From NCBI RefSeq assembly GCF_900220985.1, contig NZ_OCPC01000001.1, positions 1,094,836-1,158,835 on the forward strand: a DNA stretch of 64,000 bases, written 5' to 3'. A program made the translations under genes and the position numbers. Numbering within the stretch: the stretch's first letter is position 1; every line of letters starts with the position of its first letter. The DNA is from Parahoeflea halophila. GTDB taxonomy: Bacteria; Pseudomonadota; Alphaproteobacteria; Rhizobiales; Rhizobiaceae. The notes under the pieces are model-generated. The model was given only the letters and a program-made list of their open reading frames with translations. It had not been told where the DNA came from and did no database searches. Positions 1 through 64,000 of the stretch are shown piece after piece.

Positions 1-1
1 G

Positions 2-601
2 CAGGAGGCCGATCACCGGGTCAAGAACTCGCTTCAGTCGCTCTCCGCATTCGTGCGCATCCAGGAACGCAGGCTGCAATCCGAGGAGGCGAAACTGGCG
101 GTCTCGAAAATCACGACCCGCATCGATGCGGTGTCGAAGCTGCACGAATATCTTTACAAGACCGATGCCGGATCGAATGTCGATCTCGGCGTCTATGTCT
201 CCAACATCGTCGACTACCTTACCGAAACAGCGCCACCGCACGTCACCATGGAGTACGCGCCGGTTTCTGTGGAGGTGGGCTCCCAGCAGGCGGTCTCGGT
301 GGGAACACTGATAAATGAATTCGTCGCCAACTCCTTCAAGCACGCCTTTCCGGACCAGCGTGAAGGCGTGGTCAGGATCGAGCTGGCCGTGCCCTCCCCC
401 GGCATCGTTTCCGTCTCCTGTTCCGACGATGGTGCCGGCATGACACCGGATGTCACCACTCAGTCTGGCGGTCTTGGCATGAAGATCGCCGAGATCGCCT
501 GCATGGAACTCAGATGCGAGCTCGATCTGCGGATCGCGGCCAGAGGCGTCACAGCCTCGATCGAGTTCACCCCGGAACCACGCCCGCAATACCGTCGATA
601 A
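2..601 (+). CDS. Sensor histidine kinase, HisKA_2/HWE-type (5' end outside window)
   Basis: The reading frame is open from base 2, so the gene enters from the left and the N-terminal sensory part is missing; 199 codons are visible. Codons 4-9 read DHRVKN, a HisKA_2-type H-box with the probable phospho-accepting histidine at bases 14-16. The ATPase domain follows, with an N-box-like NEFVANSFKHAF segment, a DDGAGM G1-like motif and GGLGMKI as the second glycine motif. This layout is typical of rhizobial non-classical two-component kinases that act on single-domain or PhyR-type response regulators. No partner regulator is visible. An internal GTG at base 53 would remove the H-box, so it is not the true start. 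Input signal unknown. Confidence 0.85.
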   Translation, partial: QEADHRVKNSLQSLSAFVRIQERRLQSEEAKLAVSKITTRIDAVSKLHEYLYKTDAGSNVDLGVYVSNIVDYLTETAPPHVTMEYAPVSVEVGSQQAVSVGTLINEFVANSFKHAFPDQREGVVRIELAVPSPGIVSVSCSDDGAGMTPDVTTQSGGLGMKIAEIACMELRCELDLRIAARGVTASIEFTPEPRPQYRR

Positions 602-652
602 GGCTGTTGCCCGGCCCGGCTGCCACCATGCGGCTGCGCCGGGACTGCGGCC

Positions 653-3600
653 TTATCCGTCGCCCATGGCAATCAGCCTGGCATTGCCGCCCGCGGCCGC
701 CGTGTTGACCGACACCGCCTGCTCGACCGCAAAGCGCATCAGGTAATGCGGGCCGCCGGCCTTGAAACCTGTGCCCGAAAGGCCCGAGCCGCCGAACGGC
801 TGGGTGCCGACAACCGCGCCGATGATGTTGCGGTTGACGTAGACATTGCCGGTGTCGAGCCGGTCGATGACCTTGCGCACGGTGGCTTCGATCCGGGAAT
901 GCACGCCGAGAGTGAGGCCGAATCCGGTCGCATCGATGGCGTCGAGCACGGCATCCAGTTTCTTCGCCTTGTAGCGCACCACGTGCAGCACCGGCCCGAA
1001 GATCTCCCGGTCAAGCGCGCTGGCCTCCTTCAGTTCGACGATATGCGGCGCGAAGAACAGCCCCTCACCGGGAGCCTCTCCGGCGTAGACGAGCTTCTGG
1101 GTCTTCGAGATCGCCGCGATGTGCCCGGCCAGCATTTCGCGCTGCGCCTCGTCGATCACCGGCCCGATATCGGTCGATGGTTTTGACGGATCGCCAAGCT
1201 TGAGCTCGCGCGCGGCCCCTTCGATCATTTCGAGCATGTGATCGGCAACATCGTCCTGTACGAACAGCAGCCTGAGCGCCGAGCAGCGTTGTCCTGCCGA
1301 GCGGAACGCCGACATCACCACGTCGTCGGCCACCTGTTCGGCCAGCGCCGTGGCGTCGACGATCATCGCATTCAGTCCGCCGGTCTCGGCAATGAACGGC
1401 ACGATCGGCCCGTCCTTGGCAGCCAGCGTCCGGTTGATGGCGCGCGCGGTCTCGGTCGATCCGGTAAAGGCCACGCCGCCGATCTTCGGATGTGAGGTCA
1501 GTGCAGCACCAACGTCGCCCTCGCCGGGAAGGCACAGCAGCACATCTTTCGGCACGCCCGCCTCGTGCAGCAGGCAAACCGCTTCATGCGCAACCAGCGA
1601 TGTCTGTTCCGCCGGTTTGGCGATGACCGCATTGCCTGCGGCCAGTGCGGCTGAAACCTGGCCGAGAAAGATCGCCAGCGGGAAGTTCCATGGCGAGATG
1701 CAGACGAAGACCCCGCGGCCGCGCCATCCCAGCCGGTTTTCCTCGCCGGTCGGGCCCGGCATCGGCTGCATCTGGCTGAACATCTCGCGTGACCGCGCCG
1801 CGTAGTAACGCAGGAAATCGACGGCTTCACGGATCTCGGCAATTCCGTCATCGAGCGTCTTGCCGGCTTCGTTTGACAGCAAGGCCATGAACCGGTCGCG
1901 GCGGTCCTCGATCAGGTCCGCGGCCCTCTCGAGTGCTGCCGCGCGCAATCCCGGATCGGTGCGCGACCAGCTCTTGAACCCCTGAAGCGCCGTGGAAACT
2001 GCCTTGTCGACATCCTTCGGGTCGGTGAACCGCACGCTTCCGACATGAAGTGAAGGATCGGAAGGCGAGAAGATCTCTTGCTCGCCACCACCTTTCAGGC
2101 CCGGGGCAAGCGGAGTGGCCGCAACAGGTGCCGATGAACGCTCCATGCCTTCCATCAGCGAGGCAAGCTGCAACCGGTCGCCAAATTCCACGCCGCGCGA
2201 ATTCGGACGGTCGGGATAGATCGCCAGCGGCAGCGGAATCTGGCTGTTGCGCGCCGATTGTCCGCGCGCCAGCCCCAGTTTCACATCCGGACGCTCAAGC
2301 AGCGAGGTGATCGGAATTTTCTTGTCGCCAGCCACCGCAACGAAGGAGGAGTTGGCGCCGTTTTCCAGAAGCCGGCGGACCAGATAGGCGAGCAGGTCCC
2401 GGTAGCCGCCGACCGGCGCATAAATGCGGCACGGCACCCGGTCATTGCTCTTGTTCAGGCTGTCATAGACCACCTCGCCCATGCCGTGCAGGCGCTGGAA
2501 CTCGAAGCCGCTGCGGTCCTCGGCCATCTCGATAATGGTGGCAACCGTCAGCGCATTGTGGGTGGCGAACTGCGGATAGATCACGTCGCGCAGCTCGAGC
2601 AGTTGGCGCGAACAGGCGAGATAGGACAGATCGGTCGCAGCCTTGCGGGTGTACACCGCATAGCCTTCGAGCCCGCGTTCCTGCGCCCGCTTGATCTCGG
2701 TGTCCCAATAGGCGCCCTTGACCAGCCGCACCATCATCCGGCGGCCATGCTTGCGGCAAAGCCCGGCAATGTGATCGATCACCTGCGGGGCGCGTTTCTG
2801 ATAGGCCTGGATCGCAAGCCCGAAACCGTCCCACCCGGCAAGCGACGGATCGGCGAAGGCATGATCGATGACATCGAGCGACAGCTCGAGCCGGTCGACC
2901 TCTTCTGCATCGACGGTGAAATTGAGATCGTGCGCCTTGGCCATCTGCGCCAGCTCGATGAGATCGGGCACCAGCTCCTCGAGCACCTGCTTTCGATGGG
3001 TCGCGAGATAACGCGGATGCAGCGCCGACAGCTTCACCGAAATGCCGGGGCGGTCCGGCAGCTTGCGCCCGGCGGCGAGCTTGTCGGCCGATTTGCCAAT
3101 GGCTGTGATGGCATCGGCATAGGATTTGAAATAGCGTTTCGCGTCGGCCCGGGTCCGCGCCCCTTCACCGAGCATGTCATAGGAATGGCGGTAGCCGCGG
3201 CCTTCGTTTTTGGCAGCCCGGCCAAGCGCGTCTTCGATTGTCTCGCCGAGCACGAAATGATGGCCGAGAAACCGCATGGCCTGGCGCGTCGCGGTTCTGA
3301 CCGTCGGCATGCCCATGCGCTTGACCAGCCCGCGCATCACGCCTTCGGGTGTTTCGCCCGGCTTGATCACCTTGGCCGACAGCCCCAGCGCCCAGGCGGA
3401 CGCCGAGACGAACCAGGTGTCTCCGTGCGCCTCATGATCGCTCCAGCCGCCTTCCTTGAGCTTGTCCTCGATCAGCCGGTCCTGGGTCCGCGCGTCGGGC
3501 ACCCTGAGCAGAGCTTCGGCCAGCACCATCAGGGCCAGCCCTTCACGGGTCGACAAACCGTATTCGCGCAGGAAATCCTCGACCCCACCGATCTGGCCGG

Positions 3601-3766
3601 AATCGGACCGGATTGCCTGGATCAGTCTGGTCGCGCGCGCATCGATGGCCCGCTCCTGGGCACCGGTGAACGAAAGCCGCTCACTGAATGCGCCGATCAG
3701 GCGATCGTCGTCCGGAGCGTGTGGAGCATGAAAGGCTGTGAGAACTGGCATCGTGTCGGCGGTCAT
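653..3766 (-). CDS. putA: Bifunctional proline dehydrogenase / delta-1-pyrroline-5-carboxylate dehydrogenase PutA
   Basis: Oxidises proline to glutamate in two steps: FAD-dependent proline dehydrogenase, then NAD-dependent P5C dehydrogenase. The protein has 1037 residues. The proline dehydrogenase barrel covers roughly 190-480 (LSALHPRY near 246 and VRLVKGAYWD near 347). The aldehyde dehydrogenase covers roughly 560-1020, with ETGG (E794) and catalytic Cys828 in GQRCSA. ATG 3766 is chosen because GGGGAG lies about 7 bases upstream; a start further out at 3823 lacks this support and would almost reach the divergent gene. There is no N-terminal ribbon-helix-helix, unlike E. coli PutA, so the enzyme should not regulate itself. 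The divergent Lrp-family gene fits that role. Confidence 0.95.
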   Translation of the reverse strand: MTADTMPVLTAFHAPHAPDDDRLIGAFSERLSFTGAQERAIDARATRLIQAIRSDSGQIGGVEDFLREYGLSTREGLALMVLAEALLRVPDARTQDRLIEDKLKEGGWSDHEAHGDTWFVSASAWALGLSAKVIKPGETPEGVMRGLVKRMGMPTVRTATRQAMRFLGHHFVLGETIEDALGRAAKNEGRGYRHSYDMLGEGARTRADAKRYFKSYADAITAIGKSADKLAAGRKLPDRPGISVKLSALHPRYLATHRKQVLEELVPDLIELAQMAKAHDLNFTVDAEEVDRLELSLDVIDHAFADPSLAGWDGFGLAIQAYQKRAPQVIDHIAGLCRKHGRRMMVRLVKGAYWDTEIKRAQERGLEGYAVYTRKAATDLSYLACSRQLLELRDVIYPQFATHNALTVATIIEMAEDRSGFEFQRLHGMGEVVYDSLNKSNDRVPCRIYAPVGGYRDLLAYLVRRLLENGANSSFVAVAGDKKIPITSLLERPDVKLGLARGQSARNSQIPLPLAIYPDRPNSRGVEFGDRLQLASLMEGMERSSAPVAATPLAPGLKGGGEQEIFSPSDPSLHVGSVRFTDPKDVDKAVSTALQGFKSWSRTDPGLRAAALERAADLIEDRRDRFMALLSNEAGKTLDDGIAEIREAVDFLRYYAARSREMFSQMQPMPGPTGEENRLGWRGRGVFVCISPWNFPLAIFLGQVSAALAAGNAVIAKPAEQTSLVAHEAVCLLHEAGVPKDVLLCLPGEGDVGAALTSHPKIGGVAFTGSTETARAINRTLAAKDGPIVPFIAETGGLNAMIVDATALAEQVADDVVMSAFRSAGQRCSALRLLFVQDDVADHMLEMIEGAARELKLGDPSKPSTDIGPVIDEAQREMLAGHIAAISKTQKLVYAGEAPGEGLFFAPHIVELKEASALDREIFGPVLHVVRYKAKKLDAVLDAIDATGFGLTLGVHSRIEATVRKVIDRLDTGNVYVNRNIIGAVVGTQPFGGSGLSGTGFKAGGPHYLMRFAVEQAVSVNTAAAGGNARLIAMGDG

Positions 3767-3877
3767 GGCAATCTCCCCGTGAATGAAGCACGATAACTCT
3801 TGATTGACCGCATTTCTCGCCATAATTTACCTCTCAGAGTGCGACTTTCTCTTCGATCTGGAACTGAGGCCGATTAT
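3767..3877. promoter_or_regulatory. Divergent putA / putR intergenic promoter region
   Basis: These 111 bases separate the start codons of putA (leftward) and the Lrp-family regulator (rightward), so both promoters must lie here. The stretch is more AT-rich than its surroundings. In other alphaproteobacteria the Lrp-type PutR activates putA from the shared gap when proline is present. I did not find a clear operator palindrome. Confidence 0.5.
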
Positions 3878-4339
3878 ATGAAGGAAATCGACCGCATTGA
3901 CCGGAAGATCCTCCGCGCCATGCAGGACAACGGCCGCCTGACCAATCTCGAACTGGCGGACAAGATCAGCCTTTCTCCGACGGCAACGGCCGAACGTCTC
4001 AAACGCCTCACCCGTGACGGCTTCATTGAGGGTTACGCGGCCAGACTGTCACCCGAGAAACTCAACCGGGGCATGCTGGTTTTTGTCGAGGTCAAACTCG
4101 ACCGCACCACGCCGGACATATTCGATGCGTTTTCCAAGGCAGTGCGCCAGTCCGACGATGTCATGGAATGCCATATGGTCGCCGGTGGATTTGACTATCT
4201 CGTCAAGGCCCGGGTTGCGGGGATGGAGGCTTACCGGAGTTTTCTTTCCGAAGTTATCCTGTCCCTGCCCGGAGTGCGTGAAACCCATACCTACCCGGTG
4301 ATGGAGGAGGTCAAGAACACCGGAAAGCTTGCCGTTTGA
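3878..4339 (+). CDS. putR: Lrp/AsnC-family transcriptional regulator, probable PutR
   Basis: A 153-residue Lrp/AsnC protein: winged helix-turn-helix over residues 4-55 (IDRKILRAMQDNGRLTN at its start) and an effector-binding RAM domain over about 65-140, with the typical GGFDYLV segment. The ATG at 3878 gives normal family length; an in-frame ATG at 3800 would add 26 residues with no homologous look and run towards putA. Its divergent position next to putA is the arrangement described for PutR in Agrobacterium and Rhodobacter, where it activates putA in response to proline. The role is inferred from position and family. Confidence 0.8.
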   Translation: MKEIDRIDRKILRAMQDNGRLTNLELADKISLSPTATAERLKRLTRDGFIEGYAARLSPEKLNRGMLVFVEVKLDRTTPDIFDAFSKAVRQSDDVMECHMVAGGFDYLVKARVAGMEAYRSFLSEVILSLPGVRETHTYPVMEEVKNTGKLAV

Positions 4340-4483
4340 TTATCTCAAGACTTCGTGAGATTGAGAACTATCGATTTGCATGCCCGGGAAAGACGATATG
4401 GCGCGGACGAAACCCGTATCTGGCAGAAGCGGCGCCGGCAGCACGATTGCCATGGGCTGCATTCGCATGGAGAATGGCAGCTG

Positions 4484-5197
4484 ATGACCAATTTGCCGCC
4501 ACTGCTTGAGAGCCTGGATCTCATTCGATCCGAAGTCGACCTGATGGCTTTCTTGCGAAGGCTTGCCAAACACTTCAACTTCGCCGGATTCCTGCTGTTC
4601 AACATACCTGCAGTCGCCGATGAAACCCTGTTGCCGCGGGTCGAACTGTCGGGCCTGCCCGACGGGATGATCGAGGCCTATGATGAGCTTGGACTGCTGA
4701 AAAACTCGCAGATCTTTCAGATGTTGCGGCGATCGACCATCCCCCTCACCCTCGACACCGATACGGTACACACCAGCCGACCGTCCGATGAAGCCGAGCG
4801 GGCCCTCCAGTTTTTCGCCAGATACAACATCACAACAGCCGCGTTTTTCCCCGTCCATGATCACGGCGGCTGCCGCGCCGCCTTCGGGTTCCTGGGCGAC
4901 CGAACGCAACTGTCCCATGCCGAACTCGGCGAGCTCGGCGTTTACGCAGCACACGCCTACAATATCTATTCGAGCCTGAAGAACGGCCAAGTTGAGAAGG
5001 AAGGCATCCTGAGCATTCGCGAACTGGAAGCCTTGCACTGGGTGGCAAACGGCAAGACTTCCAGCGAAGTCGCCGCCATCCTGTCACTGTCCGAGCACAC
5101 CGTGAACACCTACATCAACAACGCGATCCGCAAGCTTGATTGCGTCAACCGGATTCAGCTGGTTGCCAAGGCCATGCGCCTGCATCTGATTTCCTGA
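4484..5197 (+). CDS. LuxR-family transcriptional regulator (solo)
   Basis: With ATG 4484 the protein has 237 residues. The N-terminal ~160 residues resemble an autoinducer-binding-type alpha/beta domain. The C-terminal LuxR helix-turn-helix runs from about residue 172 (SIRELEALHWVANGKTSSEVA, then LSEHTVNTYINNAIRKL). No luxI-type synthase is nearby. The aspartate-proline pair that usually contacts homoserine-lactone signals is not evident (GLLKNSQIFQM lies in that area), so it may sense another ligand or none. An in-frame ATG at 4355 would add 43 residues that do not look like protein. The ribosome site is weak. Target genes are unknown. Confidence 0.75.
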   Translation: MTNLPPLLESLDLIRSEVDLMAFLRRLAKHFNFAGFLLFNIPAVADETLLPRVELSGLPDGMIEAYDELGLLKNSQIFQMLRRSTIPLTLDTDTVHTSRPSDEAERALQFFARYNITTAAFFPVHDHGGCRAAFGFLGDRTQLSHAELGELGVYAAHAYNIYSSLKNGQVEKEGILSIRELEALHWVANGKTSSEVAAILSLSEHTVNTYINNAIRKLDCVNRIQLVAKAMRLHLIS

Positions 5198-5273
5198 TCA
5201 GGCCTGGAGCAGGGCGCACCGCACATGCGAGGCCCGCACGGGCCCAGTCCGGACAATGTGCTCTGACCTACTC

Positions 5274-6380
5274 TCAGCGATCGAGAATGTCGCGCATTTC
5301 CACCAGGTTGGAGCGAACCCGCAACAGGTAGAAGCCCATGGTCGCCAGGTGCGACGGCATGATCCAGCTTGCCTCGTTGCCGTTCGAAATGATGAAGGGG
5401 GTCATGTCCAGCGCCTGCCGAAGCTGCTCCCTGGCAACATTCCAGACGCTGCCGATGCGCCGGTCGTCGAAAATGTCGCTGAAATCGGACTCGGTCGCAA
5501 TCAGAATGCCGTAATAGGCGTAGAGCTGTCCGTAGGTGAACCAGAACCGGTCATCGGCGCGGGTGTCGAACCAGCCAAGATCACTGGCCTCCATACGGCT
5601 GCGCAGAATATCGGATGTCGACCCGATATCCCCGGTCACCCGATCGAGGAACTGCAACAGATTGTCCGTGCGGACGTCGAACTGGCCCTTGCAGTCGGCC
5701 AACTCGGCATTGAACATATCAAGCGCTTCGATCGCGGTGCGATGCCGTTCCGCCGTCGATGGCTGGATGAAGGGCGGCGAAAACGTCAGCCACCAGGCGT
5801 CCTCATTATAGGACATGGCCTGTTTGGCATCCTGCAGGTTCTGGTTGATCTGCGAAGTGCCGCGCACCCGCCCAAGCCTGTCGGCCAGCTCGATCGTGGT
5901 GCGGCGGATCACCGTATTGATCCCGAGCTGGAACGCGGCCTTGTTGTCCATGAACGGCGTATTCTTCCACTCGATGCCGAACAGCCCGGCCTTCGACAGC
6001 GGATGCGACGGGATCCAGGTGTTCTGGTTGACGTTGAAATCGATGAGATCACGCGTCACCTGGACGATTTGCGACGGCACGCAGCTGTTCGGATCACTGG
6101 CACTCACCGGTTCGCCGACAGTGCCCCCATTCACCTCATACTGTGCGGGGTAGTCCGGGTTCCAGTTGACCCAGCGCTCCGCGACCCAGAGGAACTGGCC
6201 ATAGCCGAAGATGAGCAGGACCAGAAGGAGAATTATCGGTGCCTTGATCAGCCAGGTGCGGCCCTGGAACCATCGCCCGACCGCCACGAACGGCCACAGG
6301 ATGAATGATATGACCATGCCGATGCCGCGGCCGATGGCGTGGAAAATCCGTTCGAAAAACGCGATCACCGGGTCAAGCAT
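5274..6380 (-). CDS. DUF2333 family membrane-anchored protein
   Basis: A 368-residue protein of the DUF2333 family, function unknown. A hydrophobic stretch at residues 19-35 is followed by a strong membrane segment at about 47-65 (rich in I, L and V). The remaining ~300 residues have no further obvious membrane segment and probably form a periplasmic domain. It is the last gene of a five-gene minus-strand operon: its start overlaps the end of the upstream gene by 8 bases, implying translational coupling. It would be the membrane anchor of a system otherwise made of cytoplasmic proteins including an AAA+ ATPase. Confidence 0.8.
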   Translation of the reverse strand: MLDPVIAFFERIFHAIGRGIGMVISFILWPFVAVGRWFQGRTWLIKAPIILLLVLLIFGYGQFLWVAERWVNWNPDYPAQYEVNGGTVGEPVSASDPNSCVPSQIVQVTRDLIDFNVNQNTWIPSHPLSKAGLFGIEWKNTPFMDNKAAFQLGINTVIRRTTIELADRLGRVRGTSQINQNLQDAKQAMSYNEDAWWLTFSPPFIQPSTAERHRTAIEALDMFNAELADCKGQFDVRTDNLLQFLDRVTGDIGSTSDILRSRMEASDLGWFDTRADDRFWFTYGQLYAYYGILIATESDFSDIFDDRRIGSVWNVAREQLRQALDMTPFIISNGNEASWIMPSHLATMGFYLLRVRSNLVEMRDILDR

Positions 6381-7674
6381 CGTCTTGGTATCCTTCCAGT
6401 CCGTACAGCCGGGCTCTCAGAGCGGCCTTGTTGTTCAGATAGGTTGTCCCGAGAACATCTACCACATGGGCGCGGAAGCTTTCGGAATAGCCTTCATAGG
6501 TTTCGTAAAACCCGTGCTTGTCAAAGATGAAGCGGCTGACAAAGTCAAATGGCGCCAGCCGCGCCAGGAGCCGGTTGATCAGCCATTGCTCGGGATGATC
6601 GGGGATTGCGCGGCACAGCATCAGCTTCCGGTCGTTGCGCACTTCCCTCATCTTCACCTGACCGGTGGCAGACAGCTCGCGCATCGCCTCCTGCAGGAAG
6701 GGATAGGTCCCCTCCTCGGCGAGCAGCGCCGCGTTCCGATGCATCCAGGTTTGCAACCAGATCCGGTCGGTCCCGGCCAGATCCACGGAAGGATCAGCCC
6801 GGCGGATGAGATCATCCACCGCCATTTCCGCCCGGTGCGCAAAGAAGCCGGACGGCTCGACCCAAGAAGCACGCGGCAATTGCAGCCGTCCGGATTTGCT
6901 CAGAAAGTCAAAGATCCGGGCATGATCGGCAATGTCGATATAGCTGACCTCCCACGGGCGCGACCGCCGGAAGCCGGGGGCGTGGCTATCGCAGATCACG
7001 GTGGTGCTGCGGTCGTCGCGAAACACGAACACGCCACCGAAATGGTTGGCCCAGAAGGATTTGTGCGCAAACACCAGCTTGTCGGGCACAAGCGCGTTTT
7101 GCCGGATGTCTCCTGTCTCGCGGGCCAGCTCGACCATGCGGGTAAGCATCGCGTCATCCCGCCAGCCATCCCGGGAGGTTTTGAGCCGGTCCACCAGACT
7201 GCGCAGTTCGGTGGCCTTGCCGAGCATGTTCTCGGCCGACATCACCCGGAAGCGGATCTCTTCGATCTGCAACAGGTCCTCGACCCCGGTGACCACATCG
7301 ATCGGCTCTTCGATTTCCCCGAACAACGCATCCTTGATGGTCACGGCATGCACCGCGCGACGGTTGTTGTCGAAGAACTGGTGCATCAGCCCGGCGGTGT
7401 TGGAAAACTGCGTGTGCACCACCGGCAGGTTTTCCTGCCCCGGCGTCAGCACGACGAAACGCCGGTTGACGCCATTGGGATCAAGATACTGCACATCGCC
7501 GAGCTCCTCGGCGATTTCCGGCGAAAACCCGGTCATGTCGATGCGGAATTCCTCCAGCCTGGTCTCCCGAAGCCCGAACGCCCGGAGCGCCTTGTTGTAG
7601 CGCGCAACCAGATGCGGTTCCGCCACCGGCAGCAGGCGGCCGTAGATCAGTTCATTGTCGACCAGCCGTTTCAT
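6373..7674 (-). CDS. Conserved hypothetical protein, probably DUF6638 family
   Basis: A 433-residue soluble protein with no signal peptide or membrane segment. I recognise it only as a conserved rhizobial hypothetical protein, possibly the family named DUF6638; that name is from memory and needs a profile search. Start ATG 7674 overlaps the stop of the AAA+ ATPase gene (ATGA overlap), and its own end overlaps the DUF2333 gene, so the three are almost certainly translated together. No catalytic motif is recognised. Confidence 0.7.
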   Translation of the reverse strand: MKRLVDNELIYGRLLPVAEPHLVARYNKALRAFGLRETRLEEFRIDMTGFSPEIAEELGDVQYLDPNGVNRRFVVLTPGQENLPVVHTQFSNTAGLMHQFFDNNRRAVHAVTIKDALFGEIEEPIDVVTGVEDLLQIEEIRFRVMSAENMLGKATELRSLVDRLKTSRDGWRDDAMLTRMVELARETGDIRQNALVPDKLVFAHKSFWANHFGGVFVFRDDRSTTVICDSHAPGFRRSRPWEVSYIDIADHARIFDFLSKSGRLQLPRASWVEPSGFFAHRAEMAVDDLIRRADPSVDLAGTDRIWLQTWMHRNAALLAEEGTYPFLQEAMRELSATGQVKMREVRNDRKLMLCRAIPDHPEQWLINRLLARLAPFDFVSRFIFDKHGFYETYEGYSESFRAHVVDVLGTTYLNNKAALRARLYGLEGYQDDA

Positions 7675-9587
7675 TGGATCCAGCGCCCATCCCGCTTCAT
7701 GGCCTCGATCTCGCGGATTGCGCGTTCCCGCTGCCGCTCGCGCCGGATGATGTCGTCAACGGCGCTCGCGTCGGAGCGGTCGGTGTAGCGGAATTCGGAA
7801 TCGGCGTAGCGGTTGATCTCCTGCAGCACCATCTCGACCGTGAACGGCTTGCGCAGCTCGGAGATCATCGCCACCTTGTCGTCGTAGGATTTATGCATGA
7901 AAGCGTCCGGCGTCTCGAACCATTCATCCGGCAGATCGATATCCATCGCCCGCATCTTGATCGCATCGGTGATGTTCTTGATCGCCCGGCCGGTGAAGCG
8001 TGGTTCGGCCAGCTTGATCCGGTGCAGATAGGCGCCGATGTCGGCAATTGTCGTCACCTTGCCGTGCTCGCTCTCGAACCGCTCCCAGACCGACAGCAGC
8101 CCCTCTTCCTGCGGCTGATCGTGCCCGTCATAGGAACGTGCCACCGCCTGCCTGATTTCCTGGCTGGCAAACAGCTCGTGCGATCCGAGCGGGATCGAAT
8201 GATTCTTGCCCGCCAGCAGCGCGAAGATGTCGATATAGTCGTCGAGCGTCTGCGGCCCGTCGACCAGCCAGCGGGCGCCGGCGCGTTGCCTGAGCGCGTC
8301 ATCGACATTTTCCGGATAGTTTGAAAACATGCCGAAACTGCAATTGCCGCGCACCACGGTGGACGCTCCGGCAAAGGCCTCCATGAGAACCGCGGTGACT
8401 TCCTGCTGGCCGGCCGATGCCCTGTCGTCCTTACGCTTGGCCGCGACCTGGTCGATGTCGTCGATGGTTCCGAAGCCGATGGCCCGTGGATTGATGACAT
8501 TGTCGACGAAGGCCTTGCAGTTCTGCCCCGACTTGCCCTGGTAGGAGGAGATCTGGTCGACGCCGAAATTCTCGTAATGGAAGGGGTAGCCGGCGACCTG
8601 GCAGTAGTCGTTGATCATGCCGGCCAGCATCTGGATCAGGATGGTCTTGCCGGTGCCCGGTGCGCCGTCGCCAATGAAGGTGAACAGGAAGCCGCCGAGT
8701 TCGACGAACGGATTGAGCTGGCGGTCGAAGTCATAGGCGACGATCATGCGCGCGAGCCGCATCGCCTGGTGCTTGGCCAGATGGTTGCCGATGATCTCGT
8801 TGGGCTTCTTGAAGCTCATCACCAGCGGCTTGCGGCGCTGTCCCGGCGCGACGTCGAAACCATCGAGGGTGAAATTGTCGCTCTCGAGCCTGAGATGGGT
8901 TTGCGCAAAAGCGCTCAGGGCGTCAAAGCGGGCGCGACGGCTGATCAGGCCCTCGATCGCAACACGTGCCAGGGCGCGGGCGCGCGCGGTCATCGCCGCC
9001 TCGTCAGGCGCGCCGGCAATCGCCTGATCAAGGGCCGCGATGATCGATTTCAGCGCATCCTGGGGCGTGTCGAACTCAAAATCCGGCTCTTGCGTATCAT
9101 TGGCCGGTTCGCTCTCTCCATCGACGGTCTGCAGTATGTAGGCCGCGAGCGTGAAGGCGGCGACATAGGCCGAGGCCGACAGAAGGCGCTTGAACCGGTC
9201 CGCCTCCTCGCCCTGCAACGGCGCCCCGGCATTGCGCGACTGCAGGCTTTCGAGATCTGTCTGCTGCGCAAACATCTCCGCCACTGCCAGCGCCACCGAG
9301 ATCCCCCGGCGGGTGCGGTAAAGCAGCGTGTGCTGCGGGATCGACAGCATCTGGTCACCGGCGCGCACCGACTGGATGGCCCTGGCAAGCTCGATCTCGC
9401 GGGTCTTGCGCATGCCCCGGGTCGAGACCGTCGATACGAACCGCCGTTTGGTGCCCGCAAGCGGTGTCGAGGACGTCCCGTCTTGCGCAACAAGCACGAC
9501 GACGCGCGTCACCATCGAATGTGCCACCGACTGATGCTTTGCGATGTCTTCCTCGGAAATAGTCGTCAGCCCCGTCGTCTGGCTCAT
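7671..9587 (-). CDS. AAA+ family ATPase of unknown function
   Basis: A 638-residue protein. Residues 308-315 read GAPGTGKT, a Walker A motif, and 370-379 (IGFGTIDDID) look like the Walker B strand with its acidic pair. The N-terminal ~300 residues contain a helical hydrophobic region around 135-155 and no recognised domain. A helical C-terminal part follows the ATPase core. It is the third gene of the operon, 4 bases from the end of the upstream gene and overlapping the downstream one. A remodelling ATPase acting on the neighbouring coiled-coil and unknown proteins is a reasonable guess. It is not a typical MoxR, ClpX or FtsH protein. Confidence 0.85.
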   Translation of the reverse strand: MSQTTGLTTISEEDIAKHQSVAHSMVTRVVVLVAQDGTSSTPLAGTKRRFVSTVSTRGMRKTREIELARAIQSVRAGDQMLSIPQHTLLYRTRRGISVALAVAEMFAQQTDLESLQSRNAGAPLQGEEADRFKRLLSASAYVAAFTLAAYILQTVDGESEPANDTQEPDFEFDTPQDALKSIIAALDQAIAGAPDEAAMTARARALARVAIEGLISRRARFDALSAFAQTHLRLESDNFTLDGFDVAPGQRRKPLVMSFKKPNEIIGNHLAKHQAMRLARMIVAYDFDRQLNPFVELGGFLFTFIGDGAPGTGKTILIQMLAGMINDYCQVAGYPFHYENFGVDQISSYQGKSGQNCKAFVDNVINPRAIGFGTIDDIDQVAAKRKDDRASAGQQEVTAVLMEAFAGASTVVRGNCSFGMFSNYPENVDDALRQRAGARWLVDGPQTLDDYIDIFALLAGKNHSIPLGSHELFASQEIRQAVARSYDGHDQPQEEGLLSVWERFESEHGKVTTIADIGAYLHRIKLAEPRFTGRAIKNITDAIKMRAMDIDLPDEWFETPDAFMHKSYDDKVAMISELRKPFTVEMVLQEINRYADSEFRYTDRSDASAVDDIIRRERQRERAIREIEAMKRDGRWIQ

Positions 9588-9591
9588 GCTC

Positions 9592-10737
9592 TCATACCTC
9601 GCTGATGACCTGGTTGCCCGATATCACATGCACGGTGAAGCCGGAGAATATGCTCTCCGCCTCGCCCGATGCATAGAGCGCCTGGTAGGCTTCATGCGGA
9701 ACCAGCGCGTGTTTCTGATAGGCGCTCACGCCCTGCCGCGTCGCTTCAAGATCATCGGTGTCGATGTGGTACTCGTCGCGTGCCGGCTCCGAGCTCCAGA
9801 GCCCCCGCTTGGCCGGACGCTCGGCCTTGGAAAACACTTCCTGCATGGTCCAGGTCAACAGCCAGGCATTCTCGTCCTTGCGTACCCTGGACAGGATGGC
9901 CGAGATCCGGTCGGAGTTCTCGGTCACGCCCGCCGAATAAAACGGTCCGAGCACGAAACGCCGCAACTGCTTGGGATGAAGGTGTTGGAAATCCGCGTCG
10001 AGATTTTGCGCGATCGTCACCGGCGACAGCGAATAGGCGCCGTTCTTCTCGGCCGAGGCATCAAAGGCGCGGGCAAACTCGGGATTGAGCAGCCCCCCCA
10101 CCGGCAGCGGGATTTCGACATCGGGATTGAGCTTGCCGTCCTTGGTGACCAGCATCTTCGCGATGCTTTCGCTCGAATCCTCAATCGTCGCCATATAGAC
10201 CATCGGCAGCGTCTGGCTGCCGTCAAACACGCCCCAGTGGACGACATAATAGGGCCGGCCGTTCTTCGGATTGACCGACACGCGGATGGTCTCGGGCAGG
10301 ATGAATGGCGCAAACACCGCGTCCTTCCCGATGTCTTCGAGATAGAGGCGCTCGGCGATCCGTTCCTGCAATGCGGTTGGAAATTCCTTGTGCCGCAGGA
10401 TGAAGTCGGCCATCTCCGCCTTCAGCGTGTCGACGCCGGGAATGGCGGCCAGCCGTTCCCTGGCGGTCGCGCGGTCATTCTCCAACGTCAGCACGTGCTG
10501 AAACGCCGGAAACCCGCTGTCGGCCTGGCTGATGCGGAAGCGCTCGAGAAAGCCGACCCGGTTTTCCCAGGCCGAAAACGTCGCCTCCAGCCGGTCGACA
10601 TAGGGAATGATCACCTGACCGACCAGACCATGCGCGTAGAGCGGCGAATTGTCATCGGCCAGATAGACCCGCAGGCCTTTCAAGGCTGCTCGCATCGACC
10701 TGAAATAGGCTCCGGCAGCACCGGTGTCAGCGCGCAT
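9592..10737 (-). CDS. Conserved hypothetical protein of the AAA+ operon
   Basis: A 381-residue soluble protein that I do not recognise. It has no signal peptide, membrane segment or known catalytic motif. It lies 28 bases after the coiled-coil gene and 4 bases before the ATPase gene on the same strand, so it belongs to the same transcript. The middle part (about 150-200) is rich in beta-strand-like sequence such as RPYYVVHWGVFDG. It is probably a structural or adaptor partner of the ATPase, by position only. Confidence 0.7.
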   Translation of the reverse strand: MRADTGAAGAYFRSMRAALKGLRVYLADDNSPLYAHGLVGQVIIPYVDRLEATFSAWENRVGFLERFRISQADSGFPAFQHVLTLENDRATARERLAAIPGVDTLKAEMADFILRHKEFPTALQERIAERLYLEDIGKDAVFAPFILPETIRVSVNPKNGRPYYVVHWGVFDGSQTLPMVYMATIEDSSESIAKMLVTKDGKLNPDVEIPLPVGGLLNPEFARAFDASAEKNGAYSLSPVTIAQNLDADFQHLHPKQLRRFVLGPFYSAGVTENSDRISAILSRVRKDENAWLLTWTMQEVFSKAERPAKRGLWSSEPARDEYHIDTDDLEATRQGVSAYQKHALVPHEAYQALYASGEAESIFSGFTVHVISGNQVISEV

Positions 10738-10765
10738 GATGTCCCCTCGACATGAACATGCCGGC

Positions 10766-11854
10766 TCAGGGCTTCACGTAGTCGGCGGAATTGTGCTTTT
10801 CGAGAACCTCGGCGAACCGCCTGGCAAATGCATCATCGGCCAGCTGCTTGCGGCGCTGGATGTCCTTGGTCGAAAGCATGTTCTTCTCATGCATTTCCAG
10901 AAGGTCTCCGATATGGCTCTGCGCCGCAGCCCCGATGCCGGCCATCGTCTCTTCCGCCGCCGTGTCGACCCGGCTGCCGAGCGTGTTGATCTTGTGCGCC
11001 ACATCCTGCTGCGCCGCTGTCTTCAGGGAATCCTCAAGCGCTTTGTAGAGCACGATGCGCTGTTCGGTATCGATCGTCAGCTTGTTGATCAGCGTGTTCT
11101 GCGCGGCGATCTGGTTGTTGAGCGAATCCACGAAGGTCTGGAACATCGAGGTGTAGCGTTCCAGCGTCTGGCTTTCGGCCAGCAGTTCCTGCTCCTTGGC
11201 TTGCCGCTCGTTGTACTCGGTGGCTAGCTTCGAGCGGTCGCTTTCAAGTTCTGTGCGTTCTTTCTGATCCGTCGAGGCGGCGATCCTGTTCTCGATGTCC
11301 ATCAGCTGCGGATTGAGCTCTTCGATCCGCTGCTGGGTGGCTTCGAGATCGGCCATCGTTGCCTTGCGCCGCTCGATCACCTTGATCAGACTGGCTTCCG
11401 AGGTCTTGTAGCGGCTCTCAAGAATGTCCTTCTGGTCTTTCAGGATCATCGTGATCTTGTCGGATTTCCGCAACAGTTCCTGCAGGTTACCCGACAGCGA
11501 CATGTTGCGCACGCGGTCACTGCGCATCCGCTGCGCCCGGGCCTTGGAGAATACGGCGATGAATTTTTCCATCCCGGAATAGCCCTTCATGCTTTCGAAC
11601 TCGGCGCCGAACACATTGGTGGCGTCTTCGAGCCCAATGATCAGGTCGGCGATGTTGGATTCCATCATCCGCTGCTGGCGCAACACGTCCTGGATACGGG
11701 CATTTTCGATATCGAACTGCGGGTCACCGAGTTGCGCATCGGCCTCGGACATCTTTTCCAGCATCCCGCTCGAAGCGTCGATTTTTGACCGCATTTCCTC
11801 AACCGAAGCGCGTGTCTTTTCGATTTCAGCGTCTAGACTCTTGATGTTGGCCAT
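10766..11854 (-). CDS. Coiled-coil protein, first gene of the AAA+ operon
   Basis: A 362-residue protein that is almost entirely helical and charged, with long heptad-like stretches (about 5-40, 145-215 and 220-290). ATG 11854 is chosen over the in-frame 12031 start because AGGAAA lies 8 bases upstream and the extension would run through the cytochrome c terminator. It is the first gene of the operon, whose promoter must lie between 11855 and about 11990. No enzyme motif is seen. A filament-forming or scaffold role for the ATPase is possible but unproven. It resembles tellurite-resistance TelA-type proteins only in general helical character. Confidence 0.75.
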   Translation of the reverse strand: MANIKSLDAEIEKTRASVEEMRSKIDASSGMLEKMSEADAQLGDPQFDIENARIQDVLRQQRMMESNIADLIIGLEDATNVFGAEFESMKGYSGMEKFIAVFSKARAQRMRSDRVRNMSLSGNLQELLRKSDKITMILKDQKDILESRYKTSEASLIKVIERRKATMADLEATQQRIEELNPQLMDIENRIAASTDQKERTELESDRSKLATEYNERQAKEQELLAESQTLERYTSMFQTFVDSLNNQIAAQNTLINKLTIDTEQRIVLYKALEDSLKTAAQQDVAHKINTLGSRVDTAAEETMAGIGAAAQSHIGDLLEMHEKNMLSTKDIQRRKQLADDAFARRFAEVLEKHNSADYVKP

Positions 11855-11991
11855 GCCCGGTTTCCTGTTCTGGGGCGCCTGAGAACCGGCGCATATCCTT
11901 GTCGTCGCAGTAAAGTTTGCGATACTGCTTTTAGCACCGGTTATCCGTACCGCAAACCGCAAGCCAATCACAGGTAGGCACAATGGCGGCG

Positions 11992-12024
11992 AAAAAAAAG
12001 GCCGCTCCCTAAGAAGCGGCCTTT
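11992..12024 (-). terminator. Rho-independent terminator of the cytochrome c gene
   Basis: A perfect 10-bp stem (11997-12006 with 12015-12024) encloses an 8-base loop. On the minus strand it is followed by a run of T (bases 11999-11992 are A on the plus strand). It sits 22 bases past the cytochrome c stop and separates that gene from the five-gene operon downstream. Confidence 0.85.
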
Positions 12025-12045
12025 GCCTCAAGCAGCCGACGGGGA

Positions 12046-12477
12046 TTACTCTGCGGCGGCAGGATCGTTGAGATAGGCGATGACGTTCTCGAGATCCTCG
12101 TCCTTCTTCAGGCCGACAAAGGCCATCTTGGTGCCCTTCACCACACCCTTCGGATCGCGCAGATAGGCGTCCAGGGCTTCCACGGTCCAGGCAGGGACTT
12201 CAGTTGCATACTCGACCATCGCCTTGGAGTATTTGTAGTCCTCGACCGAGGCCATCTCACGGCCGATGATATCGACCAGATGCGGGCCGACCTTGTTCTT
12301 GGCCTCGTCGACATTGTGGCAGGCAGCACATTTTCGGAACACCTTGGCACCGGCTTTTGCATCGCCTGTGATCGCCACTTCGGCTGCCGTCTTCTCTTCG
12401 GCAGCAACCGCCATGGTTGCTCCGGAAACGCCGGTCGCCAGTAGAGCACCAAACATCAAGGATAAGGAAAACCGCAT
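12046..12477 (-). CDS. Periplasmic c-type cytochrome (cytochrome c2/c550-like)
   Basis: A 143-residue protein with a signal peptide (residues 1-26, ending AVAA). The haem-binding CAACH motif is at residues 50-54, and Met118 in the GTKMAF segment is the probable sixth haem ligand. Size and motif order match small class I cytochromes that carry electrons between the bc1 complex and oxidases or reductases in alphaproteobacteria. It has its own terminator and appears monocistronic. Confidence 0.9.
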   Translation of the reverse strand: MRFSLSLMFGALLATGVSGATMAVAAEEKTAAEVAITGDAKAGAKVFRKCAACHNVDEAKNKVGPHLVDIIGREMASVEDYKYSKAMVEYATEVPAWTVEALDAYLRDPKGVVKGTKMAFVGLKKDEDLENVIAYLNDPAAAE

Positions 12478-12615
12478 AATTCGTCTCCGTTCACGTTAGT
12501 CAGATACCGCTGTTATAGCGCAGTCCCGCATCGGGGCAATGCGTGCTCGGCCGGACAAAACCCGGGACACGCCGCAATGCCATGCTGAAACCACACCTGA
12601 AATGGCGCGAAGCTG

Positions 12616-13206
12616 CTATTTCGATGCCTCCGGGTTCATCACATCGTCCCAGTGGCGCCGACAATAGGACACATATTTCTCGTTGCCGCCGACCTCGATC
12701 TGCGCGCCGGCGCGGATCACCTGTCCGTTGTCGTCGGTGCGCACCACCATTGTCGCCTTGCGTCCGCAATGACAGATTGTCCGGACTTCGCGCAGCTCGT
12801 CAGCAAGTGCCAGCAGCGCCTGAGAGCCGGGAAACAGCTTGCCCTGGAAATCGGTGCGCAGCCCATAGGTCATGACGGGAATGCCGAGCCGGTCGGCAAC
12901 CCGTGCCAGCTGCCAGACCTGGTCTTCGGTGAGAAACTGTGCTTCGTCGACAAAGGCGCAGGCAATCTCACCTTCGGCTTTCAGGCTCTCGATCACTTCA
13001 TAGAGATTGTCATCCGGACGGAAGGTATGCGCTTCGCTGTCGAGCCCGATGCGCGAAGCGATGCGCCCATGCCCCCCGCGGTCATCGAAGGCAGCGATAA
13101 ACAGCACCGTTCGCATGCCGCGTTCGCGATAGTTGTAGGACGCCTGCAGCAAGAGCGTGGACTTGCCCGCATTCATGGTTGAGTAGCTGAAATAGAGCTT
13201 GGCCAC
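12616..13206 (-). CDS. tdk: Thymidine kinase
   Basis: A type II thymidine kinase of 196 residues, phosphorylating thymidine to dTMP for salvage. The Walker A loop STMNAGKST is at residues 9-17, the Walker B-like FVDEAQFL near 88-95, and zinc-binding cysteines occur in ICHCGRK and SYCRRHW towards the C-terminus. The GTG at 13206 is chosen because GGGAG lies about 6 bases upstream and the protein then starts with the family-typical AKLYFSYSTMNAGKS; the longer frame adds 79 unrelated residues. It is separate from the pyrimidine degradation genes further right, but also concerns pyrimidine salvage. Confidence 0.92.
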   Translation of the reverse strand: MAKLYFSYSTMNAGKSTLLLQASYNYRERGMRTVLFIAAFDDRGGHGRIASRIGLDSEAHTFRPDDNLYEVIESLKAEGEIACAFVDEAQFLTEDQVWQLARVADRLGIPVMTYGLRTDFQGKLFPGSQALLALADELREVRTICHCGRKATMVVRTDDNGQVIRAGAQIEVGGNEKYVSYCRRHWDDVMNPEASK

Positions 13207-13297
13207 GCTGGGCTCCCGATTGTCGTCTGTTGCCGGTTTCCCGGACCGGCATTGTCCGTCTGCCAAAGCGCCGCCGATGTGATATCTTTTGCCGGTC

Positions 13298-13318
13298 GGG
13301 GTGGTCGAATTCCACCCC
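13298..13318. promoter_or_regulatory. Inverted repeat upstream of choX
   Basis: Two 7-base arms, GGGGTGG and CCACCCC, with a 7-base spacer, 119 bases before choX in the 230-base gap between the thymidine kinase and choline genes. It could be a regulator site or a small RNA hairpin. It does not resemble the known BetI operator. Weak evidence. Confidence 0.3.
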
Positions 13319-13436
13319 TGGCGCGCCGCTTTCAACAGCCGATTTCCGTTGCAATGCATATTTTGACCGCATTGCGGCTTGAGTTCGCAGCCCATAGGTG
13401 GTTGTTTCTGCACCTTGAACACGGGAGATACCGACA

Positions 13437-14366
13437 ATGACAAGAAAAATGACCCTCACATTCGCAGCCCTTCTTCTGGCCACCACCGCAACCGTTCAGG
13501 CCGCTGACGACGCCTCCTGCAAGACCGTGCGCTTCGCCGATGTTGGCTGGACCGACATCCAGGCAACCACCGCCGTCGCCGGCGTCGTTCTCGACGCCCT
13601 CGGCTACGAGCAGGACGTACAGGTGCTCAGCGTGCCGGTGACCTACCAGTCGCTCAAGAACAAGGACATGGATGTCTTTCTCGGCAACTGGATGCCCTCG
13701 ATGGCCGCCGACGTGCAGCCTTTCCTTGACGACGGCTCGGTTGAAACCGTCGCCCAGAACCTCGAAGGTGCGGGCTACGGCCTTGTCGTGCCGACCTATG
13801 CTGCCGAGGGCGGTGTCAAGAGCCTGAGCGACATCGGCAAGTTCAAGGACGAGTTCGACGGCAAGATCTACGGCATCGAACCCGGCAATGACGGCAACCG
13901 CATCGTGCTGGAAATGATCGAGGATCCGGCCAATGGCCTTGATGGCTTCGAACTTGTTGAAAGCTCGGAAGCCGGCATGCTGTCGCAGGCCGAGAAGGCG
14001 TTGCGCAACGAAGAGTGGATCGCCTTCCTCGGCTGGACCCCGCATCCGATCATGGGTGAGATGTCGATCACCTATCTCGACGGCATGGGAGATTCCGGCT
14101 TTGGCGCAGCAACCGTGCACACCAACGTGCGCGCAGGCTACACCGAGGAGTGCCCGAATGTCGGAACGCTGATCAAGAACCTGGAGTTCTCGCTGTCCAT
14201 GGAAAACAAGATCATGGATGACATCCTCAAGGGTGAAGACGCCAATGATGCGGCACTGGCGTGGCTGAAGGCGAACCCGGATGCGGTCAAGCCATGGCTT
14301 AAAGGCGTGACCACCTTCGACGGCGGCGACGCGGCTGCCGCTGTCCAAGCCAAGCTCGGCATGTAA
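13437..14366 (+). CDS. choX: Choline ABC transporter substrate-binding protein ChoX
   Basis: A periplasmic binding protein (309 residues) for choline, possibly with weaker binding of acetylcholine or betaine. The signal peptide ends near residue 22 (TVQA). Aromatic ligand-box segments are recognisable: FADVGWTDIQ, LGNWMPSM and LGWTPHPIMGEM. GGGAG lies about 8 bases upstream of ATG 13437. It is followed by choW and choV on the same strand, completing the importer. In Sinorhizobium ChoX is choline-inducible and feeds betaine synthesis; no bet genes are visible here. Confidence 0.92.
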   Translation: MTRKMTLTFAALLLATTATVQAADDASCKTVRFADVGWTDIQATTAVAGVVLDALGYEQDVQVLSVPVTYQSLKNKDMDVFLGNWMPSMAADVQPFLDDGSVETVAQNLEGAGYGLVVPTYAAEGGVKSLSDIGKFKDEFDGKIYGIEPGNDGNRIVLEMIEDPANGLDGFELVESSEAGMLSQAEKALRNEEWIAFLGWTPHPIMGEMSITYLDGMGDSGFGAATVHTNVRAGYTEECPNVGTLIKNLEFSLSMENKIMDDILKGEDANDAALAWLKANPDAVKPWLKGVTTFDGGDAAAAVQAKLGM

Positions 14367-14440
14367 TACTGGTTATCTGAAATACGATCCGGGGCGGCCA
14401 TGGCGCGGCCCCGGATCCGAGGTGTGTCGGGGGACAGGGT

Positions 14441-15295
14441 ATGGATGGATTGGCGGATTTTATCACCGCGTGGAAAATCCCGGTCGGGAAATGGGGCAAG
14501 AACTTTTTCAATTTCCTCACCGACAATTTCGAATTCGCCTTCGACGCCATTGCAGATTCACTGAAATTCCTGCTCGACGGCATGATCGACGGGTTGCTGT
14601 GGTTGCCGCCGCTTCTGCTGGTCTTTGCCATTGCCTTGATCGGCTGGCGCATCCAGAGATCCTGGAAACTGGCGCTCGGCATCGTTCTTGGCCTGACCTT
14701 CATCATCAATCAGGGCCTGTGGGAGGAAACCGTCGAAACGCTGGTGCTGGTGATCTCGGCCGCCTTCATGTCGATGCTCATCGGCGTGCCGATCGGCATC
14801 TGGCTGGCACACCGGCCGAAAGCCTACACCCTCGTGCAGCCGGTTCTCGACCTTATGCAGACGATGCCGACCTTCGTCTACCTGATCCCGGTGCTGATCC
14901 TGTTCGGCCTCGGCCTTGCGCCGGGCCTGCTGGTCACCATCATCTTCGCTTCGCCGGCTCCGATCCGGCTTACCTATCTCGGCATCACCTCCGTTCCCCG
15001 GCCAATGGTCGAGGCCGGGCAGGCCTTCGGCGCCTCGCCGCAGCAATTGCTCCGCAAGGTCGAATTGCCGGCGGCCCTTCCGACCATCATGGCTGGCCTC
15101 ACCCAGTGCATCATGCTGTCGCTGTCGATGGTTGTGATCGCGGCCCTGATCGGCGCAAACGGCCTTGGCAAGCCTGTGGTCCGCGCGCTCAACACGGTCA
15201 ACATTCCGCTCGGCCTTGAAGCCGGTATCGCCATCGTGATCCTGGCCATCATCCTCGACCGCATCTGCCGCGTGCGCATCGGAGCAAACCCATGA
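14441..15295 (+). CDS. choW: Choline ABC transporter permease ChoW
   Basis: Inner-membrane permease of the ProW/ChoW type, 284 residues. Several membrane segments lie between about 45 and 275. An N-terminal amphipathic stretch (residues 1-40, rich in W and F) is typical for this family. The conserved EAA-type loop (MVEAGQAFGASPQQLLRKVELPAALPTI) contacts the ATPase. Its stop overlaps the choV start by 4 bases (ATGA), so the two are translationally coupled. Confidence 0.92.
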   Translation: MDGLADFITAWKIPVGKWGKNFFNFLTDNFEFAFDAIADSLKFLLDGMIDGLLWLPPLLLVFAIALIGWRIQRSWKLALGIVLGLTFIINQGLWEETVETLVLVISAAFMSMLIGVPIGIWLAHRPKAYTLVQPVLDLMQTMPTFVYLIPVLILFGLGLAPGLLVTIIFASPAPIRLTYLGITSVPRPMVEAGQAFGASPQQLLRKVELPAALPTIMAGLTQCIMLSLSMVVIAALIGANGLGKPVVRALNTVNIPLGLEAGIAIVILAIILDRICRVRIGANP

Positions 15296-16353
15296 GCCAG
15301 GATCAGCATCGCGGCTCGGTCCGCATCGACAACGTCTCGATCATCTTCGGTGACAACACGGCAGAAAGCCTGGCGCTTGCCGATGCCGGCAAGTCCCGCA
15401 CCGAGATCCAGGAAGCAACCGGTGACGTTCTCGGCGTGCACGACTGTACCGTCGACATCAATGAGGGCGAGATCCTTGTCCTCATGGGGCTGTCGGGCTC
15501 CGGCAAGTCAACGCTCTTGCGTGCCATCAACCGGCTCAACCCGATCAGCCGCGGAACCCTGACGGTTCATTGCGGCGAGGAAACCTTCGACGTCGGTGCT
15601 TGCGACGACAAGACACTGATGCAGCTGCGCATGGACACCGTCTCGATGGTGTTCCAGCAATTCGGCCTGTTGCCCTGGCGGTCGGTGGCCGACAATGTCG
15701 GCTTCGGGCTCGAAATCGCAGGCATTGCGAAAAAGGAACGCGATCGCCGGGTGGCGGAACAGCTCGAACTGGTCGGACTGTCCGACTGGTCCGAACGCAT
15801 GGTCGCCGAACTCTCCGGCGGCATGCAGCAGCGCGTCGGCCTCGCCCGCGCCTTTGCCACCGGCGCGCCGATCCTCCTGATGGACGAACCCTTCTCCGCC
15901 CTCGATCCGCTGATCCGGACCCGGCTGCAAGACGAGTTGCTCGAACTCCAGACCCGCCTGGGCAAGACCATCGTCTTCGTCAGCCACGATCTTGACGAAG
16001 CCATGAAGCTCGGCAACCGCATCGCCATCATGGAAGGCGGACGCATCATCCAGTGCGGTACACCGCGCGAGATCGTCAACTCGCCGGAAAACAGCTACGT
16101 CGCCGATTTCGTGGCCAACATGAACCCGATCGCCATGCTCACGGCCCGCGACGTGATGACGCCGGGCAAGCCAGACGCGTTGCGCGGCCAATCGCCGCTG
16201 TCGGCATCGGTCAAGCCCGAAACGCCGCTGGAAGAGGTCATGGAAGCGCTTTCGCGCCGCGATGGGACAATCGGCGTTATTGACAAAGGCGCGGTGGCGG
16301 GGTCCATCACTGCCGACGATATTGTTCGGGGTCTGACGCGGCATCGCCGCTGA
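15292..16353 (+). CDS. choV: Choline ABC transporter ATP-binding protein ChoV
   Basis: A 353-residue ATPase of the ProV/ChoV type. Walker A is GLSGSGKST, the signature is LSGGMQQR, and Walker B is ILLMDEPFSALD, with the switch histidine in VSHDLDEAM. The N-terminus is extended relative to simple ABC ATPases and contains an accessory helical part. The last ~80 residues form a short CBS-like tail common to betaine/choline ATPases, where it can sense ionic strength. It energises ChoW and is the last transporter gene of the operon. Confidence 0.92.
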   Translation: MSQDQHRGSVRIDNVSIIFGDNTAESLALADAGKSRTEIQEATGDVLGVHDCTVDINEGEILVLMGLSGSGKSTLLRAINRLNPISRGTLTVHCGEETFDVGACDDKTLMQLRMDTVSMVFQQFGLLPWRSVADNVGFGLEIAGIAKKERDRRVAEQLELVGLSDWSERMVAELSGGMQQRVGLARAFATGAPILLMDEPFSALDPLIRTRLQDELLELQTRLGKTIVFVSHDLDEAMKLGNRIAIMEGGRIIQCGTPREIVNSPENSYVADFVANMNPIAMLTARDVMTPGKPDALRGQSPLSASVKPETPLEEVMEALSRRDGTIGVIDKGAVAGSITADDIVRGLTRHRR

Positions 16354-16400
16354 GACCGACGAACAAGGACAAGCAATCAGTGCATTAGGGAGATCGGAAT

Positions 16401-17162
16401 ATGGACGTTAAAGGCAAGGCCGCCATTGTAACGGGTGGAGGCTCCGGCCTCGGCGCCGCCACCGCGCGCGCACTGGCGAAGGCCGGGGCAAAGGTTGCGC
16501 TGCTGGACGTGAACCTTGAACAGGCCGAGAAGGTGGCTGCCGAAATCGGTGGCAAGGCGGTCGCCTGCGACGTCTCCGACGCCGCGGCAGCCGAAGCAGC
16601 CCTCACCGAAGCTGCAGAGGCCAACGGCGAAGCCCGGATTCTGATCAACTGCGCCGGCATTGCACCGGCCGTCCGCGTCGTCGGCCGCGAGGGCCCGCAT
16701 GATCTTGACCTGTTCCGCAAGGTCATCGAGGTCAACCTGATCGGCAGCTTCAACATGCTGCGGCTGTTTGCCGACCGCGCCTCCAAGCTCGAGCCGCTGG
16801 CTGACGGCGAGCGCGGCGTGGTGATCTCGACCGCTTCCGTCGCAGCTTTCGACGGACAGATCGGCCAGGCCGCCTACTCGGCTTCCAAGGGCGGTGTCCA
16901 CGCCATGGCGCTGCCGATCGCCCGTGAGATAGCCCGCTTCGGTATCCGGGTGATGACCATTGCTCCCGGCATCTTCGCAACGCCGATGCTGCTCGGCATG
17001 CCGCAGGAAGTCCAGGACAGCCTCGGCGCATCCGTCCCCTTCCCTTCGCGGCTGGGGCAGCCGGAGGAATATGCCAGCCTCGCCATGCACATCATCGACA
17101 ACGCCATGCTCAATGGCGAGACCATCCGGCTTGATGGCGCCATCCGTATGGCGCCCAAGTAA
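16401..17162 (+). CDS. SDR-family dehydrogenase, 3-hydroxyacyl-CoA dehydrogenase type II-like
   Basis: A 253-residue short-chain dehydrogenase resembling human HSD10/type II 3-hydroxyacyl-CoA dehydrogenase. NAD-binding TGGGSGLG is at 11-18, the NCAGIAP segment near 88, and the catalytic YSASK later. It starts 47 bases after choV on the same strand. A link with choline metabolism is not obvious; fatty-acid or branched-chain amino-acid oxidation is the usual role of the family. The downstream HugZ-like gene follows at 16 bases and may share the transcript. Confidence 0.85.
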   Translation: MDVKGKAAIVTGGGSGLGAATARALAKAGAKVALLDVNLEQAEKVAAEIGGKAVACDVSDAAAAEAALTEAAEANGEARILINCAGIAPAVRVVGREGPHDLDLFRKVIEVNLIGSFNMLRLFADRASKLEPLADGERGVVISTASVAAFDGQIGQAAYSASKGGVHAMALPIAREIARFGIRVMTIAPGIFATPMLLGMPQEVQDSLGASVPFPSRLGQPEEYASLAMHIIDNAMLNGETIRLDGAIRMAPK

Positions 17163-17178
17163 GGATCAGGCGGCCGCG

Positions 17179-17925
17179 ATGAAGGAGCCGGTCAAGACCA
17201 TTCGCGAAACGGATGAGGAGGCACGCCGCCTGGCGCGCCGCCTCATCCGTGGAGCGCGGTTTGCAGCAATCGGTGTGCTTGAGCCCGACACCGGCTTTCC
17301 CTTTGCCAGCAGGGTGCTGACCGGCACCGATGTCGACGGCACCCCCTTGATCCTCGTCTCGGCGCTCTCGGTGCACACCGGTGCGCTGGCCGCCGATCCG
17401 CGGGCCTCGCTGTTGTTCGGCGAACCGGGAAAAGGCGATCCGCTTGCCCACCCCCGGATCACCGTGCGGACCAGGGCCGAACGGATCGACAGGGATGACA
17501 CCTCCCATTCGCGGTTGCGCGCGCGCTTCATTGCACGGCATCCGAAGGCAGCGCTTTACGCCGATTTCCCCGATTTCACATTCTTCAGAATGCTGCCCGA
17601 ATCAGCCAGCCTGAACGGTGGCTTCGGCAAGGCCTTCGTGCTCGATGCAGCCGACCTCCTGATCACCTCGCCGGCGATTGCAGATATTGAAGCGATCGAG
17701 ACCGGGGCCATCGCCCAGATGAATGCCGATCATGCTGATGCGGTCGACACTTATGCCCGTTTGCATGGAAAGTCGAAGAGGGCCGGCTGGAAAGTCTGCG
17801 GTATTGATTGCGCGGGGATCGATCTGGCCAATCACGATGAACTGATGCGCATCGAATTTGCCTCGCCGTTAAAGGATGCGGGCAGCCTGCGTGCAAAACT
17901 AACCGAACTCAAGCGTACGCTATGA
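17179..17925 (+). CDS. HugZ-like protein (PNPOx-type split barrel plus DUF2470)
   Basis: A 248-residue protein with an N-terminal flavin/haem-type split beta-barrel (about 15-155) and a C-terminal DUF2470-like domain, recognisable by IAQMNADHADAVDTYA near 178. Such proteins include HugZ-type haem-degrading enzymes of iron uptake, but many homologues have no proven activity. ATG 17179 lies 16 bases after the SDR gene. It could help recover iron from haem; no haem transporter is nearby to support that. Confidence 0.75.
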   Translation: MKEPVKTIRETDEEARRLARRLIRGARFAAIGVLEPDTGFPFASRVLTGTDVDGTPLILVSALSVHTGALAADPRASLLFGEPGKGDPLAHPRITVRTRAERIDRDDTSHSRLRARFIARHPKAALYADFPDFTFFRMLPESASLNGGFGKAFVLDAADLLITSPAIADIEAIETGAIAQMNADHADAVDTYARLHGKSKRAGWKVCGIDCAGIDLANHDELMRIEFASPLKDAGSLRAKLTELKRTL

Positions 17926-18030
17926 GAAAATAGGGGTGTACATTGACCCTTTTATAGTCGAAATATAGCCAACGACTTTTTTGTGTATTTGCATAAATTG
18001 CTTGATGCCCGCCCCGCGCGGTGACTACGG

Positions 18031-18336
18031 ATGACACCAATGATCGATGCTAGCCGACTTGAAACCCACTCTGAAGAAGCTGCCGACCTGCTTTCGGCGA
18101 TGGGCAATCAAAAACGGATGATGATCCTGTGCAACCTTGCAAACGGTGAAATGCAGGTTGGAACGCTTGCTGAAAAGGTGGAGCTTAGCCAATCTGCCCT
18201 GTCTCAACATCTTGCCAAATTGAGAACCCGCCAGTTGGTCAAGACCCGCCGCGAAGCGCAAGCGGTGTATTATTCGATCAACTCCGAGCCGGTTCTCCAG
18301 ATGCTGCGGACGCTCTCCACCATCTATTGCAACTGA
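18031..18336 (+). CDS. ArsR/SmtB-family transcriptional regulator, NolR-like
   Basis: A 101-residue winged-helix repressor. The recognition region LSQSALSQHLAKLRTRQLV and the tail closely resemble rhizobial NolR. NolR controls nodulation and growth-phase genes and is not a metal sensor. Here the gene lies about 100 bases upstream of copZ and copA, so it could also act as a local regulator. No CxC-type metal motif is present: the only cysteines are one in MILCNL and one near the end (IYCN). The start could also be the ATG three codons downstream (18040). Confidence 0.8.
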   Translation: MTPMIDASRLETHSEEAADLLSAMGNQKRMMILCNLANGEMQVGTLAEKVELSQSALSQHLAKLRTRQLVKTRREAQAVYYSINSEPVLQMLRTLSTIYCN

Positions 18337-18435
18337 GACATTCACGCCGTCCCGATTTCAATTGCAACAGGGAGCCGCAGAGCTTGACGCGTTCACCTCC
18401 GCCTCCCCATATGAAGGGACGGAAGGATACTTGTC

Positions 18436-18648
18436 ATGATTGTGTCGATGCAAATTGCCGGGATGCATTGCGGTGGCTGCGTGCGTTCCGTGGAAAAGGC
18501 CGGCAACGCCATTGAGGGCGTTTCCAACCTTTCTGTCGATCTGGAGAACGGAAAGCTGACAGCTGATGTCAGCAGGTCCGGGCTCACCGAAATGCTCAAG
18601 GGCGCGATCGAGGATTGCGGCTTTGACGTCACCCGTGTGACGTCCTGA
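18436..18648 (+). CDS. copZ: Copper chaperone CopZ-like HMA-domain protein
   Basis: A single heavy-metal-associated domain of 70 residues with the metal-binding MHCGGC motif at residues 11-16. GGAAGGAT lies about 8 bases upstream. It should bind Cu(I) in the cytoplasm and pass it to the CopA ATPase encoded 9 bases downstream. Length and fold match CopZ proteins. Confidence 0.88.
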   Translation: MIVSMQIAGMHCGGCVRSVEKAGNAIEGVSNLSVDLENGKLTADVSRSGLTEMLKGAIEDCGFDVTRVTS

Positions 18649-18657
18649 AGCCAAACA

Positions 18658-20898
18658 GTGACTTTTAGCCCCGAACATGTGACTTTCGACATCACGGGCA
18701 TGACCTGTGCAAGCTGTTCGGCGCGCGTGGAAAAGGTTCTCGGCCGCCAGCCCGGTGTGCAGCAAGCCGAGGTCAATCTCGCGCTTGAGCGCGCCGACAT
18801 CAAAGGTGCCGACCTCGACCCGGAGAAGCTCGCCGAAGCGATCGGCCGGGCGGGGTTCGGTGCCGTCTTGCGCCGCAATGATTTTGCGGCCCATCGTGAT
18901 GCCGATGAGGCACAGGCGGCCACCCGCCGTGCCGATGAACGCCAGACCCTTGTGCGTCTGGTGATTTCAGCGCTGCTCACCCTGCCGATCGTTATCGGCA
19001 TGTTGCCGATGATGACCGGATTGGGGGAGGCATGGATATCGCCGCTCTGGCAGGCATTGCTTGCCACCGGTGTGATGGCGGTTTCGGGCAGCCGCTTCTT
19101 GCGCGAGGCCGCCGGCGCGCTTCGTGGCGGCTCGGCGAACATGGCCGTGCTGGTCAGCCTCGGCACCGGTGTCGCCTACCTTTGGTCGCTATGGATCATG
19201 GTCAATGGCTGGATGGGCAACCATTCAGGCAGTGAAACGGAGATGGCCTCGCATCTGCATTTTGAAGCGGCCGCCGTCGTGCTCACCCTGATCATGCTTG
19301 GCAAGTACCTGGAAGCCCGCGCCAAGTCCGGCGCAGCTGGGGCCTTGCGCGCGCTTGGAAGGCTGCAGCCCGACACTGCTGAACTGGTCACGCTGAGCGG
19401 ATCCGTCCGCACCATCCCGGTCGAGCGCCTGGCAGCCGGGGATGTGATCATCATCCGGCCCGGCATGCGGGTTGCGGCCGATGGCATCATCCGCAACGGC
19501 AGCTCTGCGCTGGACGAGGCCATGGTCACCGGCGAGAGCATGCCGGTATCGCGTGGGCCCGGTGATCCGGTCATCACCGGAACAACCAACACCGATGGCG
19601 TTCTTGAGGTCGAAGTCAGCGCCGCCGGTGCCGACACACGACTGGCAAGGATGACCCGGCTGGTCGAGGAGGCCCAGACCGGCCATGCGCCGGTGCAAAA
19701 GCTCGTCGACCGGATTTCCGCAGTCTTCGTTCCGCTCATTCTTGTCATCGCCCTGGTCACATTCACCGGCTGGCTCTTCACCGGCGCGGGTGTCGAAACC
19801 GCAATGGTCGCAGCCGTAGCCGTGCTGGTGATCGCCTGCCCCTGTGCCCTCGGGCTGGCCACGCCGACCGCGCTCGTGGCCGGCACCGGCGCCGCCGCGA
19901 GATCGGGCATTCTGATCCGTGATATCGAGACCCTGGAACGCGCCACCGACATCAAGCTTGTCGCCTTCGACAAGACCGGCACGCTGACCATGGGCGCTCC
20001 CGAAGTCGTTGGCGTTCATCCGGTCGGCACAACGACTGCGGACGAATTGCTGGCCCTGGCCGGCTCGGTCGAAACCGGCAGCGAACACCCGCTCGGCCGG
20101 GCCATTCTCGACCATGCCGCACGGCAGGGCGTCAGTATCGAGCCGGCCACCCGGATCCGTGCAGTGCCGGGACGCGGGTTGCAGGGCATGAATGGCGCGG
20201 TCGAGATCATGGTGGGGACTGAGTGCTATCTCACCGACGCCGGGGTCGACACTTCCGCCGCGGAAACCACGGACGCCCGCGACGCAGCCGGGACACTGGC
20301 ATGGGTGGCTAAAGGTGACCGGTTGCTCGGCGTCATCCGGCTGGCTGACAGGATCCGCCCCGAAACCCGTGCGGCGCTCGATGACCTCTCCGCCAGGGGC
20401 CTGGATAGCGTCATGCTGACCGGGGACAACGAGGCGGCAGCCATGGCGATCGCGGCCGAAGCCGGAGTGAGCAATGTCCGTACCGGCCTGCTTCCAGACC
20501 AGAAGCTGGAGATCATCCGCGAGCTGACGAAAAGCACCGGCGGGCATGTCGCTTTCGTCGGGGATGGTTTGAACGATGCCCCGGCGCTGGCCGCAGCAAA
20601 TCTTGGGATTGCCATGGCCACCGGCGCAGACGCTGCCCGCGAGGCGGCCGCCATCACCCTGATGCGCCCCGACCTGCGGCTGGTGCCCGCGGCTCTCGAT
20701 GTTGCGGCCAGAACGCGGCGTACCATCCGGCAGAACCTCGGCTGGGCCTTTGTCTACAATGTCATCGGCATCCCGCTTGCAGCGTTTGGAATTCTGCCCC
20801 CGGTCTTTGCCGGCGCGGCCATGGCCTTTTCATCGGTCAGCGTTGTCACCAATTCCGCACTGATGGCACGCTGGAAACCAAGTTTCTCCCGCGGATGA
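18658..20898 (+). CDS. copA: Copper-exporting P1B-type ATPase CopA (ActP-like)
   Basis: A 746-residue P1B-1 ATPase exporting Cu(I) across the inner membrane. One N-terminal HMA domain (MTCASC, Cys17 and Cys20), eight predicted membrane segments, the transport-site CPC at 394-396, the phosphorylated Asp438 in DKTGT, and the HP-loop histidine in GSEHPLG. The GTG at 18658 is the only start that keeps the complete HMA domain close to the copZ stop. It forms a unit with copZ and perhaps the upstream ArsR-family regulator. A hairpin terminator follows at 20935. Confidence 0.93.
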   Translation: MTFSPEHVTFDITGMTCASCSARVEKVLGRQPGVQQAEVNLALERADIKGADLDPEKLAEAIGRAGFGAVLRRNDFAAHRDADEAQAATRRADERQTLVRLVISALLTLPIVIGMLPMMTGLGEAWISPLWQALLATGVMAVSGSRFLREAAGALRGGSANMAVLVSLGTGVAYLWSLWIMVNGWMGNHSGSETEMASHLHFEAAAVVLTLIMLGKYLEARAKSGAAGALRALGRLQPDTAELVTLSGSVRTIPVERLAAGDVIIIRPGMRVAADGIIRNGSSALDEAMVTGESMPVSRGPGDPVITGTTNTDGVLEVEVSAAGADTRLARMTRLVEEAQTGHAPVQKLVDRISAVFVPLILVIALVTFTGWLFTGAGVETAMVAAVAVLVIACPCALGLATPTALVAGTGAAARSGILIRDIETLERATDIKLVAFDKTGTLTMGAPEVVGVHPVGTTTADELLALAGSVETGSEHPLGRAILDHAARQGVSIEPATRIRAVPGRGLQGMNGAVEIMVGTECYLTDAGVDTSAAETTDARDAAGTLAWVAKGDRLLGVIRLADRIRPETRAALDDLSARGLDSVMLTGDNEAAAMAIAAEAGVSNVRTGLLPDQKLEIIRELTKSTGGHVAFVGDGLNDAPALAAANLGIAMATGADAAREAAAITLMRPDLRLVPAALDVAARTRRTIRQNLGWAFVYNVIGIPLAAFGILPPVFAGAAMAFSSVSVVTNSALMARWKPSFSRG

Positions 20899-20934
20899 GT
20901 TGGGTCAGACATTCCTCTGCCAACCGATAGAAAT

Positions 20935-20961
20935 AGCCCGCCTCGTAAGAAGCGGGCTTTT
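20935..20961 (+). terminator. Terminator after copA
   Basis: A 7-bp stem (20935-20941 with 20952-20958) with a 10-base loop, followed by four T. It lies 37 bases past the copA stop and 39 bases before the end of the convergent chemoreceptor gene. It may work for both strands, though the T run is better for the plus strand. Confidence 0.7.
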
Positions 20962-20999
20962 GCATGTGCGGATGGTGTTCAGAGCTTTCAGCGGCCGCC

Positions 21000-22946
21000 T
21001 CAGAACTCTTCCCAGCTGTCCGCAGCCGCGGCTGCATTGCCTTGGCTTCGCATGACCGGCGGCTGCTTCGGTCTGGCGGTGGGACGGGGAGCCTCGACCG
21101 CGACGGCCCTGGCCATTGTCTGTGCTGTCGAGCGCAGGGCGCGCGACTGAACCATCGCAGAGCCATCGATGGTGAACTGTGAAATCAGTTCCCGAAGCTT
21201 TGCCGCCTCGGCGGCAAGTTCCGACGATGCAGCATTGGACTGCTCCACCATGGCCGCGTTCTGCTGCGTGGTCTGGTCCATCGAGCTGACGGCTTGGTTG
21301 ACTTCCGACAACCCGGTCGACTGTTCCTTGGCAGAAATCGCGATCGCATCCATGTGGGTGTTCATGTCGGTGATGAACCCGCCGATGGTGCGAAGTGCTT
21401 CGCTGGCCTTGCGCACCAGATCCACACCGCTGGAGACTTCCGTCGAGGAGTTCTCGATTAGCTCCTTGATTTCCTTGGCGGCATTGGCCGAGCGCTGGGC
21501 CAGCTCGCGCACTTCCTGGGCGACGACCGCAAAACCCTTGCCTGCTTCACCGGCACGCGCAGCCTCTACGCCGGCATTGAGCGCCAGCAGATTGGTCTGG
21601 AACGCGATCTCGTCGATCACACCGATGATGTTGGAAATCTGCTTCGAGCTCTCCTCAATCCGGCGCATCGCCTCTTCGGCCTGGCCGACAACCTCGGAGG
21701 ACTGGTTGGCCGAGGTGTTGGCCTGGGAGGCAACATTGCGCGCTTCTTCGGTCCGCTGGGTCGAGTTGACCACATTGGACGTGATCTCCTCCACAGCCGC
21801 GGCTGTTTCCTCAAGCGCCGCGGCCTGCCGCTCGGTGCGCTTGGACAAGTCATCAGTGCCGTTGGCGATTTCGCGGGTGCCGGTCTCCATCATCGCGACG
21901 CTTTCCGTGATCGACGCCATGGTCGAGCCCAACTGCTTGACCGAGGTGTTGAAGTCATGACGCAGTGCTTCGAAGTCCGGCGCAAAGGCTTCTTCGAGCT
22001 GGAAGGAAAGATCCCCTGCGGCGAGCCGCTGCAGGCCGGTCGCAAGGCCCGATGTCGCGATCCTGAGCCGCTCTGCTGCATCCGCTTCGGCCTTTTCCTG
22101 GGCCGCGATACGGTCCGATTCAGCCTGTTTGCGGTTTTCTTCGGCTTCGGCCTGCAGCCGTTGATTGGCGATCCCGGCTTCACGGAAGATCTGCATGGCC
22201 GCTGCCATCTTGCCGATCTCGTCCTTGCCGCCCTTGTCGATGCTCACATCAAGATCGCCATTGGCAAGCCGTTGCGTGGCGTCGGCCAGGCGGCCAAGCG
22301 GACGGGAAACCAGCTGGAAGTTCAGCAGTCCCATGCCGGCCGCCACCAGTGCGACGATAATGGAAGCGACAAGGCTGATCGTCTCGACGGCGGAGAGGGC
22401 CTGCATCTGTTCATTTGATGCAGACGCGCTCTTTTGCTGGATGCTGCCGATCAGCGCGCCAACCTTGTTGCCGAATTCACCCAGCAACGCCTGCCCCTCG
22501 CCGGTGAGTTCCAGCACGCGAGCCGTTTCCACGGTCATCGGGTCGCGCATCAACTTGATCTGACGGTCGACCACACTGCTCCGCCATTCGCCCAACACCG
22601 CAGCGGCTTCGCCAAGGACCGCGCTTTCGCTGGCTGCATGGGCGGCGTAAAGCCCTTCCAGCTTCTCAATTCTCGCATCAACGGCAGCACTTGTTTGCTC
22701 ATACGCTGCGACGAACTCCCGGTTGCCGGTCAGCAGGAAATTCTTGACCTGAAGATTGGCCTTGCTGACATCGGCATTGAGACCGGCGGTTTGTGCCAGC
22801 AAATCCGCCATCGTCTGGCTGTTTCGAGCAAGTTCGTTTGCGGTCGTTGCCCGCATGTAGATCAGGCTGGAAGCTCCGATGGCAATGAAGGCGAGAATGG
22901 CAAAGGCCGCAAAGCCCTTTTTGCTGACAGATAAATTCTTGAGCAT
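21000..22946 (-). CDS. Methyl-accepting chemotaxis protein
   Basis: A 648-residue chemoreceptor. Two membrane segments (about 11-31 and 188-210) enclose a ~155-residue, mostly helical periplasmic sensor, followed by HAMP and a long cytoplasmic signalling domain with the conserved hairpin tip [24 protein letters not shown] 22946 is chosen because AGGAC lies about 9 bases upstream; the longer frame adds 17 unsupported residues. The protein ends in SWEEF, which resembles the WxxF-type tail that tethers CheR or CheB. The next gene upstream on the same strand encodes a periplasmic Cache-like protein. Ligand unknown. Confidence 0.92.
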
Positions 22947-23023
22947 ATTGGACGTCCTGTTAGGTCTGCCGGGTCGCGGCCTCATGCATGAAGCCATTCA
23001 CGACGCTGATTGCTGCTCTTGCG

Positions 23024-23632
23024 TCATGCACCAGCAGCTGTGCGCCGCTCGAGTTCAGTCAGATTGACTTCCATCGTCACGGCACCGATTGATTTGCCTT
23101 CGTCGGTAATGGTGAAGCTCACCTGCCCGCGCCAGATCTTGTTGTCCTCGTCCCATTCGGGCTCATCGATGAACAAGGCATCACCGGATACATCATAGGT
23201 TTTCTGAAACTTGGCCTCGTCACCCTGCCAGAAGTCGCCGGTGATCGAGCTTTGGCCGACATTCAGCCCATTCTGGTCCATGACAAAGATCTCGGCGTAA
23301 AGACCGAGTGATTTGCCCTGCAGACGAGTGAGATAAACAGAAAGCGGGTTGGACAGCGTTGCGGCAATCAGCGGTTTGTCGTCGCTTTCGCGCTCCTCTT
23401 GCCATTGAATGTCCAGCGCATCGATCTGGTCCTGCGGCAATTTCTGCAACCGCGCGTTCTGTGCACCGATCGAAATCCGCACGATGTCGGTCTCGATCCA
23501 CTCGCGCATGTCTTCAATCACCGAAGGTGTGATCAGGCTGTCGACGTCCGGGGCAATCGTCTGTGCAGACGCCGGCGACATGATCACGCCCCCGAAAGCT
23601 GCGGCGGCGAGTATGCTTCTCATCAGGGCCAT
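23024..23632 (-). CDS. Periplasmic protein with Cache-like domain
   Basis: A 202-residue protein with a signal peptide (residues 1-23, ending ASA) and no membrane anchor. The mature part has the look of a single Cache/PAS-like sensor: a helix, then LGLYAEIFVMDQNGLNVGQS, then a beta-rich C-terminal half (IGAVTMEVNLTELE). It starts after a strong GGAGAGGAAG ribosome site and lies 77 bases upstream of the chemoreceptor gene, on the same strand. It may be a soluble ligand-binding partner for that receptor. The fold assignment is by eye. Confidence 0.65.
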   Translation of the reverse strand: MALMRSILAAAAFGGVIMSPASAQTIAPDVDSLITPSVIEDMREWIETDIVRISIGAQNARLQKLPQDQIDALDIQWQEERESDDKPLIAATLSNPLSVYLTRLQGKSLGLYAEIFVMDQNGLNVGQSSITGDFWQGDEAKFQKTYDVSGDALFIDEPEWDEDNKIWRGQVSFTITDEGKSIGAVTMEVNLTELERRTAAGA

Positions 23633-24098
23633 CTTCCTCTCCTTTTTGCCAAAAATTGGAGAAATGTTTTTAAGGCACCGTTAACAACAGAGGCATCACT
23701 GAATTAATCGCAGCTGCACAAGATGAGCCTGCAATTCATGAGGGAAATACACTTGAAAGTGCCAGCCCCGGCAAACAGGGCGCGAAATCGTTGACTGCCA
23801 GAAAATTCCGGCAAGACGGGACGCCACAAGGTTGCCACCGCAAAGATCTGGTGCGGGAAGCGGGACGGAAGCTTGTGCACGAATGTGGCCCGAGCACCAC
23901 TCAGCGGCTCTGAAAGCTGACGGGCGTCATCCGGCGAGAACAACGCCCATCAAGCGACGGCAGGAAAACCTGCCATGCCGCCGGTCGCTGGGGAAAATGA
24001 ACAAGTAATCTTGCTCCGGCCTTACCTTGTTACTCAGTTTTCTTGTGACGACGCTCCCGCCGTGCCATTGGAGGTCCGACAGCAACAAGGAAATCGCG
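23633..24098. other. Long intergenic region without a supported gene
   Basis: These 466 bases lie between two divergent genes and must hold both promoters. Short open frames here have no ribosome site or protein-like composition. AAGGA before 24099 is the ribosome site of the nucleoside hydrolase. I see no hairpin terminator, tRNA or repeat. Confidence 0.5.
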
Positions 24099-25052
24099 AT
24101 GAAGCACAAAGTTATCATAGACACTGATCCAGGGATCGATGACGCAATGGCCATCGCCTATGCCATTGCCCATCCGGATATAGAGCTGCTGGCGCTGACA
24201 ACGATTTTTGGTAATGTCCGGACTCATGAAGCAACCCGCAACGCGCTCGCCCTTCTCGACCACTGGGGCTGTGATGCAGATGTCGCAGAAGGCGAAGCCG
24301 CGCCGCTGACGATCCCGGGCAATGAACCCAGTTACCTGGTCCACGGCCGCAACGGTTTTGGCGAAGTCGACATTCCAGCCTCGTCCCGCAGCAAGCATGC
24401 GCTCGATGCTGCCGACTACATCATCGAAGCCTCGAAACGTTACCCGGGCGAAATCACGCTCTGCGCCGTCGGACCATTGACCAACCTCGCCAGACTGCTC
24501 GAACGCGACCCGGAGGTGGCAACGCGCCTGAAGGCGGTGATCGTCATGGGCGGGGCGGTGCATAAGAAGGGCAATGTCACCCCGGTCGCCGAGGCCAATA
24601 TCTGGAATGACCCCCACGCCGCCGACCTGGTTTTCGCAGCTTCGTGGCCGCTGGTTCTGGCCCCGCTCGATTGCACCATGCCGGTGGTCTTCACGCCCGA
24701 TTTCATGCAGGCGCTGGCAAAGGAAAACCCCGCACTCGGCACACCTCTGGCAGCCATGGCGGAATTCTACGCCCGCTTCTACCGTTCTCACCTCGGGTTG
24801 GCCGGGTGTGTTCCGCATGACGTCATGGCTCTTTCCTGGCTTACTGTCCCCGGAGCGTTCCGCCTGCAGAAAGGCGCGCTTTGCGTGGTCACCGACGGTG
24901 CTTCCATCGGCCAGACCCTGTTCCAGCCCGGCGGCACGGCAAGCCGCGCCCGTTGCTTTGACGGAAGACCGAACCATATGGTCATGGTCGACACCGATCC
25001 GCAGATGTTTTTGGCAGACTACATGATGGTGATGACCCGCCACGCCGGGTAA
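24099..25052 (+). CDS. Inosine-uridine-type nucleoside hydrolase
   Basis: A 317-residue member of the inosine-uridine nucleoside N-ribohydrolase family, which cleaves nucleosides to ribose and free base. The calcium-binding signature DTDPGIDDA is at residues 8-16, and further conserved stretches include VVMGGAV and NIWNDPHAAD. ATG 24099 has AAGGA about 8 bases upstream; the in-frame start at 24027 adds 24 unsupported residues. The bases released could feed the pyrimidine pathway encoded between 29282 and 44284, or adenine deaminase at 48501. Substrate preference cannot be read from sequence. Confidence 0.9.
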   Translation: MKHKVIIDTDPGIDDAMAIAYAIAHPDIELLALTTIFGNVRTHEATRNALALLDHWGCDADVAEGEAAPLTIPGNEPSYLVHGRNGFGEVDIPASSRSKHALDAADYIIEASKRYPGEITLCAVGPLTNLARLLERDPEVATRLKAVIVMGGAVHKKGNVTPVAEANIWNDPHAADLVFAASWPLVLAPLDCTMPVVFTPDFMQALAKENPALGTPLAAMAEFYARFYRSHLGLAGCVPHDVMALSWLTVPGAFRLQKGALCVVTDGASIGQTLFQPGGTASRARCFDGRPNHMVMVDTDPQMFLADYMMVMTRHAG

Positions 25053-25090
25053 GGACCAGCCTGCGGCGACCGGGACAATGGAGCTGCCGC

Positions 25091-25795
25091 ATGGACAGCA
25101 ATGAAACAGGTGGAACAGCAGTCGTCATCGGCGGCACCGGCGGGATCGGTGCCGCGATGGTGGCAGCCCTGGAGCAATCCGGGACCTTCACCGAGGTGAT
25201 TGGTCTGTCGCGGCGATCGGACCCCGCGCTCGACCTTTTCGACGAGGAAAGCATCATCCGCGCCGCCAATGGTCTCAAGGCGCGGCAGGCCGAGTTGCGG
25301 CTGGTGTTCGATGCCACCGGTTTTCTGCACGGTGATGGTTTCGCGCCCGAGAAATCGCTTTCCGCCATCACCCCCGAACACATGGCCCGCGCCTTTGCCG
25401 TCAATGCCATCGGTCCGGCATTGCTGATGAAGCACTTCCTGCCGCTTCTGCCCAAAACAGGCAGATCGGTCTTTGCCACGCTGTCGGCCAAGGTTGGCTC
25501 GATCGGCGACAATACGCTTGGCGGCTGGTACAGCTATCGCGCTTCCAAGGCAGCCCTCAACCAGCTTGTCCACACCGCCGCCATAGAACTGGCCCGTCGA
25601 AAGCCCGCGGCCATTTGCGTCGCCCTGCACCCGGGAACCGTCGACACCGGCTTGTCATCGGATTTTGCCAAGAACGGCCTGACCGTCCGCCAGCCACAGG
25701 AAGCAGCCGCCCTGTTGATGGGCGTACTCGACAGCCTGACGCCAACACAGACAGGCGGCTTCTTCGATTACAATGGAAACCCACTGCCCTGGTGA
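25091..25795 (+). CDS. SDR-family oxidoreductase, C-factor-like
   Basis: A 234-residue short-chain dehydrogenase. The cofactor loop GGTGGIGAA is near residues 14-22, the catalytic YRASK near 156, and the catalytic serine is in the TLSAKVG region. Overall it resembles CsgA/C-factor-type members. It starts 38 bases after the nucleoside hydrolase on the same strand, so the two may be cotranscribed. Substrate unknown. Confidence 0.82.
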   Translation: MDSNETGGTAVVIGGTGGIGAAMVAALEQSGTFTEVIGLSRRSDPALDLFDEESIIRAANGLKARQAELRLVFDATGFLHGDGFAPEKSLSAITPEHMARAFAVNAIGPALLMKHFLPLLPKTGRSVFATLSAKVGSIGDNTLGGWYSYRASKAALNQLVHTAAIELARRKPAAICVALHPGTVDTGLSSDFAKNGLTVRQPQEAAALLMGVLDSLTPTQTGGFFDYNGNPLPW

Positions 25796-25827
25796 CAGCC
25801 CAGCGCGGCCTAGCACCGCCACGTTAC

Positions 25828-28098
25828 TCAGTGCGTATCGGCCAGAAACGAGGCCATCCACGCCAGCGGCGCATTCCAGTTGATGGCAATTTCGTTGGTC
25901 GAGAAAGAACGCGGATCGTCGACATAGCAGGCCTGCGGCGCACAACCCTCGAGCCTGGAAATGGCATAGTCGTCAGCAAGGCCGCTGTTCGGTCCGCCCG
26001 CAAGCGCGCCCCTTGGCACCGCCGGGTAGTAGGGATCGATGGAGGCCGCAAACATGTTTGAGTGCTGCCGATAGGCATAGGTGGTGCCATAGCCGGTGAC
26101 ATAGGAAATCCCCAGTGCGTTGCGGCCGAAAATATAGTCCATGCTCTCGCGCACCGCCTGCAGATAGCGTCTGTCGCCGGTGATGTCGTAGGCCGTCGCC
26201 ACGACGATCATGTTCTGGATCAGCAAATGGTTCGAGCCCCAGCCAAAATGCGAGTTGTGGTACAAGAAGCCGAATGCTTCTTTCTGCTGGTCCCGAAGAT
26301 AGGCTTCAGCGGCGTCTCTGACCGAGGACTGAACCGCCTTCAGGTCGCGCTTCGGCAGTTTCGACGGAACCGAGGCCAGATGAAGCCGGCCAAGCGCTGC
26401 CACCGAACGCCAGTCGAACCCGGAGGAACGGAACACCGGGCCGGCCCAGTGCGGCGAAGCCTTGGCCCGCTCCAGCCAGGCCTGGTCGCCGGTGCTTAGA
26501 AACAGCTCCGCCGCCGCCCAGTAGAATTCGTCGCTGACATCGTCATCCTGATAATCGCCGCCGCCGAAACTGCCGTCGGTGTAGGGGGCATAGAGCGCCG
26601 GGTTGGCTTCGGCCGCGCGATAGGCCCGGACGGCCGCGGCGAGCAGCCGGTCGGCATAGGCCTTGTCAAACGGCGCAAACAGCCGCGCGCCTTGTGCTGC
26701 CGCAGCGGCCAGATTGAGCGTTGCAGCCGTCGAGGGACGATGCAGCACCCGCAGTTCGCGGTCACGGTGCGGCAGGCTGGGCGAGGCCGACCAGCGATTG
26801 CCGTGCATCTTGTGATGCGCCATTCCGGCAAAAGGCTCCCCCTCGGGAACCGTCATCGACATCAGGAAATCAAGCTCCCACCGCGCTTCGTCAAGAATAT
26901 CCGGGATACCGTTGCCGGATTCGGGAATCCGAACCAGACCATCCTCAAGCGCCGGAGACGTGCCGCGGGTTTGATGCAGCGCCCGCTCATAGACGCCAAG
27001 CAGCTGTGCGGTGGCGATGCCGCCATTGACGACGTATTTGCCGAAATCGCCCGCATCGTACCAGCCGCCGGCAACATCGAGCTTGTAGCCGCAGCTCCAT
27101 GCCTTGCCGTAGACCTTGCGGGCTGTGCGGGTGTCGACGCAGCCCACAGCGGTGTCGCCCTTATTGGGCGGTCTGCCGAGGTGCCCGGCCGGGCGCCCAT
27201 AGCCTTTGCCGGCCAGATCTTCCCGGATCTCGACGCCGCTGCGCACCTTGTAGAAATAACCCAGCGCATCAGCCCGCAACTCTTCATAGGCATCGCCCGA
27301 AATCGAAAAGGGCGGACTGGTCTCGGCGTCGACAACCAGCCGGTAGCCATCACCAGGCTTGCGGTATCCACCGAAATCGATGCCGTGCACGGTAAGCTCC
27401 GACGACGCATCGAAACCGAGAAATTTGCTCATGCCCGACGCAACTGTCTCGCCCGAGGCCGTCAGCAGTTTCCACTCGGCGCGGGCACGGTCCTTGCGCA
27501 CCAGCGTCGCGCGCTTCGGTCCATCGGGGAAATAGGTCACCTGATTGACCCGTATTGCCGAAGGCGCAGCAGCAACCGACTGTGTCACCGGGGCCTGGCC
27601 GGATTGAAGTGATGCCGCATGTACACAAAAGCGCCAGCTTTCCTCCGAACCGCCAAGCTGGAAGACCAGTTGCGCCTTTGCGTGGGACGCCTCGGCGGTG
27701 AAATCCGTGGTCAAAGATTGTTTGCCGGGACCGAGCCGCCTGACGATCTCGCCCTCCGGCGTCCAGGGCTCGACACCCTCTTGCGCCAGCGCACGCATCG
27801 GCCCGCCCGGCTCCGCCGACACGGTGACCGTCATCCGGTATCGCTCGCCCCTTGTCAGAGCCAGGCCGTCGAAGCCGATGATCGCGTCCCACGGATCCGC
27901 CGTGCCGCCGGCCACACGCGCGCACAGCGCACCGGCCTGGTAGTCCAACGCGATATTGGGGGTCGCCCACCATTCGCCAGCCATTGCCGCTTGAGCAATC
28001 GCCGGATCAGGCATCATCTCACTTGCCGCGGTACGGGACGGCAGGACATGGACTGCCAGCAGGGCAATGAGGCCGATCATGGCCTTATGGTGCGTCAT
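25828..28098 (-). CDS. Glycoside hydrolase family 9 enzyme (endoglucanase/cellulase-like)
   Basis: A 756-residue secreted enzyme expected to hydrolyse beta-glucans. It has a signal peptide (MTHHKAMIGLIALLAVHVLP and onwards), a carbohydrate-binding-like beta-sandwich (about 35-170), an N-terminal Ig-like CelD_N domain (about 180-265, starting AIRVNQVTYFP), and a GH9 catalytic barrel (about 285-750). The catalytic acids fit GH9: Asp348 and Asp351 in YDAGDFG and Glu736 in STNEIAINWN. ATG 28098 gives the signal peptide; an ATG at 28167 adds 23 residues before it. No dockerin is present. GH9 enzymes are uncommon in this group of bacteria. Confidence 0.88.
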   Translation of the reverse strand: MTHHKAMIGLIALLAVHVLPSRTAASEMMPDPAIAQAAMAGEWWATPNIALDYQAGALCARVAGGTADPWDAIIGFDGLALTRGERYRMTVTVSAEPGGPMRALAQEGVEPWTPEGEIVRRLGPGKQSLTTDFTAEASHAKAQLVFQLGGSEESWRFCVHAASLQSGQAPVTQSVAAAPSAIRVNQVTYFPDGPKRATLVRKDRARAEWKLLTASGETVASGMSKFLGFDASSELTVHGIDFGGYRKPGDGYRLVVDAETSPPFSISGDAYEELRADALGYFYKVRSGVEIREDLAGKGYGRPAGHLGRPPNKGDTAVGCVDTRTARKVYGKAWSCGYKLDVAGGWYDAGDFGKYVVNGGIATAQLLGVYERALHQTRGTSPALEDGLVRIPESGNGIPDILDEARWELDFLMSMTVPEGEPFAGMAHHKMHGNRWSASPSLPHRDRELRVLHRPSTAATLNLAAAAAQGARLFAPFDKAYADRLLAAAVRAYRAAEANPALYAPYTDGSFGGGDYQDDDVSDEFYWAAAELFLSTGDQAWLERAKASPHWAGPVFRSSGFDWRSVAALGRLHLASVPSKLPKRDLKAVQSSVRDAAEAYLRDQQKEAFGFLYHNSHFGWGSNHLLIQNMIVVATAYDITGDRRYLQAVRESMDYIFGRNALGISYVTGYGTTYAYRQHSNMFAASIDPYYPAVPRGALAGGPNSGLADDYAISRLEGCAPQACYVDDPRSFSTNEIAINWNAPLAWMASFLADTH

Positions 28099-28237
28099 GG
28101 CTGTTTCCGGATTGCTCGATCGGGAAGGACGGCGGCCCTGATGGCCGAAATGCATGTGTTGAAGCAATCAGGTTAGAATGCTGCCATAAACAAAGGCTTA
28201 ACCTGCCGTCCCCGCCCTCTCTCCCAGCCGCCGCAGA

Positions 28238-29074
28238 TCAGCCCTCAAGCCCGAGAAACGCTCGGCAAAGCGGATGATCTGCATCCGCCAAGCCGTCAAT
28301 GACATCGAAATGATGTTTGCCCGCTTCTTCGTGCATTTGAACGGGCATGGGAAAGCCGCGCCAGACCTCGTAGAGCGCCCGGTTCTGCCGCACGAACTCC
28401 GGTCGCTCGTCAGCGCCCACCCAGGCCATGACCGGAATGGAGGCCAGCGGCACCAGCAGCAGCGGGCTCTCCGCTTGCGCTTCGGCTGCACCGATTGCCA
28501 GAACATCGTTCATCCCGGTTCGCTGAAGGGGTCTGAGATCGTGGACGCCGGAAATCGAGGTCACGCCCGCGATGCGGTCGAGCACGTCACCGGCGAGCAG
28601 TGCCGCGCCGCTGATCATCCGCGTTACCAGCTGGCCACCGGCCGAGTGACCGGTCAGGCGAACCGGACCGTCCACCTCGCCTGCCGCCAGGCTGATTGCC
28701 GCGGCGATCTCGCGCGCAATGCCGGAGATCCGGTTGCCGGGACACAGCGTGTAGCTCGGCATCGCCACCGCAAAACCATGAGCCAGCGGACCTGCCGCCA
28801 GATGCGACCAGTAGGACTTGTCAAAGGCTTTCCAGTAACCGCCATGCACGAAGACCGCCAATCCCTTTGGCCTCCCCTCGGGCAGAAACAGATCGAGATG
28901 GTTGCTCGGCGCCGGCCCATAGCTCAGATCGAGCCGCGCCCTGCCCGCCTGGCCGAGCTGCGCGCGGAAAGTCTCGGCCTGGGCGGTCCAGCGGGGTGGA
29001 AACTCTGCGGCCCCGTCGATGTGGGCACCGTTCGCATAGGCATCGTCGTAGTCGGTAATCGGGTAGTCGGTCAC
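28238..29074 (-). CDS. Alpha/beta hydrolase, arylformamidase-like
   Basis: A 278-residue alpha/beta hydrolase with the oxyanion segment HGGYWKAF near residue 75 and the nucleophile elbow GHSAGG near 141, both typical of kynurenine formamidase-like esterases. The GTG at 29074 is chosen because AAGGAG sits about 7 bases upstream. The gene diverges from preT; the gap contains the tandem TTGAYC sites, so both may be controlled together. A role in pyrimidine breakdown, such as hydrolysing an amide intermediate, is only an inference from position. Confidence 0.8.
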   Translation of the reverse strand: MTDYPITDYDDAYANGAHIDGAAEFPPRWTAQAETFRAQLGQAGRARLDLSYGPAPSNHLDLFLPEGRPKGLAVFVHGGYWKAFDKSYWSHLAAGPLAHGFAVAMPSYTLCPGNRISGIAREIAAAISLAAGEVDGPVRLTGHSAGGQLVTRMISGAALLAGDVLDRIAGVTSISGVHDLRPLQRTGMNDVLAIGAAEAQAESPLLLVPLASIPVMAWVGADERPEFVRQNRALYEVWRGFPMPVQMHEEAGKHHFDVIDGLADADHPLCRAFLGLEG

Positions 29075-29127
29075 TGCATGCTCCTTGTTTGGAAGCAGTT
29101 TTAACCGGCTTTGCGGGAAGCGCAATG

Positions 29128-29185
29128 TTGACCGAAAAAGTCAATTTTTGATCATTTGATAAAAAATTTGACCTTTTGATAAAAC
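29128..29185 (+). promoter_or_regulatory. Three phased TTGAYC sites upstream of preT (putative RutR operator array)
   Basis: TTGACC at 29128, TTGATC at 29148 and TTGACC at 29168 are spaced by exactly 20 bases, about two helical turns. The last two extend into a shared 18-base motif (29148-29165 and 29168-29185, 15 of 18 identical). The same motif recurs inverted at 37218-37235 between rutR and the aminotransferase gene. E. coli RutR sites contain TTGACC half-sites, which makes the local RutR-type regulator the likely binder. Confidence 0.6.
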
Positions 29186-29281
29186 CGCTTCATTCTCATC
29201 AAATGGCGGCGAAATGGGGCGCTGAGGAGTAGCCCCGTACAAAAGACCGCAAAAGAGGTTCTCGCAACGAGAGGGGTCCTG

Positions 29282-30631
29282 ATGACTGTATCCGAGACAA
29301 ACGATGTGAAGGCGCACCGCCTTTCCGCCGATGACTACATCGAAAATTTTTCCGACATCCATCCGCCGCTGACGCACCACGAAGCGTTGGTCGAGGCTGA
29401 CCGTTGCTATTTCTGCTACGATGCGCCTTGCATGACAGCCTGTCCGACATCGATCGACATTCCGATGTTCATCCGCAAGATCCAGGCCGACAACCCGGTC
29501 GGTTCGGCCAAGACGATTTTCGAGCAGAACATCATGGGGGGCATGTGCGCCCGCGTCTGCCCCACCGAGACCCTGTGCGAAGAGGTCTGCGTGCGCGAGG
29601 TGGCCGAAGGCAAGCCGGTCAAGATCGGCCTGCTGCAACGCTATGCCACCGACACCTTCATGGAGCGCGAGCAGCCGCATCCGTTTACCCGCGCTGCCCC
29701 CACTGGCAAGAAGATCGCCGTCGTCGGCGCCGGCCCGGCCGGCCTGTCCTGCGCCCACCGCCTCGCCACTTACGGCCATGACATTACCGTCTTCGAGGCC
29801 CGCGAGAAGGCCGGCGGTCTCAACGAATATGGCATCGCGTCCTACAAGACGACCAATGATTTTGCCCAGGACGAGGTCGACTTCATCCTGCAGATCGGCG
29901 GCATCACCATCGAAAACGGCAAGGCGCTCGGCCGCGACATCACCCTCGACCAGCTCTCGGCTGAATTCGACGCGGTATTCCTCGGTGTCGGTCTTCCCGG
30001 CGTCAACGCACTGGGCCTTGAAGGTGAGAATGCAGACGGCGTTATCGATGCCGTCGATTTCATTGCGGTGCTGCGTCAGGCGGAAGATCTTTCCCAGCTG
30101 GAAGTCGGACGCCGGGTTGTCGTCATCGGCGGTGGCATGACCGCAATCGATGCGGCGATGCAGTCCAAGCTGCTTGGCGCCGAGGAAGTGACCATCACCT
30201 ACCGGCGCGGCCAGGAACACATGAATGCCTCGCTCTATGAGCAGGAACTGGCCCAGACCAATGGCATCACGATCCGTCACTGGATGATGCCGAAAGGCCT
30301 CGCGGTCTCAAACGGGGCCGTCAAGGCCGTCACCCTGGAAAAGACCGAACTCGATGCTTCCGGCAAGCTGGTCGGGACCGGCGAAATGGTCACCATCGAA
30401 GCCGACCAGGTGTTCAAGGCCATCGGCCAGACGCCCGATCCGGCACCACTCGCCGGCTGCGCGATCGAATTGGAGAAGGGCCGCATCCGCGTCGATGAGC
30501 ATCGCCGCACCTCGCACAGCAAGATCTGGGCCGGCGGCGACTGTGTCGCCGGTGGCGAGGACCTCACCGTGGCCTCCGTCGAAGACGGCAAGGTCGCTGC
30601 TGAAAGCATTCACAAAGCCCTGATGGCTTGA
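29282..30631 (+). CDS. preT: NAD-dependent dihydropyrimidine dehydrogenase subunit PreT
   Basis: The electron-input subunit (449 residues) of the reductase that converts uracil and thymine to dihydro forms. N-terminal Fe-S cysteines are at 42, 45, 50 and 54 and at 89, 93, 99 and 103. The FAD loop GAGPAG is at 149-154, and a second nucleotide-binding loop GGGMTAID lies near 284. It corresponds to the N-terminal part of mammalian dihydropyrimidine dehydrogenase. GAGGGG precedes the ATG. preA follows after 16 bases, so the two subunits are made together. The putative RutR sites are about 100 bases upstream. Confidence 0.94.
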   Translation: MTVSETNDVKAHRLSADDYIENFSDIHPPLTHHEALVEADRCYFCYDAPCMTACPTSIDIPMFIRKIQADNPVGSAKTIFEQNIMGGMCARVCPTETLCEEVCVREVAEGKPVKIGLLQRYATDTFMEREQPHPFTRAAPTGKKIAVVGAGPAGLSCAHRLATYGHDITVFEAREKAGGLNEYGIASYKTTNDFAQDEVDFILQIGGITIENGKALGRDITLDQLSAEFDAVFLGVGLPGVNALGLEGENADGVIDAVDFIAVLRQAEDLSQLEVGRRVVVIGGGMTAIDAAMQSKLLGAEEVTITYRRGQEHMNASLYEQELAQTNGITIRHWMMPKGLAVSNGAVKAVTLEKTELDASGKLVGTGEMVTIEADQVFKAIGQTPDPAPLAGCAIELEKGRIRVDEHRRTSHSKIWAGGDCVAGGEDLTVASVEDGKVAAESIHKALMA

Positions 30632-30647
30632 GGGAGGAAGAGATATC

Positions 30648-31958
30648 ATGGCTGACCTTTCCACCAATTTTCTCGGTATCAGATCACCCAACCCGTTCTG
30701 GCTCGCCTCGGCGCCGCCGACGGACAAGGCCTACAATGTCGAGCGCGCCTTCGAGGCCGGCTGGGGCGGCGTCGTCTGGAAAACCCTTGGCGAGGCCGGC
30801 CCTCCGGTCGTCAACGTCAACGGGCCACGCTACGGCGCCATCTGGGGTCCGGACCGCAGGCTTCTGGGTCTTAACAATATCGAACTGATCACCGACCGCG
30901 ATCTCGAAGTCAACTTGAGGGAAATCACCGAGGTCAAGAAGCGCTGGCCCGACCGCGCCCTGATTGCCTCGATCATGGTTCCCTGCGACGAGGAAAGCTG
31001 GAAAGCCATTCTGCCGCGCGTCGAGGACACCGGCGCCGATGGCATCGAGCTCAATTTCGGCTGCCCGCACGGCATGAGCGAGCGCGGCATGGGATCAGCT
31101 GTCGGTCAGGTGCCGGAATACATTCAGATGGTGGCGGAGTGGTGCAAGCACTACTCCAAACTGCCCGTCATCGTGAAGCTGACGCCCAACATCACCGACA
31201 TCCGCTACCCGGCGCGTGCCGCCAAGGCCGGTGGCGCCGATGCGGTTTCGCTGATCAACACCATCTCCTCGATCGTCTCAGTCGATCTCGACAATTTCGC
31301 GCCGGTGCCGACCATCGACGGCAAGGGCTCCCATGGCGGCTATTGCGGCCCGGCGGTCAAACCGATCGCGCTCAACATGGTTGCCGAGATCGCCCGCGAT
31401 CCGGAAACCCACGGGCTTCCGATCTCGGGCATCGGCGGTGTCCAGACCTGGCGCGACGCGGCTGAGTTCATCGCTCTTGGTTGCGGTACCGTGCAGGTCT
31501 GCACCGCGGCCATGACCTACGGTTTCAAGATCGTCGAGGAAATGGCCGAAGGCCTGTCCGACTGGATGGACGAGAAGGGCTACGCCACCATCGCCGACTT
31601 CCAGGGCCGCGCAGTGCCCAACGTCACCGACTGGCAGTACCTCAACCTCAACTACGTCACCAAGGCCCGGATCGATCAGGACCTCTGCATCAAGTGCGGC
31701 CGTTGCCACATTGCCTGCGAGGACACCTCGCACCAGGCCATCACCTCCATGGTCGACGGCCAGCGCCATTTCGAGGTGATGGACGACGAGTGCGTCGGCT
31801 GCAACCTCTGCGTCAATGTCTGCCCCGTTGATGACTGCATCACCATGGTGGAGATGACCGAAGGCACCGATCCGCGCACTGGCAAGCCTATCGATCATGA
31901 TTACGCCAACTGGACCTCGCACCCCAACAACCCGATGTCGAAACAGGCTGCCGAGTAA
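30648..31958 (+). CDS. preA: NAD-dependent dihydropyrimidine dehydrogenase subunit PreA
   Basis: The catalytic FMN subunit (436 residues) that binds and reduces the pyrimidine. It has a dihydroorotate-dehydrogenase-like barrel (about 1-315) with the ELNFGCPHGM segment, then a C-terminal ferredoxin-like part with two 4Fe-4S motifs: cysteines 347, 350, 353, 357 and 382, 385, 388, 392. Together with PreT it performs the first step of the reductive pathway. A strong terminator follows, so preTA forms a two-gene operon separate from the rest of the pathway. Confidence 0.95.
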   Translation: MADLSTNFLGIRSPNPFWLASAPPTDKAYNVERAFEAGWGGVVWKTLGEAGPPVVNVNGPRYGAIWGPDRRLLGLNNIELITDRDLEVNLREITEVKKRWPDRALIASIMVPCDEESWKAILPRVEDTGADGIELNFGCPHGMSERGMGSAVGQVPEYIQMVAEWCKHYSKLPVIVKLTPNITDIRYPARAAKAGGADAVSLINTISSIVSVDLDNFAPVPTIDGKGSHGGYCGPAVKPIALNMVAEIARDPETHGLPISGIGGVQTWRDAAEFIALGCGTVQVCTAAMTYGFKIVEEMAEGLSDWMDEKGYATIADFQGRAVPNVTDWQYLNLNYVTKARIDQDLCIKCGRCHIACEDTSHQAITSMVDGQRHFEVMDDECVGCNLCVNVCPVDDCITMVEMTEGTDPRTGKPIDHDYANWTSHPNNPMSKQAAE

Positions 31959-31990
31959 CTCGCGTCCCCCTGCAAGACATCTGCGCAACA

Positions 31991-32021
31991 AACCGGCCGT
32001 TTTCCGACGGCCGGTTTTTTT
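31991..32021 (+). terminator. Rho-independent terminator after preTA
   Basis: A perfect 10-bp stem (31991-32000 with 32007-32016), a 6-base loop and seven T. It lies 32 bases past the preA stop and ends the preT-preA transcript. Confidence 0.92.
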
Positions 32022-32163
32022 GTGCGACGACGATGGTCGCGGACACGGCGTCCGACACCGTCATCCTGTCCGCAGGTCGGTCACCTCTCTGCCTTGTTGC
32101 TTGTCTCCCCTGCGTCGAGTTGCTATCAGGCTTCGGGGTCTGTTCATTGTCCGGGGGATGATC

Positions 32164-32763
32164 ATGAAGCTGTATTCCGTACTGGTTCTTCTTGCCTGTC
32201 TTGTGCTTGCTTCTTGCCAGACCATGTCGAAAGAAGAATGCGCCGTCGCCGACTGGCGCGTCATTGGCGAACAGGACGGCGCGGCCGGCTATGAGCCGCA
32301 AAGCCGCTTCGCCCGCCACGCCAAGGCCTGCGCCAAGGCAGGTGTCTCCGCCAACCAGACTCTCTGGTACCAGGGCTACCAGCAGGGCATTCCGCGCTTT
32401 TGCACCCCGCTCAACGGCCTCAGCGTCGGAAGTCAGGGCAAGTCCTACGCCAATGTCTGCCCGGCCAACCTGGAGCCGCGCTTCCGGGAAGGTTACGATC
32501 TCGGTCGCACCCATTACAGCAAGAAAAGCCAGATCAATTCGCTTGAATCACGGATTCGCAGCCTGGAGCAGTCGATCCGCGAGGATGAAAAACTGCTCAG
32601 CGACGGCACCGACGACCGCCGCACTGTGGAGCGCCGGATCGATAACAACCGCCGTGACATCCGCGAGATCGAGCGTGAGATCGGCCGTCAGCAATCCGAT
32701 TTGCGGCTTATCGAGGACGAGATGCAGGATTTCCGCTACAGTGTATCGCCGCTGTCGCAGTGA
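32164..32763 (+). CDS. DUF2799-type lipoprotein
   Basis: A 199-residue probable outer-membrane or periplasmic lipoprotein. The signal peptide ends in the lipobox LASC (Cys18), and the mature part contains repeated YxxGxxxG-like segments (EQDGAAGYEP, GYQQGIPRF, FREGYDLGRTHY) typical of DUF2799, followed by a coiled coil over about 125-185. ATG 32164 is preferred over the ATG two codons earlier because GGGGG lies 6 bases upstream of it. Function unknown; it stands alone after the preTA terminator. Confidence 0.8.
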   Translation: MKLYSVLVLLACLVLASCQTMSKEECAVADWRVIGEQDGAAGYEPQSRFARHAKACAKAGVSANQTLWYQGYQQGIPRFCTPLNGLSVGSQGKSYANVCPANLEPRFREGYDLGRTHYSKKSQINSLESRIRSLEQSIREDEKLLSDGTDDRRTVERRIDNNRRDIREIEREIGRQQSDLRLIEDEMQDFRYSVSPLSQ

Positions 32764-32924
32764 GGGGCGTTACAGAGGCAAAACCGGTTTTGCCGGAGAT
32801 CGTTCATTCACCGGCACCCCCATCGGCTGGAACCGGCGCACGATAACCGGCCTGACAAACCGCATCCGCCGACACTCCACAGGGCTTCGCATCAGCTAGA
32901 AAGCGCCTCCCTCTCCCGCACCGC

Positions 32925-33668
32925 CTAACCCGGCGCGCTGCCCCGCATGGCGAGCGGATTTTGTCCGTAGTGCTGGCGAAACGCACGTGCGAACCCTTCC
33001 GCCGACTGATAGCCATAGCGGCGCGCCACCGCGTCGACGCGGTCCCCGTTCTGAAGGTCCTGCCGCGCCACCAGCAGCCGCCACCGCCGCAGATATGCAG
33101 CCGGGGTCTCACCGACGACGCCGGCGAAGGTTTCGGCAAACCGGCTGAGCGAGAGCCCCGCGACCTCCGCCAGGTCATCATTTCGCCAGTTGCGGCCCGG
33201 ATTGCCGTGAATGGCGACGATGGCCCGGCTCAGCCTTGCATCGGAAAGCCCCGCCAAAAGCCCGGGCTCGGTGGATCCTGCCTCGATTCGAGCCCGCAGC
33301 AACCGCACCACCATGACCTCGCCGAGCCGGTTGATGACCGATCCCGATCCACAGCGCGCCGCGGCCAGTTCCGAATGCATCAGGGCAACGAGGCTTGCGG
33401 CCTCCGGGTCAGACGCCAGATCGTAACGGAACGTCTCCGGCAGGCCCGCAAGCAGCGGGTTGGACGCCCCGCCCCAGTCGACGTCTGCCGCAAACACCAC
33501 GCTCTCGGCCGCAAGCTCTGCCCCGACCCCGGCCCGCCCGAACCAGATCTCGCCCAACCTGCCGCCATGGCCTGTTGTCACCACCATCGTGGCGGTCTCC
33601 AAGGGCGCCGGTCTCACCTGCAAGGTGAATCGCTCCATCAATGCTGTGAGCCTGTCGATACGCGCCAT
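32925..33668 (-). CDS. AraC-family transcriptional regulator (cupin_6 N-terminus)
   Basis: A 247-residue regulator. The N-terminal ~130 residues look like an AraC-type cupin that binds an effector. The C-terminal double helix-turn-helix (about 150-240) includes WRNDDLAEVAGLSLSRFAE and the RYGYQSAEGFARAFRQHYG signature. ATG 33668 gives usual family length. It diverges from the peroxiredoxin-like gene with 85 bases between starts, so it probably controls that gene and itself. Confidence 0.88.
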   Translation of the reverse strand: MARIDRLTALMERFTLQVRPAPLETATMVVTTGHGGRLGEIWFGRAGVGAELAAESVVFAADVDWGGASNPLLAGLPETFRYDLASDPEAASLVALMHSELAAARCGSGSVINRLGEVMVVRLLRARIEAGSTEPGLLAGLSDARLSRAIVAIHGNPGRNWRNDDLAEVAGLSLSRFAETFAGVVGETPAAYLRRWRLLVARQDLQNGDRVDAVARRYGYQSAEGFARAFRQHYGQNPLAMRGSAPG

Positions 33669-33753
33669 ATCGGATTTTCCGTCAGTTAATTGGGATTTTC
33701 CAGACAATAATTCCTGTAGTGTGCCCGAACAACCCCAAACGAAAGGTCTCCCG

Positions 33754-34290
33754 ATGCTCCTGCCCCGCCAGAAAACCCCGGATCTCAAACTCCCGACCCT
33801 TGATCACGGGACGTTTGATTTCACAACAGAAGCGTCAGAGCGCGGAACCATCATCTGCTTCTATCGCGGACTGCATTGCCCGATCTGCGCCAACTATCTC
33901 ACCGAATTCCAGAAGCGTGTCGCTGATTTTGCCGAACGCGGCGTCGCCACCATCGCCATCAGTTCCGACGGCGAGGAGCGCACCCGCCAGATGGCCGAGA
34001 AGATCGGCGCCGACACATTGCGCTTCGGCTACGACCTCTCTCTGGCCAAGGCGCGTGAATGGGGGCTTTACATCTCCACCTCGCGCGGCACCACCTCGAT
34101 CGGCATCGAGGAGCCGGCATTGTTCTCGGAACCCGGCCTGTTCATGGTCACGCCGGAACAGACCCTGTATTACGGTTCGGTGCAGACCATGCCCTTCGTA
34201 CGCCCGCATTTTTCCGAACTGGTCGGCGCACTCGACTTCGCCATCAAGAACAACTACCCGGCACGCGGCGAATACACCGGCGCGGTCTGA
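33754..34290 (+). CDS. Peroxiredoxin-like AhpC/TSA-family protein
   Basis: A 178-residue thioredoxin-fold protein with the redox motif CPIC in YRGLHCPICANYLTEFQ near residue 45. This is a two-cysteine form found in peroxiredoxin-like proteins of unknown substrate. It could reduce peroxides or other reactive species in the cytoplasm; no signal peptide is present. It is divergent from an AraC-family gene that is its likely regulator. Confidence 0.82.
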   Translation: MLLPRQKTPDLKLPTLDHGTFDFTTEASERGTIICFYRGLHCPICANYLTEFQKRVADFAERGVATIAISSDGEERTRQMAEKIGADTLRFGYDLSLAKAREWGLYISTSRGTTSIGIEEPALFSEPGLFMVTPEQTLYYGSVQTMPFVRPHFSELVGALDFAIKNNYPARGEYTGAV

Positions 34291-34315
34291 TAACCGGGCT
34301 TTCTCTCCGGGCGCG

Positions 34316-35032
34316 CTAGATCGAGCGCTGATTTACACGCTGGGAAAGCGCTTCGGCGCTTTCCACCCGCTCCGAGTAGCGATCAACGAGATACTCCGCC
34401 CGGCCCCGCGTCAGCAGCGTGAACTTCATCAGCTCTTCCATCACATCGACCATGCGGTTGTAGAATGGTGACGGCTTCATGCGGCCGTCCTTGTCGAACT
34501 CGGCAAAGGCCTTGGGCACCGAGGACTGGTTGGGAATGGTGATCATCCGCATCCAGCGACCGAGAACCCTCATCTGGTTGAGCGTGTTGAAGCTCTGCGA
34601 TCCTCCACTGACCTGCATCAACGCCAGCGTCCGGCCTTGCGTCGGCCGCACCCCGCCGATCGGCGCCAGCGGCAGCCAGTCGATCTGGGTCTTCATCACC
34701 CCGGTCATGGCACCGTGCCGCTCCGGCGAGCACCAGACCTGGGCTTCCGACCAGAGCGAGAGCTCGCGCAACTCCGCCACCTTCGGATGATTTTCGGCAT
34801 CGTCGGAGACCAGCGGCAGCCCTGCCGGATCGAACACCCGCACATCAGCCCCGAGCGCTTCGAGAACCCGTCCCGCTTCCTGTGTGAGGAACCGGGAGTA
34901 GGACCGCGCCCGCAAGGATCCGTAAAGCATCAGCACCCGCGGCGGATGATCCGGCTCGCCGGGCGAGGCCAGTCTTTCGACGTCGGGACGCAGGAAGCTT
35001 TCCGGCTCGATATTGGGCATGTCCTTGCTCAT
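34316..35032 (-). CDS. arsH: Arsenical resistance flavoprotein ArsH
   Basis: A 238-residue NADPH-dependent FMN reductase of the ArsH type. ArsH can oxidise trivalent organoarsenicals and reduce quinones or azo dyes. The FMN loop [10 protein letters not shown] is near residue 40, and the conserved [20 protein letters not shown] follows near 102. ATG 35032 overlaps the arsC stop by 4 bases, so translation is coupled. No arsenite efflux gene is present beside it. Confidence 0.93.
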
Positions 35033-35433
35033 GGTGCAACCACAACCTCGCCGTCTTCCTTGGTGTAGCGCGTGCCGGAAGCAACATCGAGAAGCGCGAA
35101 CACGGCTTCCGACGGCCGGCACAGGGCCACACCCCTGGGCGTGCAGACGATCGGCCGGTTGACCAGCACCGGATGTTCGAGCATCGCATCCAGAATGGCT
35201 TCGTCGCTGACCGACGGATCGGTGAGGCCCAGCTCTTCGGCCGGCGATTTCGACACCCGCAGCGCCGTGCGTGGTGTCAGGTCCGCAGCCGCAAACAGCG
35301 CTTGCAGCTGCGGACGGGTCCAGCCGGTCTGCAGATACTCGACAATCACCGGCTCCTCTGCAAATGCCCGGATGATTTCGAGCACATTCCGCGAGGTCCC
35401 GCATCCCGGATTGTGATGAATGACGATGCTCAT
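35029..35433 (-). CDS. arsC: Arsenate reductase ArsC (glutaredoxin-dependent type)
   Basis: A 134-residue arsenate reductase of the E. coli R773 type that uses glutathione and glutaredoxin to make arsenite. The catalytic [10 protein letters not shown] segment with Cys11 is at residues 7-16. AAGGAG lies about 6 bases upstream. It is the first gene of arsC-arsH, preceded by an ArsR-like inverted repeat at 35500. Arsenite made here would need an efflux pump encoded elsewhere. Confidence 0.93.
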
Positions 35434-35499
35434 GGTCGACTCCTTCGCCCTGATCTTTTGCCTCGCTTAGCGCATGCTTGAACCCATTGCCAGCATTAT

Positions 35500-35515
35500 A
35501 TCAAGATTTCTTGAT
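35500..35515. promoter_or_regulatory. ArsR-type inverted repeat upstream of arsC
   Basis: The arms ATCAAGA and TCTTGAT are separated by two bases, 67 bases upstream of arsC, in an AT-rich part of the gap. The form ATCAA-N6-TTGAT resembles operators of ArsR/SmtB-family repressors. No arsR is encoded in the ars unit itself, so the repressor would act from elsewhere. Confidence 0.55.
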
Positions 35516-35670
35516 TTATAATCCGCGAGAGGTGCTCGCTTGGCTTCTTTCTGATCTTCTCACCTGAATCGGATTACACCGAGTTGAGAGACGGTTGGCG
35601 TCCACCGCTTGGCCATTGCAGCATCCTGCGCTATCGGTGGCTGAAAACTTACGACACGAAGGATTACCCA

Positions 35671-36429
35671 ATGAGCATCGATCTCACCGGCAAGACAGCA
35701 TTGATCACCGGCGCCAGCCGCGGCATTGGCGAAGCCGCGGCCCGAATCCTGGCAGGATACGGCGCCAATGTCGTGCTGGCGGCGCGCTCGACGTCAGACT
35801 GTGAGCGGATCGCCACTGAGATCGGCGGCAAGGCGCTGGCCGTCGCCTGCGACGTTGCCCGCTACAGCGATGTCGAAGCGGCCATCGGCAAGGCTGTCTC
35901 CCATTTTGGCAGTCTCGACATTCTCGTCAACAATGCCGGTCTGATAGATCCCATTGCCCGCATCGAGGAGTCCGACCCCGAAGCCTGGGGCCAGGTGGTC
36001 GATGTCAATCTGAAGGGGGTCTATCACGGTCTGCGTGCGGCAATCCCCGTCATGAAAAAGCAGGGCAGCGGCGTCATCATCAACATCTCGTCAGGTGCGG
36101 CGACCGGTGCGCTGGAAGGGTGGAGCCATTATTGCGCCACCAAGGCCGCAGTTCTCTCGCTCACCCGCAATGCGCACAAGGAGAACGCTGACGACAATGT
36201 CCGTATCGTCGGCCTGTCTCCCGGAACCGTGGCCACCGACATGCAGCGCAAGATCAAGGATTCCGGCGTCAATCCGGTCAGCCAGCTCAACTGGTCGCAG
36301 CACATCTCCCCCGAATGGGTCGGCGAGGCGATCGCCTGGCTGGCGACCGATGCCGGCCGTGCGCATGACGGCGATGACTTCTCGCTGAAAACCGAGGAAG
36401 GCCGCCGCGCGGTCGGCCTGATCAGCTGA
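35671..36429 (+). CDS. SDR-family oxidoreductase (FabG-like)
   Basis: A 252-residue short-chain dehydrogenase. TGASRGIG at 12-19, the NNAG motif near 88 and the catalytic YCATK near 154 are all present. ATG 35671 has GAAGGA about 8 bases upstream; the in-frame start at 35584 has none. It stands alone between arsC and rutR. It might reduce a semialdehyde in the neighbouring pathway, but its substrate is unknown. Confidence 0.85.
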   Translation: MSIDLTGKTALITGASRGIGEAAARILAGYGANVVLAARSTSDCERIATEIGGKALAVACDVARYSDVEAAIGKAVSHFGSLDILVNNAGLIDPIARIEESDPEAWGQVVDVNLKGVYHGLRAAIPVMKKQGSGVIINISSGAATGALEGWSHYCATKAAVLSLTRNAHKENADDNVRIVGLSPGTVATDMQRKIKDSGVNPVSQLNWSQHISPEWVGEAIAWLATDAGRAHDGDDFSLKTEEGRRAVGLIS

Positions 36430-36441
36430 CAATCCGCAAGC

Positions 36442-37113
36442 TCAAGGGACCCGTACGCGCGGCGTTTCCGCTTTTTCTGCCTGGGGTCGCAGCCCGTCGA
36501 GAAACAGCGTTTCGAGATAGCGCGCGGCGTCCTCGAACCGGCCCTCCGAGCCGCGGTCCGGCCCCAGGATGACCTGCACCTGGGTGTCGAAATCAGCATA
36601 ATGCTGGGTGGTCGACCAGATCGAGAAGATCAGATGGCGGGCATCAACCGGGTTGATCTGCCCGTCTTTCATCCAGCCATGCAGGACTTCGACCTTCTCG
36701 TCGACCAAGGGCTTGAGCTCGCTCTCGAGAAGGCGCTTGATGCGCGGTGCGCCCTGCAGGATCTCGTTGGCGAAAAGCCTGCTCTCGCGCGGAAAATCAC
36801 GCGCCATTTCAAGCTTGCGGCGAATGTAGGACTGCAGTTCCGGCAACGGGTCACCGGTTGCATCAAGCTCCCGCAAAGGCTCGAGCCATGTCTTGAGCAA
36901 ACGCGCGATCAGCGCTTCGTACATGTCCTGCTTGCGGCGGAAATAATACAGCAGGTTGGGCTTTGACATGCCGGCATGCTCGGCGATCCGGTCGATGGTG
37001 GCGCCGCGAAAGCCATGCGCCGAAAACTCCTCAAGCGCCGCATCGAGAATCCGTTCTTCATTCTCCATCTGGATGCGGGTCTTGCGCTGGGTTTCCGTGG
37101 CTCTAGCCTTCAA
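36442..37113 (-). CDS. rutR: TetR-family regulator RutR-like (pyrimidine degradation)
   Basis: A 223-residue TetR protein close in pattern to E. coli RutR: the helix-turn-helix over about 20-65 (FRGATIDRIAEHAGMSKPNLLYYF), and ARDFPRESRLFANEILQGAP and FSIWSTTQHYADFDTQV in the ligand domain, where RutR binds uracil or thymine. The start is probably the TTG at 37113 with GGAG 8 bases upstream; an ATG at 37068 would cut 15 residues and has no ribosome site. It is divergent from the aminotransferase operon, with shared TTGACC motifs in the gap. It likely releases its sites when pyrimidines are present. Confidence 0.9.
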   Translation of the reverse strand: MKARATETQRKTRIQMENEERILDAALEEFSAHGFRGATIDRIAEHAGMSKPNLLYYFRRKQDMYEALIARLLKTWLEPLRELDATGDPLPELQSYIRRKLEMARDFPRESRLFANEILQGAPRIKRLLESELKPLVDEKVEVLHGWMKDGQINPVDARHLIFSIWSTTQHYADFDTQVQVILGPDRGSEGRFEDAARYLETLFLDGLRPQAEKAETPRVRVP

Positions 37114-37191
37114 GTTGTGCGCTCCATGTCATCCCCTGGTCCGGCCATAGTTTGTCCCGACAGAGCTGTTACGGATATGGCCGAATTTGCC

Positions 37192-37235
37192 TTGACCGGA
37201 ATATTGACCCTGCTAGAGTTTTATCAAACAGTCAA
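37192..37235. promoter_or_regulatory. Putative RutR sites in the rutR / aminotransferase gap
   Basis: TTGACC occurs at 37192 and 37204 on the plus strand. On the minus strand 37218-37235 reads TTGACTGTTTGATAAAAC, identical at 16 of 18 positions to the site at 29168 upstream of preT. The plus-strand TTGACC at 37192 could also be a -35 element, with TAGAGT at 37214 as a -10. The shared motif across both promoters suggests common control. Confidence 0.55.
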
Positions 37236-37330
37236 TATTTTCGTCCTTCAGCTGTTGTGCGAAATACAAGCCTGGCAAGGGGCTATTGACCAACGATCGG
37301 GAACTCATTGCGTCAGGAGGCGCACCAGCC

Positions 37331-38659
37331 ATGTCAAACCGGCTCAACACCACCCCCAACGATCTGCGCGCCTTCTGGATGCCGTTTACGGCCAATCGCC
37401 AGTTCAAGCAGAACCCGCGCATGCTGGTCGGCGCCAAGGACATGCATTTTACCTCCTCCGACGGCCGCCAGATCCTCGACGGCACCGCCGGCCTGTGGTG
37501 TGTCAATGCCGGTCACTGCCGCCCGAAGATCACCGAGGCGATCGCCCAGCAGGCAGGTGAGCTGGACTACGCCCCCGCTTTCCAGATGGGCCATCCGAAA
37601 GCGTTCGAACTCGCAAACCGGCTGGTCGACATTGCGCCTGAGGGCATGAACCATGTGCTGTTCACCAACTCGGGATCCGAGTCGGTCGAAACCGCGCTCA
37701 AGGTGGCGCTCGCCTATCACCGGGTGAAGGGCGACGGGTCCCGCTCCCGCCTGATCGGCCGCGAGCGCGGCTATCACGGCGTCAATTTCGGCGGCATCTC
37801 GGTCGGCGGCATCGTCACCAACCGCAAGATGTTCGGCACCTTGCTGACCGGTGTCGACCACATGCCGCATACCCATTTGCCGAAGCAGAACGCGTTTACC
37901 AGGGGTGAGCCCGAGCATGGCGGCGATCTGGCGAGCGAACTCGAGCGCATCGTCACCCTGCACGACGCCTCTACCATCGCAGCGGTCATTGTCGAGCCGG
38001 TCGCCGGCTCCACCGGCGTGTTGATCCCGCCGAAGGGCTATCTCAAGAAACTGCGCGAGATCTGCACCAAGCACGGCATCCTGCTGATCTTCGACGAGGT
38101 CATCACCGGCTTTGGCCGTCTCGGCTCGCCCTTTGCCGCTCAGCACTTCGACGTCATGCCCGACATGATCACATCCGCCAAGGGACTGACCAACGGCGTC
38201 ATCCCGATGGGGGCGGTGTTCGTGACCTCGGAAATTCATGATGCCTTCATGCAGGGCCCCGAGCACATGATCGAGTTCTTCCACGGCTACACCTATTCGG
38301 GCAGCCCGATTGCCTCGGCCGCGGCCCTTGCCACGCTCGACACCTACAAGGAAGAGGGCCTGCTGACCCGTGCCGCGGAACTGGCGCCCTACTGGGAAGA
38401 GCAGCTGCATTCACTGAAAGACTGCCCGCATGTGATCGACATCCGCAACACCGGCCTGATCGGCGCCATCGAGCTCGATCCGATTGCCGGCGAGCCGACA
38501 AAGCGTGCCTTCTCCGCCTTCCTCAAGGCCTATGATGACGGCTTGCTGATCCGCACGACGGGCGACATCATCGCGCTTTCACCGCCCTTGATCATCTCGA
38601 AGGAACAGATCGACGAACTGTTCGAAAAACTGCGCAAAGTACTCATGGGGGTCGCTTGA
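37331..38659 (+). CDS. Omega-amino acid:pyruvate aminotransferase (beta-alanine aminotransferase)
   Basis: A 442-residue class III PLP aminotransferase, close to beta-alanine:pyruvate enzymes. The PLP lysine is Lys284 in TSAKGLTNG, and [14 protein letters not shown] contains the aspartate that holds the ring nitrogen. ATG 37331 has AGGAGG about 10 bases upstream. In this locus it should convert beta-alanine (from uracil) or beta-aminoisobutyrate (from thymine) to malonate or methylmalonate semialdehyde, the substrates of the next gene, mmsA, which begins 2 bases after its stop. Confidence 0.92.
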
Positions 38660-38661
38660 CC

Positions 38662-40152
38662 ATGCAGATCATCGAAAACGCCGTTGGCGGCAAGCTCACC
38701 CAATCCGGCTCGGATCGCCGTTCCGCTGTCTTCAACCCGGCCACCGGCGAACAGATTGCCGAACTTCCGCTGTCCACCGTCGAGGAAATCAACGCGGCCG
38801 TCGCCAACGCCAAGGCAGCGCAACCGGCCTGGGGCGCCATGCCCCCTCTGAAGCGCGCCCGTTTCATGTTCAAGTTCAAGGAACTGCTCGACAAGCACGC
38901 CGCCGACATCGCCCGCGAAATCTCGCGCGAGCACGGCAAGACCCACGATGACGCCCTCGGCGAGGTCGCCCGCGGCATCGAGGTGGTGGAATTCGCCTGC
39001 GGCATTCCCAATCTGCTCAAGGGTGATTTTTCCCGCAATGTCGGACCGGGGGTCGATTCCATCGCCGACCGCCAGCCGCTCGGCGTCGTCGCCGGTATCA
39101 CCCCGTTCAACTTCCCGGCCATGGTACCGATGTGGATGTATCCGATTGCGGTCGCCTGCGGGAACACCTTCGTGCTCAAGCCTTCCGAACGCGATCCTTC
39201 CGCCCCGATGCTGGCCTGGAAACTGTTCCAGGAAGCGGGTTTTCCGGAAGGGGTTCTGAACATTGTTCATGGCGACAAGCTCGCCGTCGACACGCTGCTC
39301 GACCATCCCGACATCAAGGCGGTCAGCTTCGTCGGCTCCACCCCGATTGCCGAGTATGTCTATTCGCGCGGCACCGCCAACGGCAAACGCGTGCAGGCGC
39401 TCGGCGGGGCCAAGAACCACATGGTTGTCATGCCCGACGCCGACATGGACCAGGCCGCCGATGCGCTGATGGGCGCGGGCTATGGCTCGGCCGGCGAGCG
39501 CTGCATGGCGATTTCCGTTGCCGTCCCCGTCGGCGAGAAGACCGCGGACGCACTGGTAGAAAAACTCAAGCCCCGCGTCGAGGCGCTCAAGATCGGCCCG
39601 GCCAGCGACGACACGGCGGAGATGGGCCCCGTGGTTACAAAGCAGCATCAGGAAAAGGTGCTCGGTTACATCGATCAGGGTGTGAACGAAGGCGCCGAGC
39701 TGGTGGTCGACGGCCGCGGTTTCTCGCTGCAGGGCTACGAGAACGGCTACTTCGTCGGCGGCACGCTGTTTGACCGCGTCACCACCGACATGAGCATCTA
39801 CAAGGAAGAGATCTTCGGACCTGTTCTTTCGGTCGTCCGCGCCGGAACCTTCGACGACGCCGTCAAGATGATCAACGACCACGAATACGGCAACGGCACC
39901 GCCATCTTCACCCGCGACGGCGACGCGGCCCGTGCCTTCTCCGATTCCATCGAGGTCGGCATGGTCGGCGTCAACGTGCCGATCCCGGTGCCGGTGGCCT
40001 ATCATTCCTTCGGTGGCTGGAAGCGCTCGCTGTTCGGCGATCACTCGATCTACGGCCCGGAAGGCGTTCGCTTCTACACGCGGCTGAAAACCATCACCTC
40101 GCGCTGGCCCAACGGCATCAAGTCCGGCGCGGTGTTCACCTTCCCGAGCTGA
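38662..40152 (+). CDS. mmsA: CoA-acylating methylmalonate-semialdehyde dehydrogenase
   Basis: A 496-residue member of the aldehyde dehydrogenase family that makes acetyl-CoA from malonate semialdehyde or propionyl-CoA from methylmalonate semialdehyde. The catalytic Cys281 lies in AGERCMAIS, and [10 protein letters not shown] is typical of MmsA/IolA. The CoA-dependent type lacks the general base glutamate of NAD aldehyde dehydrogenases. ATG 38662 starts just after the aminotransferase stop; a TTG at 38656 is an alternative. It is the final step of the pyrimidine pathway, but can also serve valine and inositol breakdown. Confidence 0.93.
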
Positions 40153-40169
40153 GGCAGCACTTACGAACC

Positions 40170-40195
40170 ACCACCCCGGGCGGTTCCGGGGTGGT
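40170..40195 (+). other. Stem-loop between mmsA and the amidase gene
   Basis: A perfect 10-bp stem (40170-40179 with 40186-40195) with a 6-base loop and no T run. It lies in the 74-base gap within the operon. Without a T tract it is more likely an mRNA stability or processing element than a terminator. Confidence 0.5.
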
Positions 40196-40226
40196 CCGAA
40201 AACGGAACAGACCAGAGGAACCGACC

Positions 40227-41477
40227 ATGTCCGCACCCGCCGCCAACCTTCGCATCAACGCCGACAGGCTGTGGGACTCCCTCATGGAGATGGCCAAGAT
40301 CGGCCCCGGCGTGGCCGGCGGCAACAATCGCCAGACCCTGACCGACGAGGACGGCGAAGGCCGGCATCTGTTCCGCAAATGGTGCGAGCAGGCCGGCATG
40401 ACCATGGGTGTCGACACCATGGGCAACATGTTCATGACCCGGCCCGGCACCGATCCCGATGCGCTGCCGGTCTATGTCGGCTCGCACCTCGACACCCAGC
40501 CCACCGGCGGCAAGTATGACGGCGTGCTCGGCGTGCTCGCAGGCCTCGAACTGGTCCGCACGCTCAACGATCTCGACATCAAGACGAAGCACCCGATCGT
40601 CGTGGTCAACTGGACCAACGAGGAAGGCACCCGCTTTGCACCGGCCATGCTGGCGTCGGGCGTGTTTGCCGGCGTCCACACCCAGGATTGGGCCTATGAC
40701 AAGGTCGACGCCAAGGGCAAGCGCTTCGGCGACGAGCTCGAGCGCATCGGCTGGAAGGGCGACGAGGAAGTGGGTGCCCGGAAGATGCACGCGCTGTTCG
40801 AATTGCACATCGAGCAGGGGCCGATCCTGGAAGCCAAGGGCAAGGATATCGGTGTCGTCACCCATGGCCAGGGCCTGCGCTGGGTGCAATGCACCGTCAC
40901 CGGCAAGGAAAGCCACACCGGCTCCACCCCTATGTCGATGCGGCTCAACGCCGGCCGCGGCCTCGCCCAGATCACCGAGCTCGTGCACGACATCGCCATG
41001 GACAACGCCCCCAATGCGGTGGGCGCCATCGGCCATATCGACGTCTATCCCAACTCCCGCAACATCATTCCGGGCAAGGTGGTCTTTACCATCGATTTCC
41101 GCAGCCACGAACTCGACACGTTGAACGGCATGGTCGACCGGCTGATGGCGGAAGCCCCGAAACTCTGTGACGCGCTCGGCGTCAGCTTCGAGGCCGAGAT
41201 CGTTGGCCAGTTCGACCCGCCGGAATTCGACCATGGCTGCGTCAAGGCGATCCGCGACGCCGCCGAACGGCTCGGCTATTCGCACATGGACATCATCTCC
41301 GGTGCCGGCCACGATGCCTGCTGGATCAACCGCGTCGCCCCGACCGCCATGGTCATGTGCCCCTGTGTGGACGGGCTGAGCCACAACGAGGCAGAGGAGA
41401 TCACCAAGGAATGGGCCGGCGCGGGCGCCGACGTGCTCATGCATGCGGTGGTCGAGACGGCCGGGGTGGTTGAGTGA
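40227..41477 (+). CDS. N-carbamoyl-beta-alanine amidase (M20-family Zn hydrolase)
   Basis: A 416-residue M20-type amidase that hydrolyses N-carbamoyl-beta-alanine (or the thymine equivalent) to beta-alanine, CO2 and ammonia. Metal-binding stretches are seen: GSHLDTQPTGGKYDGVLG, NWTNEEGTRFAP, and the histidine in ELHIEQGP. Further conserved are GKESHTGSTPM and SGAGHDACW. AGAGGA precedes the ATG. It works after the dihydropyrimidinase hydA, which lies two genes downstream. Right after it comes the DUF559 insertion. Confidence 0.92.
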   Translation: MSAPAANLRINADRLWDSLMEMAKIGPGVAGGNNRQTLTDEDGEGRHLFRKWCEQAGMTMGVDTMGNMFMTRPGTDPDALPVYVGSHLDTQPTGGKYDGVLGVLAGLELVRTLNDLDIKTKHPIVVVNWTNEEGTRFAPAMLASGVFAGVHTQDWAYDKVDAKGKRFGDELERIGWKGDEEVGARKMHALFELHIEQGPILEAKGKDIGVVTHGQGLRWVQCTVTGKESHTGSTPMSMRLNAGRGLAQITELVHDIAMDNAPNAVGAIGHIDVYPNSRNIIPGKVVFTIDFRSHELDTLNGMVDRLMAEAPKLCDALGVSFEAEIVGQFDPPEFDHGCVKAIRDAAERLGYSHMDIISGAGHDACWINRVAPTAMVMCPCVDGLSHNEAEEITKEWAGAGADVLMHAVVETAGVVE

Positions 41478-41503
41478 TAGCGCCAGGCGCACCAGGCAAT
41501 CCT

Positions 41504-41540
41504 CCCTCCCCCTGGAGGGGAGGGATCGAGGGTGGGGGGC
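41504..41540 (+). repeat. Left 37-bp inverted repeat of the DUF559 cassette
   Basis: This sequence is the inverted counterpart of 41922-41958: 32 of 37 bases match, the five mismatches being together in the middle. Its first part is itself an 8-bp hairpin (CCCTCCCC with GGGGAGGG). It starts 27 bases past the amidase stop. Confidence 0.85.
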
Positions 41541-41545
41541 TCATT

Positions 41546-41914
41546 GTGTCACCAAGCTTGAATTCACCCAGATCCCTGGCTCGGGCGCGACAGCTTCGCC
41601 GAGCTATGACCGATGGCGAAAAGCGGCTTTGGCAGGCCTTGAAGGACTTCAGAAAACTCTATGGAATTCACGGCCGCAGGCAGAGCCCGATTGGACCGTG
41701 TGTTGCAGACTTTGCATTCCACTCAGCCAAGCTTGTCATAGAGGTGGATGGAGAGCATCATTTTACTGCGGCGGGAACTGCCCGGGACAAGAAGCGCGAT
41801 GCGTGGTTGGCGGAAGCAGGATACAGCGTGATCCGATTCAACACCGGTGAACTGGCAGAGTCCTATGATGCCTGCATCGAAAAAATACTGCATGAACTGG
41901 GGCTGATGAAATGA
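41546..41914 (+). CDS. DUF559 domain endonuclease-like protein
   Basis: A DUF559 protein, a family with a Vsr/restriction-endonuclease-like fold. Conserved stretches are RARQLRRAMTDGEKRLWQ, CVADFAFHSAKLVIEVDGEHH and GYSVIRFNTGE. The GTG at 41546, just after the left repeat, gives 122 residues; other in-frame starts are GTG 41474 (reading through the repeat and overlapping the amidase stop), TTG 41561 and ATG 41606, the last cutting into the conserved region. No strong ribosome site decides between them. It has no link with pyrimidine catabolism and is probably an inserted gene. Confidence 0.75.
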   Translation: MSPSLNSPRSLARARQLRRAMTDGEKRLWQALKDFRKLYGIHGRRQSPIGPCVADFAFHSAKLVIEVDGEHHFTAAGTARDKKRDAWLAEAGYSVIRFNTGELAESYDACIEKILHELGLMK

Positions 41915-41921
41915 TCAATAT

Positions 41922-41958
41922 GCCCCCCACCCCTATCCCCTCCCCTCCAGGGGGAGGG
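41922..41958 (-). repeat. Right 37-bp inverted repeat of the DUF559 cassette
   Basis: The inverted partner of 41504-41540 (32 of 37 matches). It begins 7 bases past the DUF559 stop and ends 31 bases before the next gene. Read on the minus strand, both copies encode a similar proline-tryptophan-arginine-glycine-rich peptide (PSPWRGG), which comes from the repeat and not from a gene. Confidence 0.85.
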
Positions 41959-41989
41959 GGACTGTCTAACCCAAGACGGAGCTAGTGCC

Positions 41990-42751
41990 TTGACCACATC
42001 AGCCAAAGTCGTGCCGCTTGAGAGCACTGACGAGAGCCAACTTCGCATAGACCTCGCAGCCGCGCTTCGCCTGGCCGCCTATTACAACTGGCACGAAGGT
42101 GTCGCCAACCATTTCTCAGCCGCCGTCTCGCCCGACGGCAGAAAGTTTCTGATGAACCCGCGCTGGAAACACTTCTCCCGCGCCCGGGCCAGTGAACTGC
42201 TCCTCATTGACGCTGATGACCCCGAAACAATGAACCGGCCGGATGCGCCCGATCCCTCGGCCTGGTCGATCCACGGCGCCATTCACCGCCGCGTGCCCCA
42301 TGCCCGGGTGGCGCTGCACCTGCACCCGCCGCATGCCACGGCACTTGCCGGGCTGAAGGACCCCTCGATCAAGCCGATTGACCAGACCACTGCGCGGTTC
42401 TTCAACCGGCTGGCAATGGACATGAGTTTCGGCGGCATCGCCAATGACGAAGCCGAGGGCGAGCGCATCGCGGCCTCCATCGGCAATTACTCCAACGTCA
42501 TGATGGCCAATCACGGTGTCACCACCGTGGCCCGGACGGTGGCCGAGGCCTTTGACGCCATGTACCACCTAGAGCGCGCGGCGCGGACCATGGTTCTGGC
42601 CTACTCGACCGGCCAGCCGCTCAATGTCATGAACGACGAGCTGGCCGAATCCGTCGCCCGTGAATGGGAAGTCTACAAGGACGCCGAATTCTCGCATTTC
42701 GAGGAAATGAAACTTGTACTCGACCGGGAGAACCCCGGCTATGCCGACTAG
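41990..42751 (+). CDS. Class II aldolase/adducin-family protein
   Basis: A 253-residue class II aldolase-fold protein. Zinc-ligand-like stretches are HLHPPHATALA near residue 104 and MANHGV near 167; YNWHEGVANHFSA is also conserved. The start is probably the TTG at 41990 (CGGAG about 8 bases upstream). Family members act as aldolases, epimerases or decarboxylases on small sugars or acids. It lies between the amidase and hydA genes, so it may serve a side product of pyrimidine or hydantoin catabolism; the reaction is unknown. Confidence 0.82.
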   Translation: MTTSAKVVPLESTDESQLRIDLAAALRLAAYYNWHEGVANHFSAAVSPDGRKFLMNPRWKHFSRARASELLLIDADDPETMNRPDAPDPSAWSIHGAIHRRVPHARVALHLHPPHATALAGLKDPSIKPIDQTTARFFNRLAMDMSFGGIANDEAEGERIAASIGNYSNVMMANHGVTTVARTVAEAFDAMYHLERAARTMVLAYSTGQPLNVMNDELAESVAREWEVYKDAEFSHFEEMKLVLDRENPGYAD

Positions 42752-42826
42752 GCCAACTGAATCTTTGAAAAGGCCGCGCCAAGACGGCTGATCAAACCAA
42801 ACTGGAACAGCAAGAGGACGTGCATC

Positions 42827-44284
42827 ATGAGCACCACCGTCATCAAGAACGGAACCATCGTCACCGCCGATCTGACCTACAAGGCCGATGTGATGATCGA
42901 GGGCGGCGTCATTACCGCCATCGGACCCAACCTCGTCGGCGACAAGTCGCTCGATGCCACCGGATGCTATGTCATGCCCGGCGGCATCGACCCGCACACC
43001 CATCTCGAAATGCCGTTCATGGGGACCTATTCGACCGATGATTTCGAAAGCGGCACCCGCGCAGCACTTTCGGGCGGCACCACCATGGTGATTGATTTCG
43101 CCCTCCCCGCGCCGGGCCAGTCGCTGCTGGAAGCCATCACCATGTGGGACAACAAGTCGACCCGCGCCCATTGCGACTACTCCTTCCACATGGCGATCAC
43201 CTGGTGGGGCGAGCAGGTGTTCAACGAGATGGAGACCGTGGTCAAGGACAAGGGCATCACCACCTTCAAGCATTTCATGGCCTACAAGGGCGCGCTGATG
43301 GTTGATGATGACGAGATGTACTCATCCTTCTGCCGCGTTGGCGAACTCGGCGGCATCGCCATGGTCCACGCCGAAAACGGTGATGTGGTGGCGCAATTGC
43401 AGGCCAAGCTCCTGGCCGAGGGCAACAACGGGCCCGAGGCGCACGCCTATTCGCGGCCTGCGGAAGTCGAGGGCGAAGCCACCAACCGAGCCATCATGAT
43501 TGCCGACATGGCCGGCACCCCGCTTTATGTGGTGCACACATCCTGCGAGCAGAGCCACGAAGCCATCCGCCGTGCCCGCCAGAAGGGCATGCGCGTCTGG
43601 GGTGAACCGCTGATCCAGCATCTGACACTCGACGAGAGCGAATATGCCCATCCCGACTGGGACCACGCTGCCCGCCGGGTGATGAGCCCGCCGTTCCGCA
43701 ACAAGATGCATCAGGAATCGCTCTGGGCCGGCCTCTCTGCAGGCTCGCTGCAGGTGGTCGCCACCGACCATTGCGCGTTCTCCACCGAACAGAAGCGCTT
43801 TGGCGTCGGCGATTTCACCAAGATCCCGAACGGCACCGGCGGGTTGGAAGACCGCATGCCGATGCTCTGGACCTATGGCGTCACCACCGGCCGTCTGACC
43901 ATGAACGAGTTTGTCGCCGTCACCTCGACCAACATCGCAAAGATCCTCAATTGCTACCCGAAAAAAGGTGCGGTGCTGGTTGGTGCCGATGCCGATCTGG
44001 TGGTCTGGGATCCGGAGAAATCCAAGACCATTTCCGCCAGCACCCAGCAGTCGGCGATCGATTACAACGTCTTCGAGGGCAAGCAGCTCAAGGGACTGCC
44101 GCGCTACACGCTGACCCGTGGGCGGGTGGCCGTCGACGATGGCGAGGTCAAGCCGCAGGAAGGCCATGGCGAGTTCGTCAAGCGCGAACCGGTGACGCCG
44201 ATCAACAAGGCGCTGTCGACCTGGAAGGAAGTCTCCTCCCCGCGCAAGGTTGAACGCACCGGCATCCCGGCGACCGGGGTATAA
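42827..44284 (+). CDS. hydA: Dihydropyrimidinase
   Basis: A 485-residue cyclic amidohydrolase that opens dihydrouracil or dihydrothymine to the N-carbamoyl beta-amino acid. Metal ligands His57 and His59 are in DPHTHLEMP, the carboxylated lysine is Lys154 in FMAYKGALM, and further ligands lie in VVHTSCEQSH and ATDHCAFS. AGAGGA precedes ATG 42827. It follows PreT/PreA in the pathway and supplies the M20 amidase. Hydantoinase activity is also typical of the family. Confidence 0.95.
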   Translation: MSTTVIKNGTIVTADLTYKADVMIEGGVITAIGPNLVGDKSLDATGCYVMPGGIDPHTHLEMPFMGTYSTDDFESGTRAALSGGTTMVIDFALPAPGQSLLEAITMWDNKSTRAHCDYSFHMAITWWGEQVFNEMETVVKDKGITTFKHFMAYKGALMVDDDEMYSSFCRVGELGGIAMVHAENGDVVAQLQAKLLAEGNNGPEAHAYSRPAEVEGEATNRAIMIADMAGTPLYVVHTSCEQSHEAIRRARQKGMRVWGEPLIQHLTLDESEYAHPDWDHAARRVMSPPFRNKMHQESLWAGLSAGSLQVVATDHCAFSTEQKRFGVGDFTKIPNGTGGLEDRMPMLWTYGVTTGRLTMNEFVAVTSTNIAKILNCYPKKGAVLVGADADLVVWDPEKSKTISASTQQSAIDYNVFEGKQLKGLPRYTLTRGRVAVDDGEVKPQEGHGEFVKREPVTPINKALSTWKEVSSPRKVERTGIPATGV

Positions 44285-44379
44285 TGGCATGGTCCTTGCC
44301 CGCATCATCAATGGTGCCGGCAAGGATCGATACAATGGACTTTCCTGGGGAATGCAATGAAACAAAAAAGCGGCGACCC

Positions 44380-45165
44380 ATGCCTGAGACAGTGATATCT
44401 GCCCAAAATCTGGACCTCACCTTCGAGACCAATGACGGTCCGGTGCATGCACTCAAGGGCATCACGCTGGACATCGCCGAAGGCGAATTCGTCTCGCTGA
44501 TCGGGCCTTCGGGCTGCGGCAAGACCACGCTTCTGCGGGTGATCGCCGATCTCGAGCAGCCGACCGGAGGTTCGGTCTCGGTCAATGGCATGACACCGGA
44601 ACAAGCCCGCCTCGCCCGCGCCTATGGCTATGTGTTCCAGCAGGCGGCACTCTTGCCCTGGCGCACCATCGAGGACAACATCGCGCTGCCGCTTGAGGTC
44701 ATGGGGCTCGATGCGGCCACGCGTGCGTCACGGATCAGGAGCAATCTCGAACTGGTCAATCTGGCCGGTTTCGAGAAGAAGTTCCCCTGGCAGCTGTCCG
44801 GTGGCATGCAGCAGCGCGCCTCCATTGCCCGCGCACTCGCCGTCGAACCGGACATGCTGTTGATGGACGAACCCTTTGGCGCGCTTGACGAGATCGTCCG
44901 CGATCACCTCAACGAGCAACTGCTCAAACTCTGGGCCAAGACGAAAAAGACGGTTGTCTTCGTCACGCACTCGATCCCGGAAGCCGTCTTCCTGTCGACC
45001 AAAATCGTGGTCATGAGCCCGCGCCCGGGCCGAATTCACCAGATCATCGACTGCAGCGCACTGGGCACTGACCGGCCGCTCGACATTCGCGAAAGCGCGG
45101 AATTTCTCAGGATCGCACATCAGGTGCGCGAAGGCTTGAAAGCGGGACACAGCTACGATGACTAG
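44380..45165 (+). CDS. ABC transporter ATP-binding protein (nitrate/sulfonate/HMP-type)
   Basis: A 261-residue ABC ATPase of the SsuB/TauB/ThiZ group. Walker A is GPSGCGKTT, the signature is LSGGMQQRAS, and Walker B is MLLMDEPFGALDE. The ATG at 44380 starts with the family-typical length. An in-frame ATG at 44335 with AAGGA about 8 bases upstream is an alternative that would add 15 residues. It energises the two permeases at 45640 and 46524 and works with the binding protein at 47425. Location suggests import of pyrimidines or a related compound. Confidence 0.88.
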   Translation: MPETVISAQNLDLTFETNDGPVHALKGITLDIAEGEFVSLIGPSGCGKTTLLRVIADLEQPTGGSVSVNGMTPEQARLARAYGYVFQQAALLPWRTIEDNIALPLEVMGLDAATRASRIRSNLELVNLAGFEKKFPWQLSGGMQQRASIARALAVEPDMLLMDEPFGALDEIVRDHLNEQLLKLWAKTKKTVVFVTHSIPEAVFLSTKIVVMSPRPGRIHQIIDCSALGTDRPLDIRESAEFLRIAHQVREGLKAGHSYDD

Positions 45166-45643
45166 CGCGCCCAGACCACGACAGGACAGCGCGCTGTTGC
45201 TTCGCTACGCCACCGTGGCCGACTTGCCGGTCTGCGCGGCCATCATCAATGACTATATCGATGCCACGGACTGGCTTCCGCGAACGATCGACCACGCCGC
45301 TGTCGAGGCGCTGTTCGTTCCGGCCCTGCTGGAAGCCCGCACGCTGTTTGTGGCAGAAGATGATGGCGAGATCCTTGGCTATCTCTCGATGAGCAAAGAC
45401 GGCTTTGTCCCCGCTCTCTATCTGCGACCCGATGCGCGCGGCAAGGGCATTGGCAAGATGCTGCTTGATGCGGCGAAGGCGGCGCACCCGGACGGCCTCG
45501 AGCTCACCGTCTTCGAACGCAACATTGATGCGCTGCGCTTTTACGAGCGTGAGGGTTTCCATGAGGATGTCTCCCGCCGCGACACTGCCACCGAGGAGGG
45601 CATTCCGACGCTGTGGATGCGCTGGCCCGGAGGTTCGGCATGA
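45158..45643 (+). CDS. GNAT-family N-acetyltransferase
   Basis: A 161-residue GNAT protein with the acetyl-CoA loop PDARGKGIGKML and the family-typical NIDALRFYEREGF. It overlaps the ATPase gene by 8 bases and the permease gene by 4 bases, so it is embedded in the transporter operon. Substrate unknown. Its tight embedding suggests that it modifies the transported compound or an intermediate of its breakdown. Confidence 0.87.
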   Translation: MTSAPRPRQDSALLLRYATVADLPVCAAIINDYIDATDWLPRTIDHAAVEALFVPALLEARTLFVAEDDGEILGYLSMSKDGFVPALYLRPDARGKGIGKMLLDAAKAAHPDGLELTVFERNIDALRFYEREGFHEDVSRRDTATEEGIPTLWMRWPGGSA

Positions 45644-46527
45644 GTGACAGCAGCCTCTTCAGAGACAAGATCCTGCCGATCGGAACGGTGGTGCTCGCCA
45701 TCATCGCGATCTGGTACGCCGCAGCGGTGGTCCTCAACACGCCGTTTGAACGCGACCAGGCCGAACGTGCCGGCACAGCAGTCGGTTTTTTTGAAATCCT
45801 GCCGCGCACCATGGCCCAGGACCGGCCGGTGCTGCCGGCGCCGCACCAGGTCTTCGCCGAGCTCTGGGATACCACCGTCGGCAAGAAGATCACGTCCAAG
45901 CGCAGCCTGATCTACCACTCCTGGATCACGCTGTCCTCGACCCTGCTCGGCTTCGCCATGGGCACCGTGCTTGGTGTCGCGCTCGCAGTCGGCATTGTCC
46001 ATTTCCAGACGCTTGACCGCTCGCTGATGCCCTGGATTATCACTTCGCAGACAATCCCCATCCTGGCGATCGCACCGATGATCATCGTCGTGCTCAACGC
46101 AGTCGGCATCTCCGGGTTGTTGCCGAAAGCGACGATCTCGATGTATCTCTCCTTCTTCCCCATTGCTGTCGGCATGACCAAGGGGCTGCGCTCGCCGGAA
46201 GTCATGCATCTCGATCTGATGCGCACCTATTCCGCCACGGCATCCCAAACCTTCTGGAAACTTCGCCTGCCCGCGGCGGTGCCGTTTCTCGTCACCTCGA
46301 TGAAGGTTGCCATTTCCATTGCACTGGTCGGTGCGATCGTCGGCGAATTGCCAACTGGTGCCGTCGCAGGACTTGGCGCACGGCTTCTGGCCGGATCCTA
46401 CTATGGTCAGACCGTGCAGATCTGGTCGGCGCTGCTGATGGCGGCAGCCCTGGCAGGTCTTCTGGTCATGACGGTTGATATCATCGGAAACCGGGTCAAC
46501 CGGCGCATGGGAGTGAAACCGGCATGA
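45640..46527 (+). CDS. ABC transporter permease
   Basis: A 295-residue binding-protein-dependent permease with an N-terminal membrane segment (12-31), a ~75-residue extracytoplasmic loop and five further segments. The EAA-type coupling loop is near residue 190 (VMHLDLMRTYSATASQTFWKLRLPAAVP). ATG 45640 overlaps the acetyltransferase stop (ATGA). Its end overlaps the second permease by 4 bases, so the two form a heterodimer pore translated together. Confidence 0.88.
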   Translation: MSDSSLFRDKILPIGTVVLAIIAIWYAAAVVLNTPFERDQAERAGTAVGFFEILPRTMAQDRPVLPAPHQVFAELWDTTVGKKITSKRSLIYHSWITLSSTLLGFAMGTVLGVALAVGIVHFQTLDRSLMPWIITSQTIPILAIAPMIIVVLNAVGISGLLPKATISMYLSFFPIAVGMTKGLRSPEVMHLDLMRTYSATASQTFWKLRLPAAVPFLVTSMKVAISIALVGAIVGELPTGAVAGLGARLLAGSYYGQTVQIWSALLMAAALAGLLVMTVDIIGNRVNRRMGVKPA

Positions 46528-47393
46528 ACGGGCCCTTTCTGACCGCTATTGTCTTCTGGCTCGCCGCATGGGCGGCCAATGCCTGGCTTGCCCGGCTCAA
46601 ACCGAAAAGCGCAGCACTCGCCAGGCTGATCAATATCCTGATCCCGGTGCTTTTCGGCGCTGCGTTGATTGCGCTCTGGGAAGGGGTGACACGCGGCTTC
46701 AACGTGCCGAGCGTGCTGCTGCCGGCCCCGTCGATGATCTGGGACCGGATTTTGAGTTCCACCCACATCCTCTGGGCGGATTTCCAGCAGACCTATCTCA
46801 AGGCGGTGATCGCCGGTTACGTGATGGGATGCGGCATCGGCTTCCTGACCGCCATTCTGGTCGACCGCAGCCCGTTCCTGCGAAAGGGCGTGATCCCGGT
46901 CGGCAATCTGGTCGCAGCGCTGCCGATCGTCGGCGTTGCTCCCATCATGGTGATGTGGTTCGGTTTCGACTGGCAGTCAAAGGCCGCCGTTGTCGTCGTG
47001 ATGACCTTCTTCCCGATGCTGGTCAACACCGTTGCGGGACTCGCCGCGACCAGCTCGATGGAGCGCGACCTGATGCGCACCTATGCCGCATCGCGCTGGC
47101 AGACCCTGTTCAAACTGCGGCTTCCCGCCGCTATGCCTTTCATATTCAATGCACTTAAGATCAACTCGACTCTGGCGCTTATCGGGGCCATTGTTGCGGA
47201 GTTCTTCGGCACCCCGATCGTCGGCATGGGCTTCAGGATCTCCACCGAAGTCGGGCGCATGAATGTGGATATGGTCTGGGCCACGATTTTTGTCGCGGCC
47301 CTGGCCGGGTCACTTTCCTACGGGCTTATTGCGCTCGCGGAAAGGGCCGTAACTTTCTGGCATCCGTCCTACCGGCGCCGAGCCGGTTCATAA
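46524..47393 (+). CDS. ABC transporter permease
   Basis: A 289-residue permease, a paralogue of the preceding gene, with six or seven membrane segments and the coupling loop SSMERDLMRTYAASRWQTLFKLRLPAA near 170. With the preceding permease it would form the channel of the importer. Two different permeases in one importer of this group are seen in HMP and pyrimidine-type transporters. Confidence 0.88.
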   Translation: MNGPFLTAIVFWLAAWAANAWLARLKPKSAALARLINILIPVLFGAALIALWEGVTRGFNVPSVLLPAPSMIWDRILSSTHILWADFQQTYLKAVIAGYVMGCGIGFLTAILVDRSPFLRKGVIPVGNLVAALPIVGVAPIMVMWFGFDWQSKAAVVVVMTFFPMLVNTVAGLAATSSMERDLMRTYAASRWQTLFKLRLPAAMPFIFNALKINSTLALIGAIVAEFFGTPIVGMGFRISTEVGRMNVDMVWATIFVAALAGSLSYGLIALAERAVTFWHPSYRRRAGS

Positions 47394-47424
47394 CAAGACG
47401 GAGCCGCAACCAGAGGAGAATGGC

Positions 47425-48417
47425 ATGAAAAAGACGATCTCGATTACAATGGGGCTGGCGCTTTCGTTGATGGCCGGTTCGGCGCTTGCGGCCGACAAGC
47501 TGACGCTGCAGCTCAAATGGGTGACCCAGGCCCAGTTTGCCGGCTATTACGTTGCCAAGGACAAGGGCATGTATGAAGCAGCCGGTCTCGATGTCGAAAT
47601 CAAGCCCGGCGGCCCTGATATCGCGCCTCCGCAGGTCATCGCCGGTGGTGGCGCCGACGTCATCGTCGACTGGATGCCTTCGGCGCTCGCCAGCCGCGAA
47701 AAGGGTGTGCCGCTTGTCAACATTGCCCAGCCTTTCAAGGCCTCGGGCATGATGCTGACCTGCCTCAAGGAGACTGGCATCACGTCGCCCGACGATTTCA
47801 AGGGCAAGACCCTCGGTGTCTGGTTCTTCGGCAATGAGTATCCGTTCCTGTCGTGGATGAGCACGCTGGGCATTCCGACCCAGGGCGGAGAAGATGGTGT
47901 CGAGGTTCTCAAGCAGGGCTTCAATGTCGATCCGCTGATTCAGAAGCAGGCCGACTGTGTCTCGACCATGACCTACAACGAATATTGGCAGGTGATCGAC
48001 GCCGGCATTTCCGCCGACGACCTGGTCACCTTCAAGTATGAAGAAGAAGGCGTGGCAACTCTCGAGGACGGCCTCTACGTGCTCGAGTCGAGCCTTGAAG
48101 ACCCTGAAATGGTCGACAAGCTTGCCCGCTTCGTCAAGGCCTCGATGGAAGGCTGGAAATGGGCCGAGGAAAATCCGGACGAAGCCGCCGAGATCGTTCT
48201 CGAGAATGACGCCAGCGGCGCCCAGACCGAAGAGCACCAGAAGCGCATGATGGGCGAAATCGCCAAGCTGACCGCCGGCTCCGACGGCACACTTGACGAA
48301 GCCGACTATCGGCGCACCGTCGACACATTGCTCCAGGGCGGTTCCGACCCGGTGATCACCAAGGAACCGGAAGGCGCCTGGACCTCTGTCGTCACCGACA
48401 AGATGAAGTCCATGTAA
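47425..48417 (+). CDS. ABC transporter substrate-binding protein (NMT1/THI5-like)
   Basis: A 330-residue periplasmic binding protein. The signal peptide ends near residue 22 (ALA). The start of the mature protein, LTLQLKWVTQAQFAGYYVAKD, is the pattern of NMT1/THI5 and ThiY-type proteins that bind pyrimidine-like rings. The neighbourhood (pyrimidine degradation, adenine deaminase) supports a pyrimidine or related nucleobase as ligand. A thiamine-precursor (HMP) ligand is the alternative, but no thi genes are seen. It is the last gene of the importer operon, before a strong terminator. Confidence 0.88.
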   Translation: MKKTISITMGLALSLMAGSALAADKLTLQLKWVTQAQFAGYYVAKDKGMYEAAGLDVEIKPGGPDIAPPQVIAGGGADVIVDWMPSALASREKGVPLVNIAQPFKASGMMLTCLKETGITSPDDFKGKTLGVWFFGNEYPFLSWMSTLGIPTQGGEDGVEVLKQGFNVDPLIQKQADCVSTMTYNEYWQVIDAGISADDLVTFKYEEEGVATLEDGLYVLESSLEDPEMVDKLARFVKASMEGWKWAEENPDEAAEIVLENDASGAQTEEHQKRMMGEIAKLTAGSDGTLDEADYRRTVDTLLQGGSDPVITKEPEGAWTSVVTDKMKSM

Positions 48418-48439
48418 TCAGCCGTTTCGGCTAAACTCG

Positions 48440-48470
48440 ACCGGCCGGCAGACATGCCGGCCGGTTTTTT
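48440..48470 (+). terminator. Rho-independent terminator after the ABC importer
   Basis: A perfect 11-bp stem (48440-48450 with 48455-48465), a 4-base loop and six T. It lies 23 bases past the binding-protein stop and ends the long operon before the adenine deaminase gene. Confidence 0.92.
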
Positions 48471-48500
48471 GATACGCAGTCACAACGATACGGAGCCTCC

Positions 48501-50201
48501 ATGACGGACAGACTTGGCGACATGATTGATCAGGGCACGGGCCGCAAGCCTGCCGACATCGTTCTCAAGGGCGGCAGGCTGTATGACCTCACCACCGGCG
48601 AGTTGCGCGAAGGTGACATCGCAATCTGCGGCGACCGCATCGTCGGCACGCTGGAAAGCTACGAGGGTCTCGAGACAATCGACATTTCCGGCAAGATCGT
48701 CGTACCGGGTTTTATCGACACCCATCTGCACATCGAGAGTTCGCTCGTCACCCCGCATGAATTCGACCGCTGTGTCCTGCCACGCGGCATCACCACGGCG
48801 ATCTGCGACCCGCACGAAATTGCCAATGTCATCGGCGCCACCGGCATCCGCTATTTCCTCGATTGCTCGGAGCAGACAATCATGGATATCCGGGTGCAGC
48901 TCTCGAGCTGCGTTCCCGCCACCCATCTCGAAACCGCCGGCGCACGGCTGGACATCGAGGATCTGCTGCCCTTTCGCGACCATCCGCAGGTGATCGGTCT
49001 CGCCGAGTTCATGAACTTTCCCGGCGTGCTGGCCAAGGATCCCGCCTGCATGGCCAAGCTTGAAACCTTTCAGGGCGGCCATATCGACGGCCACGCCCCC
49101 TTGCTGCGCGGCCTGGGCCTTAACGGTTATCTCGCCGCCGGCATCCGCACCGAGCACGAATCGACCACTCCGGAAGAAGCGCTGGAGAAGATGTCAAAAG
49201 GCATGCATGTGCTGGTCCGCGAGGGTTCGGTCAGCCGCGACCTCGACGCGCTGATCCCGATCATCACCGAGCGCAATTCGCCTTTTCTGGCGCTGTGCAC
49301 CGACGACCGCAATCCACTCGACATCGCCGAACACGGCCATCTCGACTACATGATCCGCCACGCCATTTCGAAGGGTGTCGAGCCGCTGGCGATCTACCGC
49401 GCCGCGTCGATCTCCGCCGCCCGCGCCTTTGGCTTGAAGGATCGCGGTCTGGTGGCGCCGGGCTGGCGCGCCGATCTGGTGGTGCTCGACAGTCTCGAAA
49501 ACTGCAACGCCCAGATGGTGTTCTCCGCCGGCCGCCGTGTCACCGACGAGCTGTTCGCCAGCCGCAGCCACACCGACCCTGTAGGCACCGACAGCGTCCG
49601 GGCCCCAAATGTCGACGCCGGTGGCTTCACCGTGCGCAAGAACCGCAGCCAGACACCGGTGATCGGCATTGTGCCTGGCAAGATCATCACCGAACGGCGG
49701 GATCTGGATCTTGCGATCGACAATGGTGAGAAGAAGATCGACCTGGGCCGCGACATTCTCAAGATCGCGGTGATCGAGCGCCACGGCAAGAACGGCAATA
49801 TCGCCACCGGCTTCGTGCAGGGCTTTGGTCTCAAGCGCGGCTCCATCGCCTCGACCGTCGGCCATGACAGCCACAATATCTGTGTCGTCGGCGCGACCGA
49901 GGCCGACATGGCCGTGGCCGTCAATCGGCTGAGCGAGATCCGTGGCGGTTTCGTCGTGGCAGAGAACGGCAAGGTGGTGGCGGAAATCGCGCTGCCGGTG
50001 GCGGGCTTGATGAGCGACCAGCCCTACGAGCATGTGCGCGAGAAGCTGATCCCGTTGCGCAAGGCGGCCAAGGCTTTGGGCGGCACCCTCGATGAGCCGT
50101 TCCTGCAACTGGCCTTCCTGCCGCTGCCGGTGATCCCGCATCTGAAGATCTCCGACCGCGGCATGATCGATGTCGATGCCTTCGAGATCATCGATCCTTA
50201 A
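48501..50201 (+). CDS. ade: Adenine deaminase
   Basis: A 566-residue adenine deaminase of the AdeC/YicP family, converting adenine to hypoxanthine and ammonia. The metal motif is DTHLHIES with His75 and His77, and the C-terminal domain includes the [12 protein letters not shown] segment. It follows the importer terminator by 30 bases and therefore has its own promoter or relies on read-through. It fits a wider role of this region in nucleobase use as a nitrogen source. Confidence 0.95.
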
Positions 50202-50404
50202 GTTTAGCGCGTTGTTCGATTGATAAGACGCATTCTGCCGCTTTGATTTTATGGGCTGAGACGGATTTTCGGCGAAGGGCATATCTGCTGGTACGTTCAA
50301 GGCGAAAAATCGTCTCAGGACTTGAAAGCATGCGGCCCTACGGGTTGGCTGAAACGTGGTTGTCCACTGCGTCGGACGGCTTGAGAGATGGGGCTCAACC
50401 GGGC

Positions 50405-52057
50405 TCAGGCAAGCCGGGCACAAAACACATCAAGCCCCGACAGCATGATGGCGTCCCCTTCGTGACCGGCAGCAAAACCGGGCAGCCGAACCGGCTCGGC
50501 AATCGACAAGTCTGATGGCGGCGTCCATTCGACCGGCTGACGGTCCAGATTGAAGACGAACAGGAAGCGTTCGTGCGCCTCCCCCCTTATGAAGGCCAGC
50601 AGGTCGCCATTGGTGTTTAGAAAACGCATCGGCCCGTCAACAAGGCCCGGATGCGATTTGCGGAAGGCAAGCGTCTGACGGTAGTGGCTCAGCAGTGAGC
50701 CGCTGAGATGGTCTTGCTGATCGACCGCGTGCCGCAGGTGGCTTTCCGGAACCGGAAGCCAGGTGCGCGGCGCAGCAGAGAAACCGGCATGGGCCGCGTC
50801 CTTTTCCCAGACCATCGGCGTGCGGCAGCCATCCCTGCCCTTGTAGGCCGGCCAGAAGCGGATACCGTAGGGATCAACGAGATCCTCGAACGCGATTTCG
50901 GCTTCTTCAAGTCCCAGTTCCTCGCCCTGGTACAGGCAGATCGACCCGCGGAACGAGGAAAGCAGGGTGATGGCAAAGCGCGCCAGATGTTCGACATCGT
51001 CGCCCTCGCGCTTCCAGCGCGACACGTGCCGCTCGACATCATGGTTGGAAAAGGCCCAGCAGACCCAGCCATCCTGCACAACCGATTGGAAATTGGAGAT
51101 GCTGCGGCGGAAATGTTCGGCCGAGAACTCGCCGCTGAGCATGTCGAACGTGTAGCACATGTGCAGCTTGTCGCCGCCATTTGTATAGGCGGCCACCGTC
51201 TTCAGCGAACGCCGGCCATCGCCCACTTCGCCGACAGTCGTGCGGCCGTCATACTCGTTGAGCAGGGCTCTGAGCCGCTGCAGAAAGACGATGTTCTCGG
51301 GCTGCGACTTGTCGTAGAGGTGGTCCTGGAAACCGTAGGGATTGGTGTCGGGCGCATCCACACCCATGAAGTTGCCGTCTTCGGTCGACAGCGACAATGC
51401 CGGATTGTCCCGTAGCTGCTTGTCGTGAACATAGAAGTTGACGGTGTCGAGCCGGAAACCGTCGACCCCGCGATCGAGCCAGAACCGCACCGTGTCCAGG
51501 ATCGCATTCTGCACATCGGGATTGTGAAAGTTCAGATCCGGCTGCGAGGCGAGGAAATTGTGCATGTAGTACTGCCGGCGCACCGTGTCCCATTCCCAGG
51601 CCGGCCCGCCGAAGATCGACAGCCAATTGTTGGGCGCAGTACCGTCGGGCTTGGGATCGGCCCAGATGTACCAGTCGGCCTTGGGGTTGTCCCTGCTCGA
51701 TCGGCTTTCCTTGAACCAGGCATGCTGGTCGGATGAATGCGAGATCACCTGGTCAATGATGATCTTGAGCCCCTTGGCATGGGCCAGTTCGATCAGTTCG
51801 TCGAAGTCCGACAGTGTGCCGAACATCGCATCGACATCGCAATAGTCCGACACGTCATAGCCGAAATCGGCCATCGGCGACTTGAAGAAAGGCGACAGCC
51901 AGATCGCATCGACACCCAAAGAAGCGATATGGTCGAGCCTTTGAATAATGCCGCGAATATCGCCGATACCGTCGCCGGAGGTGTCCTGGAAGGAGCGTGG
52001 ATAGACCTGGTAGATGACGCAGCCGCGCCACCAGTCGGAGGATTGTGTCTTGCTCAC
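50405..52057 (-). CDS. GH13 alpha-glucosidase (AglA-like)
   Basis: A 550-residue alpha-amylase-family enzyme of the oligo-1,6-glucosidase/alpha-glucosidase type, hydrolysing alpha-glucosides in the cytoplasm (no signal peptide). Catalytic residues fit: Asp204 in GFRLDTVN, Glu277 in VGEVGDG, and the stabilising Asp in AFSNHDVERH. The GTG at 52057 is chosen because GGAG lies 6 bases upstream; TTG 52069 is an alternative. In rhizobia such an enzyme (AglA) works with an AglEFGK importer, which is not in the window. Confidence 0.92.
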   Translation of the reverse strand: MSKTQSSDWWRGCVIYQVYPRSFQDTSGDGIGDIRGIIQRLDHIASLGVDAIWLSPFFKSPMADFGYDVSDYCDVDAMFGTLSDFDELIELAHAKGLKIIIDQVISHSSDQHAWFKESRSSRDNPKADWYIWADPKPDGTAPNNWLSIFGGPAWEWDTVRRQYYMHNFLASQPDLNFHNPDVQNAILDTVRFWLDRGVDGFRLDTVNFYVHDKQLRDNPALSLSTEDGNFMGVDAPDTNPYGFQDHLYDKSQPENIVFLQRLRALLNEYDGRTTVGEVGDGRRSLKTVAAYTNGGDKLHMCYTFDMLSGEFSAEHFRRSISNFQSVVQDGWVCWAFSNHDVERHVSRWKREGDDVEHLARFAITLLSSFRGSICLYQGEELGLEEAEIAFEDLVDPYGIRFWPAYKGRDGCRTPMVWEKDAAHAGFSAAPRTWLPVPESHLRHAVDQQDHLSGSLLSHYRQTLAFRKSHPGLVDGPMRFLNTNGDLLAFIRGEAHERFLFVFNLDRQPVEWTPPSDLSIAEPVRLPGFAAGHEGDAIMLSGLDVFCARLA

Positions 52058-52281
52058 GGCTGGCTCCAATGTTGGGAGGGTGGCGTCCTCAGGCGAAGTG
52101 CCATGCTAATCGTTTAAATTAGGCAGGATCTGCATGCAAGCCGGAGAAACGGCGGGGCAGAAGTTGAACAGCTGATGACGACGTCCGCCAAGCTGTTCGC
52201 GACGGCTGATGAGCTATGAGTGGCTTATATACGAACGCGACTACTCCGGTACACGTCCTTGGATATTGATGGGTCCTGGAG

Positions 52282-52740
52282 TCAGGCCGCGGGCACTGCC
52301 GAATGCTCTTCGAGGCCGAGCAGGAAGTTGATCGACGGCCGCGACTTCACAAGGTCTTCGATCGAATAGGTTGACAGCACTTCGAAAAAGGCTCCGAGGG
52401 CCTTTCTCAGTGCCGCGTTCAGGCCGCAGGAATCCACCAGAGGGCATTCGGTCGCGTCATTCTCGAAGCACTCCGCCATGGCGAAATTGTCTTCCGTCAC
52501 CTTGACCACATCGAGCAGGGAAATCTCGGCGGCATCGCGGCCAAGACGGATACCGCCATTGCGTCCACGCACAGATTCGACCAATCCGGACTTGGTCAGC
52601 GGCTGCAGGATCTTGAACAGGAACAGTTCGGAGACGGAATAGGCCTTGGCAATGTCACCGATACGGCTCAACGGCGCGTCATTGGCGGCACAATACATCA
52701 GTATCCGCACTGCGTAGTTGGTTTGGCGTGTTAACCGCAT
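52282..52740 (-). CDS. rirA: Rhizobial iron regulator RirA (Rrf2 family)
   Basis: A 152-residue Rrf2-family protein. The N-terminal MRLTRQTNYAVRILMYCAAN and the helix-turn-helix SVSELFLFKILQPL match RirA. Cysteines 91, 99 and 105 are at exactly the positions that bind the Fe-S cluster in RirA. RirA represses iron-uptake genes when iron is sufficient and is the Fur substitute in rhizobia. ATG 52740 has GGAG about 9 bases upstream; the longer frame to 52824 is unsupported. It marks the organism as rhizobial. Confidence 0.95.
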   Translation of the reverse strand: MRLTRQTNYAVRILMYCAANDAPLSRIGDIAKAYSVSELFLFKILQPLTKSGLVESVRGRNGGIRLGRDAAEISLLDVVKVTEDNFAMAECFENDATECPLVDSCGLNAALRKALGAFFEVLSTYSIEDLVKSRPSINFLLGLEEHSAVPAA

Positions 52741-52872
52741 TTTTTCGCTCCGGACCTGATGCTGCGCTTCCATTCGCAAGAGCTGATAGTTTAGAATGCT
52801 TCCAGAAAAAGGAAACCCTTTCATTCAAGTTTTTCGCGCCTGCCGCGCAGCAAGTCCAAATCGAGAAAAATC

Positions 52873-54054
52873 ATGGCCCGTGCGACCAAATTCGAGACTA
52901 TCAACGGCTTTTCGCGCGAAACCGTCACGCTCGCCAACTGGCGCACCCGCCCCTACAGCTTCTGGAGCTTCCGGAATGTGGCGGAAATGGTGCGCTCGGC
53001 CCGCATTCGCGCAGCACACCCTGCCGCGTTGCCGGCCGCCGTCGGGAACCCCGATCTGCTGTCCCGCCCCGCTTCGGCAGGTGCGAGCCTCACCGTTGCG
53101 GAGCTGTTGTCACAAAGTCAGGCCGACAGTTTTCTGATCTCAAAGCATGGCAGCATCATTGCCGAGTGGCACGCCGAAAATGTCGACCGCAGCGACCCGC
53201 ATCTGATCTTCTCGATTTCCAAGTCCATCACCGCGCTGATTGCCGGTATTCTGCAGGACCAGGGGCTGCTCGACCCCGAAACTCCTGTTGGCGATCTGGT
53301 TCCCGAGGCGCGCATCAGTGCTTATGCCGACGCCACGGTGCAGCATCTGCTCGACATGCGGGTCAGCCTGGATTTCGACGAATCCTATTTGTCGGAAGAA
53401 GACTATGCCCGCTACCGCCGCGCCATGTCCTGGAACCCGCCGTCCGGCACGGGCGGCGACGAAGCCATGCTGTCCTTCCTGTGCAGCCTGAAAAAGGCCG
53501 ACGGCCCGCATGGCACCGACCATCGCTATCTCTCGCCCAATTCCGACATGCTCGGCATCGTGCTCGAGCGTGTGACCGGCGAACGCTTCCCGGACCTCTG
53601 CTCCCGCCTGCTCTGGCAACCCCTCGGCGCTTCTTCCGATGCCTTTATCACGGTCGATACCGAGGGCGCACCACGCACCGCCGGTGGCATCTCCTGCCGT
53701 CCGCATGACCTGCTGGCGCTTGGACAGATGCTGATCGACGGCGGCGCCGCAAACGGCAATCAGATCGTTTCGCCGCGATGGATTGCTGACATGCAGACCA
53801 GAGGAGATGAAGGTGTCTGGGCGCGCGGAAGCCAGGCCGATTTCCTCGCAACCGGCCGCTACCGCAACAACTGGTACCAGGTTGGCGGTGATTCGAATGC
53901 CTTTCTCGCTGCAGGCATTCACGGCCAGTTTCTCTATTGCGACCCCGATTCCGGAACCGTGATCGTCTGCACCTCGTCGCAGCACGAGCCGCAAACCGAC
54001 GCGATCGATCAGCCGCTTCTCGCAATGTTTGCAAGTCTCTGTACCGAGGCGTGA
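52873..54054 (+). CDS. Serine hydrolase, class C beta-lactamase-related
   Basis: A 393-residue protein with the penicillin-binding/beta-lactamase fold. The SxxK motif is SISK at 114-117, and YLSPNSD near 217 takes the position of the YxN motif. There is no signal peptide, so it is likely a cytoplasmic esterase or amidase and not a true beta-lactamase. 6-aminohexanoate-dimer hydrolases (NylB) belong to the same group. It diverges from rirA with 132 bases between. Substrate unknown. Confidence 0.8.
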   Translation: MARATKFETINGFSRETVTLANWRTRPYSFWSFRNVAEMVRSARIRAAHPAALPAAVGNPDLLSRPASAGASLTVAELLSQSQADSFLISKHGSIIAEWHAENVDRSDPHLIFSISKSITALIAGILQDQGLLDPETPVGDLVPEARISAYADATVQHLLDMRVSLDFDESYLSEEDYARYRRAMSWNPPSGTGGDEAMLSFLCSLKKADGPHGTDHRYLSPNSDMLGIVLERVTGERFPDLCSRLLWQPLGASSDAFITVDTEGAPRTAGGISCRPHDLLALGQMLIDGGAANGNQIVSPRWIADMQTRGDEGVWARGSQADFLATGRYRNNWYQVGGDSNAFLAAGIHGQFLYCDPDSGTVIVCTSSQHEPQTDAIDQPLLAMFASLCTEA

Positions 54055-54094
54055 GCAGCATCAGGCCCTGATCAGCTCCGGGTCCCGGTTGGTC

Positions 54095-55258
54095 CTATTC
54101 GAAGACGATATCGGGCATTGCCCGTTTGCCATCACCGGCAAGTTCTTCCAGACGAGCGCGCACCTTGGCGGCAATCTCGAGATAGACCTTGGCATGCGCG
54201 CCCTCGGCGGCCGTCGCCACCACCGGGCGACCGGCGTCGGATGTCTCGCGAATCGGCATCGCCAGCGGCACCTCGCCCAGGAACGGAACGCCGATACGGG
54301 CCGCTTCGTCACGGGCACCGCCATGGCCGAAGATATCATGCCGTCCGCCGCAATCGGGGCAGATGAAATAGCTCATGTTTTCGACAATGCCCAAAACCGG
54401 GACATTGACTTTGTTGAACATGTTGAGCCCCTTGCGCGCGTCGATCAGTGCCAGGTCCTGCGGCGTCGAAACGATGACGGCGCCGGCCAGCGGCACGTTT
54501 TGCGCCATCGTCAGCTGCGCATCACCTGTCCCGGGCGGCATGTCGACGACGAGCACGTCGAGCTCCCCCCAGGCCACTTCGCGCAGCATCTGGTTGAGCG
54601 CGGAGATCACCATCGGCCCGCGCCAGATCATCGCCGTGTCTTCATCGACGAGGAAGCCCATCGACATGACCTTCAGGCCGAAGTTTTCCATCGGCTTGAG
54701 CAGCCGGCCCTCAAGCTGCTCGGGGCGGCCGGAGATACCCAGCAGCCGCGGCATGGAAGGACCGTAGATATCGGCATCAAGCACCCCGACCTTGAGTCCG
54801 GTGGCCTGCAGACCGAGCGCCAAATTGACCGAGGTGGTCGACTTGCCGACGCCGCCTTTGCCCGAGGCCACTGCGATGATGGTTGCAATACCCGGCACAT
54901 CCGCCTTCGGCTTGCCTTGGGGCTGGCCGGGCTGGCCAGGCTTGGCCGGTGCATGTCCCTGCGCCGCAGGCTGCGCTGCCGGCCGTGGCGGCGGAGAGGA
55001 AGAGCCAGGCTCCTTGCTCGCCGTAAGCGCCACCATGGCGCCCTGCACGCCCGGAACGGTCTTGGTGGCACGCTCAGCGGCTTCCCGCAGCGGCTCGAGT
55101 TCCTGGGCGCGGGCGGCTGGCACCGTCAGTGAGAAATAGACCTTGCCGTCGGCAATGAAGATTTCGGACACCAGCCCCAGATCGACGATATTGCCTTCGA
55201 GATCCGGTCCCTTGACCGATTTCAACTTGGCCAGAACCTCTTCCTTGGTCACGCTCAC
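54095..55258 (-). CDS. apbC: Mrp/NBP35-family Fe-S carrier ATPase (ApbC)
   Basis: A 387-residue protein of the Mrp/ApbC family that carries and transfers Fe-S clusters. An N-terminal MIP18/DUF59-type domain (about 1-95) is followed by a proline-, glycine- and alanine-rich linker, then the P-loop SGKGGVGKST with the deviant Walker A. The cluster-binding CPDC lies near residue 320. The GTG at 55258 has GGAG about 6 bases upstream; the frame to 55375 would overlap the next gene. It fits the iron-regulated neighbourhood (rirA). Confidence 0.92.
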   Translation of the reverse strand: MSVTKEEVLAKLKSVKGPDLEGNIVDLGLVSEIFIADGKVYFSLTVPAARAQELEPLREAAERATKTVPGVQGAMVALTASKEPGSSSPPPRPAAQPAAQGHAPAKPGQPGQPQGKPKADVPGIATIIAVASGKGGVGKSTTSVNLALGLQATGLKVGVLDADIYGPSMPRLLGISGRPEQLEGRLLKPMENFGLKVMSMGFLVDEDTAMIWRGPMVISALNQMLREVAWGELDVLVVDMPPGTGDAQLTMAQNVPLAGAVIVSTPQDLALIDARKGLNMFNKVNVPVLGIVENMSYFICPDCGGRHDIFGHGGARDEAARIGVPFLGEVPLAMPIRETSDAGRPVVATAAEGAHAKVYLEIAAKVRARLEELAGDGKRAMPDIVFE

Positions 55259-55355
55259 GATGCACTCCGCAATTTGTCGTTTCAGACACCCTTCACATAA
55301 TGCACGTGGCAACGCAATAAAATGGCCTGGGATGTGAAAAACGGGACGCCCGGGA

Positions 55356-56390
55356 TCAGCTGCCGCGGCGGCCACGCAGAACGAAGATCGGCACGATCAC
55401 TGTCAGCATCAAGAGCCGCGCGACATGGTGACTGGCGACAAAGGTCGGATCGATTCCCAGCATGACGGACATCGCGGCCATGGTCTCAAGACCACCGGGC
55501 GCAAGGGCGATCAGCACCGCGATCATATCCATCCCGGTCAGCCAATGGGCAAGAATCGCGAACACTGCCGCTAGCGTCACCCCAAGCACCGTGACAAACA
55601 CTCCGGCGCTGAACGCCCGGCGCAACTGTGCCCAGCTGACGCCTGAAAACCGCGATCCGATCAGCGCCCCCAGAGCCACAAACGCCGCTGCTGCAAGCCA
55701 GACATTCATAACTCCGCCAACCAGCCCGGTGACATGCGCCACGATGGAAACCAGCATGCCGCCGATCAGGTAGGCCGCGGGCAGGCGCAGCCGCTGCAGC
55801 AGGTACCCGGCCAGCCCGGCGCAACCGATCATTGCCAGGAGCGGCAAAGCTGCCGTCGCGGTGGGGGGCTCCGCTACGCTCGCGGGCAGCTGGCCCGACA
55901 GCGTAACCGCGACAGGCACCAGAAGCGTCAGTGCCAGCACGCGGATGGATTGCACGATGCTGACGGTCTTGAGATCAGCTTTGGCGCCCTCGCTAAGGCC
56001 GAGCACATAACTCAGATGCCCGGGAGCGGAGGAAAGAAAGGCCGTGACCGGGTCCATTGACCAGAACTTCACCAGGATGGAGGGGGTCAGCAGGATGATG
56101 ACGGAAAGGCTGCCGGCCAGTGCTGCCAGCGTGACCGGCCAGGCCTGCACTGCACCGAGCACGTCTGGTGTCACGCCCTGCCCGATGGTGAGCCCGAGAA
56201 TGACAAAGACCGCATCGCGCAACCGCATGGGAAGGGCTTCTGTCTTGACCCCGGCAAGCCCCGCCAGCGTTACCGCCATGGCAGGCCCCGTCAGAAAGGG
56301 AGCCGGAAACGAGAAGAGCAGCATCAACCCGGCGCCGAGAACCGCAATGGCGTAGGTAATCAGGGGAGCTCGCCAGCCAGTCATCCGCAT
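55356..56390 (-). CDS. AbrB-family membrane protein (ammonia-monooxygenase-like)
   Basis: A 344-residue protein with about nine hydrophobic membrane segments and the internal duplication typical of the integral-membrane family named AbrB (not the Bacillus DNA-binding AbrB). Conserved stretches are SSAPGHLSYVLG and ALAPGGLETMAAMSVMLG. The name 'ammonia monooxygenase' in databases is misleading. Function unproven; a transporter role is likely. It is 97 bases upstream of apbC on the same strand. Confidence 0.83.
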   Translation of the reverse strand: MRMTGWRAPLITYAIAVLGAGLMLLFSFPAPFLTGPAMAVTLAGLAGVKTEALPMRLRDAVFVILGLTIGQGVTPDVLGAVQAWPVTLAALAGSLSVIILLTPSILVKFWSMDPVTAFLSSAPGHLSYVLGLSEGAKADLKTVSIVQSIRVLALTLLVPVAVTLSGQLPASVAEPPTATAALPLLAMIGCAGLAGYLLQRLRLPAAYLIGGMLVSIVAHVTGLVGGVMNVWLAAAAFVALGALIGSRFSGVSWAQLRRAFSAGVFVTVLGVTLAAVFAILAHWLTGMDMIAVLIALAPGGLETMAAMSVMLGIDPTFVASHHVARLLMLTVIVPIFVLRGRRGS

Positions 56391-56639
56391 GGATCAAAAC
56401 TCCTGTCCTGTTCACCCGGCAGGTCCGCTCCAACCCGACGGCTCAACTGCGGCGACCCCAAGCCCAATGCATCTCCTTTGCGATTGGTTTCATGGAAACC
56501 TTCGCGATGGCATCTCCCCCCGGGTCGCACGAGCCCGGGCTGGAAAAGCCCGAGATCATGGTCGTGCTGATCAGGCCGGCTGGGCGGAAGCTTGCTTCGA
56601 GACCTGGCAACACCCCTCAAGGCAGCGCTTTGAGAGAAA

Positions 56640-58985
56640 TCACAATGCCAGCCGCAGCCTGGATCCCACAGCCCGCGAACAACAGGCCATCATCCGCCCG
56701 CCTTCCGCCCGTTCCGCCGATGTCAGCACCCGGTCGCGATGATCGACCTCGCCATCCAGAACCCGCACCTCGCAACTGCCGCAAAGCCCCTCCTCGCAAT
56801 CACTCGGCACGTCGATCCCCGCGGCGCGCACGACATCCAGCAATGTCTGCCCCGCAGCCACGGTCAGGTTGAGATCGGAATCCTCGAGTTCGACGTCGAA
56901 TGCTGTATCACCTGACTGCAATGCGCCCGAGCGATCGGTCGAAAACACTTCCGTGCGCAGCATGCCCTCAGGCAGATCGACGCAATGGCCGTCCAGCGCC
57001 TCGAGCAGCCGGGCAGGTCCACAGGCGTGAATCCGGGCGCCGTCCGTGCTGCACCCCGCGACGATAGCCGCAAGGTCCGCACGGCTGCCTTCCTCCGACA
57101 CATGTAGCACCGCACGGTCCCCATGATCCTGCTGTAACCGCTCGGCAAATGCCATGGCCGCGCGCGATCGGCCGCAATAATGCACGACGTATTCGCAATT
57201 GAGCGCCTTGAGATGATCCGCCATTGCAATGATCGGTGTAATGCCGATGCCACCGGCGATCAGAACATGACGGGGAGCGTCATGCTCAAGCCGGAAATAG
57301 TTCTTCGGTCCGCGCAGCCTGATGACCGCGCCGGCGGAAAGCTGCTCATGGATGAAGCGCGAACCGCCGCGCCCCTCCTGCTCCCGCAACACCGCGATCG
57401 TGTAATCCGGATCAGAAGGGTGGCCGCACAGCGAGTATTTCCGCGAGAAATCGCCGACCAGGAGATCGACATGCGCGCCGGGCGTCCAGGCCGGCAACGG
57501 CAGGCCGTCCGGGTCTTCCAGGCGTATGGTCTTGACCCCTGAGGCTGCCTCTGAAATCTCCGCAACCCGCACGGACCGCGCAATCTCCTTGCCCGACGGC
57601 GCGCCTACGGGAAACGAGACGCTTCGCTTCAGTATCGAAGGGTCGGCGCGCTCCGGATTGTCTGCCGGGTCCCACTCCACGATCAGCTTTTCGGGACCGC
57701 GGAAGGCGAGATTGGGCAGATAGGTAAAGTCCTGATCCTCGGCCAGCCGCATATGCGGCAGCCGCCGGCTCAATTCCTCGATGAAGATCCGCATTTCCAG
57801 CCGGGCAAAATTCTTGCCCATGCACTGGTGACTGCCATAGCCGAAGGTCAGGTGCTCCGCCGCGTTGTCGCGGTAGATGTCGAGAAGATCACCGTTTTCG
57901 AAATGCCGGTAATCATGATTGGCCGAGGCGCTGACGATCAGCAGCTTGGCTTCCGCCGGTATCGCCACTCCGGCAATTTCGGTATCGCAGGTGGCGCGCC
58001 TGCGCCAGGCCACCACCGAGCCTTCCAGACGGAGGCATTCTTCCACGGCGTTCGGGATAAGCTCGGGGTCCTTGCAGATCCGCTCCCAGACCACGCGGTT
58101 GGACAGCAGCAGTTTCAGCGCATTGGTGCTCGCCAGGGTCGTTGTCTCGTGCCCGGCGACGATGATCGCCATCATCATCGAATGCAGATAGGAGCCGGTC
58201 ACCACGTCCGGCATTTCCGCATTCATGCGGATGGCATGGTGCATCCACCCGGTGCCATCGGGCTGCTTGCGCATCTTGTCGAGTACCTGCCCGGCATATT
58301 GCCAGAAACGTCCGACGGCATCGGCCACCTTTACCTGCTGTTCCGGCGAGGGCTTGCCCCAGGTGTTGACCGTGTGCGCGACGGAAAACTCCTTCAGCGC
58401 CCCCATGTCCTCCTTCGGCACGCCGAGAAAGTGCAGCGCCACCGTCAGCGGGATCTCCCAGAACATCGCCTCGACCAGGTCCACCCGGCCGCTGTCGACA
58501 AAGGCATCGACCTTCTCGCGCGTGAGTTCGCGGATCATCTCTTCCTTGGCAGCGAGATTGCCCGGCAGGAAATGCTCCATCAGCACCCGCCGCCGCTCCA
58601 TGTGCGCCGGTTCATCCTCGTTCACCAGGGTGCGGTTCAGCTGGTACTTGTAGCGCTTTAGGGTTTCCATCGCCTCTTCGCTGGGAGGCACGACCCGTTC
58701 CAGCGCGATGGACGGTGAGAAGGTGACATTGTCGCGGAACACCGCCTTGACGTCCTCGTAGCGGCTGACCACCCAATAGCCGAGCTCCGGATTGTAAAAC
58801 ACCGGCTCCTGATCGCGGGACCATTTCAACGCCTCTGCCGGATTGGCCAGGTACTCGGCGGAAAATGGATCAAACGCCTGGGCCTGCGCCGAAACGGGGC
58901 AAGCGCCCGCCCCAGCACGGGGATGAACGGGGCAGCCCGGTAACACCTGTAGATCATTATCCGTCCGTGGCTGTTGATCCGACAT
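56640..58985 (-). CDS. Self-sufficient cytochrome P450 fused to reductase (CYP116B-like)
   Basis: A 781-residue monooxygenase with all redox parts in one chain. The P450 domain (about 1-445) has the I-helix AGHETTT at 277-283 and the haem cysteine Cys388 in FGYGSHQCMG. The reductase domain (about 465-695) has FMN-binding KYSLC and NAD(P)-binding GGIGITP. A C-terminal 2Fe-2S ferredoxin carries Cys730, Cys735, Cys738 and Cys768. This order is that of class VII (P450-PFOR) enzymes. Relatives hydroxylate thiocarbamate herbicides, alkoxyaromatics and terpenes. The ATG at 58985 is close to a divergent IclR gene that likely controls it. Confidence 0.93.
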   Translation of the reverse strand: MSDQQPRTDNDLQVLPGCPVHPRAGAGACPVSAQAQAFDPFSAEYLANPAEALKWSRDQEPVFYNPELGYWVVSRYEDVKAVFRDNVTFSPSIALERVVPPSEEAMETLKRYKYQLNRTLVNEDEPAHMERRRVLMEHFLPGNLAAKEEMIRELTREKVDAFVDSGRVDLVEAMFWEIPLTVALHFLGVPKEDMGALKEFSVAHTVNTWGKPSPEQQVKVADAVGRFWQYAGQVLDKMRKQPDGTGWMHHAIRMNAEMPDVVTGSYLHSMMMAIIVAGHETTTLASTNALKLLLSNRVVWERICKDPELIPNAVEECLRLEGSVVAWRRRATCDTEIAGVAIPAEAKLLIVSASANHDYRHFENGDLLDIYRDNAAEHLTFGYGSHQCMGKNFARLEMRIFIEELSRRLPHMRLAEDQDFTYLPNLAFRGPEKLIVEWDPADNPERADPSILKRSVSFPVGAPSGKEIARSVRVAEISEAASGVKTIRLEDPDGLPLPAWTPGAHVDLLVGDFSRKYSLCGHPSDPDYTIAVLREQEGRGGSRFIHEQLSAGAVIRLRGPKNYFRLEHDAPRHVLIAGGIGITPIIAMADHLKALNCEYVVHYCGRSRAAMAFAERLQQDHGDRAVLHVSEEGSRADLAAIVAGCSTDGARIHACGPARLLEALDGHCVDLPEGMLRTEVFSTDRSGALQSGDTAFDVELEDSDLNLTVAAGQTLLDVVRAAGIDVPSDCEEGLCGSCEVRVLDGEVDHRDRVLTSAERAEGGRMMACCSRAVGSRLRLAL

Positions 58986-59080
58986 GCTCAACCTCATTTA
59001 CTAATAATGCACAATATGTTCTATAAATGTAACGTAGCCCTTCACTTGCAGTCAATGAACCCCGTGAACCCGGTGCTTGA
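58986..59080. promoter_or_regulatory. Divergent P450 / IclR promoter region
   Basis: These 95 bases separate the P450 and IclR start codons. The left half is AT-rich, with the stretch ACAATATGTTCTATAAATGT partly symmetrical (ACA...TGT), a possible operator. Both promoters must lie here. Confidence 0.4.
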
Positions 59081-59764
59081 ATGAGCAGCTTGCAAACCCT
59101 GTCCCGCGGCATCCAGGTTCTGGAGATTGTCTCGCGCACCCCCTCCGGGCTGCAGATTGCGGAGATCGCGCACATACTGGGCGTCCACCGGGCGATTGCC
59201 TACCGTCTGGTGGCAACGCTCGAGGAGCATTTGCTGGTCACCCGCGATCAGCAGGGGCGCATCCAGATCGGAGGCGGTATCGTCGCGCTCAGCGACCGCT
59301 ATCAGCCACAGCTGCGGGCCAAGGCCCTGCCGGTTCTGCGATCACTGGCGGAAGCCAGCGGCGGAACCGCTTTTCTCTGCGTCGGCCAAGGCGACGAATG
59401 CGTCGCCATCGAGGTGGCCGAACCTGAAGCCCCCTTGCTGAAAGTCTCCTACCGCGTTGGCAGCAGGCACCCGGTAACGAGGGGCGCGGCGGGCCTAGCC
59501 ATCGCCATGCAACGGCCGCCCCGACCCGGCGATTCAGACGATCTGCTAACCGCCAGGAAAAACGGTTTTGCGCTCACGCGTGGACAATTGCAGGAAGGCG
59601 CGATCGGGGTTGCAGCACCCTTGGGAAAGACAGGCGCCACCGGCCGTTCCGTGCCGGGGGCAGAAGCCTGCATCGGCGTTGTCGCCATGCATGCGCTCGA
59701 CACCACCTCCGCAACCGCTGCAGTCCTGTCCCACCGTGACCGCTTGCGCGAAGCGCTGGCATAG
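59081..59764 (+). CDS. IclR-family transcriptional regulator
   Basis: A 227-residue IclR protein. The N-terminal winged helix-turn-helix covers about 5-65 (LSRGIQVLEIVSRTPSGLQ, GVHRAIAYRLVATLEEH). The C-terminal GAF-like effector domain is somewhat short; the family usually has about 250 residues. It diverges from the P450 gene with 95 bases between starts, which suggests local control of P450 expression by its substrate or a breakdown product. The convergent neighbour is the dehydrogenase gene at 59852. Confidence 0.87.
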   Translation: MSSLQTLSRGIQVLEIVSRTPSGLQIAEIAHILGVHRAIAYRLVATLEEHLLVTRDQQGRIQIGGGIVALSDRYQPQLRAKALPVLRSLAEASGGTAFLCVGQGDECVAIEVAEPEAPLLKVSYRVGSRHPVTRGAAGLAIAMQRPPRPGDSDDLLTARKNGFALTRGQLQEGAIGVAAPLGKTGATGRSVPGAEACIGVVAMHALDTTSATAAVLSHRDRLREALA

Positions 59765-59851
59765 CTCAGCCGGCACAATTACCTCGCCAACACAAGCTCG
59801 CCCCGCGCAACTCAGCCTGACCCGGGAAGCTGCTGCCGATGCTGGCCAAGG

Positions 59852-60751
59852 TCACTCCAGCCTGGCGGGGAAGCCGGGCGCGCGCAGGTCGGTGCCGAGA
59901 CGATCTTCGAGCAACTTGGCAATCATCGGCGATTCCGCGTCTCCGCCGTAAGCCGCCTTGGCTTCGACATAGGTCTGCTCGGTCATCGACGCCAGTTCCA
60001 GCGGCACGCCGAATTCCCGGCCGAATTCCATCGCAAAGCCGAGATCCTTGAGCGCCAGGTCAATGTTGAAGGCAACATCGTAGGAGCCGTTCAGGATCAG
60101 CGCACCCTCGGTCTCGTGCACGAAGGAATTGCCCGAGGACGCCTTGATCGCAGCCCAGGCCTGGCCGAGGTCGAGTCCACCGCGCTTGGCAAGCATCAGC
60201 GCTTCGCCGCAGGCCTTGAGATGGATGAAGGCCAGCATGTTGGTGATCACCTTGATGATCGAGGAATTGCCGAGCGGACCCATGTGAAAGATCTGGTTCC
60301 CCATTGCCTGCAACGCCGGCAGGTGCAGGTCGAACAGGTCCTTGTCGCCACCCGCCAGCATGGTGATCTTGCCTTGTGCTGCCAGATGCACGCCACCGGT
60401 CACCGGCAGTTCCATGGTGCGCACGCCTTTCTCGGCGGCGATCTTCCCAAGCCGCAGGATCTCGTCACGGCCCAATGTTGACATCTCGATCCATGTCGCG
60501 CCGGATTTCGCCGTGGTCAGCACCTCTCCGAGAACTTTTTCCGAGACGGCTGGCGACGGCAGGCAGGTGACGATGGCGTCGCAATCGCGCGCAAGGTCCG
60601 CCGGCGTTTGAGCCCAGACCCCGCCCATGTCGACATGGCGTTTGCCTAGCGACGGGTCCAAATCGTTGACCGTGACTTCAAAGCCTGCCTTGAGCAGGCT
60701 TGCAGCCAGATGACCGCCGAGATTGCCCAGCCCGATAAATCCATAGCGCAT
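59852..60751 (-). CDS. NAD(P)-dependent oxidoreductase, 3-hydroxyisobutyrate dehydrogenase family
   Basis: A 299-residue beta-hydroxyacid dehydrogenase. The Rossmann loop GLGNLG is at 7-12, the substrate-binding ELPVTGG near 114-120, and the catalytic lysine is Lys167 in NSSIIKVITN. The canonical signature after Lys is kept. It follows the aldehyde dehydrogenase gene on the same strand with 64 bases between and could reduce or oxidise a semialdehyde/hydroxyacid pair. Substrate unknown. Confidence 0.88.
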   Translation of the reverse strand: MRYGFIGLGNLGGHLAASLLKAGFEVTVNDLDPSLGKRHVDMGGVWAQTPADLARDCDAIVTCLPSPAVSEKVLGEVLTTAKSGATWIEMSTLGRDEILRLGKIAAEKGVRTMELPVTGGVHLAAQGKITMLAGGDKDLFDLHLPALQAMGNQIFHMGPLGNSSIIKVITNMLAFIHLKACGEALMLAKRGGLDLGQAWAAIKASSGNSFVHETEGALILNGSYDVAFNIDLALKDLGFAMEFGREFGVPLELASMTEQTYVEAKAAYGGDAESPMIAKLLEDRLGTDLRAPGFPARLE

Positions 60752-60815
60752 GGTGATACTCCTGAATATGTGTATGAGACGAGGGAGAGACCGGCCTGGG
60801 TCCTGTCGACAGGAC

Positions 60816-62252
60816 CTAGCCGTGGCCGATCAGTGCCTTTGCTTCGAGGTAATCGCGCAGGCCCCAGTCGGCATATTCGCGGCCATTTCCGGACTGCTTG
60901 TAGCCGCCAAACGGCGCAAACAGATCCCAGTCCGGAGAATTGATATGGACCTGCCCGGCACGCAGCTGCCGCGCAATCCGGCGCGCGTGTTCGATCTCGC
61001 CCGACTGCACATAGGCGGCAAGGCCGTAGACCGTGTCGTTGGCAATTTCGACTGCCTGCTCTTCACTGTCATAGGGCATGATCGAGATCACCGGCCCGAA
61101 AATCTCCTCGTGCGCAATCCGCATCTCGGGCGTCACGCCGCCAAACACCGTCGGCTTGACGTAGTAGCCATGCGCCAGCCCTTCGGGCCGCTCGCGGCCG
61201 CCGGTCACAAGCTGCGCGCCATCCTGAATGCCCGATGCGATCAGGCCTTGGATCTTGTCATACTGCACCTGGCTGATCACCGGTCCAAGATCGGTGGCTG
61301 GATCGCGCGGATCACCGGTCACCAGCTTCTCCGCTGTCACCTTCGCGATCGCCAGCGCGTCCTCGTGCCGGTCGCGCGGCACCAGCATGCGTGTCGGCGC
61401 ATCGCAGGACTGGCCGCTGTTGGCAAAGCAGGCTTCGACACCGGAGGAAACCGCCGTCTCAATATCCGCATCCGCCAGAATGATGTTCGGCGACTTGCCG
61501 CCCAGTTCCTGCGCCACCCGCTTGACCGTGTCGGCTGCGGATTTGGCCACCAAAATGCCCGCCCGCGTCGACCCGGTGAAAGAGACGATGTCGATGTCCG
61601 GATGGCCGGAAAGCACCTGTCCGACACCGGGCCCGTCGCCATTGACCAGGTTGAACACGCCTTCAGGCACACCGGCTTCGTCGAGGATCTCTGCAAACAG
61701 GATACCGCTCAAGGGCGCGATCTCGCTCGGCTTGAGCACGACCGTGCAGCCCGCGGCAAGCGCCGGCGCCACTTTGCAGGCGATCTGGTTCATCGGCCAG
61801 TTCCAGGGCGTGATCAGCCCCGCCACGCCAATGGCCTCGTGGACGATTAGCGTCGAGCCGCGCTTCTCCTCGAAGACGAAGTTCTTAAGTGCCGTCATGG
61901 TGGCCTCGATGTGACCCAGCCCCGACCAAGCCTGATCGGATTTTGCCATCGCCAGTGGCGCACCCATTTCGGTGCTGATTGCCTCGGCAATCTCGTCCAT
62001 CCGCGATTCGTAGACATCACGGATACGGCCCAGCAGCGCCAGCCGCTCGGCAGCGCTCCATGCACTGAACCCCGGAAAGGCTGCCCTTGCCGCAGCAATC
62101 GCCTTCTCCGCATCAGCTCGCAATCCAAGCGCCACTGTGGCGACGATCTGTTCGGTGGCCGGATTGATTACATCAATAAGTGAAGCACCCGCAGAAGGAT
62201 CGACCCAGGCCCCGTTGATGTAGAAGCGCCCGATATTCTGCTCGATGGTCAT
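60816..62252 (-). CDS. Aldehyde dehydrogenase family protein
   Basis: A 478-residue NAD(P)-dependent aldehyde dehydrogenase with Glu249 in ELGGKSPN and catalytic Cys283 in NSGQSCDAP. PWNWPMNQI contributes to NAD binding. It starts 10 bases after the MttB-like methyltransferase gene on the same strand, so the two are cotranscribed. A short-chain or betaine-type aldehyde is possible; the sequence does not settle it. Confidence 0.9.
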   Translation of the reverse strand: MTIEQNIGRFYINGAWVDPSAGASLIDVINPATEQIVATVALGLRADAEKAIAAARAAFPGFSAWSAAERLALLGRIRDVYESRMDEIAEAISTEMGAPLAMAKSDQAWSGLGHIEATMTALKNFVFEEKRGSTLIVHEAIGVAGLITPWNWPMNQIACKVAPALAAGCTVVLKPSEIAPLSGILFAEILDEAGVPEGVFNLVNGDGPGVGQVLSGHPDIDIVSFTGSTRAGILVAKSAADTVKRVAQELGGKSPNIILADADIETAVSSGVEACFANSGQSCDAPTRMLVPRDRHEDALAIAKVTAEKLVTGDPRDPATDLGPVISQVQYDKIQGLIASGIQDGAQLVTGGRERPEGLAHGYYVKPTVFGGVTPEMRIAHEEIFGPVISIMPYDSEEQAVEIANDTVYGLAAYVQSGEIEHARRIARQLRAGQVHINSPDWDLFAPFGGYKQSGNGREYADWGLRDYLEAKALIGHG

Positions 62253-62262
62253 GAATCAGTCC

Positions 62263-63837
62263 CTAGATATGGATATTGAACGCCGCCCGGATCGCTGCAT
62301 CGACAGCCGGGTCGAGCTGCGGCGTGGTTGACTCGGCCAGGATCCGATTCTTGCGTGCTATCGCCTTTTGAACAAGGTCCGGCTTGCCGATTTCCGCCCA
62401 TTCTTTCGGACTGGTCCGGTCTGCTACAGCCGGATAGACATATTCGGTCTGCATCACGCTGAGCGTTTGCGGATGGCCCAGATAGTGGCCGGGCCCTTCA
62501 AGGCAGACCTCCCGCATCGCTTCGATGCTGACGCTGTCCTCAGTCACATCGATGCCGCGGACGCATCTGAGCACCTGCCCCAGAAGATCGTCGCCGAGCA
62601 CCAGAGATTCCATGCAGAAGCCCAACAGCGAAGCGTGCATGCCGACCGCTTCATAGACCATGTTGAGACCGCTCAGCCCGGCCATGGTATTGGAGATCGC
62701 CTGTTCCCATCCCGCCTGCATGTCCGGCAGCTTGGAATCAGCAATCCCTGCGGCAGCCCCGCCCGGCAGACCGTAGAACCGATGCATCTGTGCACACCCC
62801 GCTGACAGCAATGCCTGCTCGCCCGAGCCGCCCGACATGGCGCCGGTTCTCAGATCGGACACGAAAGGCCAGGTACCGAACACCGCCGGATGGCCGGGGG
62901 CCATGGCGTTGACATAGACGACACCAGCCAGGCACTCGGCCACAGCCTGCACGATCGCGGTTGCCAGCGGCGCCGGCGCCGTGGCCCCCGCCTGCCCGGC
63001 AGACAGCAACAATACCGGCATTCCGGCACGGATACATTTTTCCATGGTGACGCAGCTTTCCTCAGCGAATTTCATCGGAGGGACCACGAAACAGTTGGAA
63101 TTGGAGACGAAGGGGCGGGCACGCCAGGCTTCCTCGCCACCGGCGATCATGTGCAGAAGATCCATGCAGCTCTCAACATGCGACGGATCGGAGAAACTTG
63201 TTCCCACATGCTTGGTTGTGCCGGCGCAGCAGGCATAGATCGTGTTGATGTCCATCTCGTAATTGTCGAGTACATCGCGGGCGACCATGGCGCGCTGGAA
63301 GAAATGTACATTGTCGAGCGCATGGGTGATGCGCGCCGCATCGTAGAGATCCTGCGCGGTGGATTCGCGGTAGTCCCTGCCCTCGACATCGACGACATGC
63401 ACCGCAGCACCGGCTGTGCCGAAATGAACCCGAGTACCCGACAAATCGAGATCATGCTTGGGATCTCGCCCGCGCAGAACGACAGTTTTGTTGGCGATTG
63501 CCAGCATGTCCTCGACCAGCGCGCGGGGAAACCGAATGCGGCCATCATCGCCCAGAACAGCCCCGGCACCTGTCAGGATTTCGACGCCGGACGCCGGCGC
63601 CTGTGACAGGCCGATGGTTTCGAGCGCGTCCAGTGCTGCTTCGTGAATGCGCAGCACATTGGCCTCAGACAAGGGCGCGTACTGCCCACCACTCATGCCT
63701 GCCCGGATCGGCCTCAGATTCTCCGCAAGTGGCGAGGTTCGGACCAGAACCCGGTTAGCTCGACCGCCCGAACGGCGACCCTTCTTTTCAAATACCGGAG
63801 ACTCGATGTCGGCACTGGGGTCAATTGCGATTTCCAT
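62263..63837 (-). CDS. MttB-superfamily trimethylamine methyltransferase-like protein (non-pyrrolysine)
   Basis: A 524-residue member of the trimethylamine methyltransferase MttB family. No in-frame amber codon interrupts the gene, so it belongs to the non-pyrrolysine group, which includes demethylases of glycine betaine, proline betaine and carnitine. Conserved stretches are HFGTAGAAVHVVD near 138 and the glycine-rich GLPGGAAAG near 359. GGAG lies about 6 bases upstream of ATG 63837. The usual partner, a small corrinoid protein, is not in the window. Its neighbours suggest catabolism of an N-methylated compound. Confidence 0.88.
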   Translation of the reverse strand: MEIAIDPSADIESPVFEKKGRRSGGRANRVLVRTSPLAENLRPIRAGMSGGQYAPLSEANVLRIHEAALDALETIGLSQAPASGVEILTGAGAVLGDDGRIRFPRALVEDMLAIANKTVVLRGRDPKHDLDLSGTRVHFGTAGAAVHVVDVEGRDYRESTAQDLYDAARITHALDNVHFFQRAMVARDVLDNYEMDINTIYACCAGTTKHVGTSFSDPSHVESCMDLLHMIAGGEEAWRARPFVSNSNCFVVPPMKFAEESCVTMEKCIRAGMPVLLLSAGQAGATAPAPLATAIVQAVAECLAGVVYVNAMAPGHPAVFGTWPFVSDLRTGAMSGGSGEQALLSAGCAQMHRFYGLPGGAAAGIADSKLPDMQAGWEQAISNTMAGLSGLNMVYEAVGMHASLLGFCMESLVLGDDLLGQVLRCVRGIDVTEDSVSIEAMREVCLEGPGHYLGHPQTLSVMQTEYVYPAVADRTSPKEWAEIGKPDLVQKAIARKNRILAESTTPQLDPAVDAAIRAAFNIHI

Positions 63838-63870
63838 GCTGGTCTCCGTTGAAAGGAAGCAGGTTTCAGA

Positions 63871-64000
63871 TCACATCCGGACTCGCAGCGAGCCGGGGTC
63901 GTAAAGAGGCTTGAGGGACGCAATCGCGGAATGGCGCACCCCGGCAATCTCGATTTCATAGGTTGAGGCGAGCACCTCTTCGGCGCTTTCCCCCTTGCTT
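63871..64000 (-). CDS. C-terminal end of a probable dimethylglycine-dehydrogenase/GcvT-like protein (cut by window edge)
   Basis: The minus strand is open from the window end to a TGA at 63873-63871, giving 42 residues. They read ASTYEIEIAGVRHSAIA near the middle and PLYDPGSLRVRM at the end. This is the typical ending of GcvT-fold oxidoreductases such as dimethylglycine or sarcosine dehydrogenase, whose last residues are usually PxFDPxxxRxR. It ends 33 bases before the MttB-like start on the same strand, so it is probably the preceding gene of the same operon. The call rests on the short tail and on context. Confidence 0.55.
   Translation of the reverse strand, partial: SKGESAEEVLASTYEIEIAGVRHSAIASLKPLYDPGSLRVRM

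What the first reader, a model, noticed from the sequence alone, without database searches (positions are those of the whole stretch)
41504..41958. DUF559 nuclease gene framed by 37-bp inverted repeats inside a catabolic operon
Between the amidase and class II aldolase genes there is a 455-base unit with a nuclease-like gene and imperfect inverted repeats (32 of 37 matches) directly outside the coding region. The repeats are GC-rich hairpins. The unit has no functional link with its neighbours. It may be a small selfish element spread by its own nuclease, like a homing cassette, or an insertion at a repeat family.
Basis: partly seen in the sequence, partly recalled or inferred. Interest (0 to 1): 0.65.

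Follow-up and report, generated by a model that had tools for sequence, protein, structure and literature searches.

The report
Nuclease gene between DNA triplex repeats
A small gene for a likely DNA-cutting enzyme sits between two mirror-image copies of a repeat that may fold into triple-stranded DNA, and the same pairing turns up in many other bacteria, which suggests that this enzyme family is connected with how these unexplained repeats arise or spread.

Summary
A DUF559 gene (41546-41914) is enclosed by 43-nt inverted repeats, 84% complementary, that stop close to its start and stop codons. Each repeat is more than a hairpin: its tail mirrors the hairpin's purine strand, the layout of the G/C-rich intrastrand triplex motif (TM) of Holder et al. 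2015. The pairing is general. Strict inverted repeats flank 34 of 74 DUF559 genes tested in the order, 16 of 30 elsewhere in the class and 3 of 11 elsewhere in the phylum, against 0 of 225 shifted positions and 0 of 54 control genes. Genomes with DUF559 carry more such palindromes. Gene-less copies with like ends exist, one at a junction where relatives carry the gene. The predicted fold resembles Vsr and homing endonuclease I-Bth0305I. Most likely this is a TM-bounded, REPIN-like element whose nuclease acts on its own ends; that mechanism is inferred. Against recent mobility: 26 of 31 near relatives lie in the same pyrimidine operon region, 20 of 31 lack clear arms, and no target duplication was seen.

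The parts
41503..41525 (+). left arm, outer hairpin: pyrimidine strand 41503-41511, loop 41512-41516, purine strand 41517-41525
   Evidence: sequence, DNA fold
41529..41537 (+). left arm, putative third strand AGGGTGGGG, mirror image of the purine strand with T opposite A; it lies between hairpin and gene
   Evidence: sequence; general mirror test
41546..41914 (+). DUF559 gene, GTG start, 122 aa, PD-(D/E)XK/Vsr-like nuclease by family and predicted fold; conserved D, ExD and H of the family present
   Evidence: start aligned with the relative
41925..41933 (-). right arm, putative third strand GGGGTGGGG read on the minus strand
   Evidence: sequence
41937..41959 (-). right arm, outer hairpin, inverted relative to the left arm
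40191..41477 (+). upstream neighbour: peptidase-M20 family amidohydrolase (probably pyrimidine/hydantoin degradation)
   Evidence: pathway from general knowledge
41990..42751 (+). downstream neighbour: class II aldolase/adducin family

Best explanation
The unit of about 457 bp is a compact element: a Vsr-like DUF559 nuclease gene bounded by two inverted intrastrand triplex motifs (TMs), and it is the gene-bearing form of short TM-pair repeats. The most likely working is that the nuclease recognises the folded or palindromic TM ends in single-stranded or cruciform DNA and nicks there, and that repair or replication then copies TM-bounded DNA to other intergenic places. Gene-less pairs are then non-autonomous copies, and resident copies slowly wear down. 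Shown here: the anatomy, the association, the mirror covariation, gene-less copies with like ends, and the predicted nuclease fold. Inferred: end recognition, cutting and copying.
For: Strict ungapped inverted repeats (score 16 or more, within 200 bp) flank 34/74, 16/30 and 3/11 DUF559 genes at order, class and phylum level, against 0/145, 0/58 and 0/22 shifted positions, 0/26 ParE and 0/28 HIT genes. In 57 of 97 arms the tail fits the mirror of its own purine strand perfectly, against a mean of 13.8 and at most 24 in 500 shuffles of strands among arms. Tails lie toward the gene in 75 arms, away in 3, unclear in 32. The median palindrome count is 25 in 37 genomes with DUF559 and 2 in 24 without; outside the own genus, one genome per genus, 30 (20 genomes) against 2 (23), p 1.3e-4. 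In G058, gene-less units repeat the long-arm/short-arm layout of its DUF559 unit; similarly in G055. G009 holds a gene-less unit with the same ends at the junction where G001 and G005 hold the gene. Fold: DUF559 3hrl Z 14.4, I-Bth0305I Z 12.2, Vsr Z 11.2. Weaker: E. coli ycjD, a DUF559 gene, has two TM-like motifs at its 3' side.
Against: 37 of 74 order-level DUF559 genes lack arms by the gapped score and 40 of 74 by the strict one; one neighbourhood has 0 of 16. Arm type follows protein type only weakly between genera (Spearman 0.118; 46 of 1000 permutations as high). Five of 24 genomes without DUF559 still have many palindromes, and genome size and base composition were not corrected for. 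No target duplication or exact insertion boundary was seen: filled junctions hold some 24 and 29 extra nt outside the arms. Of 31 near relatives only 11 keep arms by the gapped score. E. coli ycjD is not enclosed: its TM-like motifs lie on one side, the nearer one incomplete in C600, and the flank score of two E. coli loci is 20 and 21, under the cut-off of 25. Many loci are relatives of each other, so counts are not independent. No cutting activity was tested.
Confidence: 0.5

Rival explanations
1. TM pairs are spread or formed by something else, and DUF559 genes, small mobile nucleases, tend to land between two TMs because these sites break often. The nuclease is a parasite of the repeat, not its mobiliser.
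For: Holder et al. link TMs to genome instability in E. coli (abstract and part of the discussion read). Arm type and protein type co-vary only weakly. Some genomes have many palindromes and no DUF559. The amidohydrolase/aldolase junction also holds other ORFs in relatives.
Against: Tails lie toward the gene, 75 arms to 3. In the palindrome lists of eight genomes (seven complete, G009 42 of 46) there are 6 intervals of 300-800 bp between neighbouring palindromes; 4 hold DUF559, and the other two (G009, G038) lie between unlike palindromes (the G009 one was looked at, the G038 one was not). The partial G058 list has one more such interval, not looked at. A generic landing site should hold other genes too, but this sample is small.
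Confidence: 0.25
2. DUF559 is a host-serving nuclease that clears or repairs TM structures, so genomes with many TMs keep it; TMs beside its own gene regulate its expression.
For: Palindrome number goes with DUF559 presence. Some DUF559 genes stay in one neighbourhood without arms. The near relatives stay in one operon region. Caulobacter VsrA, with a DUF559 domain, is reported responsible for an SOS response in a subset of cells that lack the methyltransferase ScmA (PMC12907096, passages read).
Against: Patchy presence: ycjD is found in 3365 of 5426 E. coli genomes, and the unit is missing from this junction in several Hoeflea genomes. Autoregulation does not explain gene-less copies with like ends.
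Confidence: 0.2
3. Ordinary intergenic hairpins such as terminators flank an ordinary gene by chance.
For: GC-rich palindromes of this kind are common in these genomes.
Against: No terminator-like site in 41300-42100; 0 of 279 control places pass the strict test; mirror covariation.
Confidence: 0.03

Closest known systems
Intrastrand triplex motif TM / TMECO (Holder et al. 2015, PMC4666352; abstract, sections 15, 18, part 1 of 20 and passages read)
   Same: G/C-rich pyrimidine strand, purine strand and mirror third strand; repeated, intergenic, in five E. coli cases an inverted pair
   Different: That paper reports no mobility activities around TMECO sites, and a word search of it finds no 'DUF' or 'nuclease'; here the pairs enclose a DUF559 gene
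REPIN with RAYT (HUH tyrosine transposase; recalled, listings)
   Same: Inverted palindrome pairs, gene-less copies, and an enzyme gene enclosed by like palindromes
   Different: Enzyme is PD-(D/E)XK/Vsr-like by fold, not an HUH transposase; the own genome has no Y1_Tnp match
CGTC-tagged REPs of alpha-Proteobacteria (PMC3733652, passages read)
   Same: Short palindromic repeats common in alpha-Proteobacteria; reported as not associated with transposase genes
   Different: Different tag; their sequences were not compared with these arms
Homing endonuclease I-Bth0305I (PDB 3r3p; its kinship with Vsr is recalled)
   Same: Predicted catalytic fold, Z 12.2 over 93 residues
   Different: Here a 122-aa protein, not in an intron, bounded by inverted repeats
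RIMEs, Sm-repeats and other rhizobial palindromic elements (PMC2573895, passages read)
   Same: Intergenic palindromic repeats of unknown function in rhizobia
   Different: Their sequences were not compared here

Membership tests
DUF559 (PF04480) | match above the curated cut-off | tested here: met
   97 bits against 20.6
PD-(D/E)XK / Vsr-like nucleases | conserved acidic active site and fold | tested here: met
   D 75/75, E 74/76, D 75/76, H 73/76; model pLDDT 88.3; Vsr Z 11.2. These show family and predicted fold, not activity
PD-(D/E)XK / Vsr-like nucleases | DNA cleavage | not testable with these tools
   no bench data for this protein
Intrastrand triplex motif (class II, purine) | pyrimidine strand, purine strand and antiparallel mirror third strand | tested here: met
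   both window arms by sequence; 57/97 arms perfect against a mean of 13.8 on shuffling
Intrastrand triplex motif (class II, purine) | forms a triplex in solution | not testable with these tools
   needs CD or NMR; the DNA fold tool shows only the hairpin
REPIN-RAYT | Y1 tyrosine transposase partner | tested here: not met
   0 Y1_Tnp matches in the own genome; no such domain in the unit
REPIN-RAYT | paired inverted palindromes with gene-less copies in the same genome | tested here: met
   own genome L108; also G058, G055, G009
Insertion sequence | transposase gene | tested here: not met
   no transposase family among Pfam matches up to E 1
Insertion sequence | target-site duplication | tested here: inconclusive
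   none seen by eye in the printed junctions; the exact insertion point is unknown
Homing cassette | empty allele with intact target, filled by precise insertion | tested here: inconclusive
   7-nt junctions exist in 3 genomes, but filled ones hold extra non-arm DNA

The most novel reading that the evidence does not exclude
A so far undescribed class of selfish element: DUF559 nucleases that recognise triplex-forming ends and have spread, with their gene-less derivatives, the G/C-rich triplex repeats found across Pseudomonadota, E. coli's TMECO included, with ycjD as a worn relative of the enzyme.
Probability: 0.35. Interest if true: 0.9.

Novelty: new variant of a known kind. Interest (0 to 1): 0.75.

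Why it matters
TMs are abundant (more than 260 bacterial genomes in Holder et al. 2015), and that paper found no mobility activities around TMECO sites; DUF559 is a family that Pfam still lists as of unknown function. A firm link gives each a candidate partner and makes both questions testable in laboratory E. coli, where ycjD and TMs coexist. It would also be a second, unrelated enzyme type for palindrome-pair elements beside RAYT.

Tried and rejected
Rejected: terminators (none found); a known Rfam RNA (best 22.9 bits against a gathering score of 71); RAYT-driven REPs (own genome 0; 13 of 61 genomes have a Y1_Tnp match); defence-system membership (PADLOC best E 1.8e-4, partial matches). The single-strand fold energy of the arms is no lower than that of shuffles (z -0.09 to -0.76), so hairpin stability alone is no evidence. 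Arm-protein covariation is weak. The claim of two or more independent arrivals in the hydantoin operon was dropped: one clade is not rejected (AU p 0.43; six rows were left out of that tree and L085 out of the group).

Limits of the tests. The gapped cut-off of 25 and the palindrome patterns were chosen after the first results. Some gapped hits in GC-rich loci are long weak alignments, so the strict test is relied on; its cut-off of 16 was set before that run, but with the arms known. ParE and HIT controls are 26 and 28 of 30 loci each; loci too short were left out, and they come from the 61 order-level genomes only. The wider gapped counts had no controls of their own. For some searches I added 28 of the 54 wider loci, picked mostly from those with a gapped match. 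The tblastn listing shows only its first 8 rows; that the G009 interval holds no DUF559 rests. In one search one neighbourhood holds two unlike DUF559 groups in different Hoeflea genomes with similar flanks; not explained.

Literature: DUF559 with 'inverted repeat' gave 0 papers and DUF559 alone 14 (listing, passages of one read). The listings show no paper that by title or abstract start links DUF559 and TMs. Passages of PMC12306157 bore nothing on it. Only an open-access library was searched; the RIME papers and the earlier triplex-motif papers cited by Holder et al. were not read.

Full report
Anatomy. The unit spans 41503-41959. A hairpin (41503-41525) is followed by a purine tail (third strand 41529-41537), a GTG-started gene of 122 codons (41546-41914), and the same arm inverted (41925-41959). 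The arms are 43 nt and 84% complementary, and nothing else in the window fits their pattern. The gene is DUF559. Its neighbours match peptidase M20, class II aldolase, an amidohydrolase (hydantoinase-like) and an ABC transporter, with an aminotransferase and an aldehyde dehydrogenase upstream; I read this as a pyrimidine-degradation operon from general knowledge. The genus is Hoeflea: three named Hoeflea loci lie on contigs of the same length as the same-genus genomes G002, G016 and G005.

What the arms are. The tail of each window arm is the mirror image of the hairpin's purine strand, with T opposite A. That is the class II purine layout of the intrastrand triplex motif of Holder et al. (PMC4666352; abstract, sections 15, 18, part 1 of 20 and passages read). 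Over 97 arms at DUF559 genes, 57 hold a perfect third strand for their own hairpin. Shuffling purine strands among arms gives a mean of 13.8 and at most 24 in 500 shuffles; parallel and reversed-tail controls give 24 each. Tail and hairpin therefore change together although arm sequences differ widely. Left and right arms of one unit, and orthologous units, are not independent here.

Generality. PF04480 was sought in 61 genomes, own genome included (37 with a match), 142 of the class (51) and 200 of the phylum (68). For the first set I took stretches around most, not all, of the listed matches; a profile search of them gave 76 DUF559 domains, the window's own among them. From the wider searches I used 54 loci, one per genome, best matches only. 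By a gapped score of 25 or more, 37 of 74 order-level genes (2 skipped) have flanking inverted repeats, against 1 of 26 ParE, 1 of 28 HIT and 11 of 144 shifted positions; one of those shifted positions is in fact a second DUF559 gene (L048). The 54 wider loci gave 2 of 7 in the family, 5 of 6 in the order, 23 of 30 in the class and 7 of 11 in the phylum (no controls there). By the strict ungapped test the counts are 34/74, 16/30 and 3/11 against 0/145, 0/58 and 0/22 shifted, 0/26 and 0/28; a matched hairpin on both sides is seen in 25, 14 and 3 of the same sets and in none of the controls. The 13 further family and order loci were not put through the strict test.

Internal contrast. Neighbour clustering shows one neighbourhood with 18 DUF559 genes, none armed in the 16 that could be tested, while 37 of the other 58 are armed (Fisher p 3.8e-6, relatedness ignored); some of these genes do have palindromes on one side only. 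Genomes with DUF559 have more palindromes: median 25 against 2 (37 and 24 genomes); with the own genus left out and one genome per genus, 30 against 2 (20 and 23). Exceptions without DUF559 but with many palindromes are G011, G025, G028, G037 and G041. Genome size and base composition were not corrected for.

Gene-less copies. The own genome has a short pair with the same hairpin-out, tail-in layout (L108). In G058, 11 fetched gene-less pairs share the long-arm/short-arm layout of its DUF559 unit; for some the likeness runs further out. In G055 the likeness of eight aligned units ends, by eye, at the outer hairpin edge. G009 has one solo family like the window's arms and one like the block beside its own DUF559 genes. 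In G009's aldolase/hydantoinase junction lies a gene-less unit whose ends match the DUF559 unit that G005 carries there, with a short stretch resembling the gene's 3' end; I read it as an internally deleted copy.

What lies between palindromes. In the lists of eight genomes (G000, G038, G050, G053, G054, G055, G060 complete; G009 42 of 46) there are 6 intervals of 300-800 bp between neighbouring palindromes. Four hold DUF559. The G009 interval lies between unlike palindromes and holds no DUF559 match (part of it reads, from recall, like a glycyl-tRNA synthetase gene). The G038 interval, also between unlike palindromes, was not looked at, nor was one in the partial G058 list.

The locus in relatives. 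Junctions of 17 Hoeflea genomes were printed. The unit with its DUF559 is in G000, G002, G010 and G016. G003, G008 and G013 have a 7-nt junction. G014 has a different DUF559 there (36% identity). The others have other ORFs or gaps. G011 keeps a stretch like a worn right arm (score 22 against at most 17 in 500 block shuffles). The genome-contig scan gave 45 loci; I examined the 31 nearest (56-85% identity). Of these, 26 have the M20 amidohydrolase or hydantoinase gene within about 3 kb, all printed hits in the direction of DUF559, and 11 keep arms by the gapped score. Three of the 31 are Hoeflea. So this copy is more likely an old operon passenger with repeated loss than a recent arrival.

E. 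coli. The DUF559 gene ycjD lies between sapF and fabI in strain C600 and is found in 3365 of 5426 genomes. At its 3' side are two TM-like motifs in inverted arrangement, the nearer one complete in one strain and incomplete in C600, and between them a stretch resembling the 3' end of ycjD (my reading). ycjD is not enclosed, and its flanks score 20 and 21 in two strains, below the cut-off. In strain C7 an efflux gene cluster occupies the sapF-fabI interval instead.

Protein. The catalytic positions are nearly invariant. The model (pLDDT 88.3, pTM 0.81) matches DUF559 3hrl (Z 14.4, 90 residues, rmsd 1.7), homing endonuclease I-Bth0305I (Z 12.2, 93, 2.8) and Vsr (Z 11.2, 98, 2.0). A DUF559 protein of Caulobacter, VsrA, is reported responsible for an SOS response in a subset of cells without the methyltransferase ScmA (PMC12907096, passages read), which suggests that a member can damage DNA in vivo.

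Conclusion. The association is firm; the mechanism (end recognition, cutting, copying) is inferred and has rivals. Filing: a DUF559 member by test; not a RAYT system, and without the transposase of an insertion sequence, by test; works like a REPIN-type element in anatomy.

Noticed in passing
L372 (G011) 1596-1990, also the G001, G006, G007, G012 junctions: A small coiled-coil-like ORF (67 aa in G011, no Pfam match) sits in the same amidohydrolase/aldolase junction in five Hoeflea genomes; the junction seems to gain small genes of several kinds.
   Followed up: partly
L036 and L087 and their relatives: One conserved chromosomal neighbourhood carries either of two unlike, unarmed DUF559 genes in different Hoeflea genomes, never both in the set seen.
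   Followed up: partly
L050, L055, L063, L066, L068, L073, L074, L075, L076, L100: A second gathering place of armed DUF559 genes (11 genes, 10 armed by the gapped score), with two or more in G014 and in G006.
   Followed up: no
L382 2880-3140: Between the two TM-like motifs beside E. coli ycjD lies a stretch resembling the 3' end of ycjD, perhaps a remnant of a second DUF559 gene.
   Followed up: no
L109, L110 (own genome) and L289, L301 (G009): Some palindrome pairs have the opposite, tail-out arrangement; how they relate to the tail-in pairs is open.
   Followed up: no
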